From Tsuneonella suprasediminis (GTDB lineage: Bacteria; Pseudomonadota; Alphaproteobacteria; Sphingomonadales; Sphingomonadaceae): 64,000 bases of DNA. Below are positions 1-64,000 of this stretch, one piece after another (within the stretch, counting starts at the first letter, position 1; each line of letters starts with the position of its first letter). The stretch lies in the NCBI RefSeq assembly GCF_003605755.1, contig NZ_RAHJ01000019.1, positions 1-64,000 on the forward strand. Direction: 5' to 3'. The notes under the pieces were generated by a model, which saw nothing but the letters and a program-made list of their open reading frames with translations, was not told the DNA's origin and ran no database searches. The position numbers and the translations under genes were made by a program.

Positions 1-26
1 ATTCAAGGCATTTGAAGGATCCTTGG

Positions 27-799
27 ATGAGCCGTCGCAGATTTGAGCTTACGGATTTCGAGTGGTCGGTGATCGAGCCGTTGTTGCCGAACAAGGTGCG
101 CGGTGTTCCGCGTGTTGATGATCGTCGGGTGATCAATGGGATATTGTGGCGGTTTCGCACAGGCAGCCCCTGGGCGGATATCCCGGAGCGCTATGGGCCA
201 TACACGACGTGCTACAACCGTTTCGTGCGTTGGCGCAAAGCTGGCGTATGGGACCGGCTTCTGTCCTCCGTCAGCGCCGCTTTCGATGGCGAACTGGTCA
301 TGATCGACAGTTCCTCGATCCGGGTCCACCAGCATGGTGCGACCCTAAAAAGGGGGACCCCAATCGCTGCATGGGACGTTCCCGGGGCGGCCTGACTACC
401 AAGATCCATGCGCTGGTTGATGGCCGGGGTTTACCGGTCGGCCTGCATCTGTCGGAAGGACAAGCCAGCGATTGCCGCGAGGCTGTAGCGCTGCTTGATG
501 TCGTACCACCCGGCAGCACTTTCCTGGCTGACAAGGCCTATGACAGCGATGCTATCCGCGCACGGATCGAAAGCAACGGCGGCTTCGCCAACATCCCGGC
601 AAAGCGTAATCGACGAAAGGGCTTCGCCTTCAGCGCCTTCCTCTACCGCTATCGCAACCTGATCGAGCGCTTCTTCGGAAAACTCAAACACGCCAGAGGA
701 TTGGCGACACGCTACGACAAACGCGCCGATAACTTCCTCGCCGCCATCAAGCTCTTCTCAGCACGGTTATGGATCGCAGCTAATGAGTCTACGGCCTAG
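27..799 (+). CDS. IS5-family transposase (two frames joined by -1 frameshift)
   Basis: This is a DDE transposase that would cut and paste the IS5-family element (IS427/IS1031-like by its motifs). The first frame runs from the ATG at 27 to a stop near 395 and holds the N-terminal DUF4096-like part and the first catalytic Asp in MIDSSSI (about residue 94). The second frame, one base back, continues with GRSRGGLTTKIHALVD, the second Asp in ADKAYDSD and the catalytic Glu in NLIERFFGKLK, and stops at 799. The frames join at a run of five A and five G (347-356), where a -1 slip gives HGATLKKGDPNR and restores the family sequence. Neither frame alone carries the full triad, so the element is active only if slippage occurs. 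An upstream in-frame TTG at 12 is unlikely to be the start. Confidence 0.88.
347..353 (+). other. Probable -1 programmed frameshift site in IS5 transposase
   Basis: In the zero frame the codons are CTA AAA AGG; slipping back one base gives AAA AAG GGG and enters the second transposase frame. A-rich slippery heptamers with -1 shifts are established for many IS5-family members. The long G run directly after the site could help pausing. A sequencing error or a simple disabling mutation is the alternative. Confidence 0.6.
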
Positions 800-802
800 G
801 AT

Positions 803-820
803 GCGTAGGGGGCACTACGC
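803..820. terminator. Hairpin between IS element and DUF3008 gene
   Basis: GCGTAG (803-808) pairs with CTACGC (815-820) around a six-base loop; an alternative pairing is GGGGC (809-813) with GCCCC (819-823). It lies between convergent genes, where a shared terminator is expected, but no T-run follows. Confidence 0.3.
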
Positions 821-839
821 CCCTTCGCAGCGCAGAAAA

Positions 840-1022
840 CTAGCTTTTCTTTTCTGGTAAGCCCTCGCGGCTCGTTCCCGCGAGTTCTTCCAGCTGTGCT
901 TCCGTCATCGATTCATACATCTGTTTTGACGCACCCTTAAGATCGGACACCTTGCTGTCGCCTTTTTTGGCAGACAAGGCGGCTCCGGCGGCCTCCTGCT
1001 GTGCTTTGGATTGCGCCTTCAT
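840..1022 (-). CDS. DUF3008 family small protein
   Basis: A 60-residue, Lys/Ser/Ala-rich soluble protein. The N-terminus KAQSKAQQEAAGAALSAKKG and the later LKGASKQMYESMTEAQLEE match the DUF3008 pattern, a short conserved family in proteobacteria whose function is not known. On the coding strand a GAGGAG ribosome site lies about seven bases before the ATG at 1022, which supports this start. The composition suggests a flexible, mostly helical, possibly nucleic-acid-associated protein, but that is inference. It stands alone between the IS element and another small leftward gene. Confidence 0.75.
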   Translation of the reverse strand: MKAQSKAQQEAAGAALSAKKGDSKVSDLKGASKQMYESMTEAQLEELAGTSREGLPEKKS

Positions 1023-1154
1023 TGTGCATGCTCCTCGGATAGTAGCGGCTCTCTATCGTTATTTTGCCTCTGCGGGATAAGGTAGAGTGCGTAGATTGCA
1101 GGGCACATAAATTGGTCAGAAATCGCCGCATTCAAGCGATACTATAACGCATTT

Positions 1155-1370
1155 CTATTGGCCTTGTTGAGCACGTTCGTTTGTATTCGGTCCAGTCGCT
1201 GCTGACGAGGAATCCTCTGGTTGCGAAAGTGCTCCTGAAACCCAGATGATTGTCAGGAGGCCAATGGCAAGGGCAAGGCTGATGCCCAGAATCCAGCGGA
1301 CAACGCCTTCTTTCGAACCGGCGCTTGCCTCAGTTTCTGTCTCGATGACCTGCTCGTTGTGTTTTTCCAT
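1155..1370 (-). CDS. Small single-span membrane protein, unknown function
   Basis: A 71-residue protein with an acidic N-terminus (residues 1-23), one clear membrane segment WILGISLALAIGLLTIIWVS (about 26-45), and a Ser/Asn/Gln-rich tail. The order of charges suggests the N-terminus in the cytoplasm and a short periplasmic tail. I do not recognise a family. It is read in the same direction as dapD, whose stop lies 90 bases upstream, so it may be carried on the dapD transcript. The ribosome site is weak (a purine-rich stretch just before ATG). Confidence 0.5.
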   Translation of the reverse strand: MEKHNEQVIETETEASAGSKEGVVRWILGISLALAIGLLTIIWVSGALSQPEDSSSAATGPNTNERAQQGQ

Positions 1371-1460
1371 CTCTCACTGCTCCGCTTGCGGAAAATTCAT
1401 CTGCCAACTTACGGTTTGGATTGGCGAATGTTCCGGCGGAAGCAGTGGAGGCAAGGCGCG

Positions 1461-2300
1461 TCAGTCGCGCAGCAGTTCGTTAATCCCTGTCTTGGACCGG
1501 GTTTGGGCATCCACCGTCTTTACGATCACCGCGCAATAAAGGTTCGGGCCGGGCGTGCCATCCGGGAGTGGTTTGCCGGGCATCGTTCCCGGCACGACAA
1601 CCGCATAGGGCGGGACCTGACCGAGATGCACTTCGCCAGTTGCGCGATCGACGATCTTGGTCGAAGCGCCAAGATAGACGCCCATCGAAAGTACGGCTCC
1701 TTCACCAACCCGCACCCCTTCCGCAACTTCGCTGCGGGCGCCGATAAAAGCGCCATCGCCGATAATCACCGGGTCGGCCTGCAATGGTTCGAGAACGCCA
1801 CCAATTCCGGCACCGCCTGAAATGTGTACGTTTCTGCCGATTTGTGCACACGATCCGACGGTAGCCCAGGTGTCGATCATCGCCCCTTCGTCGACATAGG
1901 CACCGATGTTGACGAAGCTGGGCATCAGCACTGCGCCCGGTGCGATATAGCTGCCGCGGCGCACTACCGCACCGGGCACTACGCGGAAGCCGGCTTCGCG
2001 GAAACGGTTGTCACCCCAACCGGAAAACTTGCTGGGCACCTTGTCGAATGCGGGATTGCCTGCGCTGCCGCCTTCCATCACCCGGTTATCGTGCAGGCGG
2101 AAGCTGAGCAAAACCGCTTTCTTAAGCCACTGATTCACTGTCCAGCCACCATTACCATCCGGCTCAGCAACACGTGCCTCACCATTGTCGAGCAATTTGA
2201 GAGCCTCGGCCACAGCATCGCCAACTTCTCGGCTGCCGGGGGTTACCTCTTCACGGTTTTCCCAGGCGGCATCGATGGTGGCGGCAAGCTCTTCTGACAT
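1461..2300 (-). CDS. dapD: 2,3,4,5-tetrahydropyridine-2,6-dicarboxylate N-succinyltransferase
   Basis: DapD transfers succinyl from succinyl-CoA to tetrahydrodipicolinate in the succinylase branch of lysine and meso-diaminopimelate synthesis, in the cytoplasm as a trimer. The 279-residue length is normal. The N-terminal helical part (1-100) is followed by a left-handed beta-helix with hexapeptide repeats (about 105-250), including [20 protein letters not shown] and the loop [17 protein letters not shown] that is typical of the family. The gene faces away from the autotransporter gene starting at 2486; the 185 bases between hold both promoters. No other dap gene is in the window. Confidence 0.97.
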
Positions 2301-2485
2301 GAGGTGGTTCCTGAATATTCGAGATCAAATGGACGTAGCATCGCCTGCGCTAGCGATGGGTTCGCGCAGTCGCAAGCTAACTGACGACGGCCCGATACCT
2401 CAAACAGGCGCAGACAAGCGTTCATCATCTCTTTAGCATGAGCAAGTAAAGTCTTTCGACTCAGTTGATTACAAGGGGAGTTGCT

Positions 2486-4900
2486 ATGCCGGGTCGCAAT
2501 CGGACGCAGCGAGATATATCTCGCAAGATCGTGAGCGGGTTGCGATTGGGCGTGGCTTTGGGAGTTCTGGCGATCCTAAGCGCATGTGGCGGCGGTTCGG
2601 GCGGTGAGCCTATTTCCACCCCGGCTCCCGCGCCGCCACCAAGCCCGACGCCGTCTCCGACACCCACTCCAACCCCTGCTCCCACTCCCCCGCCGACCAA
2701 TTTCGATACGGCCGAATATCGCCGGTCGGATGGGCCTGACTATCATAATGCGATCACCGCATGGGAACAGGGCGCGACTGGAGAGGGTGTGAAGCTAGCC
2801 GTAGTCGATAGCGGCATCGATACCGACAGCCCGGAATTCGCAGGACGCATCGACCCAGCAAGCGCGGACGTAGCGGGCAATGGGACGATAGAGGATGTCG
2901 ATGGCCATGGAACGCAGGTCACGCTGGTTGCCGCCGCGGCGCGCAACAATTCCGGTGTAATGGGCATTGCGTTCGATTCTACAATCCTCACTTTTCGGGC
3001 CGACGATCCGGGCAGTTGCGCCTCAGCCAATGCCAGCGACCCGGCAAGTGGCTGCACGTTCGACGATCGTTCGATTGCGAGCGGTATCAATCGGGCTGTT
3101 TCTGCCGGAGCCACCGTCATCAATCTTAGCCTTGGCAGCGGCGATGGGCCGAGCGCCACGCTGACGCAGGCAATCCGGAATGCCAGTGCAGCAGGCGTAG
3201 TCATTATCGTATCTGCCGGAAACGAGGGCGATGGCAGCGACCCGACAATCGATCCCAATAATCCCAACGGTTTTGCCAGCGGAGTGCGCGCTGCGGGCGG
3301 AGCAAATGTCATTATCGCGGGGTCGGTCGATAAACAGGGCCGGATTTCCGATTTCAGCAACCGGGCCGGCAACGATGCTGCCTATTATCTCACTGCGTTG
3401 GGCGAAGGCATCTGTTGCGAATACAAGGATGGCGAAATCCACGTCCAGACTGACGCCAGTGGGCAATATGTCTTGCTGGAGGCGGGAACGAGCTTTTCAG
3501 CGCCGCAAATAGCGGGAGCAGTGGCTCTGCTGAAGCAGGCATTTCCGAACCTGACAGGGTCAGAGATGGTACGTATCCTGCTCGATTCAGCGACCGATCT
3601 CGGCGCGACCGGTGTCGATGCGACATATGGGAACGGTACGCTCAACATTGCGGCGGCGTTCGCTCCGCAAGGGCGCACGGCGATGGCGGGTGAGGCGACC
3701 GCGATGCCATTGGGCGATGATACAGCGATTGCATCGGCCGCGATGGGCGACGCACTGGCAGGTGCCTCGCTGCGTGCCATTGTGCTCGATGGATATAGCA
3801 GAGCGTATAACGTTGACCTTGGCGCTCGAATGCAGGTGGCGCATATCGCCCCACGATTGACCGGTGCCCTGGAAAGCGGTTCCCGCCGCCATGGTGTGCA
3901 GGCCAAAGGGGTCTCGCTGGCCTTTTCGGTGGCAGGCGGTGCCCGCGCTACGGCGGGTTGGGTTGCACCGTTGCGGCTTACGCGAGAGGAGGCGCAGCAG
4001 GCACGCGTATTGGCTGCGCGGGCTGCTATGCGGATCGCTCCGGATACGCAGATCGGCTTTGCATTTCAGGAGTCATCCGATGGTCTGGTGGCGCAGTTGC
4101 AGGGGCAGGAACAGCCGGCATTCCTGATCGCCGGAAATGCGCGTGGTGACAGCGGGTTCGCTCATTCGACTGAGGTGTCGTTTGCAGTGCGCCATAAGTT
4201 GGGCCAGTGGGGCTTCACCGCTAGCGGTGACAGTGGGGAGGCGTGGCTCGGAGATGTCCGCTACGCAGCGAATATCCTGAGCCGCCAGCGCGAACGCTAT
4301 CGCACACAGAGCCTGTCGTTTGGCGCCGATCGTCGGTTCGGCGCAATCGACACTACGCTGGCACTGACCTGGCAAGGAGAGGAGCGCACGGTGCTCGGCG
4401 CATATCTGGCCGATGCGTTTGGAGGTGGCGGTGCGCGTACTCTGTTCATCGATGCCGAAGCCGGATGGCGCTTCGCTGAAGGCTGGCGGCTAGGTGGTGG
4501 GTTGCGACAGGGCTGGACGCGGGCGGATCGGAGCGGGCTGGTCGTCGCGGGATCGCATATGGTCAGTCGCGCATGGTCGCTCGATCTTCAAAGGGATGGG
4601 GTGTTTGCCCGGCAGGATCGCGTGGGGCTGCGTCTATCGCAACCCTTGCGGGTAGAGAGCGGCGGGCTCACTCTCAGACTGCCAGTTGCGTATGATTACA
4701 ATACTTTGGGTGTGTCCTACGGCAACCGCACATTGGCTTTGTCTCCCTATGGACGTGAGATCGATGGGGAGATCGCGTGGAGCGGCCCACTATGGGGTGG
4801 CAGTGCCAGCGCCAGCCTGTTCTACCGCAAAGACCCTGGCCATGTTGCCACTTTAGCCGATGACGCGGGTATGGCGGTGCGCTGGTCCACGATCTTCTGA
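2486..4900 (+). CDS. Subtilisin-like (S8) serine protease autotransporter lipoprotein
   Basis: An 804-residue surface protease. It starts at the ATG at 2486 with an AAGGGGAG ribosome site six bases before; the upstream TTG at 2465 is not needed. Residues 15-34 form a lipoprotein signal ending LAILSAC with lipobox Cys34. A Pro/Thr/Ser-rich linker (about 45-71) follows, then the S8 domain with Asp108 (AVVDSGID), His141 (DGHGTQ), oxyanion Asn246 (SAGNEG) and Ser336 (GTSFSAP). The last 250 or so residues look like an autotransporter beta-barrel and end in an aromatic residue (Phe). Known lipid-anchored S8 autotransporters are NalP of Neisseria and SphB1 of Bordetella, which process other surface proteins; a similar role here is inference. 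The triad is intact. Confidence 0.9.
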   Translation: MPGRNRTQRDISRKIVSGLRLGVALGVLAILSACGGGSGGEPISTPAPAPPPSPTPSPTPTPTPAPTPPPTNFDTAEYRRSDGPDYHNAITAWEQGATGEGVKLAVVDSGIDTDSPEFAGRIDPASADVAGNGTIEDVDGHGTQVTLVAAAARNNSGVMGIAFDSTILTFRADDPGSCASANASDPASGCTFDDRSIASGINRAVSAGATVINLSLGSGDGPSATLTQAIRNASAAGVVIIVSAGNEGDGSDPTIDPNNPNGFASGVRAAGGANVIIAGSVDKQGRISDFSNRAGNDAAYYLTALGEGICCEYKDGEIHVQTDASGQYVLLEAGTSFSAPQIAGAVALLKQAFPNLTGSEMVRILLDSATDLGATGVDATYGNGTLNIAAAFAPQGRTAMAGEATAMPLGDDTAIASAAMGDALAGASLRAIVLDGYSRAYNVDLGARMQVAHIAPRLTGALESGSRRHGVQAKGVSLAFSVAGGARATAGWVAPLRLTREEAQQARVLAARAAMRIAPDTQIGFAFQESSDGLVAQLQGQEQPAFLIAGNARGDSGFAHSTEVSFAVRHKLGQWGFTASGDSGEAWLGDVRYAANILSRQRERYRTQSLSFGADRRFGAIDTTLALTWQGEERTVLGAYLADAFGGGGARTLFIDAEAGWRFAEGWRLGGGLRQGWTRADRSGLVVAGSHMVSRAWSLDLQRDGVFARQDRVGLRLSQPLRVESGGLTLRLPVAYDYNTLGVSYGNRTLALSPYGREIDGEIAWSGPLWGGSASASLFYRKDPGHVATLADDAGMAVRWSTIF

Positions 4901-4910
4901 GCGACAGGAG

Positions 4911-4939
4911 GCAGGGGTGGCCTTATGGCCAACCCCTGC
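4911..4939. terminator. Bidirectional hairpin terminator
   Basis: GCAGGGGTGGCC (4911-4922) pairs with GGCC plus ACCCCTGC (4927-4939) around a TTAT loop with one bulged A at 4931. It lies ten bases from both stop codons of two convergent genes, as expected of a shared intrinsic terminator. A long T-run is absent. Confidence 0.65.
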
Positions 4940-4948
4940 ACCGACTGG

Positions 4949-6031
4949 TTAGCTGGCACCTGCTCTCTGCGCGAAAGCCCACGCGGACTGAGCGAGTGGC
5001 AATACCCGTTCCGACATGGCCTTGGCATGGGCGGAACTGGCAGTGCCGTCGATCACCCGCTTCTTGATACCTTGCAGGATACCCGCCAACCGGAAGAAGT
5101 TGTAGGCAAAATACCAATTCATGTCGGGCACATCGTTGCGATCTGTCGCCGCACAATACCGTTCGACTATTTCGTCCAGCTCCGGGATGCCAAGTGCGGC
5201 GCGATCCAGATCCATCACGCCGGAGCGACCTTCGTTTTCGGTGACCCACGCCATGCAAACATAGGTGAAATCGGCCAATGGATCGCCCAGCGTCGATAGC
5301 TCCCAATCGAGCACAGCGAGCACCTCGGCGCGGTCAGGTGCGAAGATCATGTTGTCGATACGGTAATCGCCGTGAACCACACTGGTTCGCGTTTGCCGGG
5401 GCAGAGTGGCGGGAAGGTATGCGATGAGCTTCTCCATCTCGGGCAACTCGTCGGTTTCGGAGAGGCGATACTGCTTGGTCCAGCGATCGACTTGCCGCCC
5501 AAAATAGTTGCCCGGCTTCCCGTAATCTTCAAGGCCCGCTTCGGCCAGATCGACCTTGTGCAGGGCGGCCAGCGTATCGATCATCGCGAAGTAGGTCGCA
5601 CGACGCTCTTCGGGGGCCGCGCCGGGCATGGCGCCGTCCCAGATCGTGCGACCCTCGACCATGTCCATGACATAGAACCACGATCCCACGACATCGTCAT
5701 CGGTACACAGACCGTATTGCCGCGCGACCGGGAAGCCGACCTTATGCAGCCCTGACTGGACGCGAAATTCGCGATCTACTGCATGGGCGCTAGGCAGCAG
5801 TTTCCCAAATGGCTTACGCCGCAGGACGTAATTACCGCTCGGGCTGGATAGCTTGTAGGTCGGGTTCGACTGGCCCCCCTTGAACTTAGCCTGCGTCAAC
5901 GGGCCTGAAAACCCGGCAACGTTGGCTTCCATCCAGGCAGTCAGTTTCGCTTCGTCCAGACGGTCGGCGGCTTCCGGCTCTACCGTGCCGGTAAAGGCAG
6001 TTTCTGCGTCAATTGCAGGTGGTTGGCTCAT
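4949..6031 (-). CDS. APH-like phosphotransferase of acyl-CoA dehydrogenase loci
   Basis: A 360-residue protein with the aminoglycoside-phosphotransferase/choline-kinase fold. Seen motifs are the ATP-lid GGQSNPTYKL, the Lys-containing YVLRRKP, the catalytic loop VVHGDYRIDNMIF and the metal-binding VLDWELSTLGDP. This subgroup is the bacterial counterpart of the N-terminal kinase domain of ACAD10/ACAD11, which phosphorylates 4-hydroxyacyl-CoA so that it can be turned into a 3-hydroxyacyl-CoA. It is the last gene of a three-gene leftward operon; its ATG overlaps the stop of the alcohol dehydrogenase gene by four bases. Antibiotic modification is unlikely in this context. Confidence 0.85.
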   Translation of the reverse strand: MSQPPAIDAETAFTGTVEPEAADRLDEAKLTAWMEANVAGFSGPLTQAKFKGGQSNPTYKLSSPSGNYVLRRKPFGKLLPSAHAVDREFRVQSGLHKVGFPVARQYGLCTDDDVVGSWFYVMDMVEGRTIWDGAMPGAAPEERRATYFAMIDTLAALHKVDLAEAGLEDYGKPGNYFGRQVDRWTKQYRLSETDELPEMEKLIAYLPATLPRQTRTSVVHGDYRIDNMIFAPDRAEVLAVLDWELSTLGDPLADFTYVCMAWVTENEGRSGVMDLDRAALGIPELDEIVERYCAATDRNDVPDMNWYFAYNFFRLAGILQGIKKRVIDGTASSAHAKAMSERVLPLAQSAWAFAQRAGAS

Positions 6032-7119
6032 TGATCGAACACGATCACGCTGCGTGCGCTGTCGCCCTTTTTCATCTTTTCGAATCCGTCGTTCACAGCG
6101 CTAAGCGGAATGCGTTCGGCAATGATCGTGTCGAGATCGAGCAGGCCGCGCATGTAGAAATCCACCAGACGCGGCAGGTCCACCGGAAAACGGTTCATAC
6201 CCATGATCGCGCCTTGCAGTTTCTTCCCGCTGAGCAGATCCATCGCACCAAGGCCGACCTTGCAATCAAGCGGCATCATTCCGAGGATTGTGGCCGTGCC
6301 CCCGCGGCGGAGCACTTTGACCGCCAGATCGGCAGAGGTTTGCCGCCCGACAGCTTCGATTGCGTGATCGACACCGCCCCCGGTCATTTCCACAACTTGC
6401 GCGGCAGCATCTTCGGCAAGTGCATCGATGGTATCGGTCGCGCCAAGCACTTCGGCCAGCTTCCGCTTCTCAGGCATCGGATCGCAGGCAATCACGCGGC
6501 CGGCACCGGCGATCTTGGCAGCGTTGACGGCAGCAAGCCCAACACCGCCGCAGCCGATCACCGCCACCGTTTCACCCGGCACCAGCTTGCAGGCGTTGAA
6601 CACCGCACCGGCACCCGTAGTCACCGCGCATCCGATCACTGCGGCGCGGTCGAGCGGCATTTCCGGGTCGATCCGCACACAGGCGTGTTCGTGGATCAGC
6701 ATTTGTTCGGCAAAGGCAGACAAGTTGAGCATTTGATTGATTGTTTCGCCCGATCCGGTGCGGGTGAGGCGCGGAGCCTCTCCCGGTCCACGCCGGGTGT
6801 CCCCGCCAAGACACAGCGCCATGCGGCCTGTCACGCAGAACTCACAATGCCCGCAAAACGCCGACAGACACGACACGACATGATCGCCCGGTTTCAGTGT
6901 GCGGACTTCGCTGCCCACCGCTTCGACCACGCCCGCCGCCTCGTGCCCCGGCACAGCGGGCAGGGGATGGGGGTAGGTGCCTTCGATAAAGTGCAGGTCC
7001 GAATGGCACAGGCCGCAGGCCGATGTGCGGATCAGCACTTCGTGGGGGCCAGGCTTGGCGATAGAAAGCTCTTCTATCGCCAGCGGCTGTCCGGGCTGGA
7101 CGAGGACGGCGGCTTTCAT
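6028..7119 (-). CDS. Zinc-dependent alcohol dehydrogenase (MDR family)
   Basis: A 363-residue medium-chain dehydrogenase that oxidises an alcohol with NAD(P) in the cytoplasm. Catalytic zinc ligands are seen in [11 protein letters not shown] and GHEAAG; the structural zinc loop is [15 protein letters not shown]; the dinucleotide site is [12 protein letters not shown]. The family resembles class III and aryl/benzyl alcohol dehydrogenases; the natural substrate cannot be read from sequence. The start overlaps the stop of the upstream acyl-CoA dehydrogenase and its stop overlaps the APH-like kinase start, so all three are translated from one message and probably act on the same hydroxylated or alcohol-derived carbon source. 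Confidence 0.88.
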
Positions 7120-8405
7120 CGCGTGACTCCGAGATCGCCCGAGCTGAACGAATCGTCTTTACCCATGCCGGGTGCATGGCGGGCGAATTCCATCCGGGCG
7201 ATAGCGCGGGCGTGAACTTCGTCCGGGCCATCGGCAAGTCGCAGTGTGCGCTGATGGGCGTATGCTTTGGCCAGCCCGAAATCGTCGGACACACCGCCAC
7301 CGCCATGTGCCTGAATCGCATCGTCGATGATCTTGAGGGCCATTGTCGGCGCCTGCACCTTGATCATGGCGATTTCCTGCGCGGCGGCCTTGTTGCCGAC
7401 TTTGTCCATCATATCGGCTGCCTTCAGGCACAGCAGGCGGGTCATTTCGATATCGATCCGCGCGCGGGCAACACGTTCTTCCCACACCGAATGCTGATAG
7501 ATCGGCTTACCAAAAGTTTCGCGGCTTTGCAGGCGGCGCGCCATCTTGGCCAGCGCTTCCTCGGCAACGCCGATTGTCCGCATACAGTGGTGGATGCGGC
7601 CCGGCCCAAGGCGACCCTGAGCGATTTCGAACCCGCGCCCTTCGCCCAGCAACATATTGCTGACCGGGATGCGGACGTTGGTGAGCTTGATTTCCATGTG
7701 GCCATGCGGCGCATCGTCATAGCCGAACACCGGCAGGTGGCGGACGATCTCAACCCCTTCGGCGTCCATCGGCATCAGCACCATCGATTGCTGCTGGTGG
7801 CGCTTTGCTTCGAAATCGGTCTTGCCCATGACGATGGCGATCTTGCACCGCGGATCGCCTGCGCCCGAAGACCACCACTTGCGCCCGTTGATGACATACT
7901 CGTCGCCATCGCGCTTAATCGAACATTCGATGTTGGTCGCGTCGGACGATGCCACTTGCGGTTCGGTCATCAGGAAGGCGGAACGGATTTCGCCGTTCAT
8001 CAATGGCTTGAGCCATTGGTTCTTCTGTTCGCGGGTGCCATAGCGGTGAAGCACCTCCATGTTCCCGGTATCGGGGGCGGAACAGTTGAACACTTCGCTG
8101 GCCCAACCGATGCGCCCCATCTCTTCGGCACACAGCGCGTATTCAAGGTTGGTCAGGCCCGGCCCTTCGAATTCGAAGGTGTCGTCGACGTGGGCGCGGC
8201 CGCACTGCGGCGGCATGAACAGGTTCCAGATCCCCTGCGCCTTGGCGCGGGCCTTTTCCTCTTCGATGACATCGATCACTTTCCAGCGTTCGCCTTCGGC
8301 GTCCTGCTGGTCGTAATCACCCATACGTGGGCGGACATGGTTTTCGATGAAGTGGCGTACCCGATCGCGCCAGTGTTGCTGCCGTTCGGTAGGGTCGAAA
8401 TCCAT
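7116..8405 (-). CDS. Acyl-CoA dehydrogenase, ACAD10/11-like
   Basis: A 429-residue FAD flavoprotein that introduces the alpha-beta double bond in an acyl-CoA. Seen are the FAD/substrate loops [19 protein letters not shown] and [10 protein letters not shown], and the C-terminal [20 protein letters not shown] region followed by [11 protein letters not shown], typical of the ACAD10/11 subgroup. It is the first gene of a leftward operon with an alcohol dehydrogenase and an APH-like kinase, which together look like a split form of the ACAD11-type pathway for 4-hydroxy acids. The catalytic base was not assigned with certainty. The promoter must lie in 8406-8523 or further up within the MFS gene region. 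Confidence 0.92.
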
Positions 8406-8523
8406 ATCCGCTATTCCTCTTCTCGGTGCTCGCCCTTAGCGAGTCGGTTTCAATTCAGGACCGTGGCAGAGCCAGCAGGGCGCGCCAAGGCGTTACGTCA
8501 AATTCGGGTTTTTCCGGTCATTA

Positions 8524-9972
8524 TCAGGGGTGGCCTGCCTCCGCGTCAGGGTCGATGGAGGACGCTGTTTTCAGCGCGCTGAGGCGGGCTTCGTGATCGG
8601 CGCGGGTAATCGGGAAGCGACTGAAGATGAACGACGATGCCGCTGCCGCGAGCGCCACCAGAACGGCATAGGCGATGGTCAGACGGTCGATCACCGATTC
8701 TCCGACCTGGCCGGGCACGGCATGCGATTGCAGCCCGGCGAAATCGAGCAGGAGACCCGTCGCACCGATCCCAAGCGCGGTTCCGCATTTCTGTACGAAC
8801 ATCCATCCCGATGCGAACACCCCTTCGGTGCGTCGCCCGGTCTGTTGCTGCGATGCTTCAACGACATCGGCCAGCATCGACTGGGCCGATACCATCACGA
8901 TCACCGCAGCCGAGTTCGCGACAAGCGTGAAACCCAGCAACAGGATGCTGGAAGATGGCGTACCTTCGGTTGGCCACACGCCCGTGAAGCGCAGGATATA
9001 GGGCGTGACCCACACCGCAGTAGAAACGATACCCGCTCCCACGGCGGTGGCGCGTTTTCCGAAGCGGGTGTGCAGCGGTTGCACCGTGGTGAATGCGGTC
9101 AGCACCGTTACCAGCAGCACGAACGGGAGAATCGCGAAGAACGTCTCGTTGAGCTGCCAGACATAGAGGTAGAGGAAGTTGGCAATCGCCAGAGTCATCT
9201 GGCTACTGGAAATCGCGATCATGGCGGCGGCCAGCAGGATCAGTGCCGCCGGATGGCGCAAAGATTCGCCGATTTCCTTCAATGCATTCAGAGGCGAGCT
9301 TGGGGCCGGGCGGGTAGCAGGCAAATGCGCTACGCGCTTGTGCTGACCCAGCGCCGACAGGATTACCGAGAATACCATGATCCCCGCGCCCGCCAGACCG
9401 AACATCCAGTATCCTTGCGGATTGAGCTGACCGAATTCGTGGTTGGCATCGGCCCGCAGGAACACCGTGTTGGCAAGGAAGAACACGAACAATCCGCCAG
9501 CCCACGCGAAGAGGTAGCGATAGCGGGTGATGCGCGTGCGCTCGTCGTAATCGCTCGTCAGTTCGGCTACCAGTGATTGCGAGGGCACTTCGCAGGCCGA
9601 TACCAGCGTTCGGACCAGAATGGCCACGACCACCAGATAAGCGAAGATATGCGTATGATCGTCGGGTGGTGACCACAGCAGCATCCACGCAAAGGCCAAG
9701 GGCCAAGGTGCGATGTAGAGCCACGGGTGGCGCCGTCCCCAACGGGTGTAGGTGCGGTCCGACAGATGGCCGATCAGCGGATCGACGAATGCATCTGCGA
9801 TCAGCGCGAACATCAGCGCCAGACTGACCAGCTTCGCATCGAGCCCGACCACCTGACTGTAGAAGATCAGCAGGAAGGTGGAGAACCCGTTGTCCTTCAC
9901 TCCATAGGCGACCGAACCGAACCCGTTGGCGAGTACGAGGCGGGTGGACAGCTTTTCGGCTTGCGGTGTCAC
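8524..9972 (-). CDS. MFS transporter, GPH (glycoside-pentoside-hexuronide) type
   Basis: A 482-residue inner-membrane protein with about twelve membrane segments. The N-terminal LALMFALIADAFVDPLIGHL and the following SDRTYTRWGRRHPWL are the signature of the GPH:cation symporter family (MelB-like). In sphingomonads such transporters are often linked to uptake of sugars or of aromatic and terpenoid compounds; the substrate here is unknown, though the surrounding beta-oxidation genes argue for an organic acid or lipid-like compound (inference). It is divergent from the acyl-CoA dehydrogenase at 10199 and shares a 226-base regulatory region with it. Confidence 0.88.
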   Translation of the reverse strand: MTPQAEKLSTRLVLANGFGSVAYGVKDNGFSTFLLIFYSQVVGLDAKLVSLALMFALIADAFVDPLIGHLSDRTYTRWGRRHPWLYIAPWPLAFAWMLLWSPPDDHTHIFAYLVVVAILVRTLVSACEVPSQSLVAELTSDYDERTRITRYRYLFAWAGGLFVFFLANTVFLRADANHEFGQLNPQGYWMFGLAGAGIMVFSVILSALGQHKRVAHLPATRPAPSSPLNALKEIGESLRHPAALILLAAAMIAISSSQMTLAIANFLYLYVWQLNETFFAILPFVLLVTVLTAFTTVQPLHTRFGKRATAVGAGIVSTAVWVTPYILRFTGVWPTEGTPSSSILLLGFTLVANSAAVIVMVSAQSMLADVVEASQQQTGRRTEGVFASGWMFVQKCGTALGIGATGLLLDFAGLQSHAVPGQVGESVIDRLTIAYAVLVALAAAASSFIFSRFPITRADHEARLSALKTASSIDPDAEAGHP

Positions 9973-10198
9973 GACAGCGCGACTCGCTGCGGGATGGAAT
10001 CGAGGGTTGGCATCGCTCTCCTGTACCCCTCTGCGGGGGTCTTTCGTATAACCGGTACGTTAGACACCTGCCGCGTTTCGTCAACGCCTGATCGCTTGAC
10101 GCTACGGCAAGGCGGGAAATGCGGTATGGTGCAAATTCAGTTCTTGCGATGGCCCCGGTTTCGATCCTACGGTCTGCCGGTAAGACGAGGAGAGAGCG
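9973..10198. promoter_or_regulatory. Divergent control region with inverted repeat
   Basis: This gap separates the leftward MFS gene from the rightward acyl-CoA dehydrogenase. It holds an inverted repeat CGTCAA-N11-TTGACG (10079-10101) and a second short one TAAC-N6-GTTA (10049-10062). Either could be an operator for a TetR- or GntR-type repressor of fatty-acid genes, but no regulator gene is adjacent. A GAGGAGAGAG ribosome site precedes the ATG at 10199. Confidence 0.35.
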
Positions 10199-11383
10199 AT
10201 GTCTGATCTCGACCAGTTCCGGTCGGAAACCCGCGTCTGGCTGGATGCAAACTGCCCGCCGGAAATGCGCGAACCCGTGCGTGACGATGCCGATGTCTAT
10301 TGGGGTGGGCGCAAGGCCACTTTCAAGAACGACGCGCAGAAGGCGTGGTTCGAAGCCTGCCGTGACAAGGGCTATACCGTGCCTGCTTGGCCCAGGGAGT
10401 ATGGCGGGGCTGGCCTGTCCCCGGCAGAGGCCAAGGTGCTGCGCGAGGAGATGGCGCGCATCAACGCCCGTTCGCCGCTCTCCAGCTTCGGCATCTGGAT
10501 GCTCGGCCCGGCACTGCTTCAGTTCGGAACCGAAGAGCAGAAGCTCAAGTATCTGAACGAGATTGCTCGTGGCGAAATCCGCTGGTGTCAGGGCTATTCC
10601 GAACCGGGCAGCGGATCGGACCTCGTGTCGCTGCAGACTTTCGGTGAAGACAAGGGCGATCACTGGATCGTCAATGGCCAGAAGATCTGGACCAGTTATG
10701 CCGACAAGGCGGACTGGATTTTCTGCCTCGTCCGCACCGACAAGAACGACAAGTATCGCGGCATCACCTTCATGCTGTTCGACATGGAAACGCCCGGCGT
10801 TTCGACCAAGCCGATCCTGCTGATCAGCGGTAACAGCCCGTTCTGCGAGACGTTCTTCGACGATGTGAAGGTGCCCAAGCAATATGGCGATGGCATTCCC
10901 GCACAGGTGGGCGAAGTGAACCGCGGGTGGGATGTGGCGAAGTACCTGCTGGGCCACGAACGCGAGATGATCTCGGGTGCCGATGGCGGCGACCGTACCG
11001 CCGCAATCGGCGCCACACTGACCCGTGCGGCGGGCGCGCCGCTCGATCCGGTGCTGCGCGCCGAACTGGCGATGTTCGATGTCGATGCGCTGGCCTATGC
11101 CGCGATGGGCGAGAAGTTCCTCGACGAGATTAAGGTTGGCAAAGCGCATCCCGCGCAGCCGAACATGATGAAGTACGCCGGGACCGAGCTGAACAAGCGG
11201 CGGCACGAACTCATCATGGCGGCAGGTGGTTCCGCCGCACTCGAATGGGACAGCTCCGAATCGAGCGAAGGGGCCAAACCCCGCGCGTGGTTGCGGACCA
11301 AGGCCAATTCGATCGAAGGCGGCACCAGCGAAGTGATGCTCAACGTCATCGCCAAGCGAATTCTCGAACTGCCGGGAGCCTAG
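10199..11383 (+). CDS. Acyl-CoA dehydrogenase family protein (large subunit-like)
   Basis: A 394-residue FAD-dependent dehydrogenase. The FAD/substrate motif WCQGYSEPGSGSDL and NGQKIWTSYADKAD are intact, as is the C-terminal KANSIEGGTSEVMLNVIAKR. The subgroup resembles FadE-type enzymes that work as pairs in degradation of steroid side chains, terpenoids and pimelate-like acids. It is followed after 132 bases by a second acyl-CoA dehydrogenase, so the two may form a heteromeric enzyme. Both partners and the SDR that follows read rightward from the divergent control region. Confidence 0.92.
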   Translation: MSDLDQFRSETRVWLDANCPPEMREPVRDDADVYWGGRKATFKNDAQKAWFEACRDKGYTVPAWPREYGGAGLSPAEAKVLREEMARINARSPLSSFGIWMLGPALLQFGTEEQKLKYLNEIARGEIRWCQGYSEPGSGSDLVSLQTFGEDKGDHWIVNGQKIWTSYADKADWIFCLVRTDKNDKYRGITFMLFDMETPGVSTKPILLISGNSPFCETFFDDVKVPKQYGDGIPAQVGEVNRGWDVAKYLLGHEREMISGADGGDRTAAIGATLTRAAGAPLDPVLRAELAMFDVDALAYAAMGEKFLDEIKVGKAHPAQPNMMKYAGTELNKRRHELIMAAGGSAALEWDSSESSEGAKPRAWLRTKANSIEGGTSEVMLNVIAKRILELPGA

Positions 11384-11515
11384 CAGCCGCCTTTCCCTTC
11401 GGGGCCAAGGTTTGGAGATGGGGCCGCTGTGCCCCTTGTGCGAAGTACAACACGGGCCGGGAACGGATCGAACCAGTCCCCGGCTCCCTCCCCAAAGGGG
11501 GAGAGGGAGTAAGAC

Positions 11516-12655
11516 ATGCCGCTGTATCATGACGACGATCAGGCGATGCTCGCCGACACCGCAGCCCAGTTTATGGGTGAAGAGGGCGCCATCGCCAAGC
11601 AACTGCGCCACTGGCGCGACAAGGGCTGCAAGGATGGCTTCGGCCATGCGCTGTGGAAACAGATGGCCGAAATGGGCTTCACCGGCATTCTGGTGCCTGA
11701 GGCCGATGGCGGGCTGGGCATGGGCCATGTCGAGGCGGGCATCGTGCTGGAGGAGATTGGCCGCAATCTGACTCCGTCGCCGTTCCTCACCAGCTCTGTG
11801 ATGGCGGCGACCGCGCTGGGGCAGGGGAGTGACGATCTCAGAGCGCGCTATCTCCCCGGCTTGCTGGCGGGCGACAGCGTGTTCGCCGTGGCGATCGACG
11901 AAGGGGCAAAGCACAACCCCGATCGGATTGCATGCAAGGCAGAGAAGTCGGGCAATGGCTTCCGTCTCAACGGCAGGAAGGACTTTGTCGTTCAGGGTGC
12001 CAGTGCCGACATGATCGTGGTCGCCGCGCGCACTTCGGGTGGAGAAACCGATGCCGAAGGGGTCACGCTGTTTGCTGTGCCGAAGGATGCCGCCGGGGTG
12101 GGGCACAATTCGGTGCGGCTGGTGGATAGCTCGATGGCCAGCCACATCACGTTCGAGAACGTGGAGCTGGATGGCGATGCTGTGATAGGCGAAGTCGATG
12201 GCGGGCGCGCAGTGCTCAACCGGGTGCTCGATGCGGGCCGCGTGGGTGCCGCTGCCGAAGGCGTCGGCGTGGCTCGCGGATCGATGGATATGACGGTCGA
12301 TTACCTGAAACAGCGCAAGCAGTTCGGCAAACTGATCGGTGAGTTTCAGGCGCTGCAGCACCGTGCCGCGCACCTCTATTCCGAAGTTGAGATTGCCCGC
12401 GCGGCGGTTATCAAGGCGCAGCAACTGCTCGATGCCGGGGCGGAGAATGCCAGCCTGATGGCCTCCGTCGCCAAGGCGAAGGCGGGCAAGGCAGCCGGTC
12501 TTGCCGTGAAGGAAGGGGTGCAGATGCACGGCGGTATCGGCATGACCGACGAATACGACATCGGCCTCTACATGAAGCGCGACCGTGCGCTGGCTGAGTT
12601 TATGGGCGATTTGTACTACCACGCGGGACGCGTGGCGGAGATGAGCGGATACTGA
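11516..12655 (+). CDS. Acyl-CoA dehydrogenase family protein (partner subunit)
   Basis: A 379-residue acyl-CoA dehydrogenase fold protein. It carries GILVPEADGGLGMG, RKDFVVQGASADMIVV and the C-terminal QMHGGIGMTDEYDIGLYMKR. Relative to the upstream paralogue it lacks the clear SEPGSGSD loop, having FAVAIDEGAKHNPDRI instead, so it may be the non-FAD-binding or regulatory half of an alpha2beta2 enzyme, as described for paired FadE proteins of actinobacteria; that is inference. A purine-rich GGGGGAGAGGGAG precedes the ATG. It is 72 bases from the SDR gene. Confidence 0.88.
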   Translation: MPLYHDDDQAMLADTAAQFMGEEGAIAKQLRHWRDKGCKDGFGHALWKQMAEMGFTGILVPEADGGLGMGHVEAGIVLEEIGRNLTPSPFLTSSVMAATALGQGSDDLRARYLPGLLAGDSVFAVAIDEGAKHNPDRIACKAEKSGNGFRLNGRKDFVVQGASADMIVVAARTSGGETDAEGVTLFAVPKDAAGVGHNSVRLVDSSMASHITFENVELDGDAVIGEVDGGRAVLNRVLDAGRVGAAAEGVGVARGSMDMTVDYLKQRKQFGKLIGEFQALQHRAAHLYSEVEIARAAVIKAQQLLDAGAENASLMASVAKAKAGKAAGLAVKEGVQMHGGIGMTDEYDIGLYMKRDRALAEFMGDLYYHAGRVAEMSGY

Positions 12656-12727
12656 TCGCCGCGATCCCGTCTGTTGACCCTGCGCGGCCAGAGCACTGCC
12701 TGCGATAGTGAGATTTGGAGAGAGACA

Positions 12728-13537
12728 ATGATGAACCTCAACGAGATGTTCGGCCTCGATGGCCGTGTAGCGCTGGTCACTGGCGGCAGCCGCGGCATCG
12801 GCAAGATGATCGTCGAAGGGCTGCTCGCGGCCGGGTGCGACCGGGTTTACATTGTCGCCCGCAAGAAGGAGCAGGTCGACGAAACCAGCGCCGAGCTGGG
12901 TGACAAGGTCATCGGTCTGGTCGGCGATCTCAGCGGGATGGACGGGATCAAGGCGCTGGCCGACGAACTGGCCAGTCGTGAAGACAAGCTCGACATCCTC
13001 GTGAACAACGCGGGCGCTGCCTGGGGCGAAGAGTTCGAGAGCTTCAGCGAAGCCGGCTGGCACCGCACGGTCGACCTCAACCTCAAGACGCCGTTCTTCC
13101 TGACGCAGAAGCTCTACCCTCTGCTCAAGGCAGCAGCCACGCCGGAACGCCCCGCGAAAGTGCTGATGATCGCCAGCATCGACGGGATGAAGCTCAACCC
13201 GTGGGAAACCTACCCCTATCAGGCGTCGAAAGCCGGGCTGATCCATCTGACCAAGCGGATGGCGGCGCGGCTGGTGCGCGACAATATCGTGGTCAACGGC
13301 ATCGGTCCGGGCGCCTTCCCCAGCGCGATGAACCGCGCCGCGCGGGACAACGAGGATACCGTGTCCAAAGGCATCCCGTGCAAGCGGGTGGGCGTGGCCG
13401 AGGACATGGCGGCCGGTGCGATCTACCTGCTCAGCCGGGCGGGCGATTACGTGATCGGCACGACGATCCCGATCGATGGCGGCGTGGTCAACGCCAATGT
13501 CGGTGCCGGCAACTTCGTCGATCCGTCGGGCCACTGA
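12728..13537 (+). CDS. SDR family oxidoreductase
   Basis: A 269-residue short-chain dehydrogenase. The start is the first of two ATG codons at 12728, preceded by TTTGGAGAGAGAC; an upstream TTG is rejected. The cofactor motif is TGGSRGIG (residues 18-25), the structural motif NNAGAAWG and the active site YPYQASK. SDRs of this type reduce or oxidise 3-hydroxyacyl or cyclic alcohol groups with NAD(P)H. Being third in a run after two acyl-CoA dehydrogenases, it probably supplies a hydroxyacyl step of the same degradation pathway; the exact substrate is not known. Confidence 0.88.
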   Translation: MMNLNEMFGLDGRVALVTGGSRGIGKMIVEGLLAAGCDRVYIVARKKEQVDETSAELGDKVIGLVGDLSGMDGIKALADELASREDKLDILVNNAGAAWGEEFESFSEAGWHRTVDLNLKTPFFLTQKLYPLLKAAATPERPAKVLMIASIDGMKLNPWETYPYQASKAGLIHLTKRMAARLVRDNIVVNGIGPGAFPSAMNRAARDNEDTVSKGIPCKRVGVAEDMAAGAIYLLSRAGDYVIGTTIPIDGGVVNANVGAGNFVDPSGH

Positions 13538-14075
13538 TCGGCGCTTCCGGCGCTGAAAGCCACACGGGCGCGTGACGCTCCTGAGAGTTTTGAAAACTGT
13601 GACTTTCGGCAGGTTTGCCTGTCGATACGGATAGTTGCGCGCCATTTTCCGATGGCGAGTGTGGACTTTGTTTTTTGCCGGTTAGCGCTGTTCTGTGACT
13701 TTCGAACGGGTCGTTTCCGGGGTGGGGGGCAAGCAGGGTCATCCCGCCCGTGTGTCAGGCGCGCCCGGTGTAGGAAAGACTGGCCGCCGGATCGTCGCCT
13801 CGCTGCGCCCTTCGCAATGACAAGGGCGGAGAGGGCTGGTTTGTTTCGAGTTGAATCCCGCGGCAGGCCGAGTTCTCCATATCGCGTCATTGCCAGCGTA
13901 GCGAAGCAATCCGCGGCCTGATCTGGCCCACAATCCACACGGCCCAGATACGGAAAACCGGCGTGATAACACTTGCGAACGACCCATGTCGCTCTCCGGG
14001 GTGCGGCATATTCCAGACATCGCACTTTCCACGCGCCATGCTATCCTGCCTGACCCAACCACGCAGGAGGCTGGC
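13538..14075. other. Gene-free stretch with degenerate palindromic repeats
   Basis: No convincing gene is seen in these 538 bases. They hold two half-copies of the intergenic repeat that is present in full at 16841-17320: one with GGATCGTCGCC and TTCGCAATGAC (13789-13821) and one with CGTCATTGCCAGCG and GCGAAGCAATCC (13885-13912). Open frames here are short and lack ribosome sites. The promoter of the VOC gene is expected near the right end. Confidence 0.6.
13789..13912. repeat. Degenerate intergenic palindromic repeat halves
   Basis: The right-half consensus (GGATTGCCGCGTCGCC to CGCAATGAC) is met in altered form at 13789-13821 and the left-half consensus (CGTCATTGCGAGCG to GCAATCC) at 13885-13912. 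The order right half then left half suggests remnants of two neighbouring elements rather than one. Confidence 0.6.
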
Positions 14076-14438
14076 ATGGCCAAGGTCTTTGGAATCGGCG
14101 GTGTTTTCTACAAAACGGCAGACCCTGACGCGGTTCGCGCATGGTATGCTCGTGTGCTCGGATTCGATCTGACCGACTGGGGCAGCGCGATGTTCACCGA
14201 TACAGCGGGCGGTTTCCAGCAGTGGAGCCTGTTCCCCGCTGACAGCGACTACATGGCCCCCAGCGATCATCTGTTTATGATCAACCTGATGGTCGACGAT
14301 CTCGATGGCATGGTGGTGCGGATCGAAAGGGAAGGGGAGTCGATCCTCGACCGGCAGGATGGCGAATATGGCAGCTTCGCGTGGTTGATGGACCCGGCGG
14401 GGGTGAAGCTGGAACTGTGGCAACCGCCGGAGGGGTGA
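14076..14438 (+). CDS. VOC family (glyoxalase/bleomycin-resistance fold) protein
   Basis: A 120-residue single VOC domain. It begins IGGVFYKTADPDAVRAWYAR, the usual first strand and helix, and ends FAWLMDPAGVKLELWQPPEG, the last metal-ligand strand with a Glu. Such small proteins dimerise and bind a metal between paired beta-alpha-beta-beta-beta units; the reaction is not predictable. The ATG at 14076 has AGGAGG five bases before it, so the in-frame ATG at 13986 is rejected. It stands alone between repeat-rich DNA and the beta-helix gene. Confidence 0.85.
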   Translation: MAKVFGIGGVFYKTADPDAVRAWYARVLGFDLTDWGSAMFTDTAGGFQQWSLFPADSDYMAPSDHLFMINLMVDDLDGMVVRIEREGESILDRQDGEYGSFAWLMDPAGVKLELWQPPEG

Positions 14439-14577
14439 GCTTTCCTGTTTCAGTCCAGATCGGATGCTTCACGCGAAGTTCAAAGGAGTGAATTACCGCA
14501 TTTTTTCTGACACTCGGACGGTCCGTACGAATCGGCGTTGAGGGATCAAAGGTGAATTCGACAAAGGAGCAGCGCGG

Positions 14578-15900
14578 ATGAATACGCGCAGAACATTTAT
14601 CTCACGAGGTATCGCAGGCGCGGGAGTCGCCGCGATGACAGCGACTTCTTCCCGCTCTGCGGCCACAGAAGTTCGACCGCTTCCAGCGGTTCCGATGGTT
14701 GGAAGCAGGAAGGCAATATCAGCAATAGATCCGCAAACGCATCAACTGGTTTATTTAGCAGAACCTGGGAGAGAGGGCCTGTTTCGGTGGACACTGGAGA
14801 TTGCTGACCGGATTGTGTCGTCGGACCGTGTGCAGGCAATCTATGTTCGGTCCACGCTTAAGGAACATCAGGGAGCTTGGGTTCGCTATATTGAGAGCGA
14901 CGTGAAGGCGAGTTGGTTCGGTGTTGTCGGGGATGGGCAGACGAACAATACTGCCGCACTTATGGAAGCACTCAGTTTCCTGAAGCAGTCGGGCGGCGGC
15001 ATGTTGACTTTGCCGAAGGGAATTATTCTGACCGACGCACTCGGAAACCTCGCCCAATCCAACCTTACGATAAGGGGAGCGGGAATGCGGGAAACGGTGC
15101 TGCGAGCCAGGCATGAGGGCGTGGCTTTTCTTGCCGACGCTTTCCCTGCTCCGGTCTCGAAGCAACCTTTTGTGGATCAGTTCAACCTTGAAGATCTAAC
15201 TCTGGAGGGTAACGCCGGAACGACCGATATTCTGAAGATGCAGGGGATAGCCAGATCGCACTTCACTCGCATAAATCTTCGAGAGGCGGGTGCGCCTGAC
15301 TCAAAAGCGTTGCACCTACGTTGTGTGGTGACAGCTGTATTTCTGGAGTGCTTCATTTCATATAACTACAATTCCATGACCCACGTGCCCAAATGGGGAG
15401 TTTATGCCGATGAAGGTCGCCGCAATCGCATATCCACTGGCCACACATCAAATTGCTCATTTATTAATTGTGAGATCAATGGAGTATATACAGGGATAGA
15501 ATTGGTTAGGGCCGATCAGACAATTATGATTGGTGGTGCCTCTCAGAACTGTAACGGTTATGGAATAAAAATTAACAATCCTAGTCGTTTCAACACTTTT
15601 CAGAATGTTGGTTTTGAAAATAGTAATTCACAAGCTGATTTGGTGGATAAGGGCGTTCTTTCCAATTTTGAAGGATGCTATTTTAGCGGGAAAGCCATTT
15701 TCGCAGGACAGCAATGTCGGGTTCGCAACTGCTTTGGCGAACGGATCGAAATTGGGAAAGAAGCTGAACAAACAGACATTTCCAATATTCGGTTAAGTCA
15801 TTGGAAATCAGGGTCTGGTGGAATCGTGAACTTGTCTAAGAGTAGTCGCCTGCGATCGATTTTTGATATCGATGGAGGCAAATATTTATCTGACGTGTGA
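14578..15900 (+). CDS. Tat-exported right-handed beta-helix protein, pectate-lyase-like fold
   Basis: A 440-residue exported protein. The N-terminus MNTRRTFISRGIAGAG carries a twin-arginine motif and a hydrophobic stretch, with probable cleavage after SRSAA. Around residues 117-137 the sequence WFGVVGDGQTNNTAALMEAL matches the start of the pectate-lyase superfamily 3 beta-helix (tailspike/polygalacturonase-like), and the rest is repetitive with many Asn and Gly turns (for example GGASQNCNGYGIKINNPSRF). No catalytic residues could be assigned. The 3' half is clearly AT-richer than the flanks and uses rarer codons, which suggests recent transfer or relaxed selection. AAAGGAG precedes the ATG, and a strong terminator follows. 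A polysaccharide-binding or depolymerising role is inference. Confidence 0.7.
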   Translation: MNTRRTFISRGIAGAGVAAMTATSSRSAATEVRPLPAVPMVGSRKAISAIDPQTHQLVYLAEPGREGLFRWTLEIADRIVSSDRVQAIYVRSTLKEHQGAWVRYIESDVKASWFGVVGDGQTNNTAALMEALSFLKQSGGGMLTLPKGIILTDALGNLAQSNLTIRGAGMRETVLRARHEGVAFLADAFPAPVSKQPFVDQFNLEDLTLEGNAGTTDILKMQGIARSHFTRINLREAGAPDSKALHLRCVVTAVFLECFISYNYNSMTHVPKWGVYADEGRRNRISTGHTSNCSFINCEINGVYTGIELVRADQTIMIGGASQNCNGYGIKINNPSRFNTFQNVGFENSNSQADLVDKGVLSNFEGCYFSGKAIFAGQQCRVRNCFGERIEIGKEAEQTDISNIRLSHWKSGSGGIVNLSKSSRLRSIFDIDGGKYLSDV

Positions 15901-15973
15901 ACAATTGTAGTTCGGCATCTTGAGGCGCCGGAATTGTGAGATCTGAACCTGATTTTGCTAATGACTAATATTT

Positions 15974-16003
15974 AAATACATTCTTTTCTAAAGAGTGTAT
16001 TTT
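15974..16003. terminator. Strong intrinsic terminator hairpin
   Basis: AAATACATTCTTT (15974-15986) pairs with AAAGAGTGTATTT (15990-16002) around a TCT loop; one pair is G-U on the plus-strand RNA. T-rich bases follow on the plus strand and A-rich bases precede it, so it can serve both the beta-helix gene and the convergent gmk gene. Confidence 0.75.
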
Positions 16004-16022
16004 GTTGCGTTCCCACCTAGCC

Positions 16023-16670
16023 CTAACTCATCAATTCGCGCACGAAGGGGATCAGGCCGGTCTGGCGCTGGCGCTTCATGCGTTCGGCGGCGAGGATCTG
16101 GCTGACTTTGGCAAAGCAGGCCTGCACGTCGTCGTTGATAACCACGTAATCGTAGGCGTCCCAGTGGCTTATTTCGGCGCGGGCGCGTTCCATGCGGCTG
16201 TCGATTACGTCGGCCGCATCGGTCGCGCGCGATTCGAGGCGGCGGCGCAATTCGTCGATACTGGGCGGCAGGATGAACACGCGGACCACGTCCTGCTGAT
16301 CCTTCTGGTAAAGCTGCTGGGTGCCTTGCCAGTCGATATCGAACAGGAAATCCTGCCCTTCTTTCAACGCGTTGCGAATATGTCCTTTAGGGGTGCCGTA
16401 TCGGTGGCCGAATACCGGCGCCCATTCGTAGAAATCGTCTTCCTCCACCATCCGGTCGAAATCGGCATCGGATACGAAGTGGTAGTGGACCCCATCGACC
16501 TCTCCCGGACGCGGCGGGCGGGTGGTGGCGGAAACCGACAGTCTGATCTCGTCATCCGCTTCCAGCAACATGCGTGAAATCGTCGTCTTCCCCGCGCCGC
16601 TGGGGGAGGAGAGGATGAATAGCAGCCCGCGTCGGGCGAGCGTGGCGGAGCTATGGACGGAATCGGGCAT
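16023..16670 (-). CDS. gmk: Guanylate kinase
   Basis: Gmk phosphorylates GMP to GDP with ATP in the cytoplasm. The 215-residue form begun at 16670 has the P-loop SSPSGAGKTT near residue 20, the GMP-binding RLSVSATTRPPRPGEVDG and YHF, and DFLFDIDWQGTQQL. The frame stays open for another 375 bases upstream through the palindromic repeats, but homology begins only after MPDSVHSSATLARRGLLF, so the long start at 17045 is rejected. It is convergent with the beta-helix gene. Its promoter would lie in 16671-16840 or in the repeats. Confidence 0.95.
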   Translation of the reverse strand: MPDSVHSSATLARRGLLFILSSPSGAGKTTISRMLLEADDEIRLSVSATTRPPRPGEVDGVHYHFVSDADFDRMVEEDDFYEWAPVFGHRYGTPKGHIRNALKEGQDFLFDIDWQGTQQLYQKDQQDVVRVFILPPSIDELRRRLESRATDAADVIDSRMERARAEISHWDAYDYVVINDDVQACFAKVSQILAAERMKRQRQTGLIPFVRELMS

Positions 16671-17361
16671 GCGCGCTGTTGCCGCATCGTGGGGGCGGAA
16701 ATCAAGAGTGCGTGTGCGGGTTGTTGGCGTTGCTGGCGTGGAAGATGGGGAGATCGGTGCCGGGGAAATAGAATCTGGACGGTGGATTGCATCCATTGCG
16801 ACGGAGTGGGTGGTTGATGCTACGATCGCGCCCACCATCCCGTCATTGCGAGCGAAGCGAAGCAATCCATGGCGCGACGTTGTCATCTGTCGGGCCGGTT
16901 GGTGCATGGTGCAAGGGCGGTACATGGATTGCCGCGTCGCCTGACGGCTCCTCGCAATGACGAGGGGGAGAGGGCATCGGTAGTGAGGGTATCCGCACTG
17001 TTCTGCGCTCGCTTCGCTCGTATCTGCATACGTCCGTGGAGCCACAGCGTGTGATGAGCTTCCCTAACTCCTCACCTGCTCGTCAGTGCGAGCGTAGCGA
17101 AGCAATCCAAGGCGCGACGTTACCATCTGCAGGGACGGTTGGTGCATGGTGCAAGGGCGGTACATGGATTGCCGCGTCGCCTGACGGCTCCTCGCAATGA
17201 CGAGGGGGAGAGGGCATCGGTAGTGAGGGTATCCGCACTGTTCTGCGCTCGCTTCGCTCGTATCTGCATACGTCCGTGCAGCCACAGCGTGTGATGAGCT
17301 TCCCTAACTCCTCACCCTCGCGCTACTCCACCTTTTACGCTTTGCCCAACGAGTTGCAGCG
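16671..17361. other. Gene-free stretch holding a 240-bp tandem duplication
   Basis: No gene is supported here. Positions 16671-16840 are plain intergenic sequence upstream of gmk. Positions 16841-17320 are two tandem copies of a 240-bp unit that contains a large palindrome. Positions 17321-17361 are spacer before the stop of the leftward unknown gene. Confidence 0.7.
16841..17320. repeat. 240-bp tandem duplication of a palindromic intergenic repeat
   Basis: Copy A is 16841-17080 and copy B 17081-17320. The last 160 bases of the copies differ at one base only (17039 G, 17279 C), whereas the first 80 differ at several positions. Each copy contains a long palindrome: in copy A CGTCATTGCGAG (16841-16852) pairs with CTCGCAATGACG (16951-16962), and GCAATCCATG (16862-16871) with CATGGATTGC (16923-16932). 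Repeats with this CGTCATTGCGAG core are common between genes in alphaproteobacteria. Confidence 0.9.
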
Positions 17362-17817
17362 TCAGTCCGATGTCTTGTCGCGCTGTTGCCTGCGGAGTTG
17401 CCGGTCGCCCTTGCGTTTGGCCTTACGGCGGCTCTGGCTGCGGTCGAACAGCGTTTTGGCCAGCAAGCCGGTGCCAACAATTGCCGCACCGGGGAGTGAT
17501 CGGGTGGCAAGGCGCGAGACAAGAAATGTCGTCATCGCTGCCTTGGCCGATCGGTTGTCGATCATCTCTTTCGCGCTTTCGCGGCCATAGCGGTTGGAAA
17601 GGAGACCCTTTTCCAGCGAGTTACGCATGATTCGCGTTCCTGCCCGCAACAGCACATCGTGGATCAGCAGATTGGTCGCCGGATTAGGAGACGGGCCGGC
17701 AACATCGCTATCGTTGCCGGTGGCGGCAGTTACGGTGTTATCGACCACCACGGCACCGCGATCGGTTACGTGACTGCCCGCAGCCTTGCGCTTGTTGCGT
17801 TTTTTGCGGCCGAACAT
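17362..17817 (-). CDS. Conserved hypothetical basic protein
   Basis: A 151-residue protein I do not recognise. It opens with a very basic MFGRKKRNKRKAAG, has a Ser/Asn/Pro linker (about 25-48), a central helical part LLIHDVLLRAGTRIMRNSLE and AKEMIDNRSAKAAMTTFLVS, and a short hydrophobic stretch LPGAAIVGTGLLAKTLF before a highly basic tail SRRKAKRKGDRQLRRQQRD. The layout resembles small proteins that sit at the inner face of the membrane or bind nucleic acid; both are guesses. It lies 43 bases downstream of sspB in the same direction and may be cotranscribed with it. Confidence 0.65.
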   Translation of the reverse strand: MFGRKKRNKRKAAGSHVTDRGAVVVDNTVTAATGNDSDVAGPSPNPATNLLIHDVLLRAGTRIMRNSLEKGLLSNRYGRESAKEMIDNRSAKAAMTTFLVSRLATRSLPGAAIVGTGLLAKTLFDRSQSRRKAKRKGDRQLRRQQRDKTSD

Positions 17818-17860
17818 CGCAATCCCCCTATGCTGTGCGGACGATGGGTGGCGGTGTCCG

Positions 17861-18364
17861 CTACTTCTTCTTGCCGAAATCGACAGTCACGACATTCGAA
17901 CCACCGTCGCTTTCGGTAACGGCGGGGTGGGGCTTGCGTTCCGCGACATCGTTTTCGGCGTCGTCGTGGCTTTCGCTATCGAGTTCCTCGGGGCTGGCCT
18001 GAAACTGCAGTCCGAAATCGACCGCCGGATCGACGAAGGCGGTGATGGCGGAAAACGGCACATCCAGCTTGGCCGGGATCTGGTTGAAGCTGAGGCCGAC
18101 GGTGAAGCCATCCTCATCGACTTTCAGATCCCAGAACTTGTTCTGGAGCACGATTGTCATCTCATCGGGGAACCGTTCGCGCAGATGCGGCGGAATGGTG
18201 ACGCCCGGCGCACCTGTCTTGAAGGTGATATAGAAATGATGTTCGCCCGGCAGCGTACCGCCGGTGTTTTCAATTTCGCCAAGGACGCGACCGACGACGG
18301 CGCGCAGCGCCTCCTGCACGATTTCGTCGTAGGGGATCAGGCTATCGGGTGTTTCTTCACTCAT
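17861..18364 (-). CDS. sspB: SspB-like ClpXP adaptor
   Basis: A 167-residue alphaproteobacterial SspB, which tethers ssrA-tagged and selected other proteins to the ClpXP protease. The substrate-binding body is seen in HHFYITFKTGAPGVTIPPHL, FPDEMTIVLQNKFWDLKV and FTVGLSFNQIPAKLDVPFSA. After an acidic linker (about 125-150) the C-terminus NVVTVDFGKKK matches the short ClpX-docking tail of the family. The start MSEETPD at 18364 fits family alignments; an upstream in-frame ATG at 18478 would run into the hisB side and is rejected. It is divergent from hisB with 85 bases between. Confidence 0.88.
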   Translation of the reverse strand: MSEETPDSLIPYDEIVQEALRAVVGRVLGEIENTGGTLPGEHHFYITFKTGAPGVTIPPHLRERFPDEMTIVLQNKFWDLKVDEDGFTVGLSFNQIPAKLDVPFSAITAFVDPAVDFGLQFQASPEELDSESHDDAENDVAERKPHPAVTESDGGSNVVTVDFGKKK

Positions 18365-18449
18365 CTTGCGGCTTAGGTGGCTGCACTGAAGCGCATGGTC
18401 AAGCGTGAATGCTTGCACCATACCCAACCGTGCGTATAGGCGGCTGCCC

Positions 18450-19043
18450 ATGCGTACCGGCAAGATTGAGCGAAACACCAGCGAAACCGCGATCCGCGTC
18501 GAGGTTAACCTCGATGGCAGCGGCCGCTATGACGTGGCCACGGGAATCGGCTTTCTCGATCATATGGTCGAACAATTCAGCCGCCATTCGCTGATCGATG
18601 TGACGATGCATGTAAATGGCGATCTGCATGTCGATCAGCATCACACCACCGAAGACAGCGCGATTGCACTTGGGCAGGCGCTGGCACAGGCGCTGGGCGA
18701 TATGGGCGGCATCGGGCGCTATGGGCAGGTCTATTCCCCGATGGACGAAACGCTGGCGCGGGTGGCGCTGGATATTTCCGGGCGCCCCTATCTGGTGTGG
18801 CGCGCTGGGTTCAGTCAGGAAAAGCTGGGCGAATGGGATACCGAGCTGATCGAACACTGGTTTCATTCAGTGTCGCAAGCCTGTGGAATTACGCTGCATG
18901 TTGAACTGATCTACGGCACCAACAACCATCACATTTGCGAAGCGATCTATAAAGGTTTCGCCCGTGCAATGCGCGCGGCGGTGGAACTCGATCCGCGCAA
19001 AAATGGCGCGATCCCCAGCACCAAGGGGCAGCTTGGTGGCTAA
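18450..19043 (+). CDS. hisB: Imidazoleglycerol-phosphate dehydratase
   Basis: HisB removes water from imidazoleglycerol phosphate to give imidazoleacetol phosphate in histidine synthesis. The 197-residue monofunctional form has the Mn-binding sequences [34 protein letters not shown] and [20 protein letters not shown] followed by [18 protein letters not shown]. The start at 18450 ([13 protein letters not shown]) fits the family; the upstream in-frame ATG at 18405 is inside the sspB promoter side. It is the first gene of hisB-hisH-hisA-hisF. Confidence 0.96.
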
Positions 19044-19159
19044 TGCGCGCTTACCGGATGCACCGCATCCGCAAGGCCGACTGGCCGCCCGCAGCGGGGG
19101 CAGCTTTGCTGCCCGTCTGGCGAGGATCGCGGCCCCGGATGGGGCTGCGGAAAGCCAAT

Positions 19160-19789
19160 ATGTCTGAAGCACTGGCTCTGATCGATTATGGCGCGGGTAA
19201 CCTCCATTCAGTGCACAACGCGCTGCTGGCGGCGGGCGCGGCGCATGTGCACGTCACGGCGGATCCGGACATCGTGGCGGGCGCGCGGCGGATTGTCCTG
19301 CCGGGGGTGGGCTCTTTCAAAGCTTGTGCCGATGGGTTGAAGGCGATCCCCGGTCTCGTCGATGCGCTCGAACAGCGGGTGCTGAAAGACGGTGTGCCGT
19401 TTCTGGGCATCTGCGTGGGGATGCAATTGCTCGCCACGCAGGGGCGCGAACATGGCACCACGGCGGGTCTCGGCTGGATCGCAGGCGAGGTGCTCCCGAT
19501 CGAGCGGACCGATCCGGCGATCAAGGTGCCACACATGGGCTGGAACGATGTGCGCCCGATGCCGCATCACGACGGGGCCGAACTGATCGAAGCGGGGGAG
19601 GCGTATTTCCTGCATTCGTATCATTTCCAGCCCGACGACGGGCACCATATCGCCGCGATGACCGACCACGGTGGCGGGCTGGTGGCTGCGGTTGCGCGCG
19701 ACAATGTGCTGGGCGTTCAGTTTCACCCGGAAAAGAGCCAGACTTATGGGCTGGCCTTGCTGGAAAGGTTTCTTGCATGGCAGCCCTGA
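19160..19789 (+). CDS. hisH: Imidazole glycerol phosphate synthase, glutaminase subunit
   Basis: HisH releases ammonia from glutamine and passes it to HisF. The 209-residue protein begins ALIDYGAGNLHSVHNAL and has the nucleophile Cys85 in GICVGMQLL, with His and Glu of the triad in FHPEKSQ near the end. The ATG at 19160 follows a GGAAAG site. An alternative ATG at 19043 overlaps the hisB stop as TAATG and would add 39 residues rich in Arg and Pro that are not part of the family, so the downstream start is preferred though coupled initiation at 19043 cannot be excluded. Confidence 0.93.
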   Translation: MSEALALIDYGAGNLHSVHNALLAAGAAHVHVTADPDIVAGARRIVLPGVGSFKACADGLKAIPGLVDALEQRVLKDGVPFLGICVGMQLLATQGREHGTTAGLGWIAGEVLPIERTDPAIKVPHMGWNDVRPMPHHDGAELIEAGEAYFLHSYHFQPDDGHHIAAMTDHGGGLVAAVARDNVLGVQFHPEKSQTYGLALLERFLAWQP

Positions 19790-19868
19790 TCGCCCTCTGG
19801 CGGCCTGTGCCCTATGCTGACGCAGGCGTGCGTCACCAGTCTGCCTTTAGTGGAAAGAGCACCGCCCC

Positions 19869-20597
19869 ATGATCGTATTCCCCGCCATCGACCTGAAGAA
19901 CGGCGAAGTCGTCCGGCTGGCAGAGGGCGATATGGCCCGCGCCACTGTCTATGGCGATAACCCCGCGTCGCAGGCGATGCTGTTCGCTGCCGCCGGGTCG
20001 CAGCATTTGCATGTGGTCGATCTGGATGGCTCGTTCGCCGGGCGGACGGAAAATCGCGCGGCGGTGGAAGCGATCCTCGCAGAATTTCCCGGCCACGTGC
20101 AACTGGGCGGCGGCATCCGCACTCGCGAAGCGGTGGAGGGTTGGTTCGGCCTTGGTGTTGCCCGGCTGGTAATGGGCTCTGCCGCGTTGAAAGATCCGCA
20201 GTTCGTGAAGGACATGGCGCGCGAATTTCCCGGCGGCATCGTCGTGGCGGTCGATGCGCGTGACGGGATGGTCGCCACCGAAGGCTGGGCCGAAGTGTCG
20301 GACGTTCCCGTGGTCGATCTGGCTCGGCGGTTCGAAGATGCAGGGGTCGCATCGTTGCTGTTCACCGATATCGGGCGCGACGGGTTGCTGAAAGGCTGCA
20401 ATATCGATGCGACGGTGGAGCTGGCGCGCAGCGTCGATATCCCGGTGATCGCCAGCGGTGGGGTCAAGGGGCTGGACGACATCCATATCCTCTCGCTCCA
20501 TGCGAAGGACGGGATTGAGGGCGTCATCACTGGCCGCGCGCTGTACGAGGGGATACTCGATCTGGCGGCGGCGATTGCGATGGGGGCACGGGGGTGA
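19869..20597 (+). CDS. hisA: ProFAR isomerase
   Basis: HisA is the TIM-barrel isomerase that opens the ribose ring of ProFAR to PRFAR in histidine synthesis. The 242-residue protein starts [17 protein letters not shown] with the catalytic Asp8, has [14 protein letters not shown] (phosphate site), the second acidic residue in [13 protein letters not shown], and [13 protein letters not shown]. It is 79 bases after hisH and its last four bases overlap the hisF start. Confidence 0.96.
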
Positions 20598-21355
20598 CCG
20601 TTCGTGTTCGTGTGATCCCCTGTCTCGACGTGGCCAATGGCCGTGTGGTGAAGGGCGTCAACTTCGTCGATCTGAAAGATGCAGGCGATCCGGTCGAACA
20701 GGCGCGCGCTTACGATGCGGCGGGGGCGGACGAACTGTGTTTCCTCGACATTTCCGCCAGTCACGAAGGGCGCGGCACGCTGCTCGATATCGTGCGGCGC
20801 ACGGCGGAGGTGTGTTTCATGCCGCTGACGGTCGGTGGCGGGGTGCGGAGCGTGGACGATGCTCGTGCGCTGTTGCTGGCAGGAGCGGACAAAGTGGCGG
20901 TGAACTCCGCCGCGGTCGCTCGCCCTGAACTGGTGGGCGAAATCGCTGCCCGGATGGGCGCGCAATGCGTGGTCGCCAGCGTCGATGCGCGGCGCGTGGC
21001 CGATGGTCGCTGGGAGATATTCACTCACGGCGGTCGCAAGGCCACCGGGATCGACGCGGTCGAACACGCCATGCGGCTGGCCGAACTCGGCGCAGGCGAA
21101 TTGCTGGTCACATCGATGGATGGCGACGGGACGCAGGCGGGATACGATCTGGCGCTGACCCGCACGATTGCCGATGCGGTGTCAGTGCCTGTGGTCGCCA
21201 GTGGCGGTGTGGGCACGCTCGATCATCTGGTGCAAGGGGTGACCGAAGGCCACGCCAGCGCGGTGCTGGCGGCGAGCATTTTCCACTTCGGCACGCACAC
21301 CATTGCAGAGGCGCACGACGCCTTGCGCGCGGCGGGATTGCCCGCGCGGGCATAA
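20594..21355 (+). CDS. hisF: Imidazole glycerol phosphate synthase, cyclase subunit
   Basis: HisF closes the imidazole ring using ammonia from HisH, yielding imidazoleglycerol phosphate and AICAR, which feeds back into purine synthesis. The 253-residue TIM barrel begins [20 protein letters not shown] with catalytic Asp11-equivalent, has [14 protein letters not shown], the second Asp in [14 protein letters not shown] and [13 protein letters not shown]. The start is GTG at 20594, overlapping the hisA stop, so the two are translationally coupled. Confidence 0.96.
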
Positions 21356-21415
21356 CCGCCCGTCGCCGCCGCCAGTCCCACTGCGGGACGGCAGCAAATT
21401 TCCGCTTGCCGAATC

Positions 21416-21604
21416 ATGGTTTCCAACGCGTTAAGCATTGCCATGCGTTACATTCCTGCCATCGTTCTTCTTGCGACCGCAACGCCTGCATTCGCGGCTG
21501 GTGCTGCCGTGCCGGAGCCGGGCAGCATGACGTTGTTCGCGATGGGCGTGATCGGCCTGATCGTCGGGCGGCAAGCTGCGAAGAAACGCCGCGACCGCGA
21601 CTGA
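21416..21604 (+). CDS. Minimal PEP-CTERM sorting-domain protein
   Basis: A 62-residue protein made almost only of sorting signals. Residues 10-28 look like a Sec signal peptide ending ATPAFA, followed within four residues by VPEPGS (32-37), a membrane segment MTLFAMGVIGLIVG (38-51) and a basic tail KKRRDRD. This is the full PEP-CTERM tripartite signal recognised by exosortase, normally found at the end of much larger exported proteins. The start may be 21416 or the internal ATG at 21443 (MRYIPAIVLL), which is nearer to a normal signal peptide. It sits between hisF and hisE on the same strand. No exosortase gene is in the window; function unknown. Confidence 0.7.
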   Translation: MVSNALSIAMRYIPAIVLLATATPAFAAGAAVPEPGSMTLFAMGVIGLIVGRQAAKKRRDRD

Positions 21605-21646
21605 TCGCTTGACCGCGCCCCCCACGCCCCGCCATGAGCGGCGGCG

Positions 21647-21973
21647 ATGGATACGCTAACCCGCCTCGAAACCACGATCCGCCAGCGGATCGCCTCTGCC
21701 GATTCAGGTAAGAGCTATGTCGCGCAGCTTCATGCGCGTGGCTTGCCGGTGATTGCGCGCAAGCTGGGGGAAGAGGCGGTGGAAACCGTGATCGCCGCGC
21801 TGTCGGGTTCGGATGAGGAACTGACCGGCGAAGCGGCTGATATTCTGTTCCACCTTATCGTCCTGCTCGCGGAAAAGGGGGTGCCGCTGGCCGATGTGCT
21901 GGCCGAACTCGACCGCCGCGAAGGAACATCGGGCCTCGACGAGAAGGCCAGTCGCGCCCAGCAAGAGGGATAA
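21647..21973 (+). CDS. hisE: Phosphoribosyl-ATP pyrophosphatase
   Basis: HisE hydrolyses phosphoribosyl-ATP to phosphoribosyl-AMP, the second step of histidine synthesis. The 108-residue all-helical MazG-like protein shows ARKLGEEAVETVIAAL with the metal-binding Glu residues and ELTGEAADILFHLIVLLAE. The C-terminal tail is Ala/Arg-rich. The gene follows the PEP-CTERM protein by 42 bases and ends four bases before the HIT gene start, so it is in the same transcription unit as both. Confidence 0.93.
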   Translation: MDTLTRLETTIRQRIASADSGKSYVAQLHARGLPVIARKLGEEAVETVIAALSGSDEELTGEAADILFHLIVLLAEKGVPLADVLAELDRREGTSGLDEKASRAQQEG

Positions 21974-21977
21974 TCCG

Positions 21978-22352
21978 ATGCCGATCGATCCGACACAGCC
22001 GTATGACGACGACAATATTTTCGCCAAAATCCTGCGCGGAGAAATCCCCTCCACCCGAATTTACGAAGACGAATGGGCTTATGCCTTTCCCGATATCAAT
22101 CCGCAGGCGAAGCTGCACATTCTCGTAATTCCCAAAGGCAAGTACGTGAGCTGGGACGATTTTTCTGCGCGCGCATCGGCGGAGGAAATTGCCGGGTTCG
22201 TCCGCGCGGTGGGCCACATCGCGCGCGAGCACGGGCTGGTCGAACCGGGATATCGCCTGCTGGCCAACGTCGGCGCGCATGGCGGGCAGGAAGTGCCGCA
22301 CCTGCACGTTCACCTGTTCGGCGGGCAGCCGCTGGGGCGGATGATCGCCTGA
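21978..22352 (+). CDS. HIT family nucleotide-binding protein
   Basis: A 124-residue histidine-triad protein. It has the N-terminal NIFAKILRGEIPSTRIYEDE, the strand HILVIPKGKYVSW and the catalytic triad motif VPHLHVHLFGGQPLGRM. HIT proteins of the Hint branch hydrolyse nucleoside phosphoramidates; the physiological substrate in bacteria is unclear. Placement just after hisE is a conserved alphaproteobacterial arrangement. The ATG at 21978, four bases after the hisE stop, is preferred to the in-frame one at 21894 inside hisE. Confidence 0.92.
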   Translation: MPIDPTQPYDDDNIFAKILRGEIPSTRIYEDEWAYAFPDINPQAKLHILVIPKGKYVSWDDFSARASAEEIAGFVRAVGHIAREHGLVEPGYRLLANVGAHGGQEVPHLHVHLFGGQPLGRMIA

Positions 22353-22492
22353 TCGTTCTGAGCCTGATCGGAAAGAGTGAGAAGCGGCGCGGGCGGAATT
22401 AATCAATTTGCCCGGTTCATCGTCTGGACTGTTCCATTCGTCGTTATTGCCGCTTGCCCCGCGACTCACCCCTCCGCTAGACGCTGGTCGCG

Positions 22493-22945
22493 ATGAGCGA
22501 TTTACCAACCCCTCCTGGCGGCATTTTTCGTGGCGACACGCACCTGTTCGCGGTGCGCGCTTATTACGAAGACACCGATCTTTCGGGAATTGTCTATCAT
22601 GCCAATTACTTGCGCTGGTTTGAGCGGGCGCGGAGCGATCTGGTGCGGATGCTGGGCATCGATCAGCGCGCTGCGGTGGAGGCGGGCGAGGGGGCCTTTG
22701 CCGTGGCCGATCTGCATATCCGCTATGCCGCCCCGGCGAAGCTGGACGACGATATCGTGATCGAGAGCCGCTGCACCGAAATGGGGGCGGCCAGCGTGCG
22801 GATCGTGCAGCGCGCGATGCGCGGGGAACAACTTGTCGCGGAACAGACCGTGCGTGTGGGATTTATCAGCCCAGAGGGGCGTCCGCGCCGCCAGCCTGCC
22901 GAATGGCGCGCGGCATTCGATCGTTTTGCTGAAGGACATCAATGA
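22493..22945 (+). CDS. ybgC: Tol-Pal system-associated acyl-CoA thioesterase
   Basis: YbgC is a hotdog-fold thioesterase that opens the tol-pal operon; it hydrolyses short acyl-CoA and is linked to phospholipid enzymes at the inner membrane. The 150-residue protein has the active-site segment YYEDTDLSGIVYHANYLRWF with catalytic Asp and the helix FERARSDLVRMLGI. The stop overlaps the tolQ ATG by four bases (ATGA). Confidence 0.93.
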   Translation: MSDLPTPPGGIFRGDTHLFAVRAYYEDTDLSGIVYHANYLRWFERARSDLVRMLGIDQRAAVEAGEGAFAVADLHIRYAAPAKLDDDIVIESRCTEMGAASVRIVQRAMRGEQLVAEQTVRVGFISPEGRPRRQPAEWRAAFDRFAEGHQ

Positions 22946-23649
22946 CCAACACCATATTCCTCGCACTGGGCGCGGTGACACCGCCCACCCGGCTGGACCC
23001 GGTTCAACTGTTCATGGACGCCGATATTATCGTAAAGGCGGTGATTGCCGGACTGGTTCTGGCGAGCATCTGGACCTGGACGATCATTGTCAGCTTCTCG
23101 CTTCGCATCGCGGCCGCCCGCCGCAAAAGCGAGAAGTTCGAACGCGAAGTGTGGGAAGCCGATGATTTCGACCACATGATGAATCAAAAGGGCGCGCGCG
23201 ATAATCCCGCTGCCCGCGTCGTGGGCGCGGCGATGGGCGAATGGCGGCGCTCGACCAAGGGCGGGGTGAAAGATCGCGAAGGGCTGCGTCAGCGACTGGC
23301 CGGTGCAATGGGCGGGCAGGTCGCCACGGAGGCTGACGAGCTGGCAAACCGCCTGAACTTCCTGGCAACCGTTGGTTCGGTCGCTCCGTTCGTGGGTCTC
23401 TTCGGCACTGTCTGGGGGATCATGAACAGCTTTTTCCAGATCGGCAGTCAGGCCAATTCCTCGCTCGCGGTGGTCGCGCCGGGCATTTCGGAGGCGTTGT
23501 TCGCCACTGCCATTGGCCTGTTTGCCGCCATTCCGGCAGTGATCGCCTACAACCGTTTCAGCCATTCGGTGAATGCGTTCGAAGCGAAGCTTCAGCGTTT
23601 CGCAGACAAGTTCCACGCCGGGCTCAGCCGCCAGCTGGAAACGCTCTGA
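22942..23649 (+). CDS. tolQ: Tol-Pal system inner-membrane protein TolQ
   Basis: TolQ forms the proton-driven motor with TolR and energises TolA, which helps the outer membrane constrict at division. The 235-residue protein has three membrane segments: IVKAVIAGLVLASIWTWTII (about 30-50), FLATVGSVAPFVGLFGTVWG (about 137-160) and ALFATAIGLFAAIPAVIAYN (about 185-205), the last two carrying the conserved polar residues of the MotA/TolQ/ExbB family. GAAGGA precedes the ATG, which overlaps ybgC. The stop overlaps the tolR start. Confidence 0.96.
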   Translation: MTNTIFLALGAVTPPTRLDPVQLFMDADIIVKAVIAGLVLASIWTWTIIVSFSLRIAAARRKSEKFEREVWEADDFDHMMNQKGARDNPAARVVGAAMGEWRRSTKGGVKDREGLRQRLAGAMGGQVATEADELANRLNFLATVGSVAPFVGLFGTVWGIMNSFFQIGSQANSSLAVVAPGISEALFATAIGLFAAIPAVIAYNRFSHSVNAFEAKLQRFADKFHAGLSRQLETL

Positions 23650-24092
23650 TGGCAATGGGTCTGCATCGCGCCGGTGCGCGCGGGGGCAACCGCGCCCGCA
23701 CGCCGATGGCGGAAATCAACGTTACCCCGCTGGTAGACGTGATGCTGGTGCTGCTGATCATTTTCATGGTCACGGCCCCGCTGATGACTGCAGGCGTGCC
23801 AGTCGATCTGCCAGACAGCCGAGCCAATGCTGTCGATCAGGAACCCGACCAGATTACGATCTCCGTCGATCAGGAAGGGTATATCTTTATCGACGATTCA
23901 CCGGTGCCGGTGGGTGGATTCCCGCAAGCGCTGGCCGCCTTGCCGCAGAACGGCGGGAAACCGCCGCTGATTACGCTGCGCGCTGACAAGAGCCTGGACT
24001 ATGGCCGTGTGATGGCGGTGATGGGCGAATTGAACCGGGCCGGTTTCAATTCGATCTCGCTGGTCACCAACAGTTCAGTCACGGCTCCATAG
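23649..24092 (+). CDS. tolR: Tol-Pal system protein TolR
   Basis: TolR is the ExbD-like stator partner of TolQ. The 147-residue protein has one membrane segment with the essential Asp, seen in NVTPLVDVMLVLLIIFMVTA (about residues 22-41), followed by a periplasmic domain ending FNSISLVTNSSVTAP. The start shares its A with the tolQ TGA stop (TGATG), showing coupled translation. A second ATG two codons on could also be used. Confidence 0.95.
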   Translation: MAMGLHRAGARGGNRARTPMAEINVTPLVDVMLVLLIIFMVTAPLMTAGVPVDLPDSRANAVDQEPDQITISVDQEGYIFIDDSPVPVGGFPQALAALPQNGGKPPLITLRADKSLDYGRVMAVMGELNRAGFNSISLVTNSSVTAP

Positions 24093-24102
24093 CTTTGGGC
24101 GA

Positions 24103-24954
24103 ATGATGGCAATCGCGCATCTTCGGCGTGAGGAACGCATCGGCCTCGGCATCGCGCTGGGGCTGCATGTGGTGCTTGCCGCTGTGCTGCTGTTGCAGCC
24201 GGATCAGCGGACCGCCGCGCCCGAGCCGGAACGGATGACGGTCAATCTCGCGACGGACGTTGGGCTGGAAGCGACTGCCCCCGATCCCGTGCCGGAAAGC
24301 CGCGCTGCCATCGCTCCCGAGCTGTCGCCGGAGCCAGCCCCCGCGCCGGAACCGATCCCCGCACCGGTGAGCGAGCCCGTACCGCAACCGCCCAAGCCGG
24401 TGGCGACCAGCGCACCTAAGCCGAAACCGGTGCCCAAACCCGCGGTCAAGCCCAAACCGACACCAAAGGCAGCGACAAAACCTGCTCCGGCGAAACCGGC
24501 AGCCAAGCCCGCTCCGGCCAAGCCGTCCGAGACGCCCAAAAAGTCGGGCGGCAGCCGTATCGGTTCGGATTTCCTGTCCGGCGCAGGGTCGAGCACCAGC
24601 ACGAATGAAACCCGCATTCCCGCCAGCAAGATCGGCGCCAGTGCCAAGGCGTCGATCGTTCAGGCGATTATCCGCCAGATCAAACCGCACTGGAACGCGC
24701 CGCAAGGGGCCGATGCCGATCTGCTGGTAACGGTATTATCGTTTCGCCTTAACCCCGATGGCTCTTTGGCGAGCAAGCCGCGCGTCGTCAGCCAGTCGGG
24801 CATCACCGATTCCAACAAGCCGCAATCCCAGCTTCACGCGGAACGGGCAATCCGTGCCGTGGAACTGGCCGCGCCGTTCGATCTTCCACCTGAATACTAT
24901 AACGCGTGGAAGACCATCAACGGCGCCAAATTCGACAGGAACCTATCGCGATGA
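24103..24954 (+). CDS. tolA: Tol-Pal system protein TolA
   Basis: TolA spans the periplasm from the TolQR motor to Pal and TolB. The 283-residue protein has an N-terminal membrane helix GLGIALGLHVVLAAVLLLQ (about 13-31), a long Pro/Ala/Lys-rich stalk (about 40-150) built from repeats such as PAPAPEPIPAPV and AKPAPAKP, and a C-terminal globular domain with SIVQAIIRQIKPHWNAP. The Pro/Lys stalk replaces the Ala/Lys/Glu helix of enteric TolA, as is usual in sphingomonads. It starts ten bases after tolR and overlaps tolB by four bases. Confidence 0.93.
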   Translation: MMAIAHLRREERIGLGIALGLHVVLAAVLLLQPDQRTAAPEPERMTVNLATDVGLEATAPDPVPESRAAIAPELSPEPAPAPEPIPAPVSEPVPQPPKPVATSAPKPKPVPKPAVKPKPTPKAATKPAPAKPAAKPAPAKPSETPKKSGGSRIGSDFLSGAGSSTSTNETRIPASKIGASAKASIVQAIIRQIKPHWNAPQGADADLLVTVLSFRLNPDGSLASKPRVVSQSGITDSNKPQSQLHAERAIRAVELAAPFDLPPEYYNAWKTINGAKFDRNLSR

Positions 24955-26372
24955 AACCGATCTTATTGCTGTTCACCGCCACTCTCGCGCTGGCGACCGC
25001 GCCGCTGGCTGCACAGGAAACGCCAAAGCCTTCCGACCGCGATCTTTCCTCGCCCGCGCCGGAAGGGGGCGCCGTAGAGACGGTTGAAACCGCGCGGGAC
25101 GATGGCGGGCTGTCGTTCACTGTTACCGACGAAAGTGAGTGGCAGGATCTGGGCATCGCGATCCCCGGTTTCGCTACCGATCGCGATGTGCCGACACAGG
25201 CGAGCAGTGGCGGCACCGCGGCATTGGGCAAGAGCCTGGCGCAAGTCGTGTACAACGATCTGAAATTCAACGGTCTGTTCAAACCGGTTGGGCCGAATTC
25301 CTTGCCGCAACCCAGCTATCCCGAAATCACCGCGCCCAGCTGGCCGACATGGTCGAACCGCAGCGCGGAAATGCTGGTTGAAGGGTATGTCCGCGCGCGT
25401 GGGGACGGCAAGCTGATTGTTGGTTGTTACCTCTACGACGTGCAGTTGCAGAAGGAACTGACCCGCGGTGGCTGGGTCGTGCCCCCGGCAGACTGGCGCC
25501 GGGCGGCGCACAAATGTTCCGATCTTGTCTATTCGCGTCTGTCTGGCGAAAGCCCGTTCTTCGACAGCCGCATAGCTTATATCGCGGAAACCGGGCCGAA
25601 AGATCACCGGGTCAAACGTCTGGCGATCATGGATTCGGATGGTGCCAATCACCGTTTCATTACCAACGGTCGGGCCACTGCGCTGACCCCGCGGTATTCG
25701 CCCGATTACCGGCAGTTGCTCTATCTCAGCTATGTCGATGGCAACCCGCGGCTTTACGTTTACGACATCGGCACCGGGCGCCAGCATCTGGTGACGCAGA
25801 GCAGCAACCCCACTTTTGCCCCGCGCTGGAGCCCGGATGGCAAGTGGATCCTCTATTCGATGGCGATTGGCGGAAACACCGATATCTATCGCGTATCGGC
25901 GCAAGGCGGGCCGAGCGTGCGCCTGACCAACGCACCGGGCATCGATATCGGAGGCTCCTATTCGCCCGATGGAACCAAGATCGTTTTTGAAAGCGACCGT
26001 TCCGGCAATCAGCAATGCTATGTGATGAATGCCGATGGTTCGAACCAGCGCCGCATCAGCTTTTCCGGCGGACGCTGCGCCACCCCGGAATGGAGCCCGC
26101 GCGGCGATCTGATCGCGTTCACGCGGATCGCCGGTAATTTCAACGTCGCGGTGATGAACACGCAAGGCGGTGGTGTGCGAACATTGACCAGCGGATGGCA
26201 AGATGAAGCACCGACATGGTCCCCCAATGGCCGCGTGATTCAGTTCTTCCGCACCGAACGCAATTCGGGCCGCAGCTCGCTGTGGCAGGTGGACCTGACA
26301 GGCCGCAACGAACGCCGTTTGCCGACCCCGGTGGACGCTTCGGACCCGGCATGGGGACCGATCCTGCCCTAA
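24951..26372 (+). CDS. tolB: Tol-Pal system periplasmic protein TolB
   Basis: TolB is a secreted beta-propeller that binds Pal and TolA. The 473-residue protein begins with signal peptide MKPILLLFTATLALATAPLA, cleaved near AAQ, then an N-terminal alpha/beta domain (to about residue 190) and PD40 propeller blades such as TALTPRYSPDYRQLLYLSY, FAPRWSPDGKWILYSMAIGG and IGGSYSPDGTKIVFESDRSG. The ATG at 24951 overlaps the tolA stop; the in-frame ATG at 24906 lies inside tolA and would spoil the signal peptide. Confidence 0.96.
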   Translation: MKPILLLFTATLALATAPLAAQETPKPSDRDLSSPAPEGGAVETVETARDDGGLSFTVTDESEWQDLGIAIPGFATDRDVPTQASSGGTAALGKSLAQVVYNDLKFNGLFKPVGPNSLPQPSYPEITAPSWPTWSNRSAEMLVEGYVRARGDGKLIVGCYLYDVQLQKELTRGGWVVPPADWRRAAHKCSDLVYSRLSGESPFFDSRIAYIAETGPKDHRVKRLAIMDSDGANHRFITNGRATALTPRYSPDYRQLLYLSYVDGNPRLYVYDIGTGRQHLVTQSSNPTFAPRWSPDGKWILYSMAIGGNTDIYRVSAQGGPSVRLTNAPGIDIGGSYSPDGTKIVFESDRSGNQQCYVMNADGSNQRRISFSGGRCATPEWSPRGDLIAFTRIAGNFNVAVMNTQGGGVRTLTSGWQDEAPTWSPNGRVIQFFRTERNSGRSSLWQVDLTGRNERRLPTPVDASDPAWGPILP

Positions 26373-26438
26373 ATGCATTGTTCCATGATAAGGGGGCGGC
26401 GATCGCTGCCTGAGGTTTCATAGAGAAGGAGACGCAAG

Positions 26439-26951
26439 ATGGATCGTCGTATTGTCATCGCCACTCTGATGGCGGGTACAGCGTTGCTGGCTGCCTGTAA
26501 GAAAGAGCCGCCGGCATCGTTGCCGCCGGAACCGGAACCGAACGTGACGGCTACCCCAACGCCGACCGCGCCGACTGGCCCGGTGCTGGGCACGCAGGCG
26601 CACTTCGAAGAGGCGGTGAACGGCAAAAACGTGATCTACTTCGACACTGACCGCTACAACATCGACAGCGCCTCGGCTGCAGCCCTGCAGACGCAGGCGC
26701 AGTATTTGATGCGTTATCCTAACATCAACGTTCGCGTCGAAGGCAATACCGACGAACGCGGTACGCGCGAATATAACCTTGCGCTGGGCGAACGTCGTGC
26801 GAATGCGGCCAAGAACTACCTCGTTTCGCTGGGCGTTGCGGCGAACCGCATCACGACGATCAGCTATGGCAAGGAACGCCCCGTGGCGCTCGGCTCCAAC
26901 GAAAGCGCATGGGCACAGAACCGCCGTGATGTGACGGTGGTGGTCGAATAG
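26439..26951 (+). CDS. pal: Peptidoglycan-associated lipoprotein Pal
   Basis: Pal anchors the outer membrane to peptidoglycan and ends the Tol-Pal operon. The 170-residue protein has a lipoprotein signal ending GTALLAAC (lipobox Cys20), a Pro-rich linker, and an OmpA-like domain with VIYFDTDRYNIDSASAAAL, NVRVEGNTDERGTREYNLAL and the peptidoglycan-binding GERRANAAKNYLVSLGV. AGAAGGAG lies before the ATG. The 66-base gap after tolB may carry an extra promoter. Confidence 0.96.
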   Translation: MDRRIVIATLMAGTALLAACKKEPPASLPPEPEPNVTATPTPTAPTGPVLGTQAHFEEAVNGKNVIYFDTDRYNIDSASAAALQTQAQYLMRYPNINVRVEGNTDERGTREYNLALGERRANAAKNYLVSLGVAANRITTISYGKERPVALGSNESAWAQNRRDVTVVVE

Positions 26952-26967
26952 ATGAAATGAAGGTTGT

Positions 26968-26990
26968 GCCTCGCCCGGAAAGGGCGGGGC
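26968..26990 (+). terminator. Hairpin at end of tol-pal operon
   Basis: GCCTCGCCC (26968-26976) pairs with GGGCGGGGC (26982-26990) around GGAAA, with one U-G pair. It lies 17 bases after the pal stop. No T-run follows, so it may be a weak terminator or an mRNA-end stabiliser. Confidence 0.5.
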
Positions 26991-27001
26991 GCAAGCCGCT
27001 C

Positions 27002-27184
27002 TCAGTACGGCGGAATGGAGAAAGTCGGCAGATTCGGTGTCGGCAATTCAGCCATCGCCGGGTACAGCGAATTCCCGCCGTTTTGCGATCCGCGCTCGAT
27101 CACAGGCGCAGAAATCGCCAGCGCAGCAAGCGCGAGAGCCGATGCAACTGCGGCTATTTTGACTTGCGGGCTCATCCTGAACAT
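27002..27184 (-). CDS. Small possibly exported protein, unknown
   Basis: A 60-residue reading frame opposite to pal. It holds a hydrophobic Ala/Leu-rich segment VKIAAVASALALAALAISAP that could be a signal peptide or anchor, then a short Ser/Pro/Gly-rich tail ending PTPNLPTFSIPPY. The start could be 27184 or the internal ATG at 27175; neither has a good ribosome site. Location between two real genes with no overlap makes it plausible, but no family is recognised. Confidence 0.4.
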   Translation of the reverse strand: MFRMSPQVKIAAVASALALAALAISAPVIERGSQNGGNSLYPAMAELPTPNLPTFSIPPY

Positions 27185-27306
27185 AGCGCTGGCAATGTAA
27201 TGCGCTGTATTGTGCATTGCAACATGACGTGAGCAAATTGCCCATTCCACCTTCCATTGGGGGGAGTGAAGGCTTAGGTGGGGCTAGTGAAAGTGAACGA
27301 TCTCCG

Positions 27307-27840
27307 ATGGTAAAGGCGCGCCGATCGAATGATTGGGGCTTCCCACGCTGGCGCGGCTATGGCTCTTCGCGTGAAGCTACGACCGTGCGCCTGTGCGACC
27401 GGCACGGATGTGAAGAGCCGGGCAATTGCCCGGCGCCCAAATCGCCCAACAGCCCGGATCGCTGGTATTTTTGCCAGCGCCATGCCGCCGAATACAACCA
27501 GAAATGGGATTACTTCGAAGGGCTTTCGAAGGAAGAGGCGGCCGAACGGGCAGCGAATGAGGAACGCGATAACGCCGGCTATGCCGAAGCGTCGCACTAT
27601 GGCTGGGCCGGAAGTGGCGATGGATCGCGCACTGCCGATGAAATGCGGGCGCTGGAATTGCTGGAGCTGGAAGCGGACGCCGATTTTGATGCGGTGAAAA
27701 GGGCGTGGCGTGCCAAGGCTAAGGAAGTGCACCCTGATGTGAAGCCCGGCGATGCCGACGCAGCGCAACAGTTTCAGGCGTTTCAGGTGGCCTACGAAGT
27801 GCTCCGCCAGGCGGAAGAGCGGCGCGAGTGGAAGGGGTAG
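27307..27840 (+). CDS. J-domain (DnaJ-like) protein with N-terminal Cys/His cluster
   Basis: A 177-residue protein with a C-terminal J-domain (about 113-175) that keeps the HPD tripeptide at 142-144 (KEVHPDVKPGDADAA), so it can stimulate the ATPase of an Hsp70. Upstream lies a Cys/His group, LCDRHGCEEPGNC (Cys30, His33, Cys35, Cys41) and FCQRH (Cys56, His59), probably a zinc site. An Ala/Glu-rich helical stretch (75-92) links the parts. The chosen start MVKARRSND at 27307 avoids an odd Gly/Ser leader from the in-frame ATG at 27217. The gene stands 44 bases before a SpoIIAA-like gene. Confidence 0.85.
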   Translation: MVKARRSNDWGFPRWRGYGSSREATTVRLCDRHGCEEPGNCPAPKSPNSPDRWYFCQRHAAEYNQKWDYFEGLSKEEAAERAANEERDNAGYAEASHYGWAGSGDGSRTADEMRALELLELEADADFDAVKRAWRAKAKEVHPDVKPGDADAAQQFQAFQVAYEVLRQAEERREWKG

Positions 27841-27884
27841 GCTGAACTGGGTTTTGGGGGCGTAATAGTAGGAGGAGTACGATC

Positions 27885-28622
27885 ATGATCGATATCGACC
27901 TGTCCCAGCCAGCGGTTGCCGTATTGAAACCCGAAGGTGCGCTCAGCGCAGCCGACTTCGACGCTTTGCGCGCTGCAATCGACGGTCATATCAATCGTAC
28001 CGATATCGTGCCCAATCTGGTGATCGATGCCAGCCATCTGCCGCACTGGGACAGTCTGGCCGCGCTGGAGAAACACCTGAAATTTGTGCGCGATCATCAT
28101 CGGGTGGTGAAAAAAGTGGCCATCGTTGGCGATTCGCCCATTCTGAGTGTTGTGCCTGCACTCGTCGATCATTTCGTGGGCGCCAAGGTTCGGCGGTTCC
28201 CGACTGACAAGATGGCGAAAGCCAAAGAATGGGCCAACGCCGTGGACGACGATCCTGGCCGATTCGATGTGATCGACGGTTTGCCGCGCGATGTTGTTGC
28301 GCTGAAGGCGGTCGGGATCATCACCGCGCAGGACTATCGCGACACTCTGGTTCCGCTGGTCGAAGCGAAACTGAAAGAGCACGACAAGCTCAAGTTCCTG
28401 ATCGTGCTGGGCGAAGAATATGCCACTTATGCCGCCGATGCAGCGTGGGACGATACGCGGTTCGGCATCGCGCACTGGGGCGATTTTTCCCGTATTGCGC
28501 TGGTCACCGATATTGGCTGGATGACGTCCGCAACCAAGTTGTTCGCTCCGCTGATGGGGGCAGAGGTCGCTGTGTTCCCGGTCGCCGAGCTGGAAGAGGC
28601 GAAAAGCTGGATCAGGCGGTAA
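27885..28622 (+). CDS. Tandem SpoIIAA-like (STAS/SEC14 fold) protein
   Basis: A 245-residue protein that appears to contain the same small alpha/beta domain twice. Each half has the pattern of the SpoIIAA-like family: first half LVIDASHLPHWDSLAALEKH, KKVAIVGDSPILSVVPALVD and VRRFPTDKMAKAKEWA; second half FLIVLGEEYATYAADAAWDD, SRIALVTDIGWMTSATKLFA and VAVFPVAELEEAKSWI. The family is known as single-domain proteins of unclear role, with a lipid- or nucleotide-binding fold proposed. AGGAGGAG precedes the ATG. The gene is convergent with the GFA protein. Confidence 0.8.
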   Translation: MIDIDLSQPAVAVLKPEGALSAADFDALRAAIDGHINRTDIVPNLVIDASHLPHWDSLAALEKHLKFVRDHHRVVKKVAIVGDSPILSVVPALVDHFVGAKVRRFPTDKMAKAKEWANAVDDDPGRFDVIDGLPRDVVALKAVGIITAQDYRDTLVPLVEAKLKEHDKLKFLIVLGEEYATYAADAAWDDTRFGIAHWGDFSRIALVTDIGWMTSATKLFAPLMGAEVAVFPVAELEEAKSWIRR

Positions 28623-28637
28623 GCGCGTACCGCTGGT

Positions 28638-29090
28638 TCAATCGAAGGTGAAACCGGCCTCTTTCGCTTCGGCAAAGACCTCCGCGCCGGTTTTCTTCGG
28701 GGTATCCTGAGCCAGATCGTACCACGTGGGTTTTTCATCGATGAAAATCTGTTCGTTCAGAGCATAGCCGGAGGGCAGATCGAACAGACCGGCGGACAGG
28801 CTGAAATGCCCCTCGCCGGGCAGAAGGTGATACCACAGCGTTGCACCGCAAGTGTCGCAAAATGCCCGTTCCGCCCATTCGGAGGAATGATAGATCGATA
28901 CGTGATCGGCGCCGGTCACCTTCAGATCGTCCGGCTTGGCACCGGCCAGCGAGAATAACGGACCGCCGCCATTGAGCCGACGGCACATCGAACAATGGCA
29001 GGCCTCCACGGTTTGCTTGATCGATGTCACTTCAACCTGCACTCCGCCGCACTGGCATTGACCGCGGAGTGTGTGAGTTGTGTCAGCCAT
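28638..29090 (-). CDS. GFA family zinc protein (S-hydroxymethylglutathione synthase-like)
   Basis: A 150-residue protein of the glutathione-dependent formaldehyde-activating fold. The zinc-binding cysteines are seen in GQCQCGGVQV, ACHCSMCRR and AFCDTCGATLWY. The founding enzyme of the family was proposed to speed the joining of formaldehyde and glutathione, but most members have no proven activity. It lies 21 bases downstream of the purN-YjbR gene on the same strand and may be cotranscribed. Confidence 0.9.
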   Translation of the reverse strand: MADTTHTLRGQCQCGGVQVEVTSIKQTVEACHCSMCRRLNGGGPLFSLAGAKPDDLKVTGADHVSIYHSSEWAERAFCDTCGATLWYHLLPGEGHFSLSAGLFDLPSGYALNEQIFIDEKPTWYDLAQDTPKKTGAEVFAEAKEAGFTFD

Positions 29091-29111
29091 CGGGTATCCT
29101 TCCCTCAGTGG

Positions 29112-30062
29112 TTAAAACTGGTCTGCAGCATCCATCAGTGCGGTCAGTTTCTTCGGCGCGACAGCGCGCCAGCTTCGGGCGATCCATTCAGCGACATCGT
29201 CCCAGTCCGTATCACCCAGATCGAGCCGGATGCCGATCCAGCCATCTCCGAAATAGGCTGGGCGATAAAACCGTTCAGGATCGCGTTCGATCAGCATAGC
29301 CTGCTCATCCACACCGCTGATCTTGGTGAGGAGCGCGGTCTTGCCATCACCGTGATGATCCATGCTGACCCACGCGAATTTCTTACCTTTGACGATGCCG
29401 AAACAGGGCATTCCATGGCTGATCGTTTCTTCCGCCTGCGGCATCATCATTGCCCGTTCGCGGACTTGCCCGACCAGCCATTCCAGATCGAACGGGCGCG
29501 AAACATAGTCGCTTAGCACGCGAGAATAGAGCTGATGCTCCGCGATCAGCACTCTCGCCGCCAGTCTATCTGCGGTATCGCCGGGTATGATAGCGACTTC
29601 GATCTGGCCGAGAATTTCGCCCGCATCGAGTTCTTCCGTCACCAGATGAACCGAAACCCCGCCCTTGGCATCGCCGGCCGCGATGGCGCGGGCGTGGGTG
29701 TCCAAACCGGTGTATTTGGGTAGCAGGGAGGGGTGGATGTTGAGCATCCGGCCTGCCCAGCGGTTCACGAATTCGGGCGTCAGGATTCGCATGTATCCGG
29801 CCAGCGCGACATATTCAGCACCGCTTTCGCGTAGTCTGGCATCCATCGCCATGTCATGATCGGCGCGCTTCATGCCTTTGTGTGCAATGGCGAATGTCGG
29901 GATTCCTTCGGCCGCCGCAAGCGCGAGCCCCTTGGCAGCGGGATCGTTGCTGCCAACCGCGATGATTTCGTAAGCAGCGCCGGGAAGGCGACTGGCATAG
30001 AGCAGGGCGGCCATATTGGTCCCGCTGCCGGATATCAGTACCGCGACACGGGCTTTCTTCAT
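29112..30062 (-). CDS. purN: Phosphoribosylglycinamide formyltransferase fused to YjbR/MmcQ domain
   Basis: The first 190 residues are PurN, which formylates GAR with 10-formyl-tetrahydrofolate: SGSGTNMAALL (12-22), catalytic Asn108 and His110 in MLNIHPSLLPKYTG, and Asp146 in LDAGEIL. From about residue 190 a second domain follows, with ISHGMPCFGIVKGKKFAWVS, ALLTKISGVDEQAMLIERDP and YFGDGWIGIRLDLGDTDW, which matches the YjbR/MmcQ (CyaY-like) fold. PurN alone is usually near 190-220 residues, so this 316-residue protein is a fusion. No stop or shift separates the parts. It follows purM by 126 bases. Confidence 0.92.
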   Translation of the reverse strand: MKKARVAVLISGSGTNMAALLYASRLPGAAYEIIAVGSNDPAAKGLALAAAEGIPTFAIAHKGMKRADHDMAMDARLRESGAEYVALAGYMRILTPEFVNRWAGRMLNIHPSLLPKYTGLDTHARAIAAGDAKGGVSVHLVTEELDAGEILGQIEVAIIPGDTADRLAARVLIAEHQLYSRVLSDYVSRPFDLEWLVGQVRERAMMMPQAEETISHGMPCFGIVKGKKFAWVSMDHHGDGKTALLTKISGVDEQAMLIERDPERFYRPAYFGDGWIGIRLDLGDTDWDDVAEWIARSWRAVAPKKLTALMDAADQF

Positions 30063-30188
30063 CGCGTGGAGCTTCCTGCTTGATGTGGGGCGACTGTCGG
30101 CGCGCTGTGCATTTGGCAGCAGATGCCATCAACGCTCAAGCCCCGGCGTGAAGATATCCCGCCCGTCCGCCGTTTTGCCTGATGCCGC

Positions 30189-31295
30189 TTATGCCAGATG
30201 CTGCGCGTCCCAGTCTTCCCGGCCAGCCCATGTGCCTGCCGAACCGCGCACAGAGCAGCCGCGCTGCCCCTCCACGACTTCGCCAATTCGTGCGACCTGC
30301 TCGCCTTCCGACTCCAGAGCGGCGGCGACATTGCCCGCTTCGTCAGGCTGCACGGCAAGCACCATACCGATGCCGCAGTTGAACGTGCGCGCCATTTCGC
30401 CCGGTTCGATATTTCCCTGCGCCTGCAGGAAGGCCATCAGCGCAGGCTGTTCCCATGCATCGGCATCGATCACGCCGTGCGCCCCTTCGGGCAGTACGCG
30501 CGGGATATTTTCCAGCAGACCGCCACCGGTGATGTGGGCCAGTGCGTCGATTCTTCCGGCGCGAATCGTCGGCAGCAAGCTTTTCACATAAATCCGCGTG
30601 GGTTCGATCAGTGCATCGATCAGCAGACGTTCGGGATCGAACAAGGCAGGCCGGTCCAGACGCCAGCCCTTGTCCGCCGCCAACCGCCGGACGAGTGAAT
30701 ATCCGTTGGAGTGAACCCCCGAACTCGCAAGACCAAGCAGGATATGGCCGGGGGCCACTTTCTCTCCGGTCAATTGTTCCCCACGCTCCACTGCACCAAC
30801 GCAGAAACCGGCAAGGTCATAATCCCCCGCAGCGTACATACCCGGCATTTCGGCTGTTTCGCCACCGATCAGCGCGCATCCGGCAATGCGGCAACCTTCG
30901 GCAATCCCGGCCACAACGCGTTCGGCAATGCCGGTTTCCAGCTTACCCGTCGCGAAATAGTCGAGGAAGAATAGCGGTTCCGCGCCCTGCACGATCAGAT
31001 CGTTCACGCACATCGCGACCAGATCGATGCCAACCGAATCATGCCGGTCGTAATCGATGGCTAGTTTCAGCTTGGTGCCGACCCCGTCATTCGCCGCGAC
31101 AAGCAGCGGATCGGTGTATCCGGCGGCCTTGGGATCGAAGAAACCGCCGAATCCGCCCAGTTCGCTGGTGGCACCAGGCCGCGCGGTGGCTTTCACCAGC
31201 GGACCGATCGCCTTGACCAGCGCGTTACCAGCGTCAATCGAGACGCCAGCGGATTCGTAAGTATAGGACTTGGGGGGCGAACCATCAGTGGACAT
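30189..31295 (-). CDS. purM: Phosphoribosylformylglycinamidine cyclo-ligase
   Basis: PurM (AIR synthetase) closes the imidazole ring of FGAM with ATP in purine synthesis. The 368-residue protein has [25 protein letters not shown], the loop [13 protein letters not shown] and [13 protein letters not shown]. The start [14 protein letters not shown] at 31295, with AAGGCGG before it, is chosen over an in-frame ATG at 31331. It is divergent from the DUF2066-like gene, a gene order (purN-purM / DUF2066-hdaA) often met in alphaproteobacteria. Confidence 0.96.
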
Positions 31296-31364
31296 AGCAA
31301 CCGCCTTACGCATTCGCGCTTGGATTTCCATGCCCGTTTAGGCAAAAGGCCCCAACTTTTCCGC

Positions 31365-32654
31365 ATGGCCATACAAATGACCCTTCCGCGCATGACGCGC
31401 CACACGGCCCTGACGGCCATTTTCGCGATTGTCGCGCTGGCATTGGCGATTCTCGCCGGACGGGCGCTGATCGCGCAGGTTTCGGGTGATCGGGGCATCG
31501 CCGCTATCGCCTCTTCCACCGACATCGACGTGGGTGGCATCGAAGTCGATGTGACGGCCGACAACGCCTACGCCGCCCGTGAAAAGGGTTGGAAACAGGC
31601 GATTCAGGATGCGTGGAAGAAACTGAAAGGCCCGGCGATTTCGCAAGGGCAGCTCGAATCGCTCGTCTCTGCCGTCGTGATCGAGCGGGAAGAACTGGGG
31701 CCGAAACGCTATATCGCCACGCTGGGTGTCAGTTTCGACCGCGCGCGCGCCGGTGCGATTCTGGGCCGGGGCGGGCAGGCGGCGCGTTCGGCGCCGATGC
31801 TGTTGATTCCCGTCACTATCAGTGCAGGCACCGAAACGGTGTACGAGGTGCGTAACCCGTGGCAGCGAGCATGGGCCGAATATCAGCCGGGTGGCAGTCG
31901 GGTGGATTATGTGCGCCCATCGGGCGCCAATGGCGATTCGCTGCTGGTCACATTCGGTCAGACGACACGACGCAGCCGGACATGGTGGCGCAATATCCTC
32001 GATCAGTTCGGCGCGAGCGACGTGCTGATGGCGGTCGCGGATTTACGCTATCGCTGGCCGGGCGGGCCGGTCGATGGCACCTTCACCGCGCGCTATGGCC
32101 CGGACAATACGTATCTCGATAGCTTTACGATGTCGGCCAGGAACCCGGCAGAACTGCAGGCGATGCTCAACAAGGCGGTGCGACGGTTCAACACGATATA
32201 CGAGAAGGCGCTGGCTGACGGGCAGATCAAACCCGATCCGACTCTGAACCTCGGAACGCCTCAGCTCGATCCGGCGGTGCAGCAGCTCATCAATCTGGGG
32301 CGCAATGCGGAGGCACAGGCGCGTGCCCGCGCCGCGGCAGAGGCCGCTGCGGCTCAGGCAGCGCAGGCGGGCGAGCCGACCGGAGGAGAAACGTTGCCGG
32401 TGCAAACGCCAGCGATCGTGTCCAGCTTCGTGGTCCAGTTCGCTACGCCCAATGCCGGTGCTGTCGATGCAACCATCGCTGCCGTTCGGGCAACGCCGGG
32501 TGTGCGCGGTGCGGCCACCTCCAGCCTTGCAATCGGCGGGACATCGGTGATGAGCGTCAGTTATGGTGGCAGCCTGTCCGAACTGGCTGCTGCGCTGAAG
32601 GCGCGCGGGTTCACTGTCCGCCAGGGCGGCAATGCGCTCGCGATCAGTCGCTGA
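31365..32654 (+). CDS. DUF2066-like membrane-anchored/exported protein
   Basis: A protein of about 429 residues. After a hydrophobic segment ALTAIFAIVALALAILAGRA that may be a signal or anchor, the region VDVTADNAYAAREKGWKQAI resembles the N-terminus of DUF2066 proteins. An Ala/Gln-rich linker (about 325-350) leads to a C-terminal domain of about 75 residues, FVVQFATPNAGAVDATIAAV to FTVRQGGNALAISR, with a ferredoxin-like pattern similar to heavy-metal-associated domains but without CxxC. Function unknown. Start choice among ATGs at 31365, 31377 and 31392 is uncertain. Its stop overlaps the hdaA start. Confidence 0.7.
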   Translation: MAIQMTLPRMTRHTALTAIFAIVALALAILAGRALIAQVSGDRGIAAIASSTDIDVGGIEVDVTADNAYAAREKGWKQAIQDAWKKLKGPAISQGQLESLVSAVVIEREELGPKRYIATLGVSFDRARAGAILGRGGQAARSAPMLLIPVTISAGTETVYEVRNPWQRAWAEYQPGGSRVDYVRPSGANGDSLLVTFGQTTRRSRTWWRNILDQFGASDVLMAVADLRYRWPGGPVDGTFTARYGPDNTYLDSFTMSARNPAELQAMLNKAVRRFNTIYEKALADGQIKPDPTLNLGTPQLDPAVQQLINLGRNAEAQARARAAAEAAAAQAAQAGEPTGGETLPVQTPAIVSSFVVQFATPNAGAVDATIAAVRATPGVRGAATSSLAIGGTSVMSVSYGGSLSELAAALKARGFTVRQGGNALAISR

Positions 32655-33262
32655 TGAGCCAGATCGCCCTGCCGCTGTCGGTGCGGCGGGCCGATGATCC
32701 GGTCCGCATCGTGATTGGCAATGCCAATCGCGCCGTGGCCGATGCGCTGACCCACCCGCAAGACTGGCCATTCCGCACCGCCGTGCTCGTTGGTCCGCCG
32801 CGTTCGGGCAAGAGCTTGCTGGCGCGCTGGTTCGCGGGACAGGGCGGCGATGTGATCGATGGTGTCGATACGTGCGATGAAACCGAGGTATTCCATCGCT
32901 GGAACCGTGCGCAGGAAAGCGGCACACCATTGCTGCTGGTGAGCGACAGCGATCCATGGGAGATCGCTCTGCCGGATTTACGAAGTCGGATGGGGGCCGC
33001 GCTCCACCTGCAGATTGGTGTGCCGGACGATATGATGGTCGAGGAGCTGTTGTGGGCCCATGCCGAGGCGCGCGGTCTTGCGCTGGGCGAAGGGGCTCCT
33101 ACTTATCTCGTGCCCCGGCTTGAACGCAGCTTCGCCGGTATTGAGGTTCTGGTGGCGACGATCGACCGCCTGAGCCTCGAACGTAAAGTACCGGCCACAT
33201 TGTCGGTATGGCGCGACGCTTTGGAGGCGGTGCAAGGGGCGGATCAACCGCGGCTGATATAG
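32654..33262 (+). CDS. hdaA: DnaA regulatory inactivator homologue HdaA
   Basis: A 202-residue AAA+ protein related to domain III of DnaA. With the DNA clamp, Hda-type proteins trigger ATP hydrolysis on DnaA and limit initiation. The N-terminal QIALPL (residues 3-8) fits a clamp-binding motif, Walker A is VGPPRSGKS (46-54), a weak Walker B region follows (GGDVIDGVDTCDE), and the lid has LEVLVATIDRLSLERKVPAT-like sequence. It starts within the stop of the DUF2066-like gene (ATGA overlap), as in other alphaproteobacteria. Confidence 0.88.
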   Translation: MSQIALPLSVRRADDPVRIVIGNANRAVADALTHPQDWPFRTAVLVGPPRSGKSLLARWFAGQGGDVIDGVDTCDETEVFHRWNRAQESGTPLLLVSDSDPWEIALPDLRSRMGAALHLQIGVPDDMMVEELLWAHAEARGLALGEGAPTYLVPRLERSFAGIEVLVATIDRLSLERKVPATLSVWRDALEAVQGADQPRLI

Positions 33263-33304
33263 CTGCAACTTGCCATTGCGGCGGTTTGGTGGGAGGATTC
33301 ACCG

Positions 33305-34003
33305 ATGTTCGACAGGCTGACCAGCTATCTGGACTCGATCCACGCGCGTGATCCCGCGCCGCATTCGCGGTGGGAAATTCTGCTCTATCCCGGTGTCTGG
33401 GCGCTGGGGCTGCATCGAGTGGCGCATTGGCTTTATGACGCGAAGCTGTTTCTGCTGGCCCGTATGGTCAACCATTTCAGTCGCTTTCTGACTGCGATCG
33501 ATATTCATCCGGGCGCGACCATCGGCCGGAATTTCTTTATCGATCACGGCTTCACCGTCATCGGCGAAACAGCTCGGATCGGGGATAATGTCACGATCTA
33601 CCAGTGTGTCACGCTTGGCGGAACCAATCCGACCAATGGTAAGAAGGGCAAACGCCACCCGACATTGTGCGACAATGTCATAATCGGATCGGGCGCACAG
33701 ATCATCGGCCCTATCACAGTGGGCGAACGTGCTCGTGTGGGTGCGAATGCTGTCGTGACGGACGATGTACCCGAAGGGGCAACGATGATCGGGCTGAAGG
33801 CGCGTTCCACGCTCGTGCCGGCAGATCAGTGGCTGCGGGAATTTATTCCCTATGGGACACCGTGCGACGATCCATGCGAACCCAATCGCGACGGTATTGA
33901 AAAGCTGGAAGCCGAACTCGCCGCTTTGCGCGCCGAAGTTGCCGCGCTACGCGATGCGCAAAGCGACGGTGTTCATCCCAAGCGTAGCGGAACCGGTCAC
34001 TGA
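33305..34003 (+). CDS. cysE: Serine O-acetyltransferase
   Basis: CysE acetylates L-serine, the first step of cysteine synthesis. The 232-residue protein is the short EpsC-like type: N-terminal helix FDRLTSYLDSIHARDPAPHS, then a left-handed beta-helix with IHPGATIGRNFFIDHGFTVI, GETARIGDNVTIYQCVTLGG and GKRHPTLCDNVIIGSGAQII. After residue 200 it ends in a coiled-coil-like ELAALRAEVAALRDAQ tail. The catalytic His lies in DHGF. The stop and the next gene overlap by one base (TGATG). Confidence 0.93.
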   Translation: MFDRLTSYLDSIHARDPAPHSRWEILLYPGVWALGLHRVAHWLYDAKLFLLARMVNHFSRFLTAIDIHPGATIGRNFFIDHGFTVIGETARIGDNVTIYQCVTLGGTNPTNGKKGKRHPTLCDNVIIGSGAQIIGPITVGERARVGANAVVTDDVPEGATMIGLKARSTLVPADQWLREFIPYGTPCDDPCEPNRDGIEKLEAELAALRAEVAALRDAQSDGVHPKRSGTGH

Positions 34004-34368
34004 TGAACCCGGGACCGGGCGGGGCACAGTCAGGTACAGTCGTTCGGTTTCCGGGTCGTGTACCCGATCAGATCGGTTTTGCGCGCGAGGAACTACAGAA
34101 GATCCTCGATCTGTATGGCCGCATGGTCGCCGCTGGCGAATGGCGCGACTATGCGATGGATTTCACGAAGGATTGCGCCACCTTTGCAGCATTCCGGCGC
34201 ACCGCTGAACGGCCGCAGGCCCGGATCGAAAAACGCCCGGCGTTGCGTAATCGGCAAGGCATGTGGACCCTGTTCGGAGAACACGGACAAGTGCTCAAGC
34301 GTGGCCACGAACTCAGCGGCGTACTCGCCCCGATGGAGCGGCGACTGGTGAAGGCGGTGGATGATTGA
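34003..34368 (+). CDS. DUF2794 domain-containing protein
   Basis: A 121-residue conserved alphaproteobacterial protein of unknown function. The DUF2794 body is seen as FAREELQKILDLYGRMVAAG, EWRDYAMDFTKDCATFAAFR and RPALRNRQGMWTLFGEHGQV. It is cytoplasmic by sequence. It is coupled to cysE by a TGATG overlap and followed by a strong terminator, so the two form the end of a transcription unit. Confidence 0.9.
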   Translation: MNPGPGGAQSGTVVRFPGRVPDQIGFAREELQKILDLYGRMVAAGEWRDYAMDFTKDCATFAAFRRTAERPQARIEKRPALRNRQGMWTLFGEHGQVLKRGHELSGVLAPMERRLVKAVDD

Positions 34369-34464
34369 TCGCACGCTGGTCACCCCATGCGCTGGTCTCC
34401 CGATCGCAGATACGGGGTGACGGCTCCATCGCGGTGAGTCATGGTTGGCGGTTGGAATTGAATT

Positions 34465-34504
34465 GAGAGGGACACTCTGTCGTATAGACCGACGTGTCCC
34501 TCTC
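34465..34504. terminator. Bidirectional hairpin terminator
   Basis: GAGAGGGACAC (34465-34475) pairs perfectly with GTGTCCCTCTC (34494-34504) around an 18-base loop. It lies between two convergent genes (DUF2794 and an SDR). Confidence 0.7.
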
Positions 34505-34543
34505 TCTATTCATGACAGGGATTGAAGGCTGATTGTTCAGGGA

Positions 34544-35473
34544 TCAGCCGCGCGTGCCGGAAGGACCGGTGCCGGTGACTTTCTGCATCGCCTGCAGGAT
34601 CGCGCCTGACTGTTCCGCGCCCGATTGCGGCGCGTGGAGGTTGCTTTCTTCGCTGATCTTCGCCCAGTTTGCGGCGAAACCTTCCACCGTGCGCTCCCCT
34701 TCAGGCAGCCAGACAGCTTCGTTCATTTCCACCCATGCTGAGTGATAGCCACCCGCACCTGCACCGACGATAGCGTTGCTGGGTGCATCTTCACTGACGA
34801 GATAGAGCGCGGCAGGGACCACGTTCACCGGATCGAACAGCTTGAATGCTTCTTCGGGGAAGAGGTCTTCGGTCATGCGTGTACCGGCGACCGGGGCCAG
34901 CGAATTGACCTTGATGTTGTACTTCGCACCTTCAAGCTGAAGAGTCTTGGCCAGACCGACAAGGCCAAGCTTGGCCGCGCCATAGTTCGCCTGACCGAAG
35001 TTTCCGAACAGACCGGTGGACGATGCCGTCATCAGGATACGACCGTAGGACTGTTCGCGCATTGTTTCCCAACATGCCTTGCTGGCATAAGCCGAGCCGA
35101 GCAGGTGAACTTTGACCACGAATTCAAAATCTTCCGGTTCCATCTTGGCGAAAGTCTTGTCGCGCAGAACACCCGCGTTGTTGATCAGGATGTGAACACC
35201 GCCCCACTTCTGCTTGGCGTCGGCAACCATCTTTTCCATCTGGTCGTATTCGGTCACGCTGGCGCCATTGCTGACTGCTTCGCCGCCTGCCTTCTCGATT
35301 TCTTCGACGACTTGCAGCGCCATGTCGGAATGGCCGGTGCCATCGCGTGAGCCGCCAAGATCATTGACGACAACTCTGGCACCGCGCCGTGCGAGTTCGA
35401 GGGCGTATTCGCGGCCCAGACCGCCGCCTGCACCCGTGACGATTGCGACTTTGTCTTTGAACGAAATGCTCAT
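34544..35473 (-). CDS. SDR family protein, peroxisomal multifunctional enzyme-like
   Basis: A 309-residue short-chain dehydrogenase of the type found as the (3R)-hydroxyacyl-CoA dehydrogenase part of eukaryotic multifunctional enzyme 2. Seen are VTGAGGGLGREYALELARRG, VVVNDLGGSRDGTG, INNAGVLRDKTFAKM and the active-site YGAAKLGLVG. The C-terminal 60 residues (AVWLPEGERTVEGFAANWAK) are the extra segment of that subgroup. It probably acts in beta-oxidation or reduction of CoA esters. GGAGAG precedes the ATG at 35473, preferred to 35485. Confidence 0.9.
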   Translation of the reverse strand: MSISFKDKVAIVTGAGGGLGREYALELARRGARVVVNDLGGSRDGTGHSDMALQVVEEIEKAGGEAVSNGASVTEYDQMEKMVADAKQKWGGVHILINNAGVLRDKTFAKMEPEDFEFVVKVHLLGSAYASKACWETMREQSYGRILMTASSTGLFGNFGQANYGAAKLGLVGLAKTLQLEGAKYNIKVNSLAPVAGTRMTEDLFPEEAFKLFDPVNVVPAALYLVSEDAPSNAIVGAGAGGYHSAWVEMNEAVWLPEGERTVEGFAANWAKISEESNLHAPQSGAEQSGAILQAMQKVTGTGPSGTRG

Positions 35474-35576
35474 GCGGCTCTCCAATTTGCTTTACGTAAA
35501 GGGAAACGTGGCGCGGGAGTGGCACTTTCCGCGCGCGGTTGCAACCGGCGCGGCGGCCATTCGCCATGCCGTAGCG

Positions 35577-36245
35577 TCAGAGCGTTTCAAGCGCGGGAAT
35601 TAAGCCTGCGAACGAATCGATCACGGCGTCCGCATCGAGTTCGTGCGCCGGTTTGTCGCAATAGCCATAGGCGGCCGCGATTACCGGCACATCTGCCGCG
35701 CGGGCCGCTCCGGTGTCGTAGGAGCTGTCGCCTACAAATGCCATCCGCCCGCCGCCGCATTGTTCCTGTGCGGCCCACAGCGGATCGGGGGCGGGCTTCG
35801 ATTTACCTTTGCCAAGCGTATCGCCACCGATCACGCAATCGAACCGGCCGCTCAGATCGAGCGCACCGAGAATGCCCCTGGCGAAGCTTTCGAACTTGTT
35901 GGTCACCACGGCAAGGCGCACCCCTTTGGCGGCAAGCACGTCGAGCGCTTCGATTGCGCCGGGATAGGGCTGCGTGTGATCGGCGTAGTGTTCGCCGTAA
36001 TAGGCAAGCATCGCCTTATAGAGTTGGCGAAACCGGTCTTCTTCTATGCCGCCCTGCGCGTCTATCGCGCGAGCAAGCATGATTTTTGCTCCACCGCCGA
36101 TGAGATCGGATGCGGTGCCGATGGGCACCGTGACAAAGCCGCCCAGCGTCAAAGCATGGTTGACCGCAGTACCGAGATCGCGGTGGGTTTCCAGCAGGGT
36201 GCCATCGAGGTCGAAGGCGACGATATCGAACGGAAAATCGGCCAT
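35577..36245 (-). CDS. gph: Phosphoglycolate phosphatase (HAD family)
   Basis: A 222-residue HAD hydrolase. Motif I is AFDLDGTLLE (Asp12, Asp14), motif II/III region LAVVTNKFESFARGILGALD and motif IV FVGDSSYDTGAARAADVPVI. Gph removes phosphate from 2-phosphoglycolate formed in DNA repair and by oxygenation reactions. The start MADFPFDIV at 36245 fits the family; an in-frame ATG at 36419 overlaps glmU and is rejected. It diverges from glmU with 76 bases between. Confidence 0.88.
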   Translation of the reverse strand: MADFPFDIVAFDLDGTLLETHRDLGTAVNHALTLGGFVTVPIGTASDLIGGGAKIMLARAIDAQGGIEEDRFRQLYKAMLAYYGEHYADHTQPYPGAIEALDVLAAKGVRLAVVTNKFESFARGILGALDLSGRFDCVIGGDTLGKGKSKPAPDPLWAAQEQCGGGRMAFVGDSSYDTGAARAADVPVIAAAYGYCDKPAHELDADAVIDSFAGLIPALETL

Positions 36246-36321
36246 GTGCCCGTTCGGGTAGGCGAGTGTTCTTTCAACCGCAAGAATTTGGTGGCAAAGC
36301 GCCGGTGCAACTGGAGAGATC

Positions 36322-37683
36322 ATGACCGAATTCGCTGCCGTAATCCTCGCCGCCGGCAAGGGCACCCGCATGAAAAGCGATCTGCACAAAGTGCTGCATC
36401 CCATTGCCGGGCGGTCCATGCTGCATCACCTGATGGCATCGGTCGATGAACTGGGGCCGAGCAAGACAGTGGTGATTGTCGGCCACGGTCGCGAACAGAT
36501 CGAAGCGGCCGTTGCAGGCCGTGCGACTACCGCCTTGCAGGAACCTCAGCTTGGCACGGGCCATGCGGTGCAGCAGGCGCAGGCTGCGTTGTCAGGGTTC
36601 TCTGGCGATGTCATCATGCTGTATGGCGACGTGCCGTTCGTTCGCCCTGCGACGATGCGTACGATGCTTGAACGGCTCCACGCAGAGGATGCCCCTGCCA
36701 GCGTCGTGCTTGCGTTCCGTGCGACCGATCCGGGTGCCTATGGCCGGGTCATTGCGGGCGAGGGCGGCACTGTAGCCAGAATGGTGGAATTCAAAGATGC
36801 GTCAGCGGAAGAGCGCGCCTGCGACTTGTGCAATTCCGGCATGATGGCAGTCCGCGCCGAAGACCTTTGGTCGCTGCTGTCCCGTATCGGCAACGACAAC
36901 GCAGCAGGTGAATACTATCTGCCCGATGTCGTGATGACCGCCGCTGCCGATGGTCGCAAGAGCGCATATGTCGAAACCGACGAAGCGGAAGTGCGCGGCA
37001 TCAACAGCCGCGCCGAACTCGCCGCTGCGGAGGCGCAATGGCAGGATTTCAAACGAACCGAAGCGATGGATAACGGCGCATCGCTACGCGCGCCGGAAAC
37101 CGTGTTTTTCAGTTGGGATACTGAACTGGGCCGCGATGTGACGGTGGAACAAAACGTTGTGTTCGCGCCCGGGGTTACCGTTGCAGATGGCGCTCGAATC
37201 CGGGCATTCAGCCATCTGGAAGGCGCGACGGTTGGCGAAGGGTGCGAAGTGGGCCCGTACGCGCGTCTGCGTCCCGGTGCGGTGATGGAGAAGGGCGCCA
37301 AGGTTGGCAACTTCGTCGAAATGAAGAAGGCCGTTCTGGGCGAAGGGGCGAAGGCCAACCACCTGACATATCTGGGTGACGCCGAAGTGGGGCCGGGTGC
37401 CAATATCGGTGCTGGCACGATCACCTGCAACTATGACGGGTATTTCAAGCACAAGACTGTGATCGGTCCGCGTGCATTCATCGGCAGCAACTCAGCATTG
37501 GTCGCACCCGTTCGGATCGGCGCCGATGCCATCGTTGCGGCAGGCAGTGCGGTCACCCGCGATGTTGGCGATGGTGAGTTGCGTCTCGTCCGTGCGGAAC
37601 AGCTCGTCAAACCCGGTTGGGCCGACCGGTTCCATGATGCGATGAAGAAGAAGAAAGCGGCACAGCGGGAGAAGGGCGGTTGA
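36322..37683 (+). CDS. glmU: Bifunctional UDP-GlcNAc pyrophosphorylase / GlcN-1-P acetyltransferase
   Basis: GlmU acetylates glucosamine-1-phosphate and then joins it to UTP, giving UDP-GlcNAc for peptidoglycan and LPS. The 453-residue protein has the nucleotidyltransferase signature VILAAGKGTRMKSDLHKVLH at the N-terminus, LYGDVPFVRP, and after about residue 230 a left-handed beta-helix with VGPYARLRPGAVMEKGAKVG and NFVEMKKAVLGEGAKANHLT. Its stop overlaps the TTG start of a small HNH protein. Confidence 0.96.
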   Translation: MTEFAAVILAAGKGTRMKSDLHKVLHPIAGRSMLHHLMASVDELGPSKTVVIVGHGREQIEAAVAGRATTALQEPQLGTGHAVQQAQAALSGFSGDVIMLYGDVPFVRPATMRTMLERLHAEDAPASVVLAFRATDPGAYGRVIAGEGGTVARMVEFKDASAEERACDLCNSGMMAVRAEDLWSLLSRIGNDNAAGEYYLPDVVMTAAADGRKSAYVETDEAEVRGINSRAELAAAEAQWQDFKRTEAMDNGASLRAPETVFFSWDTELGRDVTVEQNVVFAPGVTVADGARIRAFSHLEGATVGEGCEVGPYARLRPGAVMEKGAKVGNFVEMKKAVLGEGAKANHLTYLGDAEVGPGANIGAGTITCNYDGYFKHKTVIGPRAFIGSNSALVAPVRIGADAIVAAGSAVTRDVGDGELRLVRAEQLVKPGWADRFHDAMKKKKAAQREKGG

Positions 37684-37955
37684 CCGACGCACCGCCTCCC
37701 TCGGCGTGCTGGTTATGTGAAAGACCGTTGGGCACCCATATCGAATGGCATCATCCTGTGCCCAAGGCGAAGAAAGGACGGGTGACATTCCCCCTTCACC
37801 CGATTTGCCATCAGGCCATCCATGCGAATTTCACCAACGCCCAGCTCGCCCGGATGGGGGATGATCGGGCAAGCCTGCTCGATAACCCGGCGCTGATGAA
37901 ATTCGTACAGTGGGTCGCGAATAAGCCACCCGATTTTCACGCCCCGACATACTAA
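37680..37955 (+). CDS. Small HNH-like protein
   Basis: A 91-residue protein with a compact HNH/zinc-finger pattern: CWLCERPLGTHIEWHHPVPK, then PLHPICHQAIHANFT. The Cys pair plus His-His and the later His/Cys fit a His-Me-finger nuclease fold, and such tiny proteins are widespread in alphaproteobacteria with no proven activity. The start is TTG at 37680, overlapping the glmU stop, with GAGAAGGG before it; no other start is available. Translation coupling to glmU is likely. Confidence 0.75.
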   Translation: MTDAPPPSACWLCERPLGTHIEWHHPVPKAKKGRVTFPLHPICHQAIHANFTNAQLARMGDDRASLLDNPALMKFVQWVANKPPDFHAPTY

Positions 37956-37974
37956 GCCGGATAGCGCGCGCGGA

Positions 37975-38220
37975 TCAGGCGTCTGCCGTTTCGCGGGTTT
38001 CCGTCGCTTTGGCTGCTTCGCCAAACCGTTCTTCCCATTCGCGAAATTCGGTGCGGCTTAGCAAGTAACGTTCGCTAGCTTCATCGAAGCTGATAACCTC
38101 TTCGCGAACGGCGCGCACGACATCGGCTTTGCGGTTGTCGGACCAGTGCACGCGGTGCGATTTGGGTAAACCGGCGCGCTTGATCGCCTCTGCCACGGTG
38201 CTGTTATAGGGGTAAGCCAT
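37975..38220 (-). CDS. sciP: SciP-like (DUF1153) CtrA-inhibiting regulator
   Basis: An 81-residue protein with one helix-turn-helix of the DUF1153 family: HRVHWSDNRKADVVRAVREE, then VISFDEASERYLLSRTEFREW. In Caulobacter, SciP binds CtrA at target promoters and blocks its activity, tying transcription to the cell cycle. The C-terminal tail here is Ala/Glu/Thr-rich. The protein is somewhat shorter and more divergent than Caulobacter SciP, so the role is inferred from family. It is convergent with the HNH gene. Confidence 0.8.
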   Translation of the reverse strand: MAYPYNSTVAEAIKRAGLPKSHRVHWSDNRKADVVRAVREEVISFDEASERYLLSRTEFREWEERFGEAAKATETRETADA

Positions 38221-38336
38221 ACTTCAATCTCCATCTGCCCCCTTGCGTCGCGCACATATTCGGCGCCGAAGGCTAATGGTGACCTGCGAAGAATGGTTTA
38301 GCTTATTTTCACCATACGGAACGAACCGATTGTGCG

Positions 38337-39662
38337 TCAGGCTGATTGGGTGTGGTTTGCAATGACAGCGGAATTTGCTTCGGACTGCTGTGGCGCCCGA
38401 TCGGCGGCAAGCACCACGAGCGCCAGCACGACTATGCTGGTGGGGTAGGTGTAAAACAGGTTACCATCCATCATGGCCATGCCAACCTGCCCGACGATTA
38501 GGGAAAGAGCCGCGATGGCTTCAGTGCGGCGACTGGCGATTGACGGGACCATCCGCCGTATCGCGGGCCAGATCATCAGGAGTACGGCACCCGTCCCAAC
38601 TATTCCCCATTGATACAGAAACTGCAGTACGAAATTATGCGGTTGGGCAATGCCACCAGCCAGATCGCCAATGTCCGCTTTGAACATTCCCATTCCATGA
38701 CCGAACAGCGGCTTGTCCAGAATATGGCTGAGTGTGTCTTGCCAGATTGTCCACCTGCTGGACGAATAGTGTTCTAGGCCCTGATCGATATCGGCCATGC
38801 GCCCGAAGATTCGCATGATGCCCCACTGTGGGTGCGGTGGAACCCAGATCATGGAAAGCAGCGCTCCTCCGGCCACCGCCCCCGATGCGATGGCCATGGA
38901 TCGCAAACGACGGCCAGAGGATGTTACGAGCACCAGCAGTACGATAGACAGCAGCAGCCCGATTGTGCCCGCACGGCTACCGCACCAGAACACCATCGCT
39001 ATCCCGATAATCGCGACTGCCGCGAAGATTGCAGATGTCGTAGCGCGTGCGCGCGTGTCTGGCAGGTGGATCGCGAATGCCAGACCTCCACAGGCAGCGG
39101 TGAGGCCGTAGAATGCCAGTTGCCGAACATTGGAAACCCCCGCGCCGATGGTGATCCAGTCATAATCCGGATCGTGACGAACCGACAGGAGGAGGCCGTA
39201 AGCTGTAACGCAATAGAGAGCTGCCCCGACAGCGGCGGCCATCAGCAGACAATCGCCCCTGCCTTGCCAGATAGAGTTCAGCCGATCCGACAGGCCGAGT
39301 GCAAGCATGGCGTGAAGCACCGATATGAGGAACAGGCAGAGCGCCAGAACGGGCTGTTCTGCAACGACAGTGGCAACCACCAGTCCCGATACCAGCCAGA
39401 CCGCGGCGCCCAGTCGCGTGGTGAAGGCCAGACGGGGCCAGGCTGCGGTTGCTGAATACCCAGCAGCCATCGCCAGAAATACGATCGCCAGTTCGGCTAC
39501 GGTGACCGGTATCGCCAGTCCGAACATGACGCTTGGTTTATCGGGCGGCGGAAATGTCAGCAGCGCGAACAGACTTGGCGAAAGGATGAGCGCGGTGACA
39601 ACGAGGCGAAACGCAATCGCGCCGCGTGCTCTGTCGCTGTCGCTCAATCGATTGATATCCAT
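38337..39662 (-). CDS. O-antigen ligase/polymerase-like membrane protein
   Basis: A 441-residue inner-membrane protein with ten or more membrane segments and the Wzy_C (O-antigen ligase) region: WCGSRAGTIGLLLSIVLLVL, a periplasmic loop with SSRWTIWQDTLSHILDKPLF and GHGMGMFKADIGDLAGG, then AQPHNFVLQFLYQWGIVGTG. The Arg in the large loop and the HN pair match conserved positions of WaaL/Wzy-type enzymes, which transfer lipid-linked glycans. The start at 39662 (MDINRLSDSD) is preferred to 39716. No other polysaccharide gene is adjacent. Confidence 0.85.
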   Translation of the reverse strand: MDINRLSDSDRARGAIAFRLVVTALILSPSLFALLTFPPPDKPSVMFGLAIPVTVAELAIVFLAMAAGYSATAAWPRLAFTTRLGAAVWLVSGLVVATVVAEQPVLALCLFLISVLHAMLALGLSDRLNSIWQGRGDCLLMAAAVGAALYCVTAYGLLLSVRHDPDYDWITIGAGVSNVRQLAFYGLTAACGGLAFAIHLPDTRARATTSAIFAAVAIIGIAMVFWCGSRAGTIGLLLSIVLLVLVTSSGRRLRSMAIASGAVAGGALLSMIWVPPHPQWGIMRIFGRMADIDQGLEHYSSSRWTIWQDTLSHILDKPLFGHGMGMFKADIGDLAGGIAQPHNFVLQFLYQWGIVGTGAVLLMIWPAIRRMVPSIASRRTEAIAALSLIVGQVGMAMMDGNLFYTYPTSIVVLALVVLAADRAPQQSEANSAVIANHTQSA

Positions 39663-40054
39663 TGCCGCCCCCGCCGAATTGGCAGAAGTTATGCCGGGCG
39701 GGTTGAGGACCGGCAACGTCCAATTATGGGTTGTGTAAGAATGACGCCGTACGGGTGGGGTAAGATCTATGCCCTGAAACCCGATACTTATGGAGGGTGG
39801 ACGCGCATTTACGCGTCAATTGGCTCAACCCGACATGGCTGGGACAATTGCAGCCCGGATCATGTCGGGAAGAGCACGTGCCTCATCCGTGTGGACTCAG
39901 GGCCATCGGGTGGGAACCGTACGCTCGTATATTGCGGCCGGGTGATCGGGCCGGACGGTCGGCCCAATGGCGAGACCTGTATGCAGGTGTGAGGACGTGG
40001 CCCCTCGCGCTATCCTGAAGCCAGCGCAATCTACTGGCGATGCAATCAGTGCAA
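39663..40054. other. Gene-poor stretch with structured potential
   Basis: No gene is supported in these 392 bases between atpC and the O-antigen ligase gene, both leftward. Short open frames exist on the plus strand (39726-39992, 39797-40018) but lack ribosome sites and family resemblance. The stretch contains a long interrupted hairpin (39829-39869) and a smaller one, ACGCG with CGCGT, around 39801-39816. It should also hold the end of the atp transcript and the ligase promoter. Confidence 0.5.
39829..39869. repeat. Long interrupted inverted repeat
   Basis: CCCGACATGGCTG (39829-39841) pairs with CAGC (39851-39854) and, after a six-base bulge, CATGTCGGG (39861-39869). The outer nine pairs are perfect. 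It could be a terminator for the atp operon on the minus strand or part of a structured RNA. Confidence 0.5.
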
Positions 40055-40315
40055 TCAGTCTTCGACGTGTTCTGCCAGCACGGTCAGACCATTTTCACCG
40101 ACTTCAGCGAATCCGCCGCGGACCTGAATTTCCACCGGTGTCGCGCCATCGGTGGCATAGATCTTCACTGCGCCGTCGCGCACGGTCGACATGAGCGGCG
40201 CATGGCCTTCGAGCACACCGAAATCGCCTTCCGCACCGGGCACGACGACCATATAGACATCTTCCGAACGGACCAGCTTGGCCGGTGTGACGAGTTCGAA
40301 GTGAAGCATCGGCAT
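40055..40315 (-). CDS. atpC: F1Fo ATP synthase epsilon subunit, short form
   Basis: The epsilon subunit joins the rotor stalk of F1. This form has only 86 residues and consists of the N-terminal beta-sandwich: [40 protein letters not shown] and [20 protein letters not shown]. The C-terminal helical hairpin that inhibits ATP hydrolysis in E. coli is absent; the stop follows directly. The ATG at 40315 has GGAGGGG before it, so a longer N-terminus (to 40447) is rejected. It is the last gene of atpHAGDC, 155 bases after atpD. Confidence 0.93.
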
Positions 40316-40470
40316 GTTCCCCTCCACTTGTCGGAGGGCCTCTAAACTTCCCTCCAGCGTGGCGCAGGAGGGCTTGGGGGAGGGCCTCTGTTTTAAACCG
40401 GGAAGAGGGCGGCCCAACAGACCCTCTCCTGCCGCCCCCTCCCACACGATGCGGGAAGGGGCAGGGAGGA

Positions 40471-42820
<2,350 letters not shown>

Positions 42821-42848
42821 GATGGCTCCCTAGCTAGTCTCTTCAGGC

Positions 42849-44935
<2,087 letters not shown>

Positions 44936-45085
44936 TCGTCGTCGTCCTCTAAGGGTCGGAAAGGAATGTTTAACAGCCGCGCCGTTGGGTGGGCGACTGT
45001 TATGCTGCCCCGGCTTAGCTGGCGCGCCCCTATCATCGGGTTTGCCGGGATGCAACCTGACTGACGCATTGATCTTTATGGGTGT

Positions 45086-45115
45086 GGATAGCGCAAGCAG
45101 TTTTGCACGCTATCC
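45086..45115 (-). terminator. Hairpin between protease gene and atp operon
   Basis: GGATAGCG (45086-45093) pairs with CGCTATCC (45108-45115), with further CAA/TTG pairing inside. It lies 42 bases after the stop of the leftward protease gene and upstream of atpH, so it fits a terminator for the former. No T-run follows on the minus strand. Confidence 0.5.
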
Positions 45116-45156
45116 GATGACGCACTCGGAATGGCGGATAGACGAATTGGCCAGGC

Positions 45157-46725
45157 CTATCCCCCTGCTTTCGGTTTGCACGAATAGACAAGGCGTTCGT
45201 TTGGCTGACTCGTCAGTAAAGAGACTACGCCCGACTGCATTTCGCCCAGTCTGCTGGCCGCGCTGGCCGCGCCACAGGCAGGCGCGGTATATTTGCCGCG
45301 CGCCGCCCGCGCCGCTGCCATTGCCGATTGAGACAGGGGATAGCGGTCGGTACGGAAAGTGCGCGAATCCGGGTCGTAGGAATTGACCGAGACCGAATCT
45401 TCGTCGTTCGGCACGAACAGGCGGCTCCATTTCCCGTCTGCGAAGCCATACTGCGTGCGATGGTTGACGCATCCGCTCTCGCTCCACGCGAAGGCCATGT
45501 CTTCCGGTGGCTGGCTGACGATGCGGCTGCGCCCCGGCTCTATCGTGCAGACAAGTTCCTGACCGCCGCCGTTTTTCGCGGCAGCGGCGTTTTCAGCCTC
45601 GCCACCCGAATCGTCGGCGTCACCACGCGCATTCATCGCTTCGGTCACTTTGCGGTCGATCGCGTCAAGGCCGGGGCGGGTGAACCAGATGGCCAGTGCG
45701 GTTACCGTTGCAGCGGCTGCCACTGCGCCATAGATTCGCATCCGCTTGCCACCATCGTCGCGATTGCGTGCGGCATATGCGGCAATTCCGGCACCGCATG
45801 CGATCAGCAGCAGTACCATCGCCAGCGCCATAGCGTTCTCCCGCTCGCTCATCACCGAAAGCTGCGCCTCCAGTTGAGCGCGTTCGCGGGCGGTGCGGTC
45901 GGCCTCTGCACGGGCGGCCAGTTGTGCACGGGCAGTGGCCTGTTCGGCCGCCATGCGCTCCCGCTCGGCCGCGTCGAGCTGTGCCATAGAGCGGCATGGC
46001 ATGGCATTCACCGCAGGCGAGATACCGTTATCACGCAGGAACGGCAGCAGTTCGCGGTCGGATACAGCGAAGTAGAACTCCGCATCGGCGCCATCCGATT
46101 CGGCACCGAAGCTGTTGACCCCCAGCACACGTCCGCACGAATCGAGCAGCGGCCCGCCGGAGTTGCCGCGGGCGATCGGTGCGGTGTGCAGCACGGTGTC
46201 GAAATCGCGGGTAGGGCGGCTGCCGGAGATGAAGCCCCGGCTTTTCACCGGTTGCTGCGGCTTGAAGATGTCCCCGATGTCGAGCCCTTGCGCCCGGTCC
46301 ACATTCATCGGAAAGCCGACGGCAGCTACTTCGTCTCCGTCGCTTGCCGGGTTGCCGGCGATGGTCAGCGGGGGCAGGCGCAGTCCATCGGTGATTTCGA
46401 CCAGCGCCAGATCCTTGGCCGCGGCAACGGTCACGATGCGGGCGTAGGAGGCCCCGTCTCCATCGGGCGGAACCACGGCGATACGCAGTGTATCGTCCAT
46501 CTGCGCCTGCCGCACGACATGGGCGTTGGTGACAATCCGCGTCGGCGTCACTGCGAAGCCGGTGCCGTGGCTGATCGGATAGACCTGATCCCCATCGGTG
46601 GCCATGATGACCACCCGGACCACTCCGCGGGCAGCGGCGGCGATGTCGGCCGGTTCGGCCTGCGCTGGGGCGGGCACGATGGCAAAGGCGCACAGCGCGG
46701 CGAGCAAGGCTAGTAAACGTCCCAT
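45157..46725 (-). CDS. Membrane-anchored trypsin-like (S1C) serine protease
   Basis: A 522-residue protein. A signal peptide (MGRLLALLAALCAFAIVPAP, cleaved near AQA) leads to a chymotrypsin-fold domain with the triad His69 (TNAHVV), Asp105 (KDLALVEI) and Ser189 (RGNSGGPLL). Residues about 240-295 form an Ala/Arg/Glu coiled coil. Two membrane segments follow, AMALAMVLLLIACGAGIAAY and IYGAVAAAATVTALAIWF, and then a periplasmic or cytoplasmic C-terminal domain of about 150 residues with the Cys-containing QELVCTIEPG, SESGCVNHRTQYGFADGKW and LVYSCKPKAGG. There is no PDZ domain, so it is not DegP. Function unknown; an envelope-stress role is a guess. Confidence 0.82.
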   Translation of the reverse strand: MGRLLALLAALCAFAIVPAPAQAEPADIAAAARGVVRVVIMATDGDQVYPISHGTGFAVTPTRIVTNAHVVRQAQMDDTLRIAVVPPDGDGASYARIVTVAAAKDLALVEITDGLRLPPLTIAGNPASDGDEVAAVGFPMNVDRAQGLDIGDIFKPQQPVKSRGFISGSRPTRDFDTVLHTAPIARGNSGGPLLDSCGRVLGVNSFGAESDGADAEFYFAVSDRELLPFLRDNGISPAVNAMPCRSMAQLDAAERERMAAEQATARAQLAARAEADRTARERAQLEAQLSVMSERENAMALAMVLLLIACGAGIAAYAARNRDDGGKRMRIYGAVAAAATVTALAIWFTRPGLDAIDRKVTEAMNARGDADDSGGEAENAAAAKNGGGQELVCTIEPGRSRIVSQPPEDMAFAWSESGCVNHRTQYGFADGKWSRLFVPNDEDSVSVNSYDPDSRTFRTDRYPLSQSAMAAARAARGKYTAPACGAASAASRLGEMQSGVVSLLTSQPNERLVYSCKPKAGG

Positions 46726-46809
46726 TCGGCTGCGTTCTCTACGCCGGGCGGGGCTTTGACCGCAAGCGCCGGGATGTGCGCCGCTGTGGGATGCGCTATC
46801 TGGCCAGCA

Positions 46810-47877
46810 ATGACGCGATATGCCACCACTCCGGCGATGACCGAACGCCCCCTGACCGACGACGAGGCATGGGCCGCCGTGCTGCGGCGCGACCGGGCGT
46901 TCGACGGGCAGTTCGTGACCGGCGTGCTGAGCACCGGTATTTACTGCCGCCCTTCGTGCGCGGCGCGCCATCCCCGGCGAGAGAACGTGCAGTTCTTCGC
47001 GACGCCATCCGAAGCGGAGGCGGCAGGGCTGCGTGCCTGCAAGCGGTGCAGTCCCAAAGACGTGGCGCGGGACGAACGCGCGGTGCTGGCTGCCATTGCT
47101 GCGATCAAGGCGGCAGAGGAACCACCTGCGCTGGCTGAACTGGCAGAGGCGGCGGGCTATTCCCCCACCCATTTTCAACGGGTGTTCACCCGTCACACCG
47201 GCCTGTCCCCCGCCGCCTATGCCCGTGCCTTGCGCGAAGAGCGGGCGCGGGCAGCGCTGAGCGATGAAGGCACAGTGACCGATGCGATCTATGCGGCGGG
47301 CTATTCCGCTCCGTCACGGTTCTACGATGAGACGAAAGGCAGGCTGGGCATGACCGCGAGCGCATGGGCCAATGGAGGCAAGGGGGCGACGATCCACTGG
47401 GCGGTGGTCGATACCACGCTGGGTAGTATGCTGGTCGCTGCCACTGACAAGGGCGTGTGCCGCCTGTCGTTCGACGAAGGGGAGGAGGCACTGCGCGCCC
47501 GCTTCCCCAAAGCCGATCTGGTGGAGGGTGGGGAGGCGTTTGCGGCCCTGCTGGCGCAGGTGGTGGCTTCGGTGGAAGCGCCTGCCAACGGCTTCGCGCA
47601 TATCCCGCTCGATGTGAAGGGCACCGCTTTTCAGGAGGCCTGCTGGAAGGCACTGCGCGAGATACCGGCCGGAGAAACCCGGACATATGCCCAGATCGCG
47701 GCGGCAGCGGGAAATCCCAAGGCCGTGAGAGCAGCGGGCAGTGCCAATGCCCGTAACAACGTGGCCGTGCTGATTCCGTGCCACCGGGTGATCCGCACCG
47801 GGGGCGATCTGGGCGGTTATGCTTATGGCCTCGACATCAAGCGGGAACTGCTCCGGCGCGAAGAGGCTGGCGACTGA
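46810..47877 (+). CDS. ada: Bifunctional DNA methyltransferase/transcription activator Ada
   Basis: Ada repairs methyl phosphotriesters and O6-methylguanine and activates the adaptive response. The protein (355 residues from 46810) has the zinc-Cys N-domain with Cys46 and Cys50 (YCRPSCAARHP) and Cys77 and Cys80 (ACKRCSP); Cys46 is the methyl acceptor. An AraC-like helix-turn-helix follows (LAELAEAAGYSPTHFQRVFT), then the methyltransferase domain with acceptor Cys324 in LIPCHRVIRTGG. All key residues are present. The start may also be 46837 (MTERPLTDDEAW). It diverges from the protease gene at 46725. Confidence 0.93.
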   Translation: MTRYATTPAMTERPLTDDEAWAAVLRRDRAFDGQFVTGVLSTGIYCRPSCAARHPRRENVQFFATPSEAEAAGLRACKRCSPKDVARDERAVLAAIAAIKAAEEPPALAELAEAAGYSPTHFQRVFTRHTGLSPAAYARALREERARAALSDEGTVTDAIYAAGYSAPSRFYDETKGRLGMTASAWANGGKGATIHWAVVDTTLGSMLVAATDKGVCRLSFDEGEEALRARFPKADLVEGGEAFAALLAQVVASVEAPANGFAHIPLDVKGTAFQEACWKALREIPAGETRTYAQIAAAAGNPKAVRAAGSANARNNVAVLIPCHRVIRTGGDLGGYAYGLDIKRELLRREEAGD

Positions 47878-47918
47878 TTGGCGCGTCGTTCAGCTATCGC
47901 AGATTGAGACTGAACAAG

Positions 47919-47935
47919 TGTTACACATGTTACAC
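47919..47935. promoter_or_regulatory. Direct-repeat motif, possible operator
   Basis: TGTTACAC occurs twice with one base between, giving a nine-base period. Such paired half-sites are typical of operators bound on one helix face, but no known regulator is matched. TTGAGA at 47904-47909 could be a -35 element for a short transcript ending at the terminator at 47991. Confidence 0.3.
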
Positions 47936-47990
47936 TGTCCTGGCGCAAAAAAGTCGGCTTCCGGTAAAGATGGAGCTGCCCGCTCTGCAC

Positions 47991-48011
47991 ACCGTTCGGA
48001 AACGGTTTTTT
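47991..48011 (+). terminator. Intrinsic terminator with T-run
   Basis: ACCGTT (47991-47996) pairs with AACGGT (48001-48006) around CGGA and is followed directly by six T. It lies 114 bases after the ada stop, so it ends either the ada message or a short independent RNA. Confidence 0.7.
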
Positions 48012-48183
48012 GAGCGGGCGGCACCGGCGGGGATATTGTTCGACAATCAGAAAGAGCGGGCCTGAAAAGGCGCCTGCTTTGTGCCTGTGACGGACGATGT
48101 AGGAAAGCCGGCTGAAGCCATCGGCTTTGTATCCGTCTGCTTTCCTAACTTGCCATGTCGGGGAACGCTGGCGATACGGAAGT

Positions 48184-49116
48184 ATGACAACATCGTTTGA
48201 TCCCGACTTCCTCCCCCGCCGCGCGCCACTATGGCGGCAGGTGATCGATTTCCCGCTTATCGCATTGCTGGTCAGCATGGTAGCGTTCGCGATCGTGTTC
48301 GGCGGGCTGACGTATCTTTTCACTATCATCGATCTGCCATTGTCCGAATCCGGCATGATGGCGTTTAATGCGTTGTTCGGGTCCGCCATTGCCATTGCGA
48401 TATACAAGCTGGTCGTGCCGCGCATCGGGACCGAGCGGCGCGACTATCTCAGCTTTTCCGGCCTCACACCCTGGCGCTGGCTTTCCATCGGCACCGGTGG
48501 CGCGGCGGTGTTGATGACCGTGATTGTCGGGCTGATCGCATTGCTGGGCGGCTACACGGTTTCGGGCTTGGGTACCGCGCAATCGTGGCTGGAGATTGTT
48601 TTCGTGGCGGGCATTCAGGCGGCGGTTATCGAGGAGATCGCGTTTCGCGGCATCCTGTTCCGCTATCTGGAGGATCTGGGCGGAAGCTGGTTCGCGCTGG
48701 CCGCCACATCTGCCCTGTTCGGGTTTGCCCATATCGCAAACGACAATGCCACCTGGTTCAGCTCTCTGGCGATCGCGGTGGAGGCAGGGGTGATGCTGGG
48801 CGCGGCCTACATGCTGTCGCGTTCGCTGTGGCTGCCCATCGGGCTGCATTTCGGCTGGAACGTGACGCAGGGGCTGGTGTGGGATGTGCCAGTATCCGGC
48901 CATGCCGTCGATGGAATTGTCGAAGCGCATCCGGCCGGCCCGGCCCTGATTTCCGGCGGCGCATTCGGAGCGGAGGCATCGGTGATCGCGCTGATACTGG
49001 CGAGCGCGGTCGGAATATGGCTGGCGGCGAAGGCCGTGCGCGCAGGCCATATCGTGCGCCCGTGGTGGGTCCGGCGGCGGATGGCGATGCAGGAAGCGCA
49101 GGCGTCTCAGGCATAG
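48184..49116 (+). CDS. CPBP family intramembrane glutamic endopeptidase
   Basis: A 310-residue membrane protein with about eight spans. The CPBP/Rce1 motifs are present: motif 1 EEIAFRGILFRYLEDLGG with the catalytic Glu pair, motif 2 ALFGFAHIAND and motif 3 LHFGWNVTQGL. Bacterial members cleave or process membrane peptides; targets are unknown. The start MTTSFDPDF at 48184 is chosen; an in-frame ATG at 48127 lies in the upstream gap. It is convergent with the GST gene. Confidence 0.88.
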   Translation: MTTSFDPDFLPRRAPLWRQVIDFPLIALLVSMVAFAIVFGGLTYLFTIIDLPLSESGMMAFNALFGSAIAIAIYKLVVPRIGTERRDYLSFSGLTPWRWLSIGTGGAAVLMTVIVGLIALLGGYTVSGLGTAQSWLEIVFVAGIQAAVIEEIAFRGILFRYLEDLGGSWFALAATSALFGFAHIANDNATWFSSLAIAVEAGVMLGAAYMLSRSLWLPIGLHFGWNVTQGLVWDVPVSGHAVDGIVEAHPAGPALISGGAFGAEASVIALILASAVGIWLAAKAVRAGHIVRPWWVRRRMAMQEAQASQA

Positions 49117-49183
49117 GCACCCATAAACGGCCAGGCGGCGGTGCGTTGCGCGCTGTCACGGCCCGGCCGCCGGATGCGCTTTT

Positions 49184-49813
49184 TCAGTCGATCTTGGGCG
49201 TCATACCCGGTTCGCATCTGGCCATCGCCCGTTGATATGCCGGACGCTGTGCGATGCGCTGAAGGTAAGCCTTGATATTGGGATACCCATCGAGAGAGGT
49301 GTCCCCGAACATCCGCGAAGTGGTGAGGTTGAAGCCCATCATAATGTCAGCGGTGGTCAGCTGCGACCCGCCAAAGAATTCCGCCTCGCCCAGCCGTGCC
49401 TCCGCCAGCGCCCATGCCTTGGCCACTCGATCGCTCACGAATTCGGGCGTTGGCCCGCCCATTTGTGCCGCGACCAGCGCCATCATGCCGTTGGTCATGA
49501 AAGTGGCGTTGGCGAAGTGGAACCAGAACAGATGCCCGGCGAAATCGGCGCTGTCCGGCCCCGGCGATAACTTCGCCCCGCCATATTTGCGGTCGATATA
49601 TTCGCAGATCGCCCCGCTTTCACCCAGAACCAGATCGCCATCGGTAATGACCGGAGCAATGCCCATCGGGTGCAGCGCCTTGTATTCCGGCGGGGCAAAA
49701 TTGTTGTCCGACCTGCGGATATAGATCTTCAGCTTGTAGTCGAGCCCAAGCTCTTCGCACAGCCAGACGATACGCTCTGACTGCGATATCCGCAGGTGGT
49801 GGACGGTCAGCAT
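49184..49813 (-). CDS. Glutathione S-transferase family protein
   Basis: A 209-residue protein with the GST layout: thioredoxin-fold N-domain (LTVHHLRISQSERIVWLCEE, then MGIAPVITDGDLVLGESGAI with the glutathione gamma-Glu contact ES) and an all-helical C-domain (LTTADIMMGFNLTTSRMFG). The N-terminal His/Ser pattern (HLRISQS) suggests the beta- or xi-like bacterial type with Ser as active residue; substrate unknown. It is 64 bases upstream, on the leftward strand, from nothing obvious and convergent with the CPBP gene. Confidence 0.9.
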   Translation of the reverse strand: MLTVHHLRISQSERIVWLCEELGLDYKLKIYIRRSDNNFAPPEYKALHPMGIAPVITDGDLVLGESGAICEYIDRKYGGAKLSPGPDSADFAGHLFWFHFANATFMTNGMMALVAAQMGGPTPEFVSDRVAKAWALAEARLGEAEFFGGSQLTTADIMMGFNLTTSRMFGDTSLDGYPNIKAYLQRIAQRPAYQRAMARCEPGMTPKID

Positions 49814-49877
49814 GGTTTAATCTCCTCGATTGCCAGGCAGAGTTGGAGGCAATCGAGGAGAAGTCCAGCGCAAACGC

Positions 49878-50474
49878 TTACAACTCAGCAATCTGCTCTT
49901 TCGCGGACGCGAGGCCTTGTTCCACCGCTTCCGGGCCGAAACCGGCGTTGTTGACTGTCACGAAATGGAGGTCGGTGACGCCGATAAAGCCGAAGAAATC
50001 GCGCAGCAGGGTTTCCTGATGTTCGGCAGTGCCGCCCAGTTCGTAGGAGCCGCCACGGCTGGACGCGATCACGACTTTGCGGCCACCGGCCAGCCCTTCG
50101 ACACCGTTTTCGCCATAGCGGAAGGTGAGGCGAGGCACACCAAGACGGTCGATCCATGATTTGAGCTGGCTGGGGATCGTGAAATTGTACATCGGCGCGC
50201 CGACGATCACGATATCGGACGCGAGAAATTCGTCGAGCACCGCGCGTTCTTCCGCGAACACGCTTTTCATTGCCGGGGTGTGCGTGTCTTCCGGCTGGCG
50301 GATCGCGCCGGTTCGCGCATCGTCGATATGCGGCAGCGGATCGGCCACCAGATCGCGCGTAACCAGTGTGGCGTTGGGATATTTCGCGGTGAAATGATCG
50401 GTCAGCGCCTGGGTCACCTGGCGGCTGATCGAATTTGCGCCAGTGGATGCGCTGTCGATTCGGAGGATTTGCAT
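49878..50474 (-). CDS. azoR: FMN-dependent NADH-azoreductase
   Basis: A 198-residue flavodoxin-fold quinone/azo reductase. The N-terminus [20 protein letters not shown] is the FMN phosphate site, [20 protein letters not shown] binds the isoalloxazine, and [18 protein letters not shown] is the second FMN loop. These enzymes reduce quinones and azo compounds with two electrons and protect from thiol stress. It diverges from an HxlR regulator with 40 bases between, an arrangement often met for azoreductases. Confidence 0.92.
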   Translation of the reverse strand: [198 protein letters not shown]

Positions 50475-50514
50475 GAGAGGTCTTTCCAGTTACTGTCGGT
50501 TACCAGGAGGCCAT
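50475..50514. promoter_or_regulatory. Divergent azoR/HxlR control region
   Basis: Forty bases separate the two starts and must contain both promoters, partly overlapping the genes. A repeated GTTAC (in AGTTACTGTCGGTTACC) is present at about 50489-50503 and is a candidate binding site for the HxlR protein. AGGAGG precedes the regulator ATG. Confidence 0.4.
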
Positions 50515-50952
50515 ATGGAAACCATGACTGCCCTCGCGCAAGAAGGCACCTTTTCGTCCGCTAGTTCCCCCGATGTTACCGCCCCTGCGGGTCGGCAGGC
50601 CGATCATACCGCCTGCCGGGCGGTGAACGACGTACTCAGCCGGGTGGGAGACAAATGGTCGATGCGGGTGGTGATGAACCTCGATGGTGGTTCCCTGCGG
50701 TTCAATGAATTGCGCCGGGCGATAGACGGCATTTCGCAGCGTATGCTGACTCGCACCCTGCGCGGGCTGGAGCGCGACGGGCTGGTCAACCGAACGGTAA
50801 CGCCCAGCATTCCGCCGCGTGTCGATTATGCGCTGACTGCGCTGGGCCAGTCGCTGCGCGAACCGGTGCAGGCACTGGGGGATTGGGCGATGGCCAATCG
50901 CGCTGCGGTGGAAGATGCGCGCACCACGTTCGATGCGGGGTGTGATGAATGA
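50515..50952 (+). CDS. HxlR family transcriptional regulator
   Basis: A 145-residue winged helix-turn-helix protein. The HxlR core is VNDVLSRVGDKWSMRVVMNL, RFNELRRAIDGISQRMLTRT and LERDGLVNRTVTPSIPPRVD followed by YALTALGQSL. A single Cys (Cys37-equivalent in HTACRAVNDV) near the N-terminus is in the position of the redox-sensing Cys of YodB/HypR-type members, which control azoreductases in response to quinones; that role here is inference from motif and neighbourhood. The start at 50515 has an AGGAGG site. Confidence 0.9.
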   Translation: METMTALAQEGTFSSASSPDVTAPAGRQADHTACRAVNDVLSRVGDKWSMRVVMNLDGGSLRFNELRRAIDGISQRMLTRTLRGLERDGLVNRTVTPSIPPRVDYALTALGQSLREPVQALGDWAMANRAAVEDARTTFDAGCDE

Positions 50953-50997
50953 GGTGACGAGATGAGGGGACTTGCGCTTCCCCCGCTTCCGCCTGCC

Positions 50998-53163
50998 TCA
51001 CACGAAACTGTAGGGATCGATATCCACGCCGACCCGCACGCCTGAGGGGAAGGTCAGCGCACCCAACCAGTCGCGGATCACGTCCTGCACCTGAGCGGTG
51101 CGGCGGGCGTTGATGAGCAGGCGATAACGGTATCGCCCCCGCAGCAGCGATAGCGGCGCGGGCGCGGGACCGAGGATCGCGACATCGAGCAGGTTGGGGC
51201 GAGTGGCGCCGATGCGGTTGGCGGCCTCGCGCGCTTCGGCCTCGTCCTCACTCGATACGATGATCGCGGCCCACCGGCCGAATGGCGGCGCACCGGCATA
51301 GCGGCGGGCCTCGGTCTCGGCTTCGTAGAATGCATCGCGATCACCGGCAGCAAGTGCGGCGATCACCGGGGCATCGGGATGGCGCGTCTGAATCAGCACT
51401 TCGCCCGGTTTCGCCCCGCGCCCTGCACGGCCTGCCACCTGAGCGACTTGCTGATAAGTCCGCTCTGCCGCGCGCAAATCGCCGCCTTCAAGGCCCAGAT
51501 CGGCATCGACCACGCCCACCAGCGTCAGTTCGGGGAAGTGGAACCCTTTGGTCACCAGCTGCGTGCCAACGATCACGTCGATCGCGCCACTTTCCGCCGC
51601 CGCGACGAAGGCGGCGGCCTTTTCGGGAGTATTGAGCGTGTCGCTGGTCGCCACCGCTACCCGTGCCTCAGGCAAGGTTGCCGCGACTTCGTCTGCGATC
51701 CGTTCCACGCCGGGGCCACATGCGACGAGGCAATCTTTCTCACCGCATTCAGGGCAGGCGTCGGGCGGTGTCGTTTCGTGGCCGCAGTGATGGCAGGCGA
51801 GCCGATGCGATAACCGGTGTTCCACCAGCCAGGCGGAGCAGTTGGGACACTGAAACCGATGGCCGCAATTGCGACACAGGGTCAGTGGGGCAAAGCCCCG
51901 GCGGTTGAGGAACAGCAGCGACTGTTCTCCCCGCGCCATTCGCGCCTGCATCGCCTCCACCAGCGGAGGGGCGAGCCAGCGGCCGCGTTCGGGCGGCTCT
52001 TCGGTCAGGTTGATCGTCGTGATCGCAGGCAGCGTTGCCCCGCCATAACGGCTTTCCAGATCGAGTTTTTCATATGTCCCCGCCGCCGCCATTTGCAGGC
52101 TTTCGAGCGCCGGGGTGGCGCTGGCGAGGATGACAGGAATCCGTTCGAACCGGGCGCGCATTACCGCGACGTCGCGCGCGTTGTAACGCACTCCTTCATC
52201 CTGTTTGAAACTGGTTTCGTGCGCTTCGTCCACCACGATCAGGCCCAGTTGTGCGTAAGGCAGGAACAATGCGGATCGCGCGCCGACCACCACTTGCGCC
52301 TCTCCGCTGGCGATGGCCCGCCATCCGCGCCGTCGCTCGGTCGATTTGAGTGAGCTGTGCCACAACACCGGCGCGGCGCCGAAACGGTCTTCGAACCGGC
52401 GCAGGAATGCTTCGGTCAGCGCGATTTCGGGCAGCAGCACCAGCGTTTGCCGCCCGGCACGGATCGCGGCTGCAATCGCTTCGAAATAGGTTTCGGTCTT
52501 GCCCGACCCGGTCACGCCATCGAGCAGGAAGGGGGCAAAGCGATGCTCCTCCACCGCTGCGACAAAGCGATCCGCCACGTCCTGCTGAGCATCGTTCAGC
52601 ACTGGCTCGGCAAAGTCGGCACTTGCCGGAGGGTAGGGGCGGTCGCAATCGACCGCTACCGGCTCCAGCACACCTTGATTGACCAGCCCGCGCAACACAC
52701 CTTCGCTGACATCGGACAGGCCCGCCAGCTCGCGGATAGTCGCCTGCTCACCCTCAAGCGCGGCCATTGCCCTTTCGCGCTGGGGCGTCATCCGTTCGGG
52801 CATGCCGCCCGACAGGCGATATTCCGTCATCGTCGCCGGGCCTTTGAGCGCGCCGCCGCTCGACAGCACCATACGTGCGACCGACGCCAGAGAGGCGCAG
52901 TAGTAATCCGCCGTCCATTCGATCAGCCGCCGCAGTTCGGCGCGCAGCGGCGGGACCGGCAAAACCTCCACCAGCGGGCGCAGGCGCGCGTCCGGAACCC
53001 GTTGTGAGGGCAGGCGTTCTTCCTCCCACACGACTCCGATGACCTGACGCGGGCCGAGTGGAGCCAGCACGACCGAACCCGGCACGACCACCATGCCATC
53101 GGGCACGCGATAGTCGAGCGGGCCAAGTGCGGCATTCAGCATCAGGAGTCGGGCGCGGTTCAT
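50998..53163 (-). CDS. priA: Primosomal replication restart helicase PriA
   Basis: PriA reloads the replisome at broken forks. The 721-residue form starting at 53163 (MNRARLLMLNAALGPLDYRV) has the N-terminal DNA-binding part, the helicase P-loop LDGVTGSGKTETYFEAIAAA, DEAH in IVVDEAHETSFKQDEGVRYN, and eight zinc-binding Cys in CRNCGHRFQCPNCSAW, CHHCGHETTPPDACPECG and nearby. The C-terminal GTQLVTKGFHFPELTLVGVV and GRAGRGAKPGEVLIQT are conserved helicase motifs. The frame is open much further upstream (to 53526) but homology ends at the chosen Met. It is convergent with the HxlR gene. Confidence 0.96.
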   Translation of the reverse strand: MNRARLLMLNAALGPLDYRVPDGMVVVPGSVVLAPLGPRQVIGVVWEEERLPSQRVPDARLRPLVEVLPVPPLRAELRRLIEWTADYYCASLASVARMVLSSGGALKGPATMTEYRLSGGMPERMTPQRERAMAALEGEQATIRELAGLSDVSEGVLRGLVNQGVLEPVAVDCDRPYPPASADFAEPVLNDAQQDVADRFVAAVEEHRFAPFLLDGVTGSGKTETYFEAIAAAIRAGRQTLVLLPEIALTEAFLRRFEDRFGAAPVLWHSSLKSTERRRGWRAIASGEAQVVVGARSALFLPYAQLGLIVVDEAHETSFKQDEGVRYNARDVAVMRARFERIPVILASATPALESLQMAAAGTYEKLDLESRYGGATLPAITTINLTEEPPERGRWLAPPLVEAMQARMARGEQSLLFLNRRGFAPLTLCRNCGHRFQCPNCSAWLVEHRLSHRLACHHCGHETTPPDACPECGEKDCLVACGPGVERIADEVAATLPEARVAVATSDTLNTPEKAAAFVAAAESGAIDVIVGTQLVTKGFHFPELTLVGVVDADLGLEGGDLRAAERTYQQVAQVAGRAGRGAKPGEVLIQTRHPDAPVIAALAAGDRDAFYEAETEARRYAGAPPFGRWAAIIVSSEDEAEAREAANRIGATRPNLLDVAILGPAPAPLSLLRGRYRYRLLINARRTAQVQDVIRDWLGALTFPSGVRVGVDIDPYSFV

Positions 53164-53221
53164 ATCTGCCCATACATATGGGCGTTGCCGGGGTGGAGCG
53201 GCAAGGATCAGGAGAGCATCT

Positions 53222-53926
53222 ATGACCAGTTCGATTGCCATCAGCCCGATTTCCCCGGTTGGACGGCGTACATTCCTGGCCGGAATTGGCGCGGCGGGCC
53301 TGCTGGCGCTGCCCGGCTGCGCGACATATGGCGGATACAGCTTCACCGATGCGATTGCCCGGCTGCTGTTCCTCTCCAGCGAACGCGCGTTCGACCGCAT
53401 GGCCGCCCCCGGCGGTTTCTGGGACCAGCAGATCGCGCAAGTGGGGTTCGAAGATATGCTCGGTGCGCGCGGCGGGGTGCTGGCCCGCATTCTCACCTCC
53501 GGGTTATTCAAGGACAGGCTGGCCAATGCTCTGGCGCCGATTGCCTATCGCGGGGCGCAACGGGCGGCACCGGTCGTGGCCGACACGATCCGGGTAATCG
53601 GGTTCGAAAACGCGGTCGATCTGGTGCGTGGCGGACCGACCGCGGCGACAAGTTACCTGCAAGCCGAAATGGGCAACCGCCTGATCGATGCGATGCTGCC
53701 CGAAGTGGGCGATGGCCTGCGTGTGGCGCAGGATCCAATCGTCGGGCAGGCGCTCGCCGCTCTGACCGGGGTGGATATTCCCCAGGTTGCCAACAGGTTT
53801 TCCACAAAGGTCAACGATGTGATCTGGCAGCAGATGGGAATCGAAGAGGCCGATATTCGCGCCAACCCGCGCAGCACCAACGATCCGCTGATTATGGGTG
53901 TATTCGGGGTCGGCGCACGACTTTGA
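53222..53926 (+). CDS. DUF4197 domain lipoprotein
   Basis: A 234-residue exported protein. Residues 15-36 form a Tat-like lipoprotein signal: GRRTFLAGIGAAGLLALPGC with Cys of the lipobox followed by ATYGG. The rest is the DUF4197 body, ending YSTKV-like sequence FSTKVNDVIWQQMGIEEADI and RSTNDPLIMGVFGV. DUF4197 proteins are periplasmic or outer-membrane-attached with unknown role. The gene diverges from priA with 58 bases between. Confidence 0.85.
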   Translation: MTSSIAISPISPVGRRTFLAGIGAAGLLALPGCATYGGYSFTDAIARLLFLSSERAFDRMAAPGGFWDQQIAQVGFEDMLGARGGVLARILTSGLFKDRLANALAPIAYRGAQRAAPVVADTIRVIGFENAVDLVRGGPTAATSYLQAEMGNRLIDAMLPEVGDGLRVAQDPIVGQALAALTGVDIPQVANRFSTKVNDVIWQQMGIEEADIRANPRSTNDPLIMGVFGVGARL

Positions 53927-53970
53927 CATCCGCCGATTAATTTGCATGCTGTCCCCGTACAGGAGATTAA

Positions 53971-55095
53971 ATGGGGGACCGAACTATGCGGATTTGGAAA
54001 GCCCTGCCAGTGGCAGTGGCAGCGGGGATGGTCATGATCGGGCCAACGACGGCGCAGGCGCGACCATCCGGGGAGATTGTCGGCCCGGTTCTGAAACAGC
54101 ATTCTTCCATAACCAAGATGCGTAAGACTTTGCGCGGGCGTGAGAAGAAGGGGCAATCGCTGACGGGCGCCGAGTATTATGCACTGGCGTTCTCATGCGG
54201 TTACGAGGAGCCGAAGGGCCCTTCGAAGATCATGAACTTTCTCTCTCAGTCGAAATGCACCGATCAGATTGCTGAATACTATGTGCAGGCCGGGATGCAT
54301 GGCACCCCGGAAGGCTTTCTGGCTGCCGGCAAAGCCATCGGTACGGGCGACAAGGCCTATATGTATGGTCAGGCCGCTTACCAACTTGCGGGCAATGATT
54401 CGGAATTACGGAGCGACGCCTTGGAATTCCTGTCCGAAATTCGCGATGGGGTCAGCAGCCCGGCACAAGCAAACCAGCAGGCGACTGCTCTGGCGGCAAG
54501 CCTTGTTTCGAACCGTCGCTATGCTTCAAGCTCATCCGCTGCGCCAGATAGTGTCGTTGCAGCAGGGGCTAAACCCAAATTGACGTGGCTGGACTTCAAA
54601 AATCCAAAGCGTTGCGAGTGGGGCCCCTTGGCATTCAGGCCATTTGTCAATTCCGTCAGAGCCACTGGCAAGAACGGTGCCTGGCGGGCATATCCCACCC
54701 GCATACCCGGCATCAGCAAACCGGCCGGAATTCGTATCATCCGGAATGAACGGGTGCAGAACGAGCCATTCGAATACGACTTCGAAGGGCGCTGGAATGG
54801 CCTGAATGTTGTGGGATTGAGGCAAGGCAGTATGCAAGGCTACCCCTTCAAATACAGCGGTACGGCAATAAGGTTCAGCGATCCCGTATCCGTCGTCGTG
54901 CGCCGCCTCGCCAGCCTTGGTTTCCCGGTAAAGCCCGATGGCAGTCTGTACCTTGTCGAAAAGCCACGCCGCGAACGGTATAGCGGACCGGATGGATCAG
55001 GGGTCGCAACCGTTGTCGATACCCTTGCAACGTGGGTCGTTCGCCGGGGCAAGGAAACATACTTTTTCTGTGACCAGAACGATGAATGGCAATAG
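53971..55095 (+). CDS. Exported protein of unknown function
   Basis: A 374-residue protein. It begins with a signal peptide WKALPVAVAAGMVMIGPTTA, cleaved near AQA. The mature part has a helical first half with Tyr/Gly/Cys-containing segments (GAEYYALAFSCGYEEPKGPS, CTDQIAEYYVQAGMHGTPEG) and a beta-rich second half (IRFSDPVSVVVRRLASLGFP, VATVVDTLATWVVRRGKETY). I recognise no family and no catalytic motif. AGGAG lies five bases before the ATG at 53971; 53986 is an alternative. Codon use is a little less GC-biased than in its neighbours. Confidence 0.75.
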   Translation: MGDRTMRIWKALPVAVAAGMVMIGPTTAQARPSGEIVGPVLKQHSSITKMRKTLRGREKKGQSLTGAEYYALAFSCGYEEPKGPSKIMNFLSQSKCTDQIAEYYVQAGMHGTPEGFLAAGKAIGTGDKAYMYGQAAYQLAGNDSELRSDALEFLSEIRDGVSSPAQANQQATALAASLVSNRRYASSSSAAPDSVVAAGAKPKLTWLDFKNPKRCEWGPLAFRPFVNSVRATGKNGAWRAYPTRIPGISKPAGIRIIRNERVQNEPFEYDFEGRWNGLNVVGLRQGSMQGYPFKYSGTAIRFSDPVSVVVRRLASLGFPVKPDGSLYLVEKPRRERYSGPDGSGVATVVDTLATWVVRRGKETYFFCDQNDEWQ

Positions 55096-55172
55096 CGCTG
55101 ACCCTAGCCGTGCTGTGATGCGGTCGCTAAGGCAGATGTGAGAATCATATCCAGCTTAAGGGCCACTTTCAC

Positions 55173-55826
55173 ATGAAGTTCTTCGCCGACACCGCCGAAA
55201 TCGACGATATCAGGGAACTGGCCGAAACCGGCCTGCTCGATGGTGTCACCACCAATCCCAGCCTGATCGCCAAATCGGGCCGCGATTTCATGGAAGTGAC
55301 GAAGGAAATTTGCGGCATCACCGATGGCCCGGTCAGCGCGGAAGTGGTCGCGCTCGATCACGAAACGATGATGAAAGAGGCCGAAATCCTCCGCAAAATC
55401 GCTGACAATGTCTGCATCAAAGTGCCGCTGACGATTGACGGGCTGAAAACCTGCAAAGCGCTGACGGGCGATGGCACGATGGTGAACGTCACTCTGTGCT
55501 TCTCCGCCAATCAGGCGCTGCTCGCGGCGAAGGCGGGGGCGACGTTCGTGTCTCCGTTCGTCGGGCGGCATGACGATAACGGGTTCGACGGGATGGATCT
55601 GATCCGCGATATCCGCCTGATTTACGATAACTATCTGTTCGACACCGAAATTCTTGTCGCCAGCGTTCGCCATGCGACCCACGTGCTGGAAAGCGCGCGG
55701 ATCGGGGCCGATGTTGCGACGATGCCGCCCAAGGTTATCAAAGCGCTGGCCAACCATGTCCTGACCGACAAGGGCATCGAAGGTTTCCTTGCTGATTGGG
55801 CGAAGACCGGGCAGAGCATTCTGTAA
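55173..55826 (+). CDS. fsa: Transaldolase, small (FSA-like) type
   Basis: A 217-residue TIM-barrel aldolase. It starts [20 protein letters not shown] and has [20 protein letters not shown] and the Schiff-base Lys83 in [20 protein letters not shown], then [13 protein letters not shown]. Members of this family act either as transaldolase of the pentose phosphate pathway or as fructose-6-phosphate aldolase; the presence of Phe or Tyr at the position near 180 that separates the two was not checked with an alignment. It overlaps by frame with, but precedes, cobT. Confidence 0.92.
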
Positions 55827-55840
55827 GTTTCAGACGCGCG

Positions 55841-57664
55841 TTGGCCGACCAGACTCCTCTCGACCGTTTCAAGCAGGCGCTGACCGGCACAGCGCGCGCC
55901 ATCGCGCACGAACCGGAGGTTGAGGTTGCGTGGAGCGCGGATTCGCCCAGTGCCAGTGGCAAGAATTTCCGCGTTCCCTTGCCGGGCCGCACACTGCCGC
56001 CCGATCAGGCGCGGGAAGCGCGCGGCTTTGCCGACAGCTTTGCGCTCAGGCTGCGCCATCATAACGAAGCGCTCCACGCGAAGAACGCGCCGAGCGAGCC
56101 GACCGCGCGTGCCTGTTACGACGCGATAGAGCAGGTTCGTTACGAGGCTCTCGGTGCGAACAATTTTGCCGGGATGCGCGGCAATCTTGCCTCTGCGACA
56201 GATCTACGCACCGCATCCGATCCTATTTCCCGCGCGCAGTCGGCTGATGACGTGCCGGTGCAATCGGCGCTTGGGCTAATGTTGCGGGAAAAGCTGACCG
56301 GCGAACCCGTGCCCGACCGCGCCCGTGCCGGGGTGGAAATGGTTCGCGAATTCATCGAGAGCCGTGCGGGCACAGACTTTGAATCGCTGGCTCTTTCGCT
56401 TGACGATCAGGCCGCATTTCAGGGGCTTGCGCTTGATATGTTGCGCCACCTCGATCTCGTGGTGCCCGACGACCTCGATGAACCATCCGACGCGGACGAT
56501 GGTGGCGACGAGGAAGAGGGGGAAACTCCCGAAGAAGACGGCGACGAACAGAACGAAGGCGAGGGCGATCCGCAAACCGCCGAAGTCGCTGGTGAGCCGA
56601 GCGAGGGCGATTCGGACGGGGAAGATCAGACCGAAACCACCTCCGATCAGGAAATGACCGAAGGCGACCCGGACGACGAGGGCGAGGAGGGCATGATGCC
56701 CGTGCGTCCGAACCGCCCGTGGACCGACCTGCCCGATGATTTCAACTACAAGGCTTATACCGAGAAGTTCGACGAAGTGGTCGAAGCGATCGAGCTGTGC
56801 GATGCCGATGAACTGGATCGTCTGCGCGCCTATCTCGATAGCCAGCTGACCGGCCTGCAAGGCGTGGTCACGCGTCTGGCCAATCGGCTTCAGCGCCGCC
56901 TGATGGCGCAACAGAACCGCGCGTGGGACTTCGATCAGGAAGAGGGGATGCTCGATGCCGCGCGGCTGTCCCGAGTGGTGATCAGCCCCGGACATTCGCT
57001 CAGCTACAAGATTGAGCGCGAACAGGAATTCAAGGATACGGTGGTCACCCTGCTGATCGACAATTCCGGCTCGATGCGCGGGCGGCCGATTTCCATCGCC
57101 GCGATCAGCGCCGATATCCTTGGCCGCACTCTGGAGCGGTGCGGGGTTAAAACGGAAGTGCTTGGCTTCACCACCCGCGCGTGGAAGGGCGGGCAATCGC
57201 GCGAAGCGTGGCTGGCCGATGGCAAGCCGCCGCAACCGGGCCGCCTCAACGACTTGCGCCATATCGTTTACAAGAAGGCCGACGAACCCTGGCGCCGCGC
57301 CCGGCGCAATCTTGGCCTGATGATGCGCGAAGGGCTGTTGAAGGAAAACATCGACGGCGAAGCTCTGTTATGGGCGCACGACCGCCTGCTGGCGCGCCCC
57401 GAAGATCGCCGCATCCTGATCGTGATTTCCGACGGCGCCCCGGTGGATGACAGCACGCTGAGCGTGAACAGCGCGGGCTATCTCGAACAGCACTTGCGTA
57501 AGGTGATCGACTGGATCGAGAAACAGTCTCCGGTGCAGCTTGTCGCGATCGGCATCGGTCACGATGTTACGCGGTATTACAAACGCGCGGTGACGATTAT
57601 GGATGTCGAACAACTCGGCGGCACGATTATCGAGCAACTGGCGGATCTGTTCGAAGTCGATTGA
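55841..57664 (+). CDS. cobT: Cobaltochelatase subunit CobT
   Basis: CobT is the large subunit of the aerobic cobaltochelatase, acting with AAA+ CobS and CobN to insert cobalt in hydrogenobyrinate diamide. The protein is taken to start at the TTG at 55841 (607 residues), where homology begins with [19 protein letters not shown]; an in-frame TTG at 55796 inside the transaldolase gene is possible. A long acidic linker (about 205-285) is rich in Asp/Glu/Gly. The C-terminal VWA domain has the MIDAS motif DNSGSMRG (from Asp407) and [20 protein letters not shown]. No cobS or cobN is in the window. Confidence 0.92.
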
Positions 57665-57729
57665 TTGCCCGATCTCCTTCGTATGGTTCATGCGGTGAGC
57701 GATAGCGGGACTTTGTCGGAGAGTTACCA

Positions 57730-58404
57730 ATGACCCCCACCCAAGCCATCGCCACGCGCCGTTCGATCCGCGCCTTCACCGATCAGCCGGTTGATCGCGA
57801 AACACTCGCTCGCATTCTGGAGAAGGCGCAGCGCGCGCCCAGCGGCGGGAATGTGCAACCGTGGAACGCCATCGTACTGAGCGGCGAACCGATGCAGCGG
57901 CTGTTCGACCGTGTGGCACTGGAATTTCCCAAGGGCCGCGCCGCACTGCAGCCAGAATACAATATCTACCCGCCCGAACTGGAGGGCGCATACGAGGCGC
58001 GCCGCTTCGGCGTGGGGGAGGACATGTATAGCGCGCTGGGCGTTGCGCGGGAGGACAAGGCGCAACGTCTGGCATGGTTCGCCAGCAATTTCCGTGCATT
58101 CGGTGCGCCGGTTCTCATGCTGATCCACACCCCCAAATACATGGGGTCGCCGCAGTGGGCCGATATTGGCATGTGGATGCAAAGCGTAATGCTGTTGCTG
58201 CGCGAAGAAGGGCTCGATTCATGCCCGCAGGAAGCGTGGGCCGCTTATTCGCCGCAGGTCCGCGAATGTGTCGACATTCCGGCGGATCACACATTCTTCT
58301 GCGGCATGGCGATCGGCCATCGCGATCCCGATGCACCAGTCAATCGGTTCGATGTGAAGCGCGCACCGCTTGACGAAGTTGTCCGCTGGGAAGGATGGGA
58401 TTGA
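57730..58404 (+). CDS. Nitroreductase family protein
   Basis: A 224-residue flavoprotein of the NfsB/FRP-like group. It begins PTQAIATRRSIRAFTDQPVD with the FMN-binding Arg-Ser motif, has APSGGNVQPWN, and the C-terminal GLDSCPQEAWAAYSPQVREC and FCGMAIGHRDPDAPVN. Such enzymes reduce nitroaromatics or quinones with NAD(P)H; the natural substrate is unknown. It overlaps no neighbour; cysS starts 82 bases later. Confidence 0.92.
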   Translation: MTPTQAIATRRSIRAFTDQPVDRETLARILEKAQRAPSGGNVQPWNAIVLSGEPMQRLFDRVALEFPKGRAALQPEYNIYPPELEGAYEARRFGVGEDMYSALGVAREDKAQRLAWFASNFRAFGAPVLMLIHTPKYMGSPQWADIGMWMQSVMLLLREEGLDSCPQEAWAAYSPQVRECVDIPADHTFFCGMAIGHRDPDAPVNRFDVKRAPLDEVVRWEGWD

Positions 58405-58486
58405 GCCAGCCCGGTCGCAATCTGCACGCGCGTTAGGGACTGCGAAACGATTGACCGCGCTCGTGTGCATCGTCAAAGCCGACGGT

Positions 58487-59992
58487 ATGACCGAACTCAC
58501 GCTTTTCAACAGCCTGACCCGCAGCCTTGAACCGTTCGTGCCCGTGCATCCGGGCGAAGCGCGCGTGTATTCCTGCGGTCCGACGGTCTATAACTATCCT
58601 CATATCGGCAATATGCGCGCCTATGTGTTTGCCGACGTGCTCGGTCGCACACTGAGCTGGAAGGGGTACAAGCTCACCCACGTTATCAACATCACCGATG
58701 TCGGCCATCTGACCGACGATGCCGATGCGGGTGAGGATAAGCTGGAAAAGGCCGCCGCGCAGCGCGCTCAGTCGATCTGGGACATCGCGAAGCACTACAC
58801 AGAGGCCTATTGGGCGGATATCAAAGCGCTCAACATCCGGCAGCCGGCGCACTGGTCGATCGCCACCGACTATATCGATGCGATGATCGAGTTTGCCGAG
58901 AGCATTGCAGCAGAACACTGCTATGAACTCGACAGCGGGCTCTATTTCGATGTCTCGACAGTGGCGGACTATGGCCGGCTGGCGCGTGCCGTTACCGAGG
59001 AAGGCGAAGGCCGCATCGAAGCGGTCGATGGCAAGCGGAACGCCGCCGACTTCGCGATCTGGCGCAAGACTCCGCCGGGTGAAAAGCGGCAGATGGAATG
59101 GGATAGCCCGTGGGGTCGTGGCGCGCCGGGCTGGCATCTCGAATGCTCTGTGATGAGTGGGAAGTTGCTGGGCTTCCCGTTCGATATTCACACTGGCGGG
59201 ATCGATCACCGCGAAATCCACCATGCCAACGAGATCGCCCAAAATCAGGCATTCTGCGGTTGTGGCAGCCTTTCCACGGCGACCAATTCGGGCGCCAAGA
59301 TCTGGATGCACAACAACTTCCTCGTCGAACGCAGCGGCAAGATGAGCAAGTCGAGCGGGGAATTCCTGCGGCTCCAGTTGCTGATCGACAAAGGATATCA
59401 TCCGCTCGCCTATCGCCTGATGTGCCTGCAGGCGCATTATCGCAGCGAGCTGGAGTTTTCGTGGGAAGGGCTGGGCGCGGCTCTGACCCGGCTGAAACGT
59501 ATGCTGATGGCTGCTGAAAAGCTCAGCGAAGTGGCGAGTCCTCGCGAAGGCGGGGACCTCAGGCAGCAAGGTGCCGAAGGTGCGGATACGGCCCCGCTTT
59601 CGCGCGATCGCCTGCATCCCAAATTCGTTCCGATGCTCGAAAAATTCGATGCTGCCATGTCGGACGATCTCAACACTGCCGTGGCTCTGACGGCGCTTGA
59701 AGATGCGCTGGCGGTGAAGAAAGTCGATCTGGCTGCCAAACGGGCGGTGATCGCTGAAATGGATGCAGTGCTAGGCCTCAACCTGTTCGGCCTGACGCGT
59801 GCCGACCTCCGCATCCGTCCCAAAGATGCAACCATCACCGAGGCAGAGATCGAGGACGAACTCGTTCGCCGTAAGGCTGCACGGGCAGACAAGGATTTCG
59901 CCACCTCCGATGCGATCCGCGACGAGCTCGCCGGGAAGGGGGTGGAGGTGATGGATGGCGATCCGTTAGGGTGGGAGTGGAAATTGGCATGA
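58487..59992 (+). CDS. cysS: Cysteinyl-tRNA synthetase
   Basis: CysS charges tRNA-Cys. The 501-residue enzyme starts at 58487 (MTELTLFNSLTRSLEPFVPV) and has zinc Cys30 in VYSCGPTVYNY, the HIGN motif right after, NITDVGHLTDDADAGEDKLE, the second zinc site around WHLECSVMSG and GGIDHREIHHANEIAQ, and KMSKS (285-289). The anticodon-side helical part carries an unusual insertion at about residues 353-373, encoded by a palindromic repeat (59543-59604). The longer in-frame start at 58370 overlaps the nitroreductase gene and is rejected. The stop overlaps the next gene. Confidence 0.96.
   Translation: MTELTLFNSLTRSLEPFVPVHPGEARVYSCGPTVYNYPHIGNMRAYVFADVLGRTLSWKGYKLTHVINITDVGHLTDDADAGEDKLEKAAAQRAQSIWDIAKHYTEAYWADIKALNIRQPAHWSIATDYIDAMIEFAESIAAEHCYELDSGLYFDVSTVADYGRLARAVTEEGEGRIEAVDGKRNAADFAIWRKTPPGEKRQMEWDSPWGRGAPGWHLECSVMSGKLLGFPFDIHTGGIDHREIHHANEIAQNQAFCGCGSLSTATNSGAKIWMHNNFLVERSGKMSKSSGEFLRLQLLIDKGYHPLAYRLMCLQAHYRSELEFSWEGLGAALTRLKRMLMAAEKLSEVASPREGGDLRQQGAEGADTAPLSRDRLHPKFVPMLEKFDAAMSDDLNTAVALTALEDALAVKKVDLAAKRAVIAEMDAVLGLNLFGLTRADLRIRPKDATITEAEIEDELVRRKAARADKDFATSDAIRDELAGKGVEVMDGDPLGWEWKLA
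59543..59604 (+). repeat. Palindromic repeat inserted in frame in cysS
   Basis: CGCGAAGGCGGGG (59543-59555) pairs with CCCCGCTTTCGCG (59592-59604); twelve of thirteen positions match. The element encodes a Gly/Gln/Ala/Asp-rich stretch (REGGDLRQQGAEGADTAPLS) that lies between the catalytic part and the C-terminal helices, where a flexible loop is tolerated. It resembles intergenic repeats with a CGCGAAGGCGGGG core that I recall from sphingomonads, and the in-frame palindromic elements known in Rickettsia. Confidence 0.65.
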
Positions 59993-60471
59993 TCCGCGCA
60001 CTGATAATCGCTGCGTCGCTGTCGCTGGCTGCTCTGCCGACTGCGGCCATGACAGCGGACAAGCGCCCTGCGGTGCAGGCTGCTCTCGCGCTCTACGATG
60101 GGTATCGCGGGAATGGGAATGTCACGGCCGCCGATTGGGAACTGCCGGTGTTCTCCGCCGATCTGACGCGGATTATCGCCGCGTGGATGGCGAAGAACGA
60201 AGCGGGAGACGTGACCGAGTTGAGCGATTTTGGCTGGTTCTGCGAATGTCAGGACTGGGATCAGCAGGGTTTTAAGGTTAAACCCCTTTCGGTGAAGCAG
60301 AATGGCGATCACGCCACGATCCGTATGCGCGTGCGCGCCGGATGGGGCACTTCGGTCGAACAGAACCTTGTTATGGTGCGCGAAGATGGTCGCTGGCTGC
60401 TCGACGATATGACGACGCCGAGCATGCCCACCGGTTTGCGCGCCGCGTTGCACGAAGCGATGTCCGACTGA
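59989..60471 (+). CDS. DUF3828-like exported protein
   Basis: A 160-residue protein with a signal peptide (MIRALIIAASLSLAALPTAA, cleaved near AMT) and a mature domain with LYDGYRGNGNVTAADWELPV, FCECQDWDQQGFKVKPLSV and DGRWLLDDMTTPSMPTGL. The layout fits DUF3828, a periplasmic family of unknown role. The ATG at 59989 overlaps the cysS stop by four bases, so translation is coupled although the functions are unrelated. An in-frame GTG or ATG further up is not needed. Confidence 0.72.
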   Translation: MIRALIIAASLSLAALPTAAMTADKRPAVQAALALYDGYRGNGNVTAADWELPVFSADLTRIIAAWMAKNEAGDVTELSDFGWFCECQDWDQQGFKVKPLSVKQNGDHATIRMRVRAGWGTSVEQNLVMVREDGRWLLDDMTTPSMPTGLRAALHEAMSD

Positions 60472-60516
60472 TACCCTCCGTTAGAAGGGGCCAGAGGACG
60501 CAAGGGAGAGAACCGC

Positions 60517-61455
60517 ATGACCGTTGCCGCCTTGCCTGCCATTATTCGCCCGCTGATCGAACCGCAATTGCCCGACTGGGTCGAGCCGCGGTGGTTCGCC
60601 AGTAAGGAGAAAGCGCTGGAGGTCGCTCCGCAAGCCGAAATCGGATGGTTCGATATGTACGACCACGTGGCGATGGCGGAAACGGTACGCGCGGCGACCG
60701 GTCTGAAATGGCTTAACTCGGTCTATGCCGGGCTGGATTTCCTTCCGCTTGATTTGCTGGCTGAACGCAAGGTGACGATTACCAACGGGGCGGGAATCGG
60801 CGCGCTGACCATCGCGGAATATGTCGTCATGCTGATGTTGACCCATGCCAAGGGCTATCGTGACGTTGTCCGCGCTCAGGATCGGCGCGAATGGCTGCTC
60901 GATTCGCCGGGCAAGATGGAGCTGGCTGGTAGCCGCGCCTTGCTGCTGGGGCTGGGGGCAATCGGATCTCTCATCAGAACCCGGCTGGAAGCGTTCGATG
61001 TCGAAGTCGTGCCAGTGCGCCGCTCTGCCGCCGATGGCGCACTGGGGCCGGACGAATGGCGCGGCAAGCTGGGCGAATTCGACTGGGTTATCCTGGCGGT
61101 CCCCGCAACGCCGGAAACCGATGGGATGATCGGTGCAGCGGAACTGGCGGCGATGAAGGACAGCGCGGTGCTGGTGAATATCGCGCGCGGCACGGTCGTC
61201 GATCAGCCTGCGTTGATCGCGGCGCTGGAGGGGCGGCGGATTGGCGGGGCTTTGCTTGATGTGACAACGCCCGAACCGCTGCCGCCTGAAAGTCCGCTGT
61301 GGACGCTGCCCAATGCACAGGTGACGATGCACCTTTCAGGGCGCGCTCAGGACAAGATGTTCGCGCGCTCTGCTGAACGCTTCCTCGCCAACTGCAACCG
61401 GTATCGCGCCGGGGAGCCATTGGCCCCAATTTTCGATCCTGCCCGCGGATACTGA
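60517..61455 (+). CDS. D-2-hydroxyacid dehydrogenase family protein
   Basis: A 312-residue NAD(P)-dependent dehydrogenase. The cofactor motif is LLLGLGAIGSLIRTRLEAF, the catalytic Arg sits in NIARGTVVDQPALIAALEG, and the Glu/His pair is in LLDVTTPEPLPPESPLWTL and VTMHLSGRAQD. Related enzymes reduce glyoxylate, hydroxypyruvate or phenylpyruvate; the catalytic His seems replaced in position by MHLSG, which is within family variation. A hairpin follows at 61502-61527. It is a single gene. Confidence 0.9.
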   Translation: MTVAALPAIIRPLIEPQLPDWVEPRWFASKEKALEVAPQAEIGWFDMYDHVAMAETVRAATGLKWLNSVYAGLDFLPLDLLAERKVTITNGAGIGALTIAEYVVMLMLTHAKGYRDVVRAQDRREWLLDSPGKMELAGSRALLLGLGAIGSLIRTRLEAFDVEVVPVRRSAADGALGPDEWRGKLGEFDWVILAVPATPETDGMIGAAELAAMKDSAVLVNIARGTVVDQPALIAALEGRRIGGALLDVTTPEPLPPESPLWTLPNAQVTMHLSGRAQDKMFARSAERFLANCNRYRAGEPLAPIFDPARGY

Positions 61456-61501
61456 AGCAAGGGGGGACGTGGGTTCGCCCCTTCTCAAGCCCACAGAGAA
61501 A

Positions 61502-61527
61502 TGGGGCCGACCCGAAGGTCGACCCCA
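61502..61527 (+). terminator. Hairpin after 2-hydroxyacid dehydrogenase gene
   Basis: TGGGG-C-CGACC (61502-61512) pairs with GGTCG-A-CCCCA (61517-61527) around CGAA, ten pairs with one mismatch. It lies 47 bases after the stop. No T-run follows, so it may be an RNA structure with another role. Confidence 0.5.
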
Positions 61528-62015
61528 CTCTCACCGGCGCGTGGGGTCCGCGAGGAACCACTTGGCACCCAGTGCTTTCGCCATCGGGCCGAAGCCTTGT
61601 TGGCTCTGTCACCGGCGCTCGCACCGGCATCCGGTTCCGACCGCTCCCCGTATTGCAGGCCCGAAGGTCTGCACCGTTAAAGCTATCGGTTCCGAGACCG
61701 TTTCCGTTGTTCGATCTGCCTCAATCGGCTGCGCGGATGGGCCGAAGCCTCCTCGCGCTTCCTCGGCAGACCGCTCTGGTAGCGGTCATGGCGACGTTGC
61801 TTCGCGATCCGTTCAGGCAACCTGCCTTGCATTGAGCCGAAGCCTGCTGCATGGCCGATCTCGCAGACCGCGCGGACAGATGCCGCCATATCGATTGAGC
61901 TGAAATTCTTTCGAATTTTCCGGCAGTTAGTCCATCAATCTCGGAAGGTTTCTGCCCTTTCGACAAGGTTGAGACTGCGCCGCACCGCGCCGCTTTTCAA
62001 GCTTTGCAAGCCGTA

Positions 62016-62060
62016 GTTATCCACCGTCCACAGATTTCGCTGTGGACGCGAGTGGATAAC
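62016..62060. repeat. DnaA-box-like interrupted palindrome
   Basis: GTTATCCAC (62016-62024) and CGTCCACAG (62025-62033) are mirrored by CTGTGGACG (62040-62048) and, after a CGA spacer, GTGGATAAC (62052-62060). The outer arms contain TTATCCAC, close to the DnaA box TTATNCACA. The gap of six bases in the middle is ATTTCG. It lies 100 bases past the argG stop. Confidence 0.6.
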
Positions 62061-62126
62061 TCAAACGTTGATCGCATCTTGCGCGGTCGCGATGGGTGTG
62101 ACCATCAAACGCGCAGGAATTTCGCT

Positions 62127-62151
62127 GAGGCGGAGAGGGAATCCCCGCCTC
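62127..62151 (-). terminator. Hairpin after argG
   Basis: GAGGCGG (62127-62133) pairs with CCGCCTC (62145-62151), eleven bases after the argG stop on the minus strand. It lacks a T-run but its position fits a terminator. Confidence 0.5.
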
Positions 62152-62162
62152 GTCGCAACAGC

Positions 62163-63380
<1,218 letters not shown>

Positions 63381-63430
63381 GGGTAAAGGCTCCGATTGGA
63401 GAAGGTTGGAATGGGACTCGCGGAGGGCCA

Positions 63431-64000
63431 CTAGGCGGCAGACGCCCGTGGCGCAATGGTTCGCAGGCGTGCAGGCAGCAATGCCCCCAATGTTGCCGCA
63501 CGATATAAGTAGCTGAGCAGCATCGCCAGCCACAGCCCGTGGGCTGCATATGGGCGCAGGGCGAGGTCGGTCGCGATGTACATTGCCACCGTCACAAGGG
63601 CGGCATTGCGGAATGGGCGCGACCACGTGGCCCCGACATAGACCCCATCCAGCAGCCATGCGGGCATCCCCAGCAACGGGATCAACGCGACATAGGGCAG
63701 ATAAGGGTAGGCGGCGGCGCGCACTGCGCCGTTGGGGGTCATGCCATCGATAACCATGCCGCCCGCAAACAGGATAGCGGCGGCCAGCAACACGCCTGCG
63801 CCAAGCGAGAATTCGCCTGTCAGACGGATAGCGCGCATCACTTCGTCGCGGCGGCCCTTGCCAACGGCGGCCCCGACCCGCGCCTCCGCCGTGAAGGCAA
63901 ATGCGTCGAGCACATAGGCGCTCACCGCTACAAACTGGTTGAGCACGGCATTGGCGGCCAGTTGCACCGTGCCCAGCCGCGCACCGCCGTTGGCAAACCA
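63431..64000 (-). CDS. MATE family efflux transporter, C-terminal part, cut by window end
   Basis: The frame runs from the stop at 63431 to the last base of the window without interruption, giving about 189 residues. The visible start [20 protein letters not shown] and [20 protein letters not shown] are typical of the second half of DinF-like MATE transporters, followed by at least four membrane segments (for example [40 protein letters not shown]). MATE proteins export drugs or metabolites with Na+ or H+. The N-terminal half lies beyond the window, so substrate and start cannot be given. Confidence 0.88.

Follow-up and report, generated by a model that had tools for sequence, protein, structure and literature searches.

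The closest described relatives of the element analysed here are the CGTC REPs, for which there is apparently no dedicated transposase (Di Nocera, De Gregorio and Rocco 2013, PMC3733652). According to the main-text parts of that paper, REPs are found in recB of two Xanthomonas species at about one site, and X. oryzae, 'E. lithoralis', and S. alaskensis have in-frame REPs in genes for tRNA synthetases, which are left unnamed. The same source equates RPE-4 and RPE-6 with the CGTC-4 and CGTC-1 repeats. Thus, in-frame REPs in sphingomonad tRNA synthetase genes have been known since 2013, and the novelty that the earlier note attached to such a case does not hold. As described there, CGTC-1 REPs share several properties with the present element: an 8-bp stem, a 4-nt loop, the arrangement as inverted dimers, occurrence in Alphaproteobacteria, and occasional in-frame location in genes.

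The element also resembles the RPEs of Rickettsia, as had been supposed. It is palindromic, in frame in a housekeeping gene, and probably translated, and stop-free in-frame insertions were found in both cysS and glyS of this genome. The likeness is one of behaviour. RPEs occur in many copies per genome, whereas here the two dimers that were found are each in a gene for a tRNA synthetase. RAYT-mobilised GTAG REPs are likewise short hairpins in inverted dimers. However, no GTAG tag was seen in the present element, and a search of this genome with the RAYT model NF047646 gave no match. RAYT was rejected as the mobiliser on this ground and because matches are few in the family (20 of 119 genomes, one of them over the cut-off).

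The window, i.e., the whole stretch of 64,000 nucleotides of Tsuneonella suprasediminis DNA that was analysed, contains the cysS gene (Table 1). Pfam assigned residues 17-331 of the product to the class I catalytic domain PF01406 (E 1e-79), and the solved CysRS structures 3sp1 (E 1.8e-82) and 1li5 (E 3e-69) matched it. A DALR_2 match at residues 386-407 is sub-threshold (20.1 bits vs a cut-off of 22). The insert is located after PF01406 and before this sub-threshold match. In an AlphaFold model made with 30 sequences, whose confidence is low overall (mean pLDDT 62.1), residues 351-370 have a pLDDT below 50 and lie between the helices 326-350 and 378-392.

Table 1. Features of the cysS locus and of the linkers compared with it. 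Positions without a handle are those of the window; G, C, and L numbers are handles for genomes, contigs, and loci.
Feature	Position, locus or genome	Strand	Basis or count
cysS, cysteinyl-tRNA synthetase, 501 aa	58487..59992	+	ORF; PF01406; solved CysRS matches
Expanded CysS linker, residues 346-374 (LSEVASPREGGDLRQQGAEGADTAPLSRD)	59522..59608	+	87 nt, multiple of 3, stop-free
Left REP-like unit	59538..59557	+	8-bp stem (7 Watson-Crick + 1 G-U), GAAG loop; 19/20 to family consensus
Spacer separating left and right units	59558..59589	+	By position
Right unit, inverted, decayed, core 59592-59604	59590..59609	-	15/20 to consensus; more than 3 mismatches
Best-preserved repeat dimer in the genome, in frame in glyS	G000:C18:424440-424516 (L022:1441-1517)		20-mer search
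CysS linkers with HAELVSAS...WTLKQVQG	L056 (Erythrobacter colymbi), L098 (E. oryzae), L079, L107, L108, L132, L372, L378, L379, L381, L382		
glyS type C (CCNGCGAANGCNGG, CGTC-like)			29/62 long linkers
glyS type S (CTCCCC..GGGGAG)			17/62 long linkers
glyS type E (CCTCCCC..GGGGAGG form, perhaps kin of S)			5/62 long linkers
glyS type P (CTGAGCYTGTCGAAG)			5/62 long linkers
glyS type V (GTCGAGCGNAGTCGAG)			4/62 long linkers
glyS type B			1/62 long linkers
glyS, other			1/62 long linkers
glyS linkers with tRNA ends	L202 (G043), L231 (G028); L395:1449-1525, L397:1449-1525		
Named genomes with long glyS linkers	Citromicrobium bathyomarinum, Novosphingobium colocasiae, Alteraurantiacibacter aquimixticola, Erythrobacter oryzae, Pelagerythrobacter marinus, Qipengyuania algicida, N. 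naphthalenivorans		

Is the long linker common among the relatives? The CysS loop was compared across the family. The linker has 29 residues here vs 8 in the nearest relatives, a net gain of 21 residues over the 24-nt state, in agreement with the previously suggested figure of about 21. A loop of equal length is not present in most relatives; 78 of the 110 family CysS loci have linkers of 24-30 nt. The 110 loci include the window's own gene and seven duplicates, which leaves 103 distinct rows, 72 of them short. In the CysS tree, which was built without genus-mates of this genome, the nearest rows by path (L118, L026, L113, L096, and L119) all have 24-nt linkers, and no starred branch is adjacent to the row of the window. 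As far as alignment and tree can tell, the palindrome in the CysS linker is a lineage-specific gain, and the proposal of an in-frame insertion at this point was borne out.

In 127 CysS loci, i.e., the 110 loci plus 17 readable ones among 20 chosen mostly for long linkers, every linker is a multiple of three and lacks a stop codon. The same is true for all 130 GlyS linkers. This constancy speaks for translation. That the insert might be excised post-transcriptionally or skipped by the ribosome is hardly credible: nothing was found in favour of it, and removal would not require the frame that is unbroken and stop-free in every one of these glyS and cysS linkers.

The palindrome consists of a 13-base inverted repeat, CGCGAAGGCGGGG, at 59543-59555 and its complement at 59592-59604, with 12 of 13 positions matching, exactly as first reported. 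The stem arms of the left unit are GTCCTCGC and GCGGGGAC, with GAAG as the loop. Could it have arisen by chance in a low-complexity loop that is expanded in the ordinary way? The palindrome by itself is only modestly unusual. Its score (for the 88-nt stretch of cysS that contains it) was equalled by 7 of 1000 dinucleotide shuffles; 33 of 2906 window steps of 88 nt scored at least as high, which is the point in favour of chance. Nor is the window enriched in the 13-mer when up to two mismatches are allowed (8 seen vs 7.22 expected). However, positions 59536-59564 are identical at 28 of 29 nt to the glyS palindrome of another family genome (G102), and a 20-mer search described below gave no control match. 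Chance was rejected for these two reasons and is very improbable. It is thus the sequence kinship (19/20 for the 20-mer and 28/29 nt), not the strength of the palindrome, that identifies the cysS palindrome as a member of a repeat family.

Two other hairpins were noticed in the window. A strong one, GAGAGGGACAC...GTGTCCCTCTC, at about 34466-34505 is perhaps a terminator. The strongest inverted repeat of the window scan, CTCCTCGATTGCC...GGCAATCGAGGAG at 49809-49870, is located between two minus-strand frames, one ending at 49813 and the other beginning at 49878.

The genome was searched for further copies with the 20-mer GTCCCCGCGAAGGCGGGGAC. Allowing up to three mismatches, three matches were found in the 3.30-Mb, 22-contig assembly, while the reversed control had none. 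One is the left arm in cysS (59538), and the other two (C18:424444 and C18:424494) are both arms of a better-preserved in-frame dimer in glyS, the gene of the glycyl-tRNA synthetase beta subunit. This dimer encodes the peptide PSSREGGDRGQPGAPSPEAPAFAGTRE. Thus, the copy number is low, with all three units in cysS and glyS, and no intergenic copy was found within three mismatches of the 20-mer in this assembly. A looser 14-mer with two mismatches gave 139 matches vs 94 in the reversed control. Two 13-mers, isolated and lacking a partner arm, were also seen elsewhere, so that decayed remnants may have gone undetected in the rest of the genome.

In the family, the 17-mer core of the repeat was found in 31 of 199 genomes, with no control match among the rows listed. 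The 46 loci inspected comprise two subtypes, CGTC-AT...ACC-CA, which has the published CGTC tag and tail, and YGA-GT...ACC-TC, to which the copy in the window belongs. The bases before its left stem are GCGA (59534-59537), and its kin with YGA include those of G016 and G160, while copies in G072, G140, and G134 have the canonical CGTC tag. The cysS copy has no unpaired CGTC, TGTC or CCTC end tag and no short CCA-type tail, and CTC follows its left stem. The cysS element and its near kin therefore differ from CGTC REPs in being bordered by YGA...CTC instead of CGTC...CCA; the stem and the loop of the left unit are within the range of CGTC REPs (8-9 bp and 4-5 nt).

Like REPs in general, the element occurs in related genomes as a repeat that is mainly intergenic and often in inverted dimers. 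In five repeat-rich genomes, 12 of 20 dimers are covered by an open frame of ≥150 aa. Eight of those 12 frames or sets of frames do not have their highest G+C content at the third codon position. Among the remaining four, the G+C order of three differs from that of ordinary genes, and one has the repeat upstream of the likely start. Judging from codon-position G+C and location, the dimers in the repeat-rich relatives look intergenic. In 26 further loci (one per genome), one copy is clearly genic, and it is in glyS (L298). In G100, both of the 17-mer matches are the arms of a glyS dimer, as are two of the three in G102. The earlier idea that intergenic repeats of this lineage also spread into genes is not supported as worded for this genome itself; intergenic copies were seen in the relatives.

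An alternative is that the cysS allele was imported with its repeat from a repeat-rich relative, the insertion having occurred elsewhere. The CysS proteins of three genomes with the same genus code are 69-70% identical to the present one, while that of G004, from another genus, is 86% identical to it, and the recipient has no intergenic copies within three mismatches. However, the same repeat was found in none of the 127 CysS loci compared, so that no donor is seen. Furthermore, glyS, which also has a copy, looks vertically inherited; its N-side flank is 92-93% identical to those of genus-mates. I regard the import as unlikely. Apart from the repeat, the identity pattern of CysS may reflect a replacement of cysS in one lineage.

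The preferred reading, with a probability of roughly 0.8, is that a REP-like dimer was inserted in frame in the CysS linker and is translated as a tolerated flexible loop, the dimer being a non-autonomous sibling of the CGTC REPs. By comparison of sequences, its identity with the repeat family, the maintained frame, the lineage-specific gain, the second copy in glyS, and the other palindromes in both linkers elsewhere are well established. The dimer would be about 70 nt long and consist of two short, mutually inverted hairpin units of the YGA...CTC border subtype. It would have been gained in the lineage of this genome, in the linker that joins the catalytic domain and the C-terminal helices, perhaps through mobilisation in trans or else through template switching at hairpins. 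The product would be a flexible loop rich in Gly, Asp, Gln, and Ala, tolerated owing to the exposed position of the linker and the intact frame, and the insertion would have been neutral. The cysS copy is decaying, as seen in its right unit, yet the frame is kept. Copies in essential genes may outlast intergenic ones, since an out-of-frame deletion would be lethal there; loss of the intergenic copies with retention of those in essential genes would explain the odd distribution in this genome.

Of the 196 family genomes that gave a glyS match, 130 had their linker read; they were picked by match score and thus not at random. As for length, 52 linkers have up to 54 nt, 16 have 60-78 nt, and 62 have 105-192 nt. 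The long linkers contain at least four unlike palindrome families (Table 1), the types being set by patterns and in part by hand assignment. In 23 named genomes, glyS linkers are 42-48 nt outside the seven long ones, except for Blastomonas marina (72 nt). In the 37 genus codes with at least two genomes read, eight have only short linkers, 26 have mixed states, and three have one common non-empty state. In the rest of the class, glyS linkers of 33-66 nt were found in the 27 loci that scored best, and the solved beta subunit 7yse has 7 residues vs 38 in the GlyS of this genome. Thus, within this sample, the ancestral state was probably the short linker, the long one being peculiar to the family. 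Four genomes of different genus codes (L170, L182, L207, and L238) share a common 24-residue glyS linker without a clear palindrome, which starts with valine or isoleucine, VKP and ends with an N-rich segment.

The right flank of the palindrome is LAxxAE or close to it in all 62 long linkers, whatever the palindrome family, and in 9 of 16 intermediate and none of the 52 short ones. This is best explained by common descent of a long glyS allele in which palindromes were exchanged; convergent lengthening of the next helix is a possible alternative. The left core of the C-type palindromes was found in the PAKAG frame 20 times, in the REGG frame five times, and never in the arginine-rich third frame (n=25), and the right core was found in all three frames (16, 8, and 5; n=29). 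A frame difference between two type A linkers (L166 and L184) was considered as proof of independent insertion and rejected; the two agree in frame and spacer letters over their right halves, and compensating small shifts would also explain it. The GlyS tree is too weak to choose between descent and convergence or to count insertions, as 20 of its 127 inner branches are starred. It has 61 state changes vs 69.2 on average after shuffling (1 of 200 shuffles reached so low a value), and for the empty state 24 changes vs 41.0, of which at least six are forced by starred branches.

Are the hairpins kept for a function? An mRNA structure between the domains might slow the ribosome or regulate stability, and any palindrome family might do. 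The RNA folds are indeed far beyond those of shuffles. The cysS stretch folds at -48 kcal/mol with z -3.83 (0 of 200 shuffles as good) and the glyS dimer with z -6.47; the third sequence folded was an arbitrary stretch of cysS from another genome and does not serve as a matched control for the linkers. The best inverted repeat exceeds all 40 shuffles in 50 of the 62 long glyS linkers, despite the unlike sequences. The arms are often nearly perfect in the relatives, e.g., 25/25 and 30/30, which should be more than expected for old neutral fossils unless they are young or selected. The near-perfect arms thus point to recent exchange or selection on the hairpin. On the other hand, REPs fold well anywhere, and linkers are short in 52 of 130 glyS and 78 of 110 CysS loci, frequently alongside occupied ones within one genus. 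In addition, most of the pairing is gone from the cysS copy and, by the shuffle test, from 12 of 62 glyS copies, which persist nonetheless. Retention for such a function is therefore quite improbable.

Some glyS linkers contain tRNA sequences. In one genome (G043), 25 nt of the linker are identical to the 3′ end, CCA included, of its own tRNA-Arg(ccg) gene. In another (G028), 30 nt are identical to its own tRNA-Arg(cct), stopping one base short of the 3′ end, and a V-type palindrome follows. A loose T-arm scan was discarded; it matched 4 of 78 non-empty and 0 of 52 empty linkers, with a background of 33 forward and 34 reverse matches in 250 kb from these loci. Thus, exact tRNA matches alone were relied on. 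L219, L180, and L412 (N. naphthalenivorans) look similar and are candidates by resemblance; the tRNA-like pattern of L219 matched the glyS copy alone and no source tRNA gene.

A different palindrome, translated as RHAELVSAS...WTLKQVQG, was found in 11 CysS linkers of other Erythrobacteraceae, six in the set of 110 loci and five in the 17 chosen ones. At least four changes of this state in the CysS tree are supported by starred branches. This palindrome (type B) was rejected as the source of the insert in the window; it has no match within three mismatches in this genome. Several CysS linkers of 69-81 nt keep letters like GGWT... without a palindrome, and these may be old remains.

It is proposed, at even odds, that the glyS linker is a landing pad in Sphingomonadaceae (in the sense of GTDB), where hairpin-forming DNA of at least four unlike palindrome families and, in some genomes, tRNA 3′ ends were captured in frame and replaced one another on the derived LAxxAE scaffold; related species would therefore differ in the element that they have at this site. 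The cysS linker would be a lesser second pad, and the pads would preserve repeats lost elsewhere in the genome. The glyS hotspot is apparently new. No repeat hotspot in glyS or cysS was found in the full-text literature, whose coverage leaves subscription journals mostly outside, and the main-text parts of PMC3733652 do not describe a single gene site that is occupied by unlike repeats in different members of a family. One site with several palindrome families, and with empty alleles in the same genus, provides before/after pairs from which the mechanism that moves short non-autonomous palindromes like the CGTC REPs, any target preference, and any cost to the protein can be read. The repeats would also supply new peptide segments to essential enzymes.
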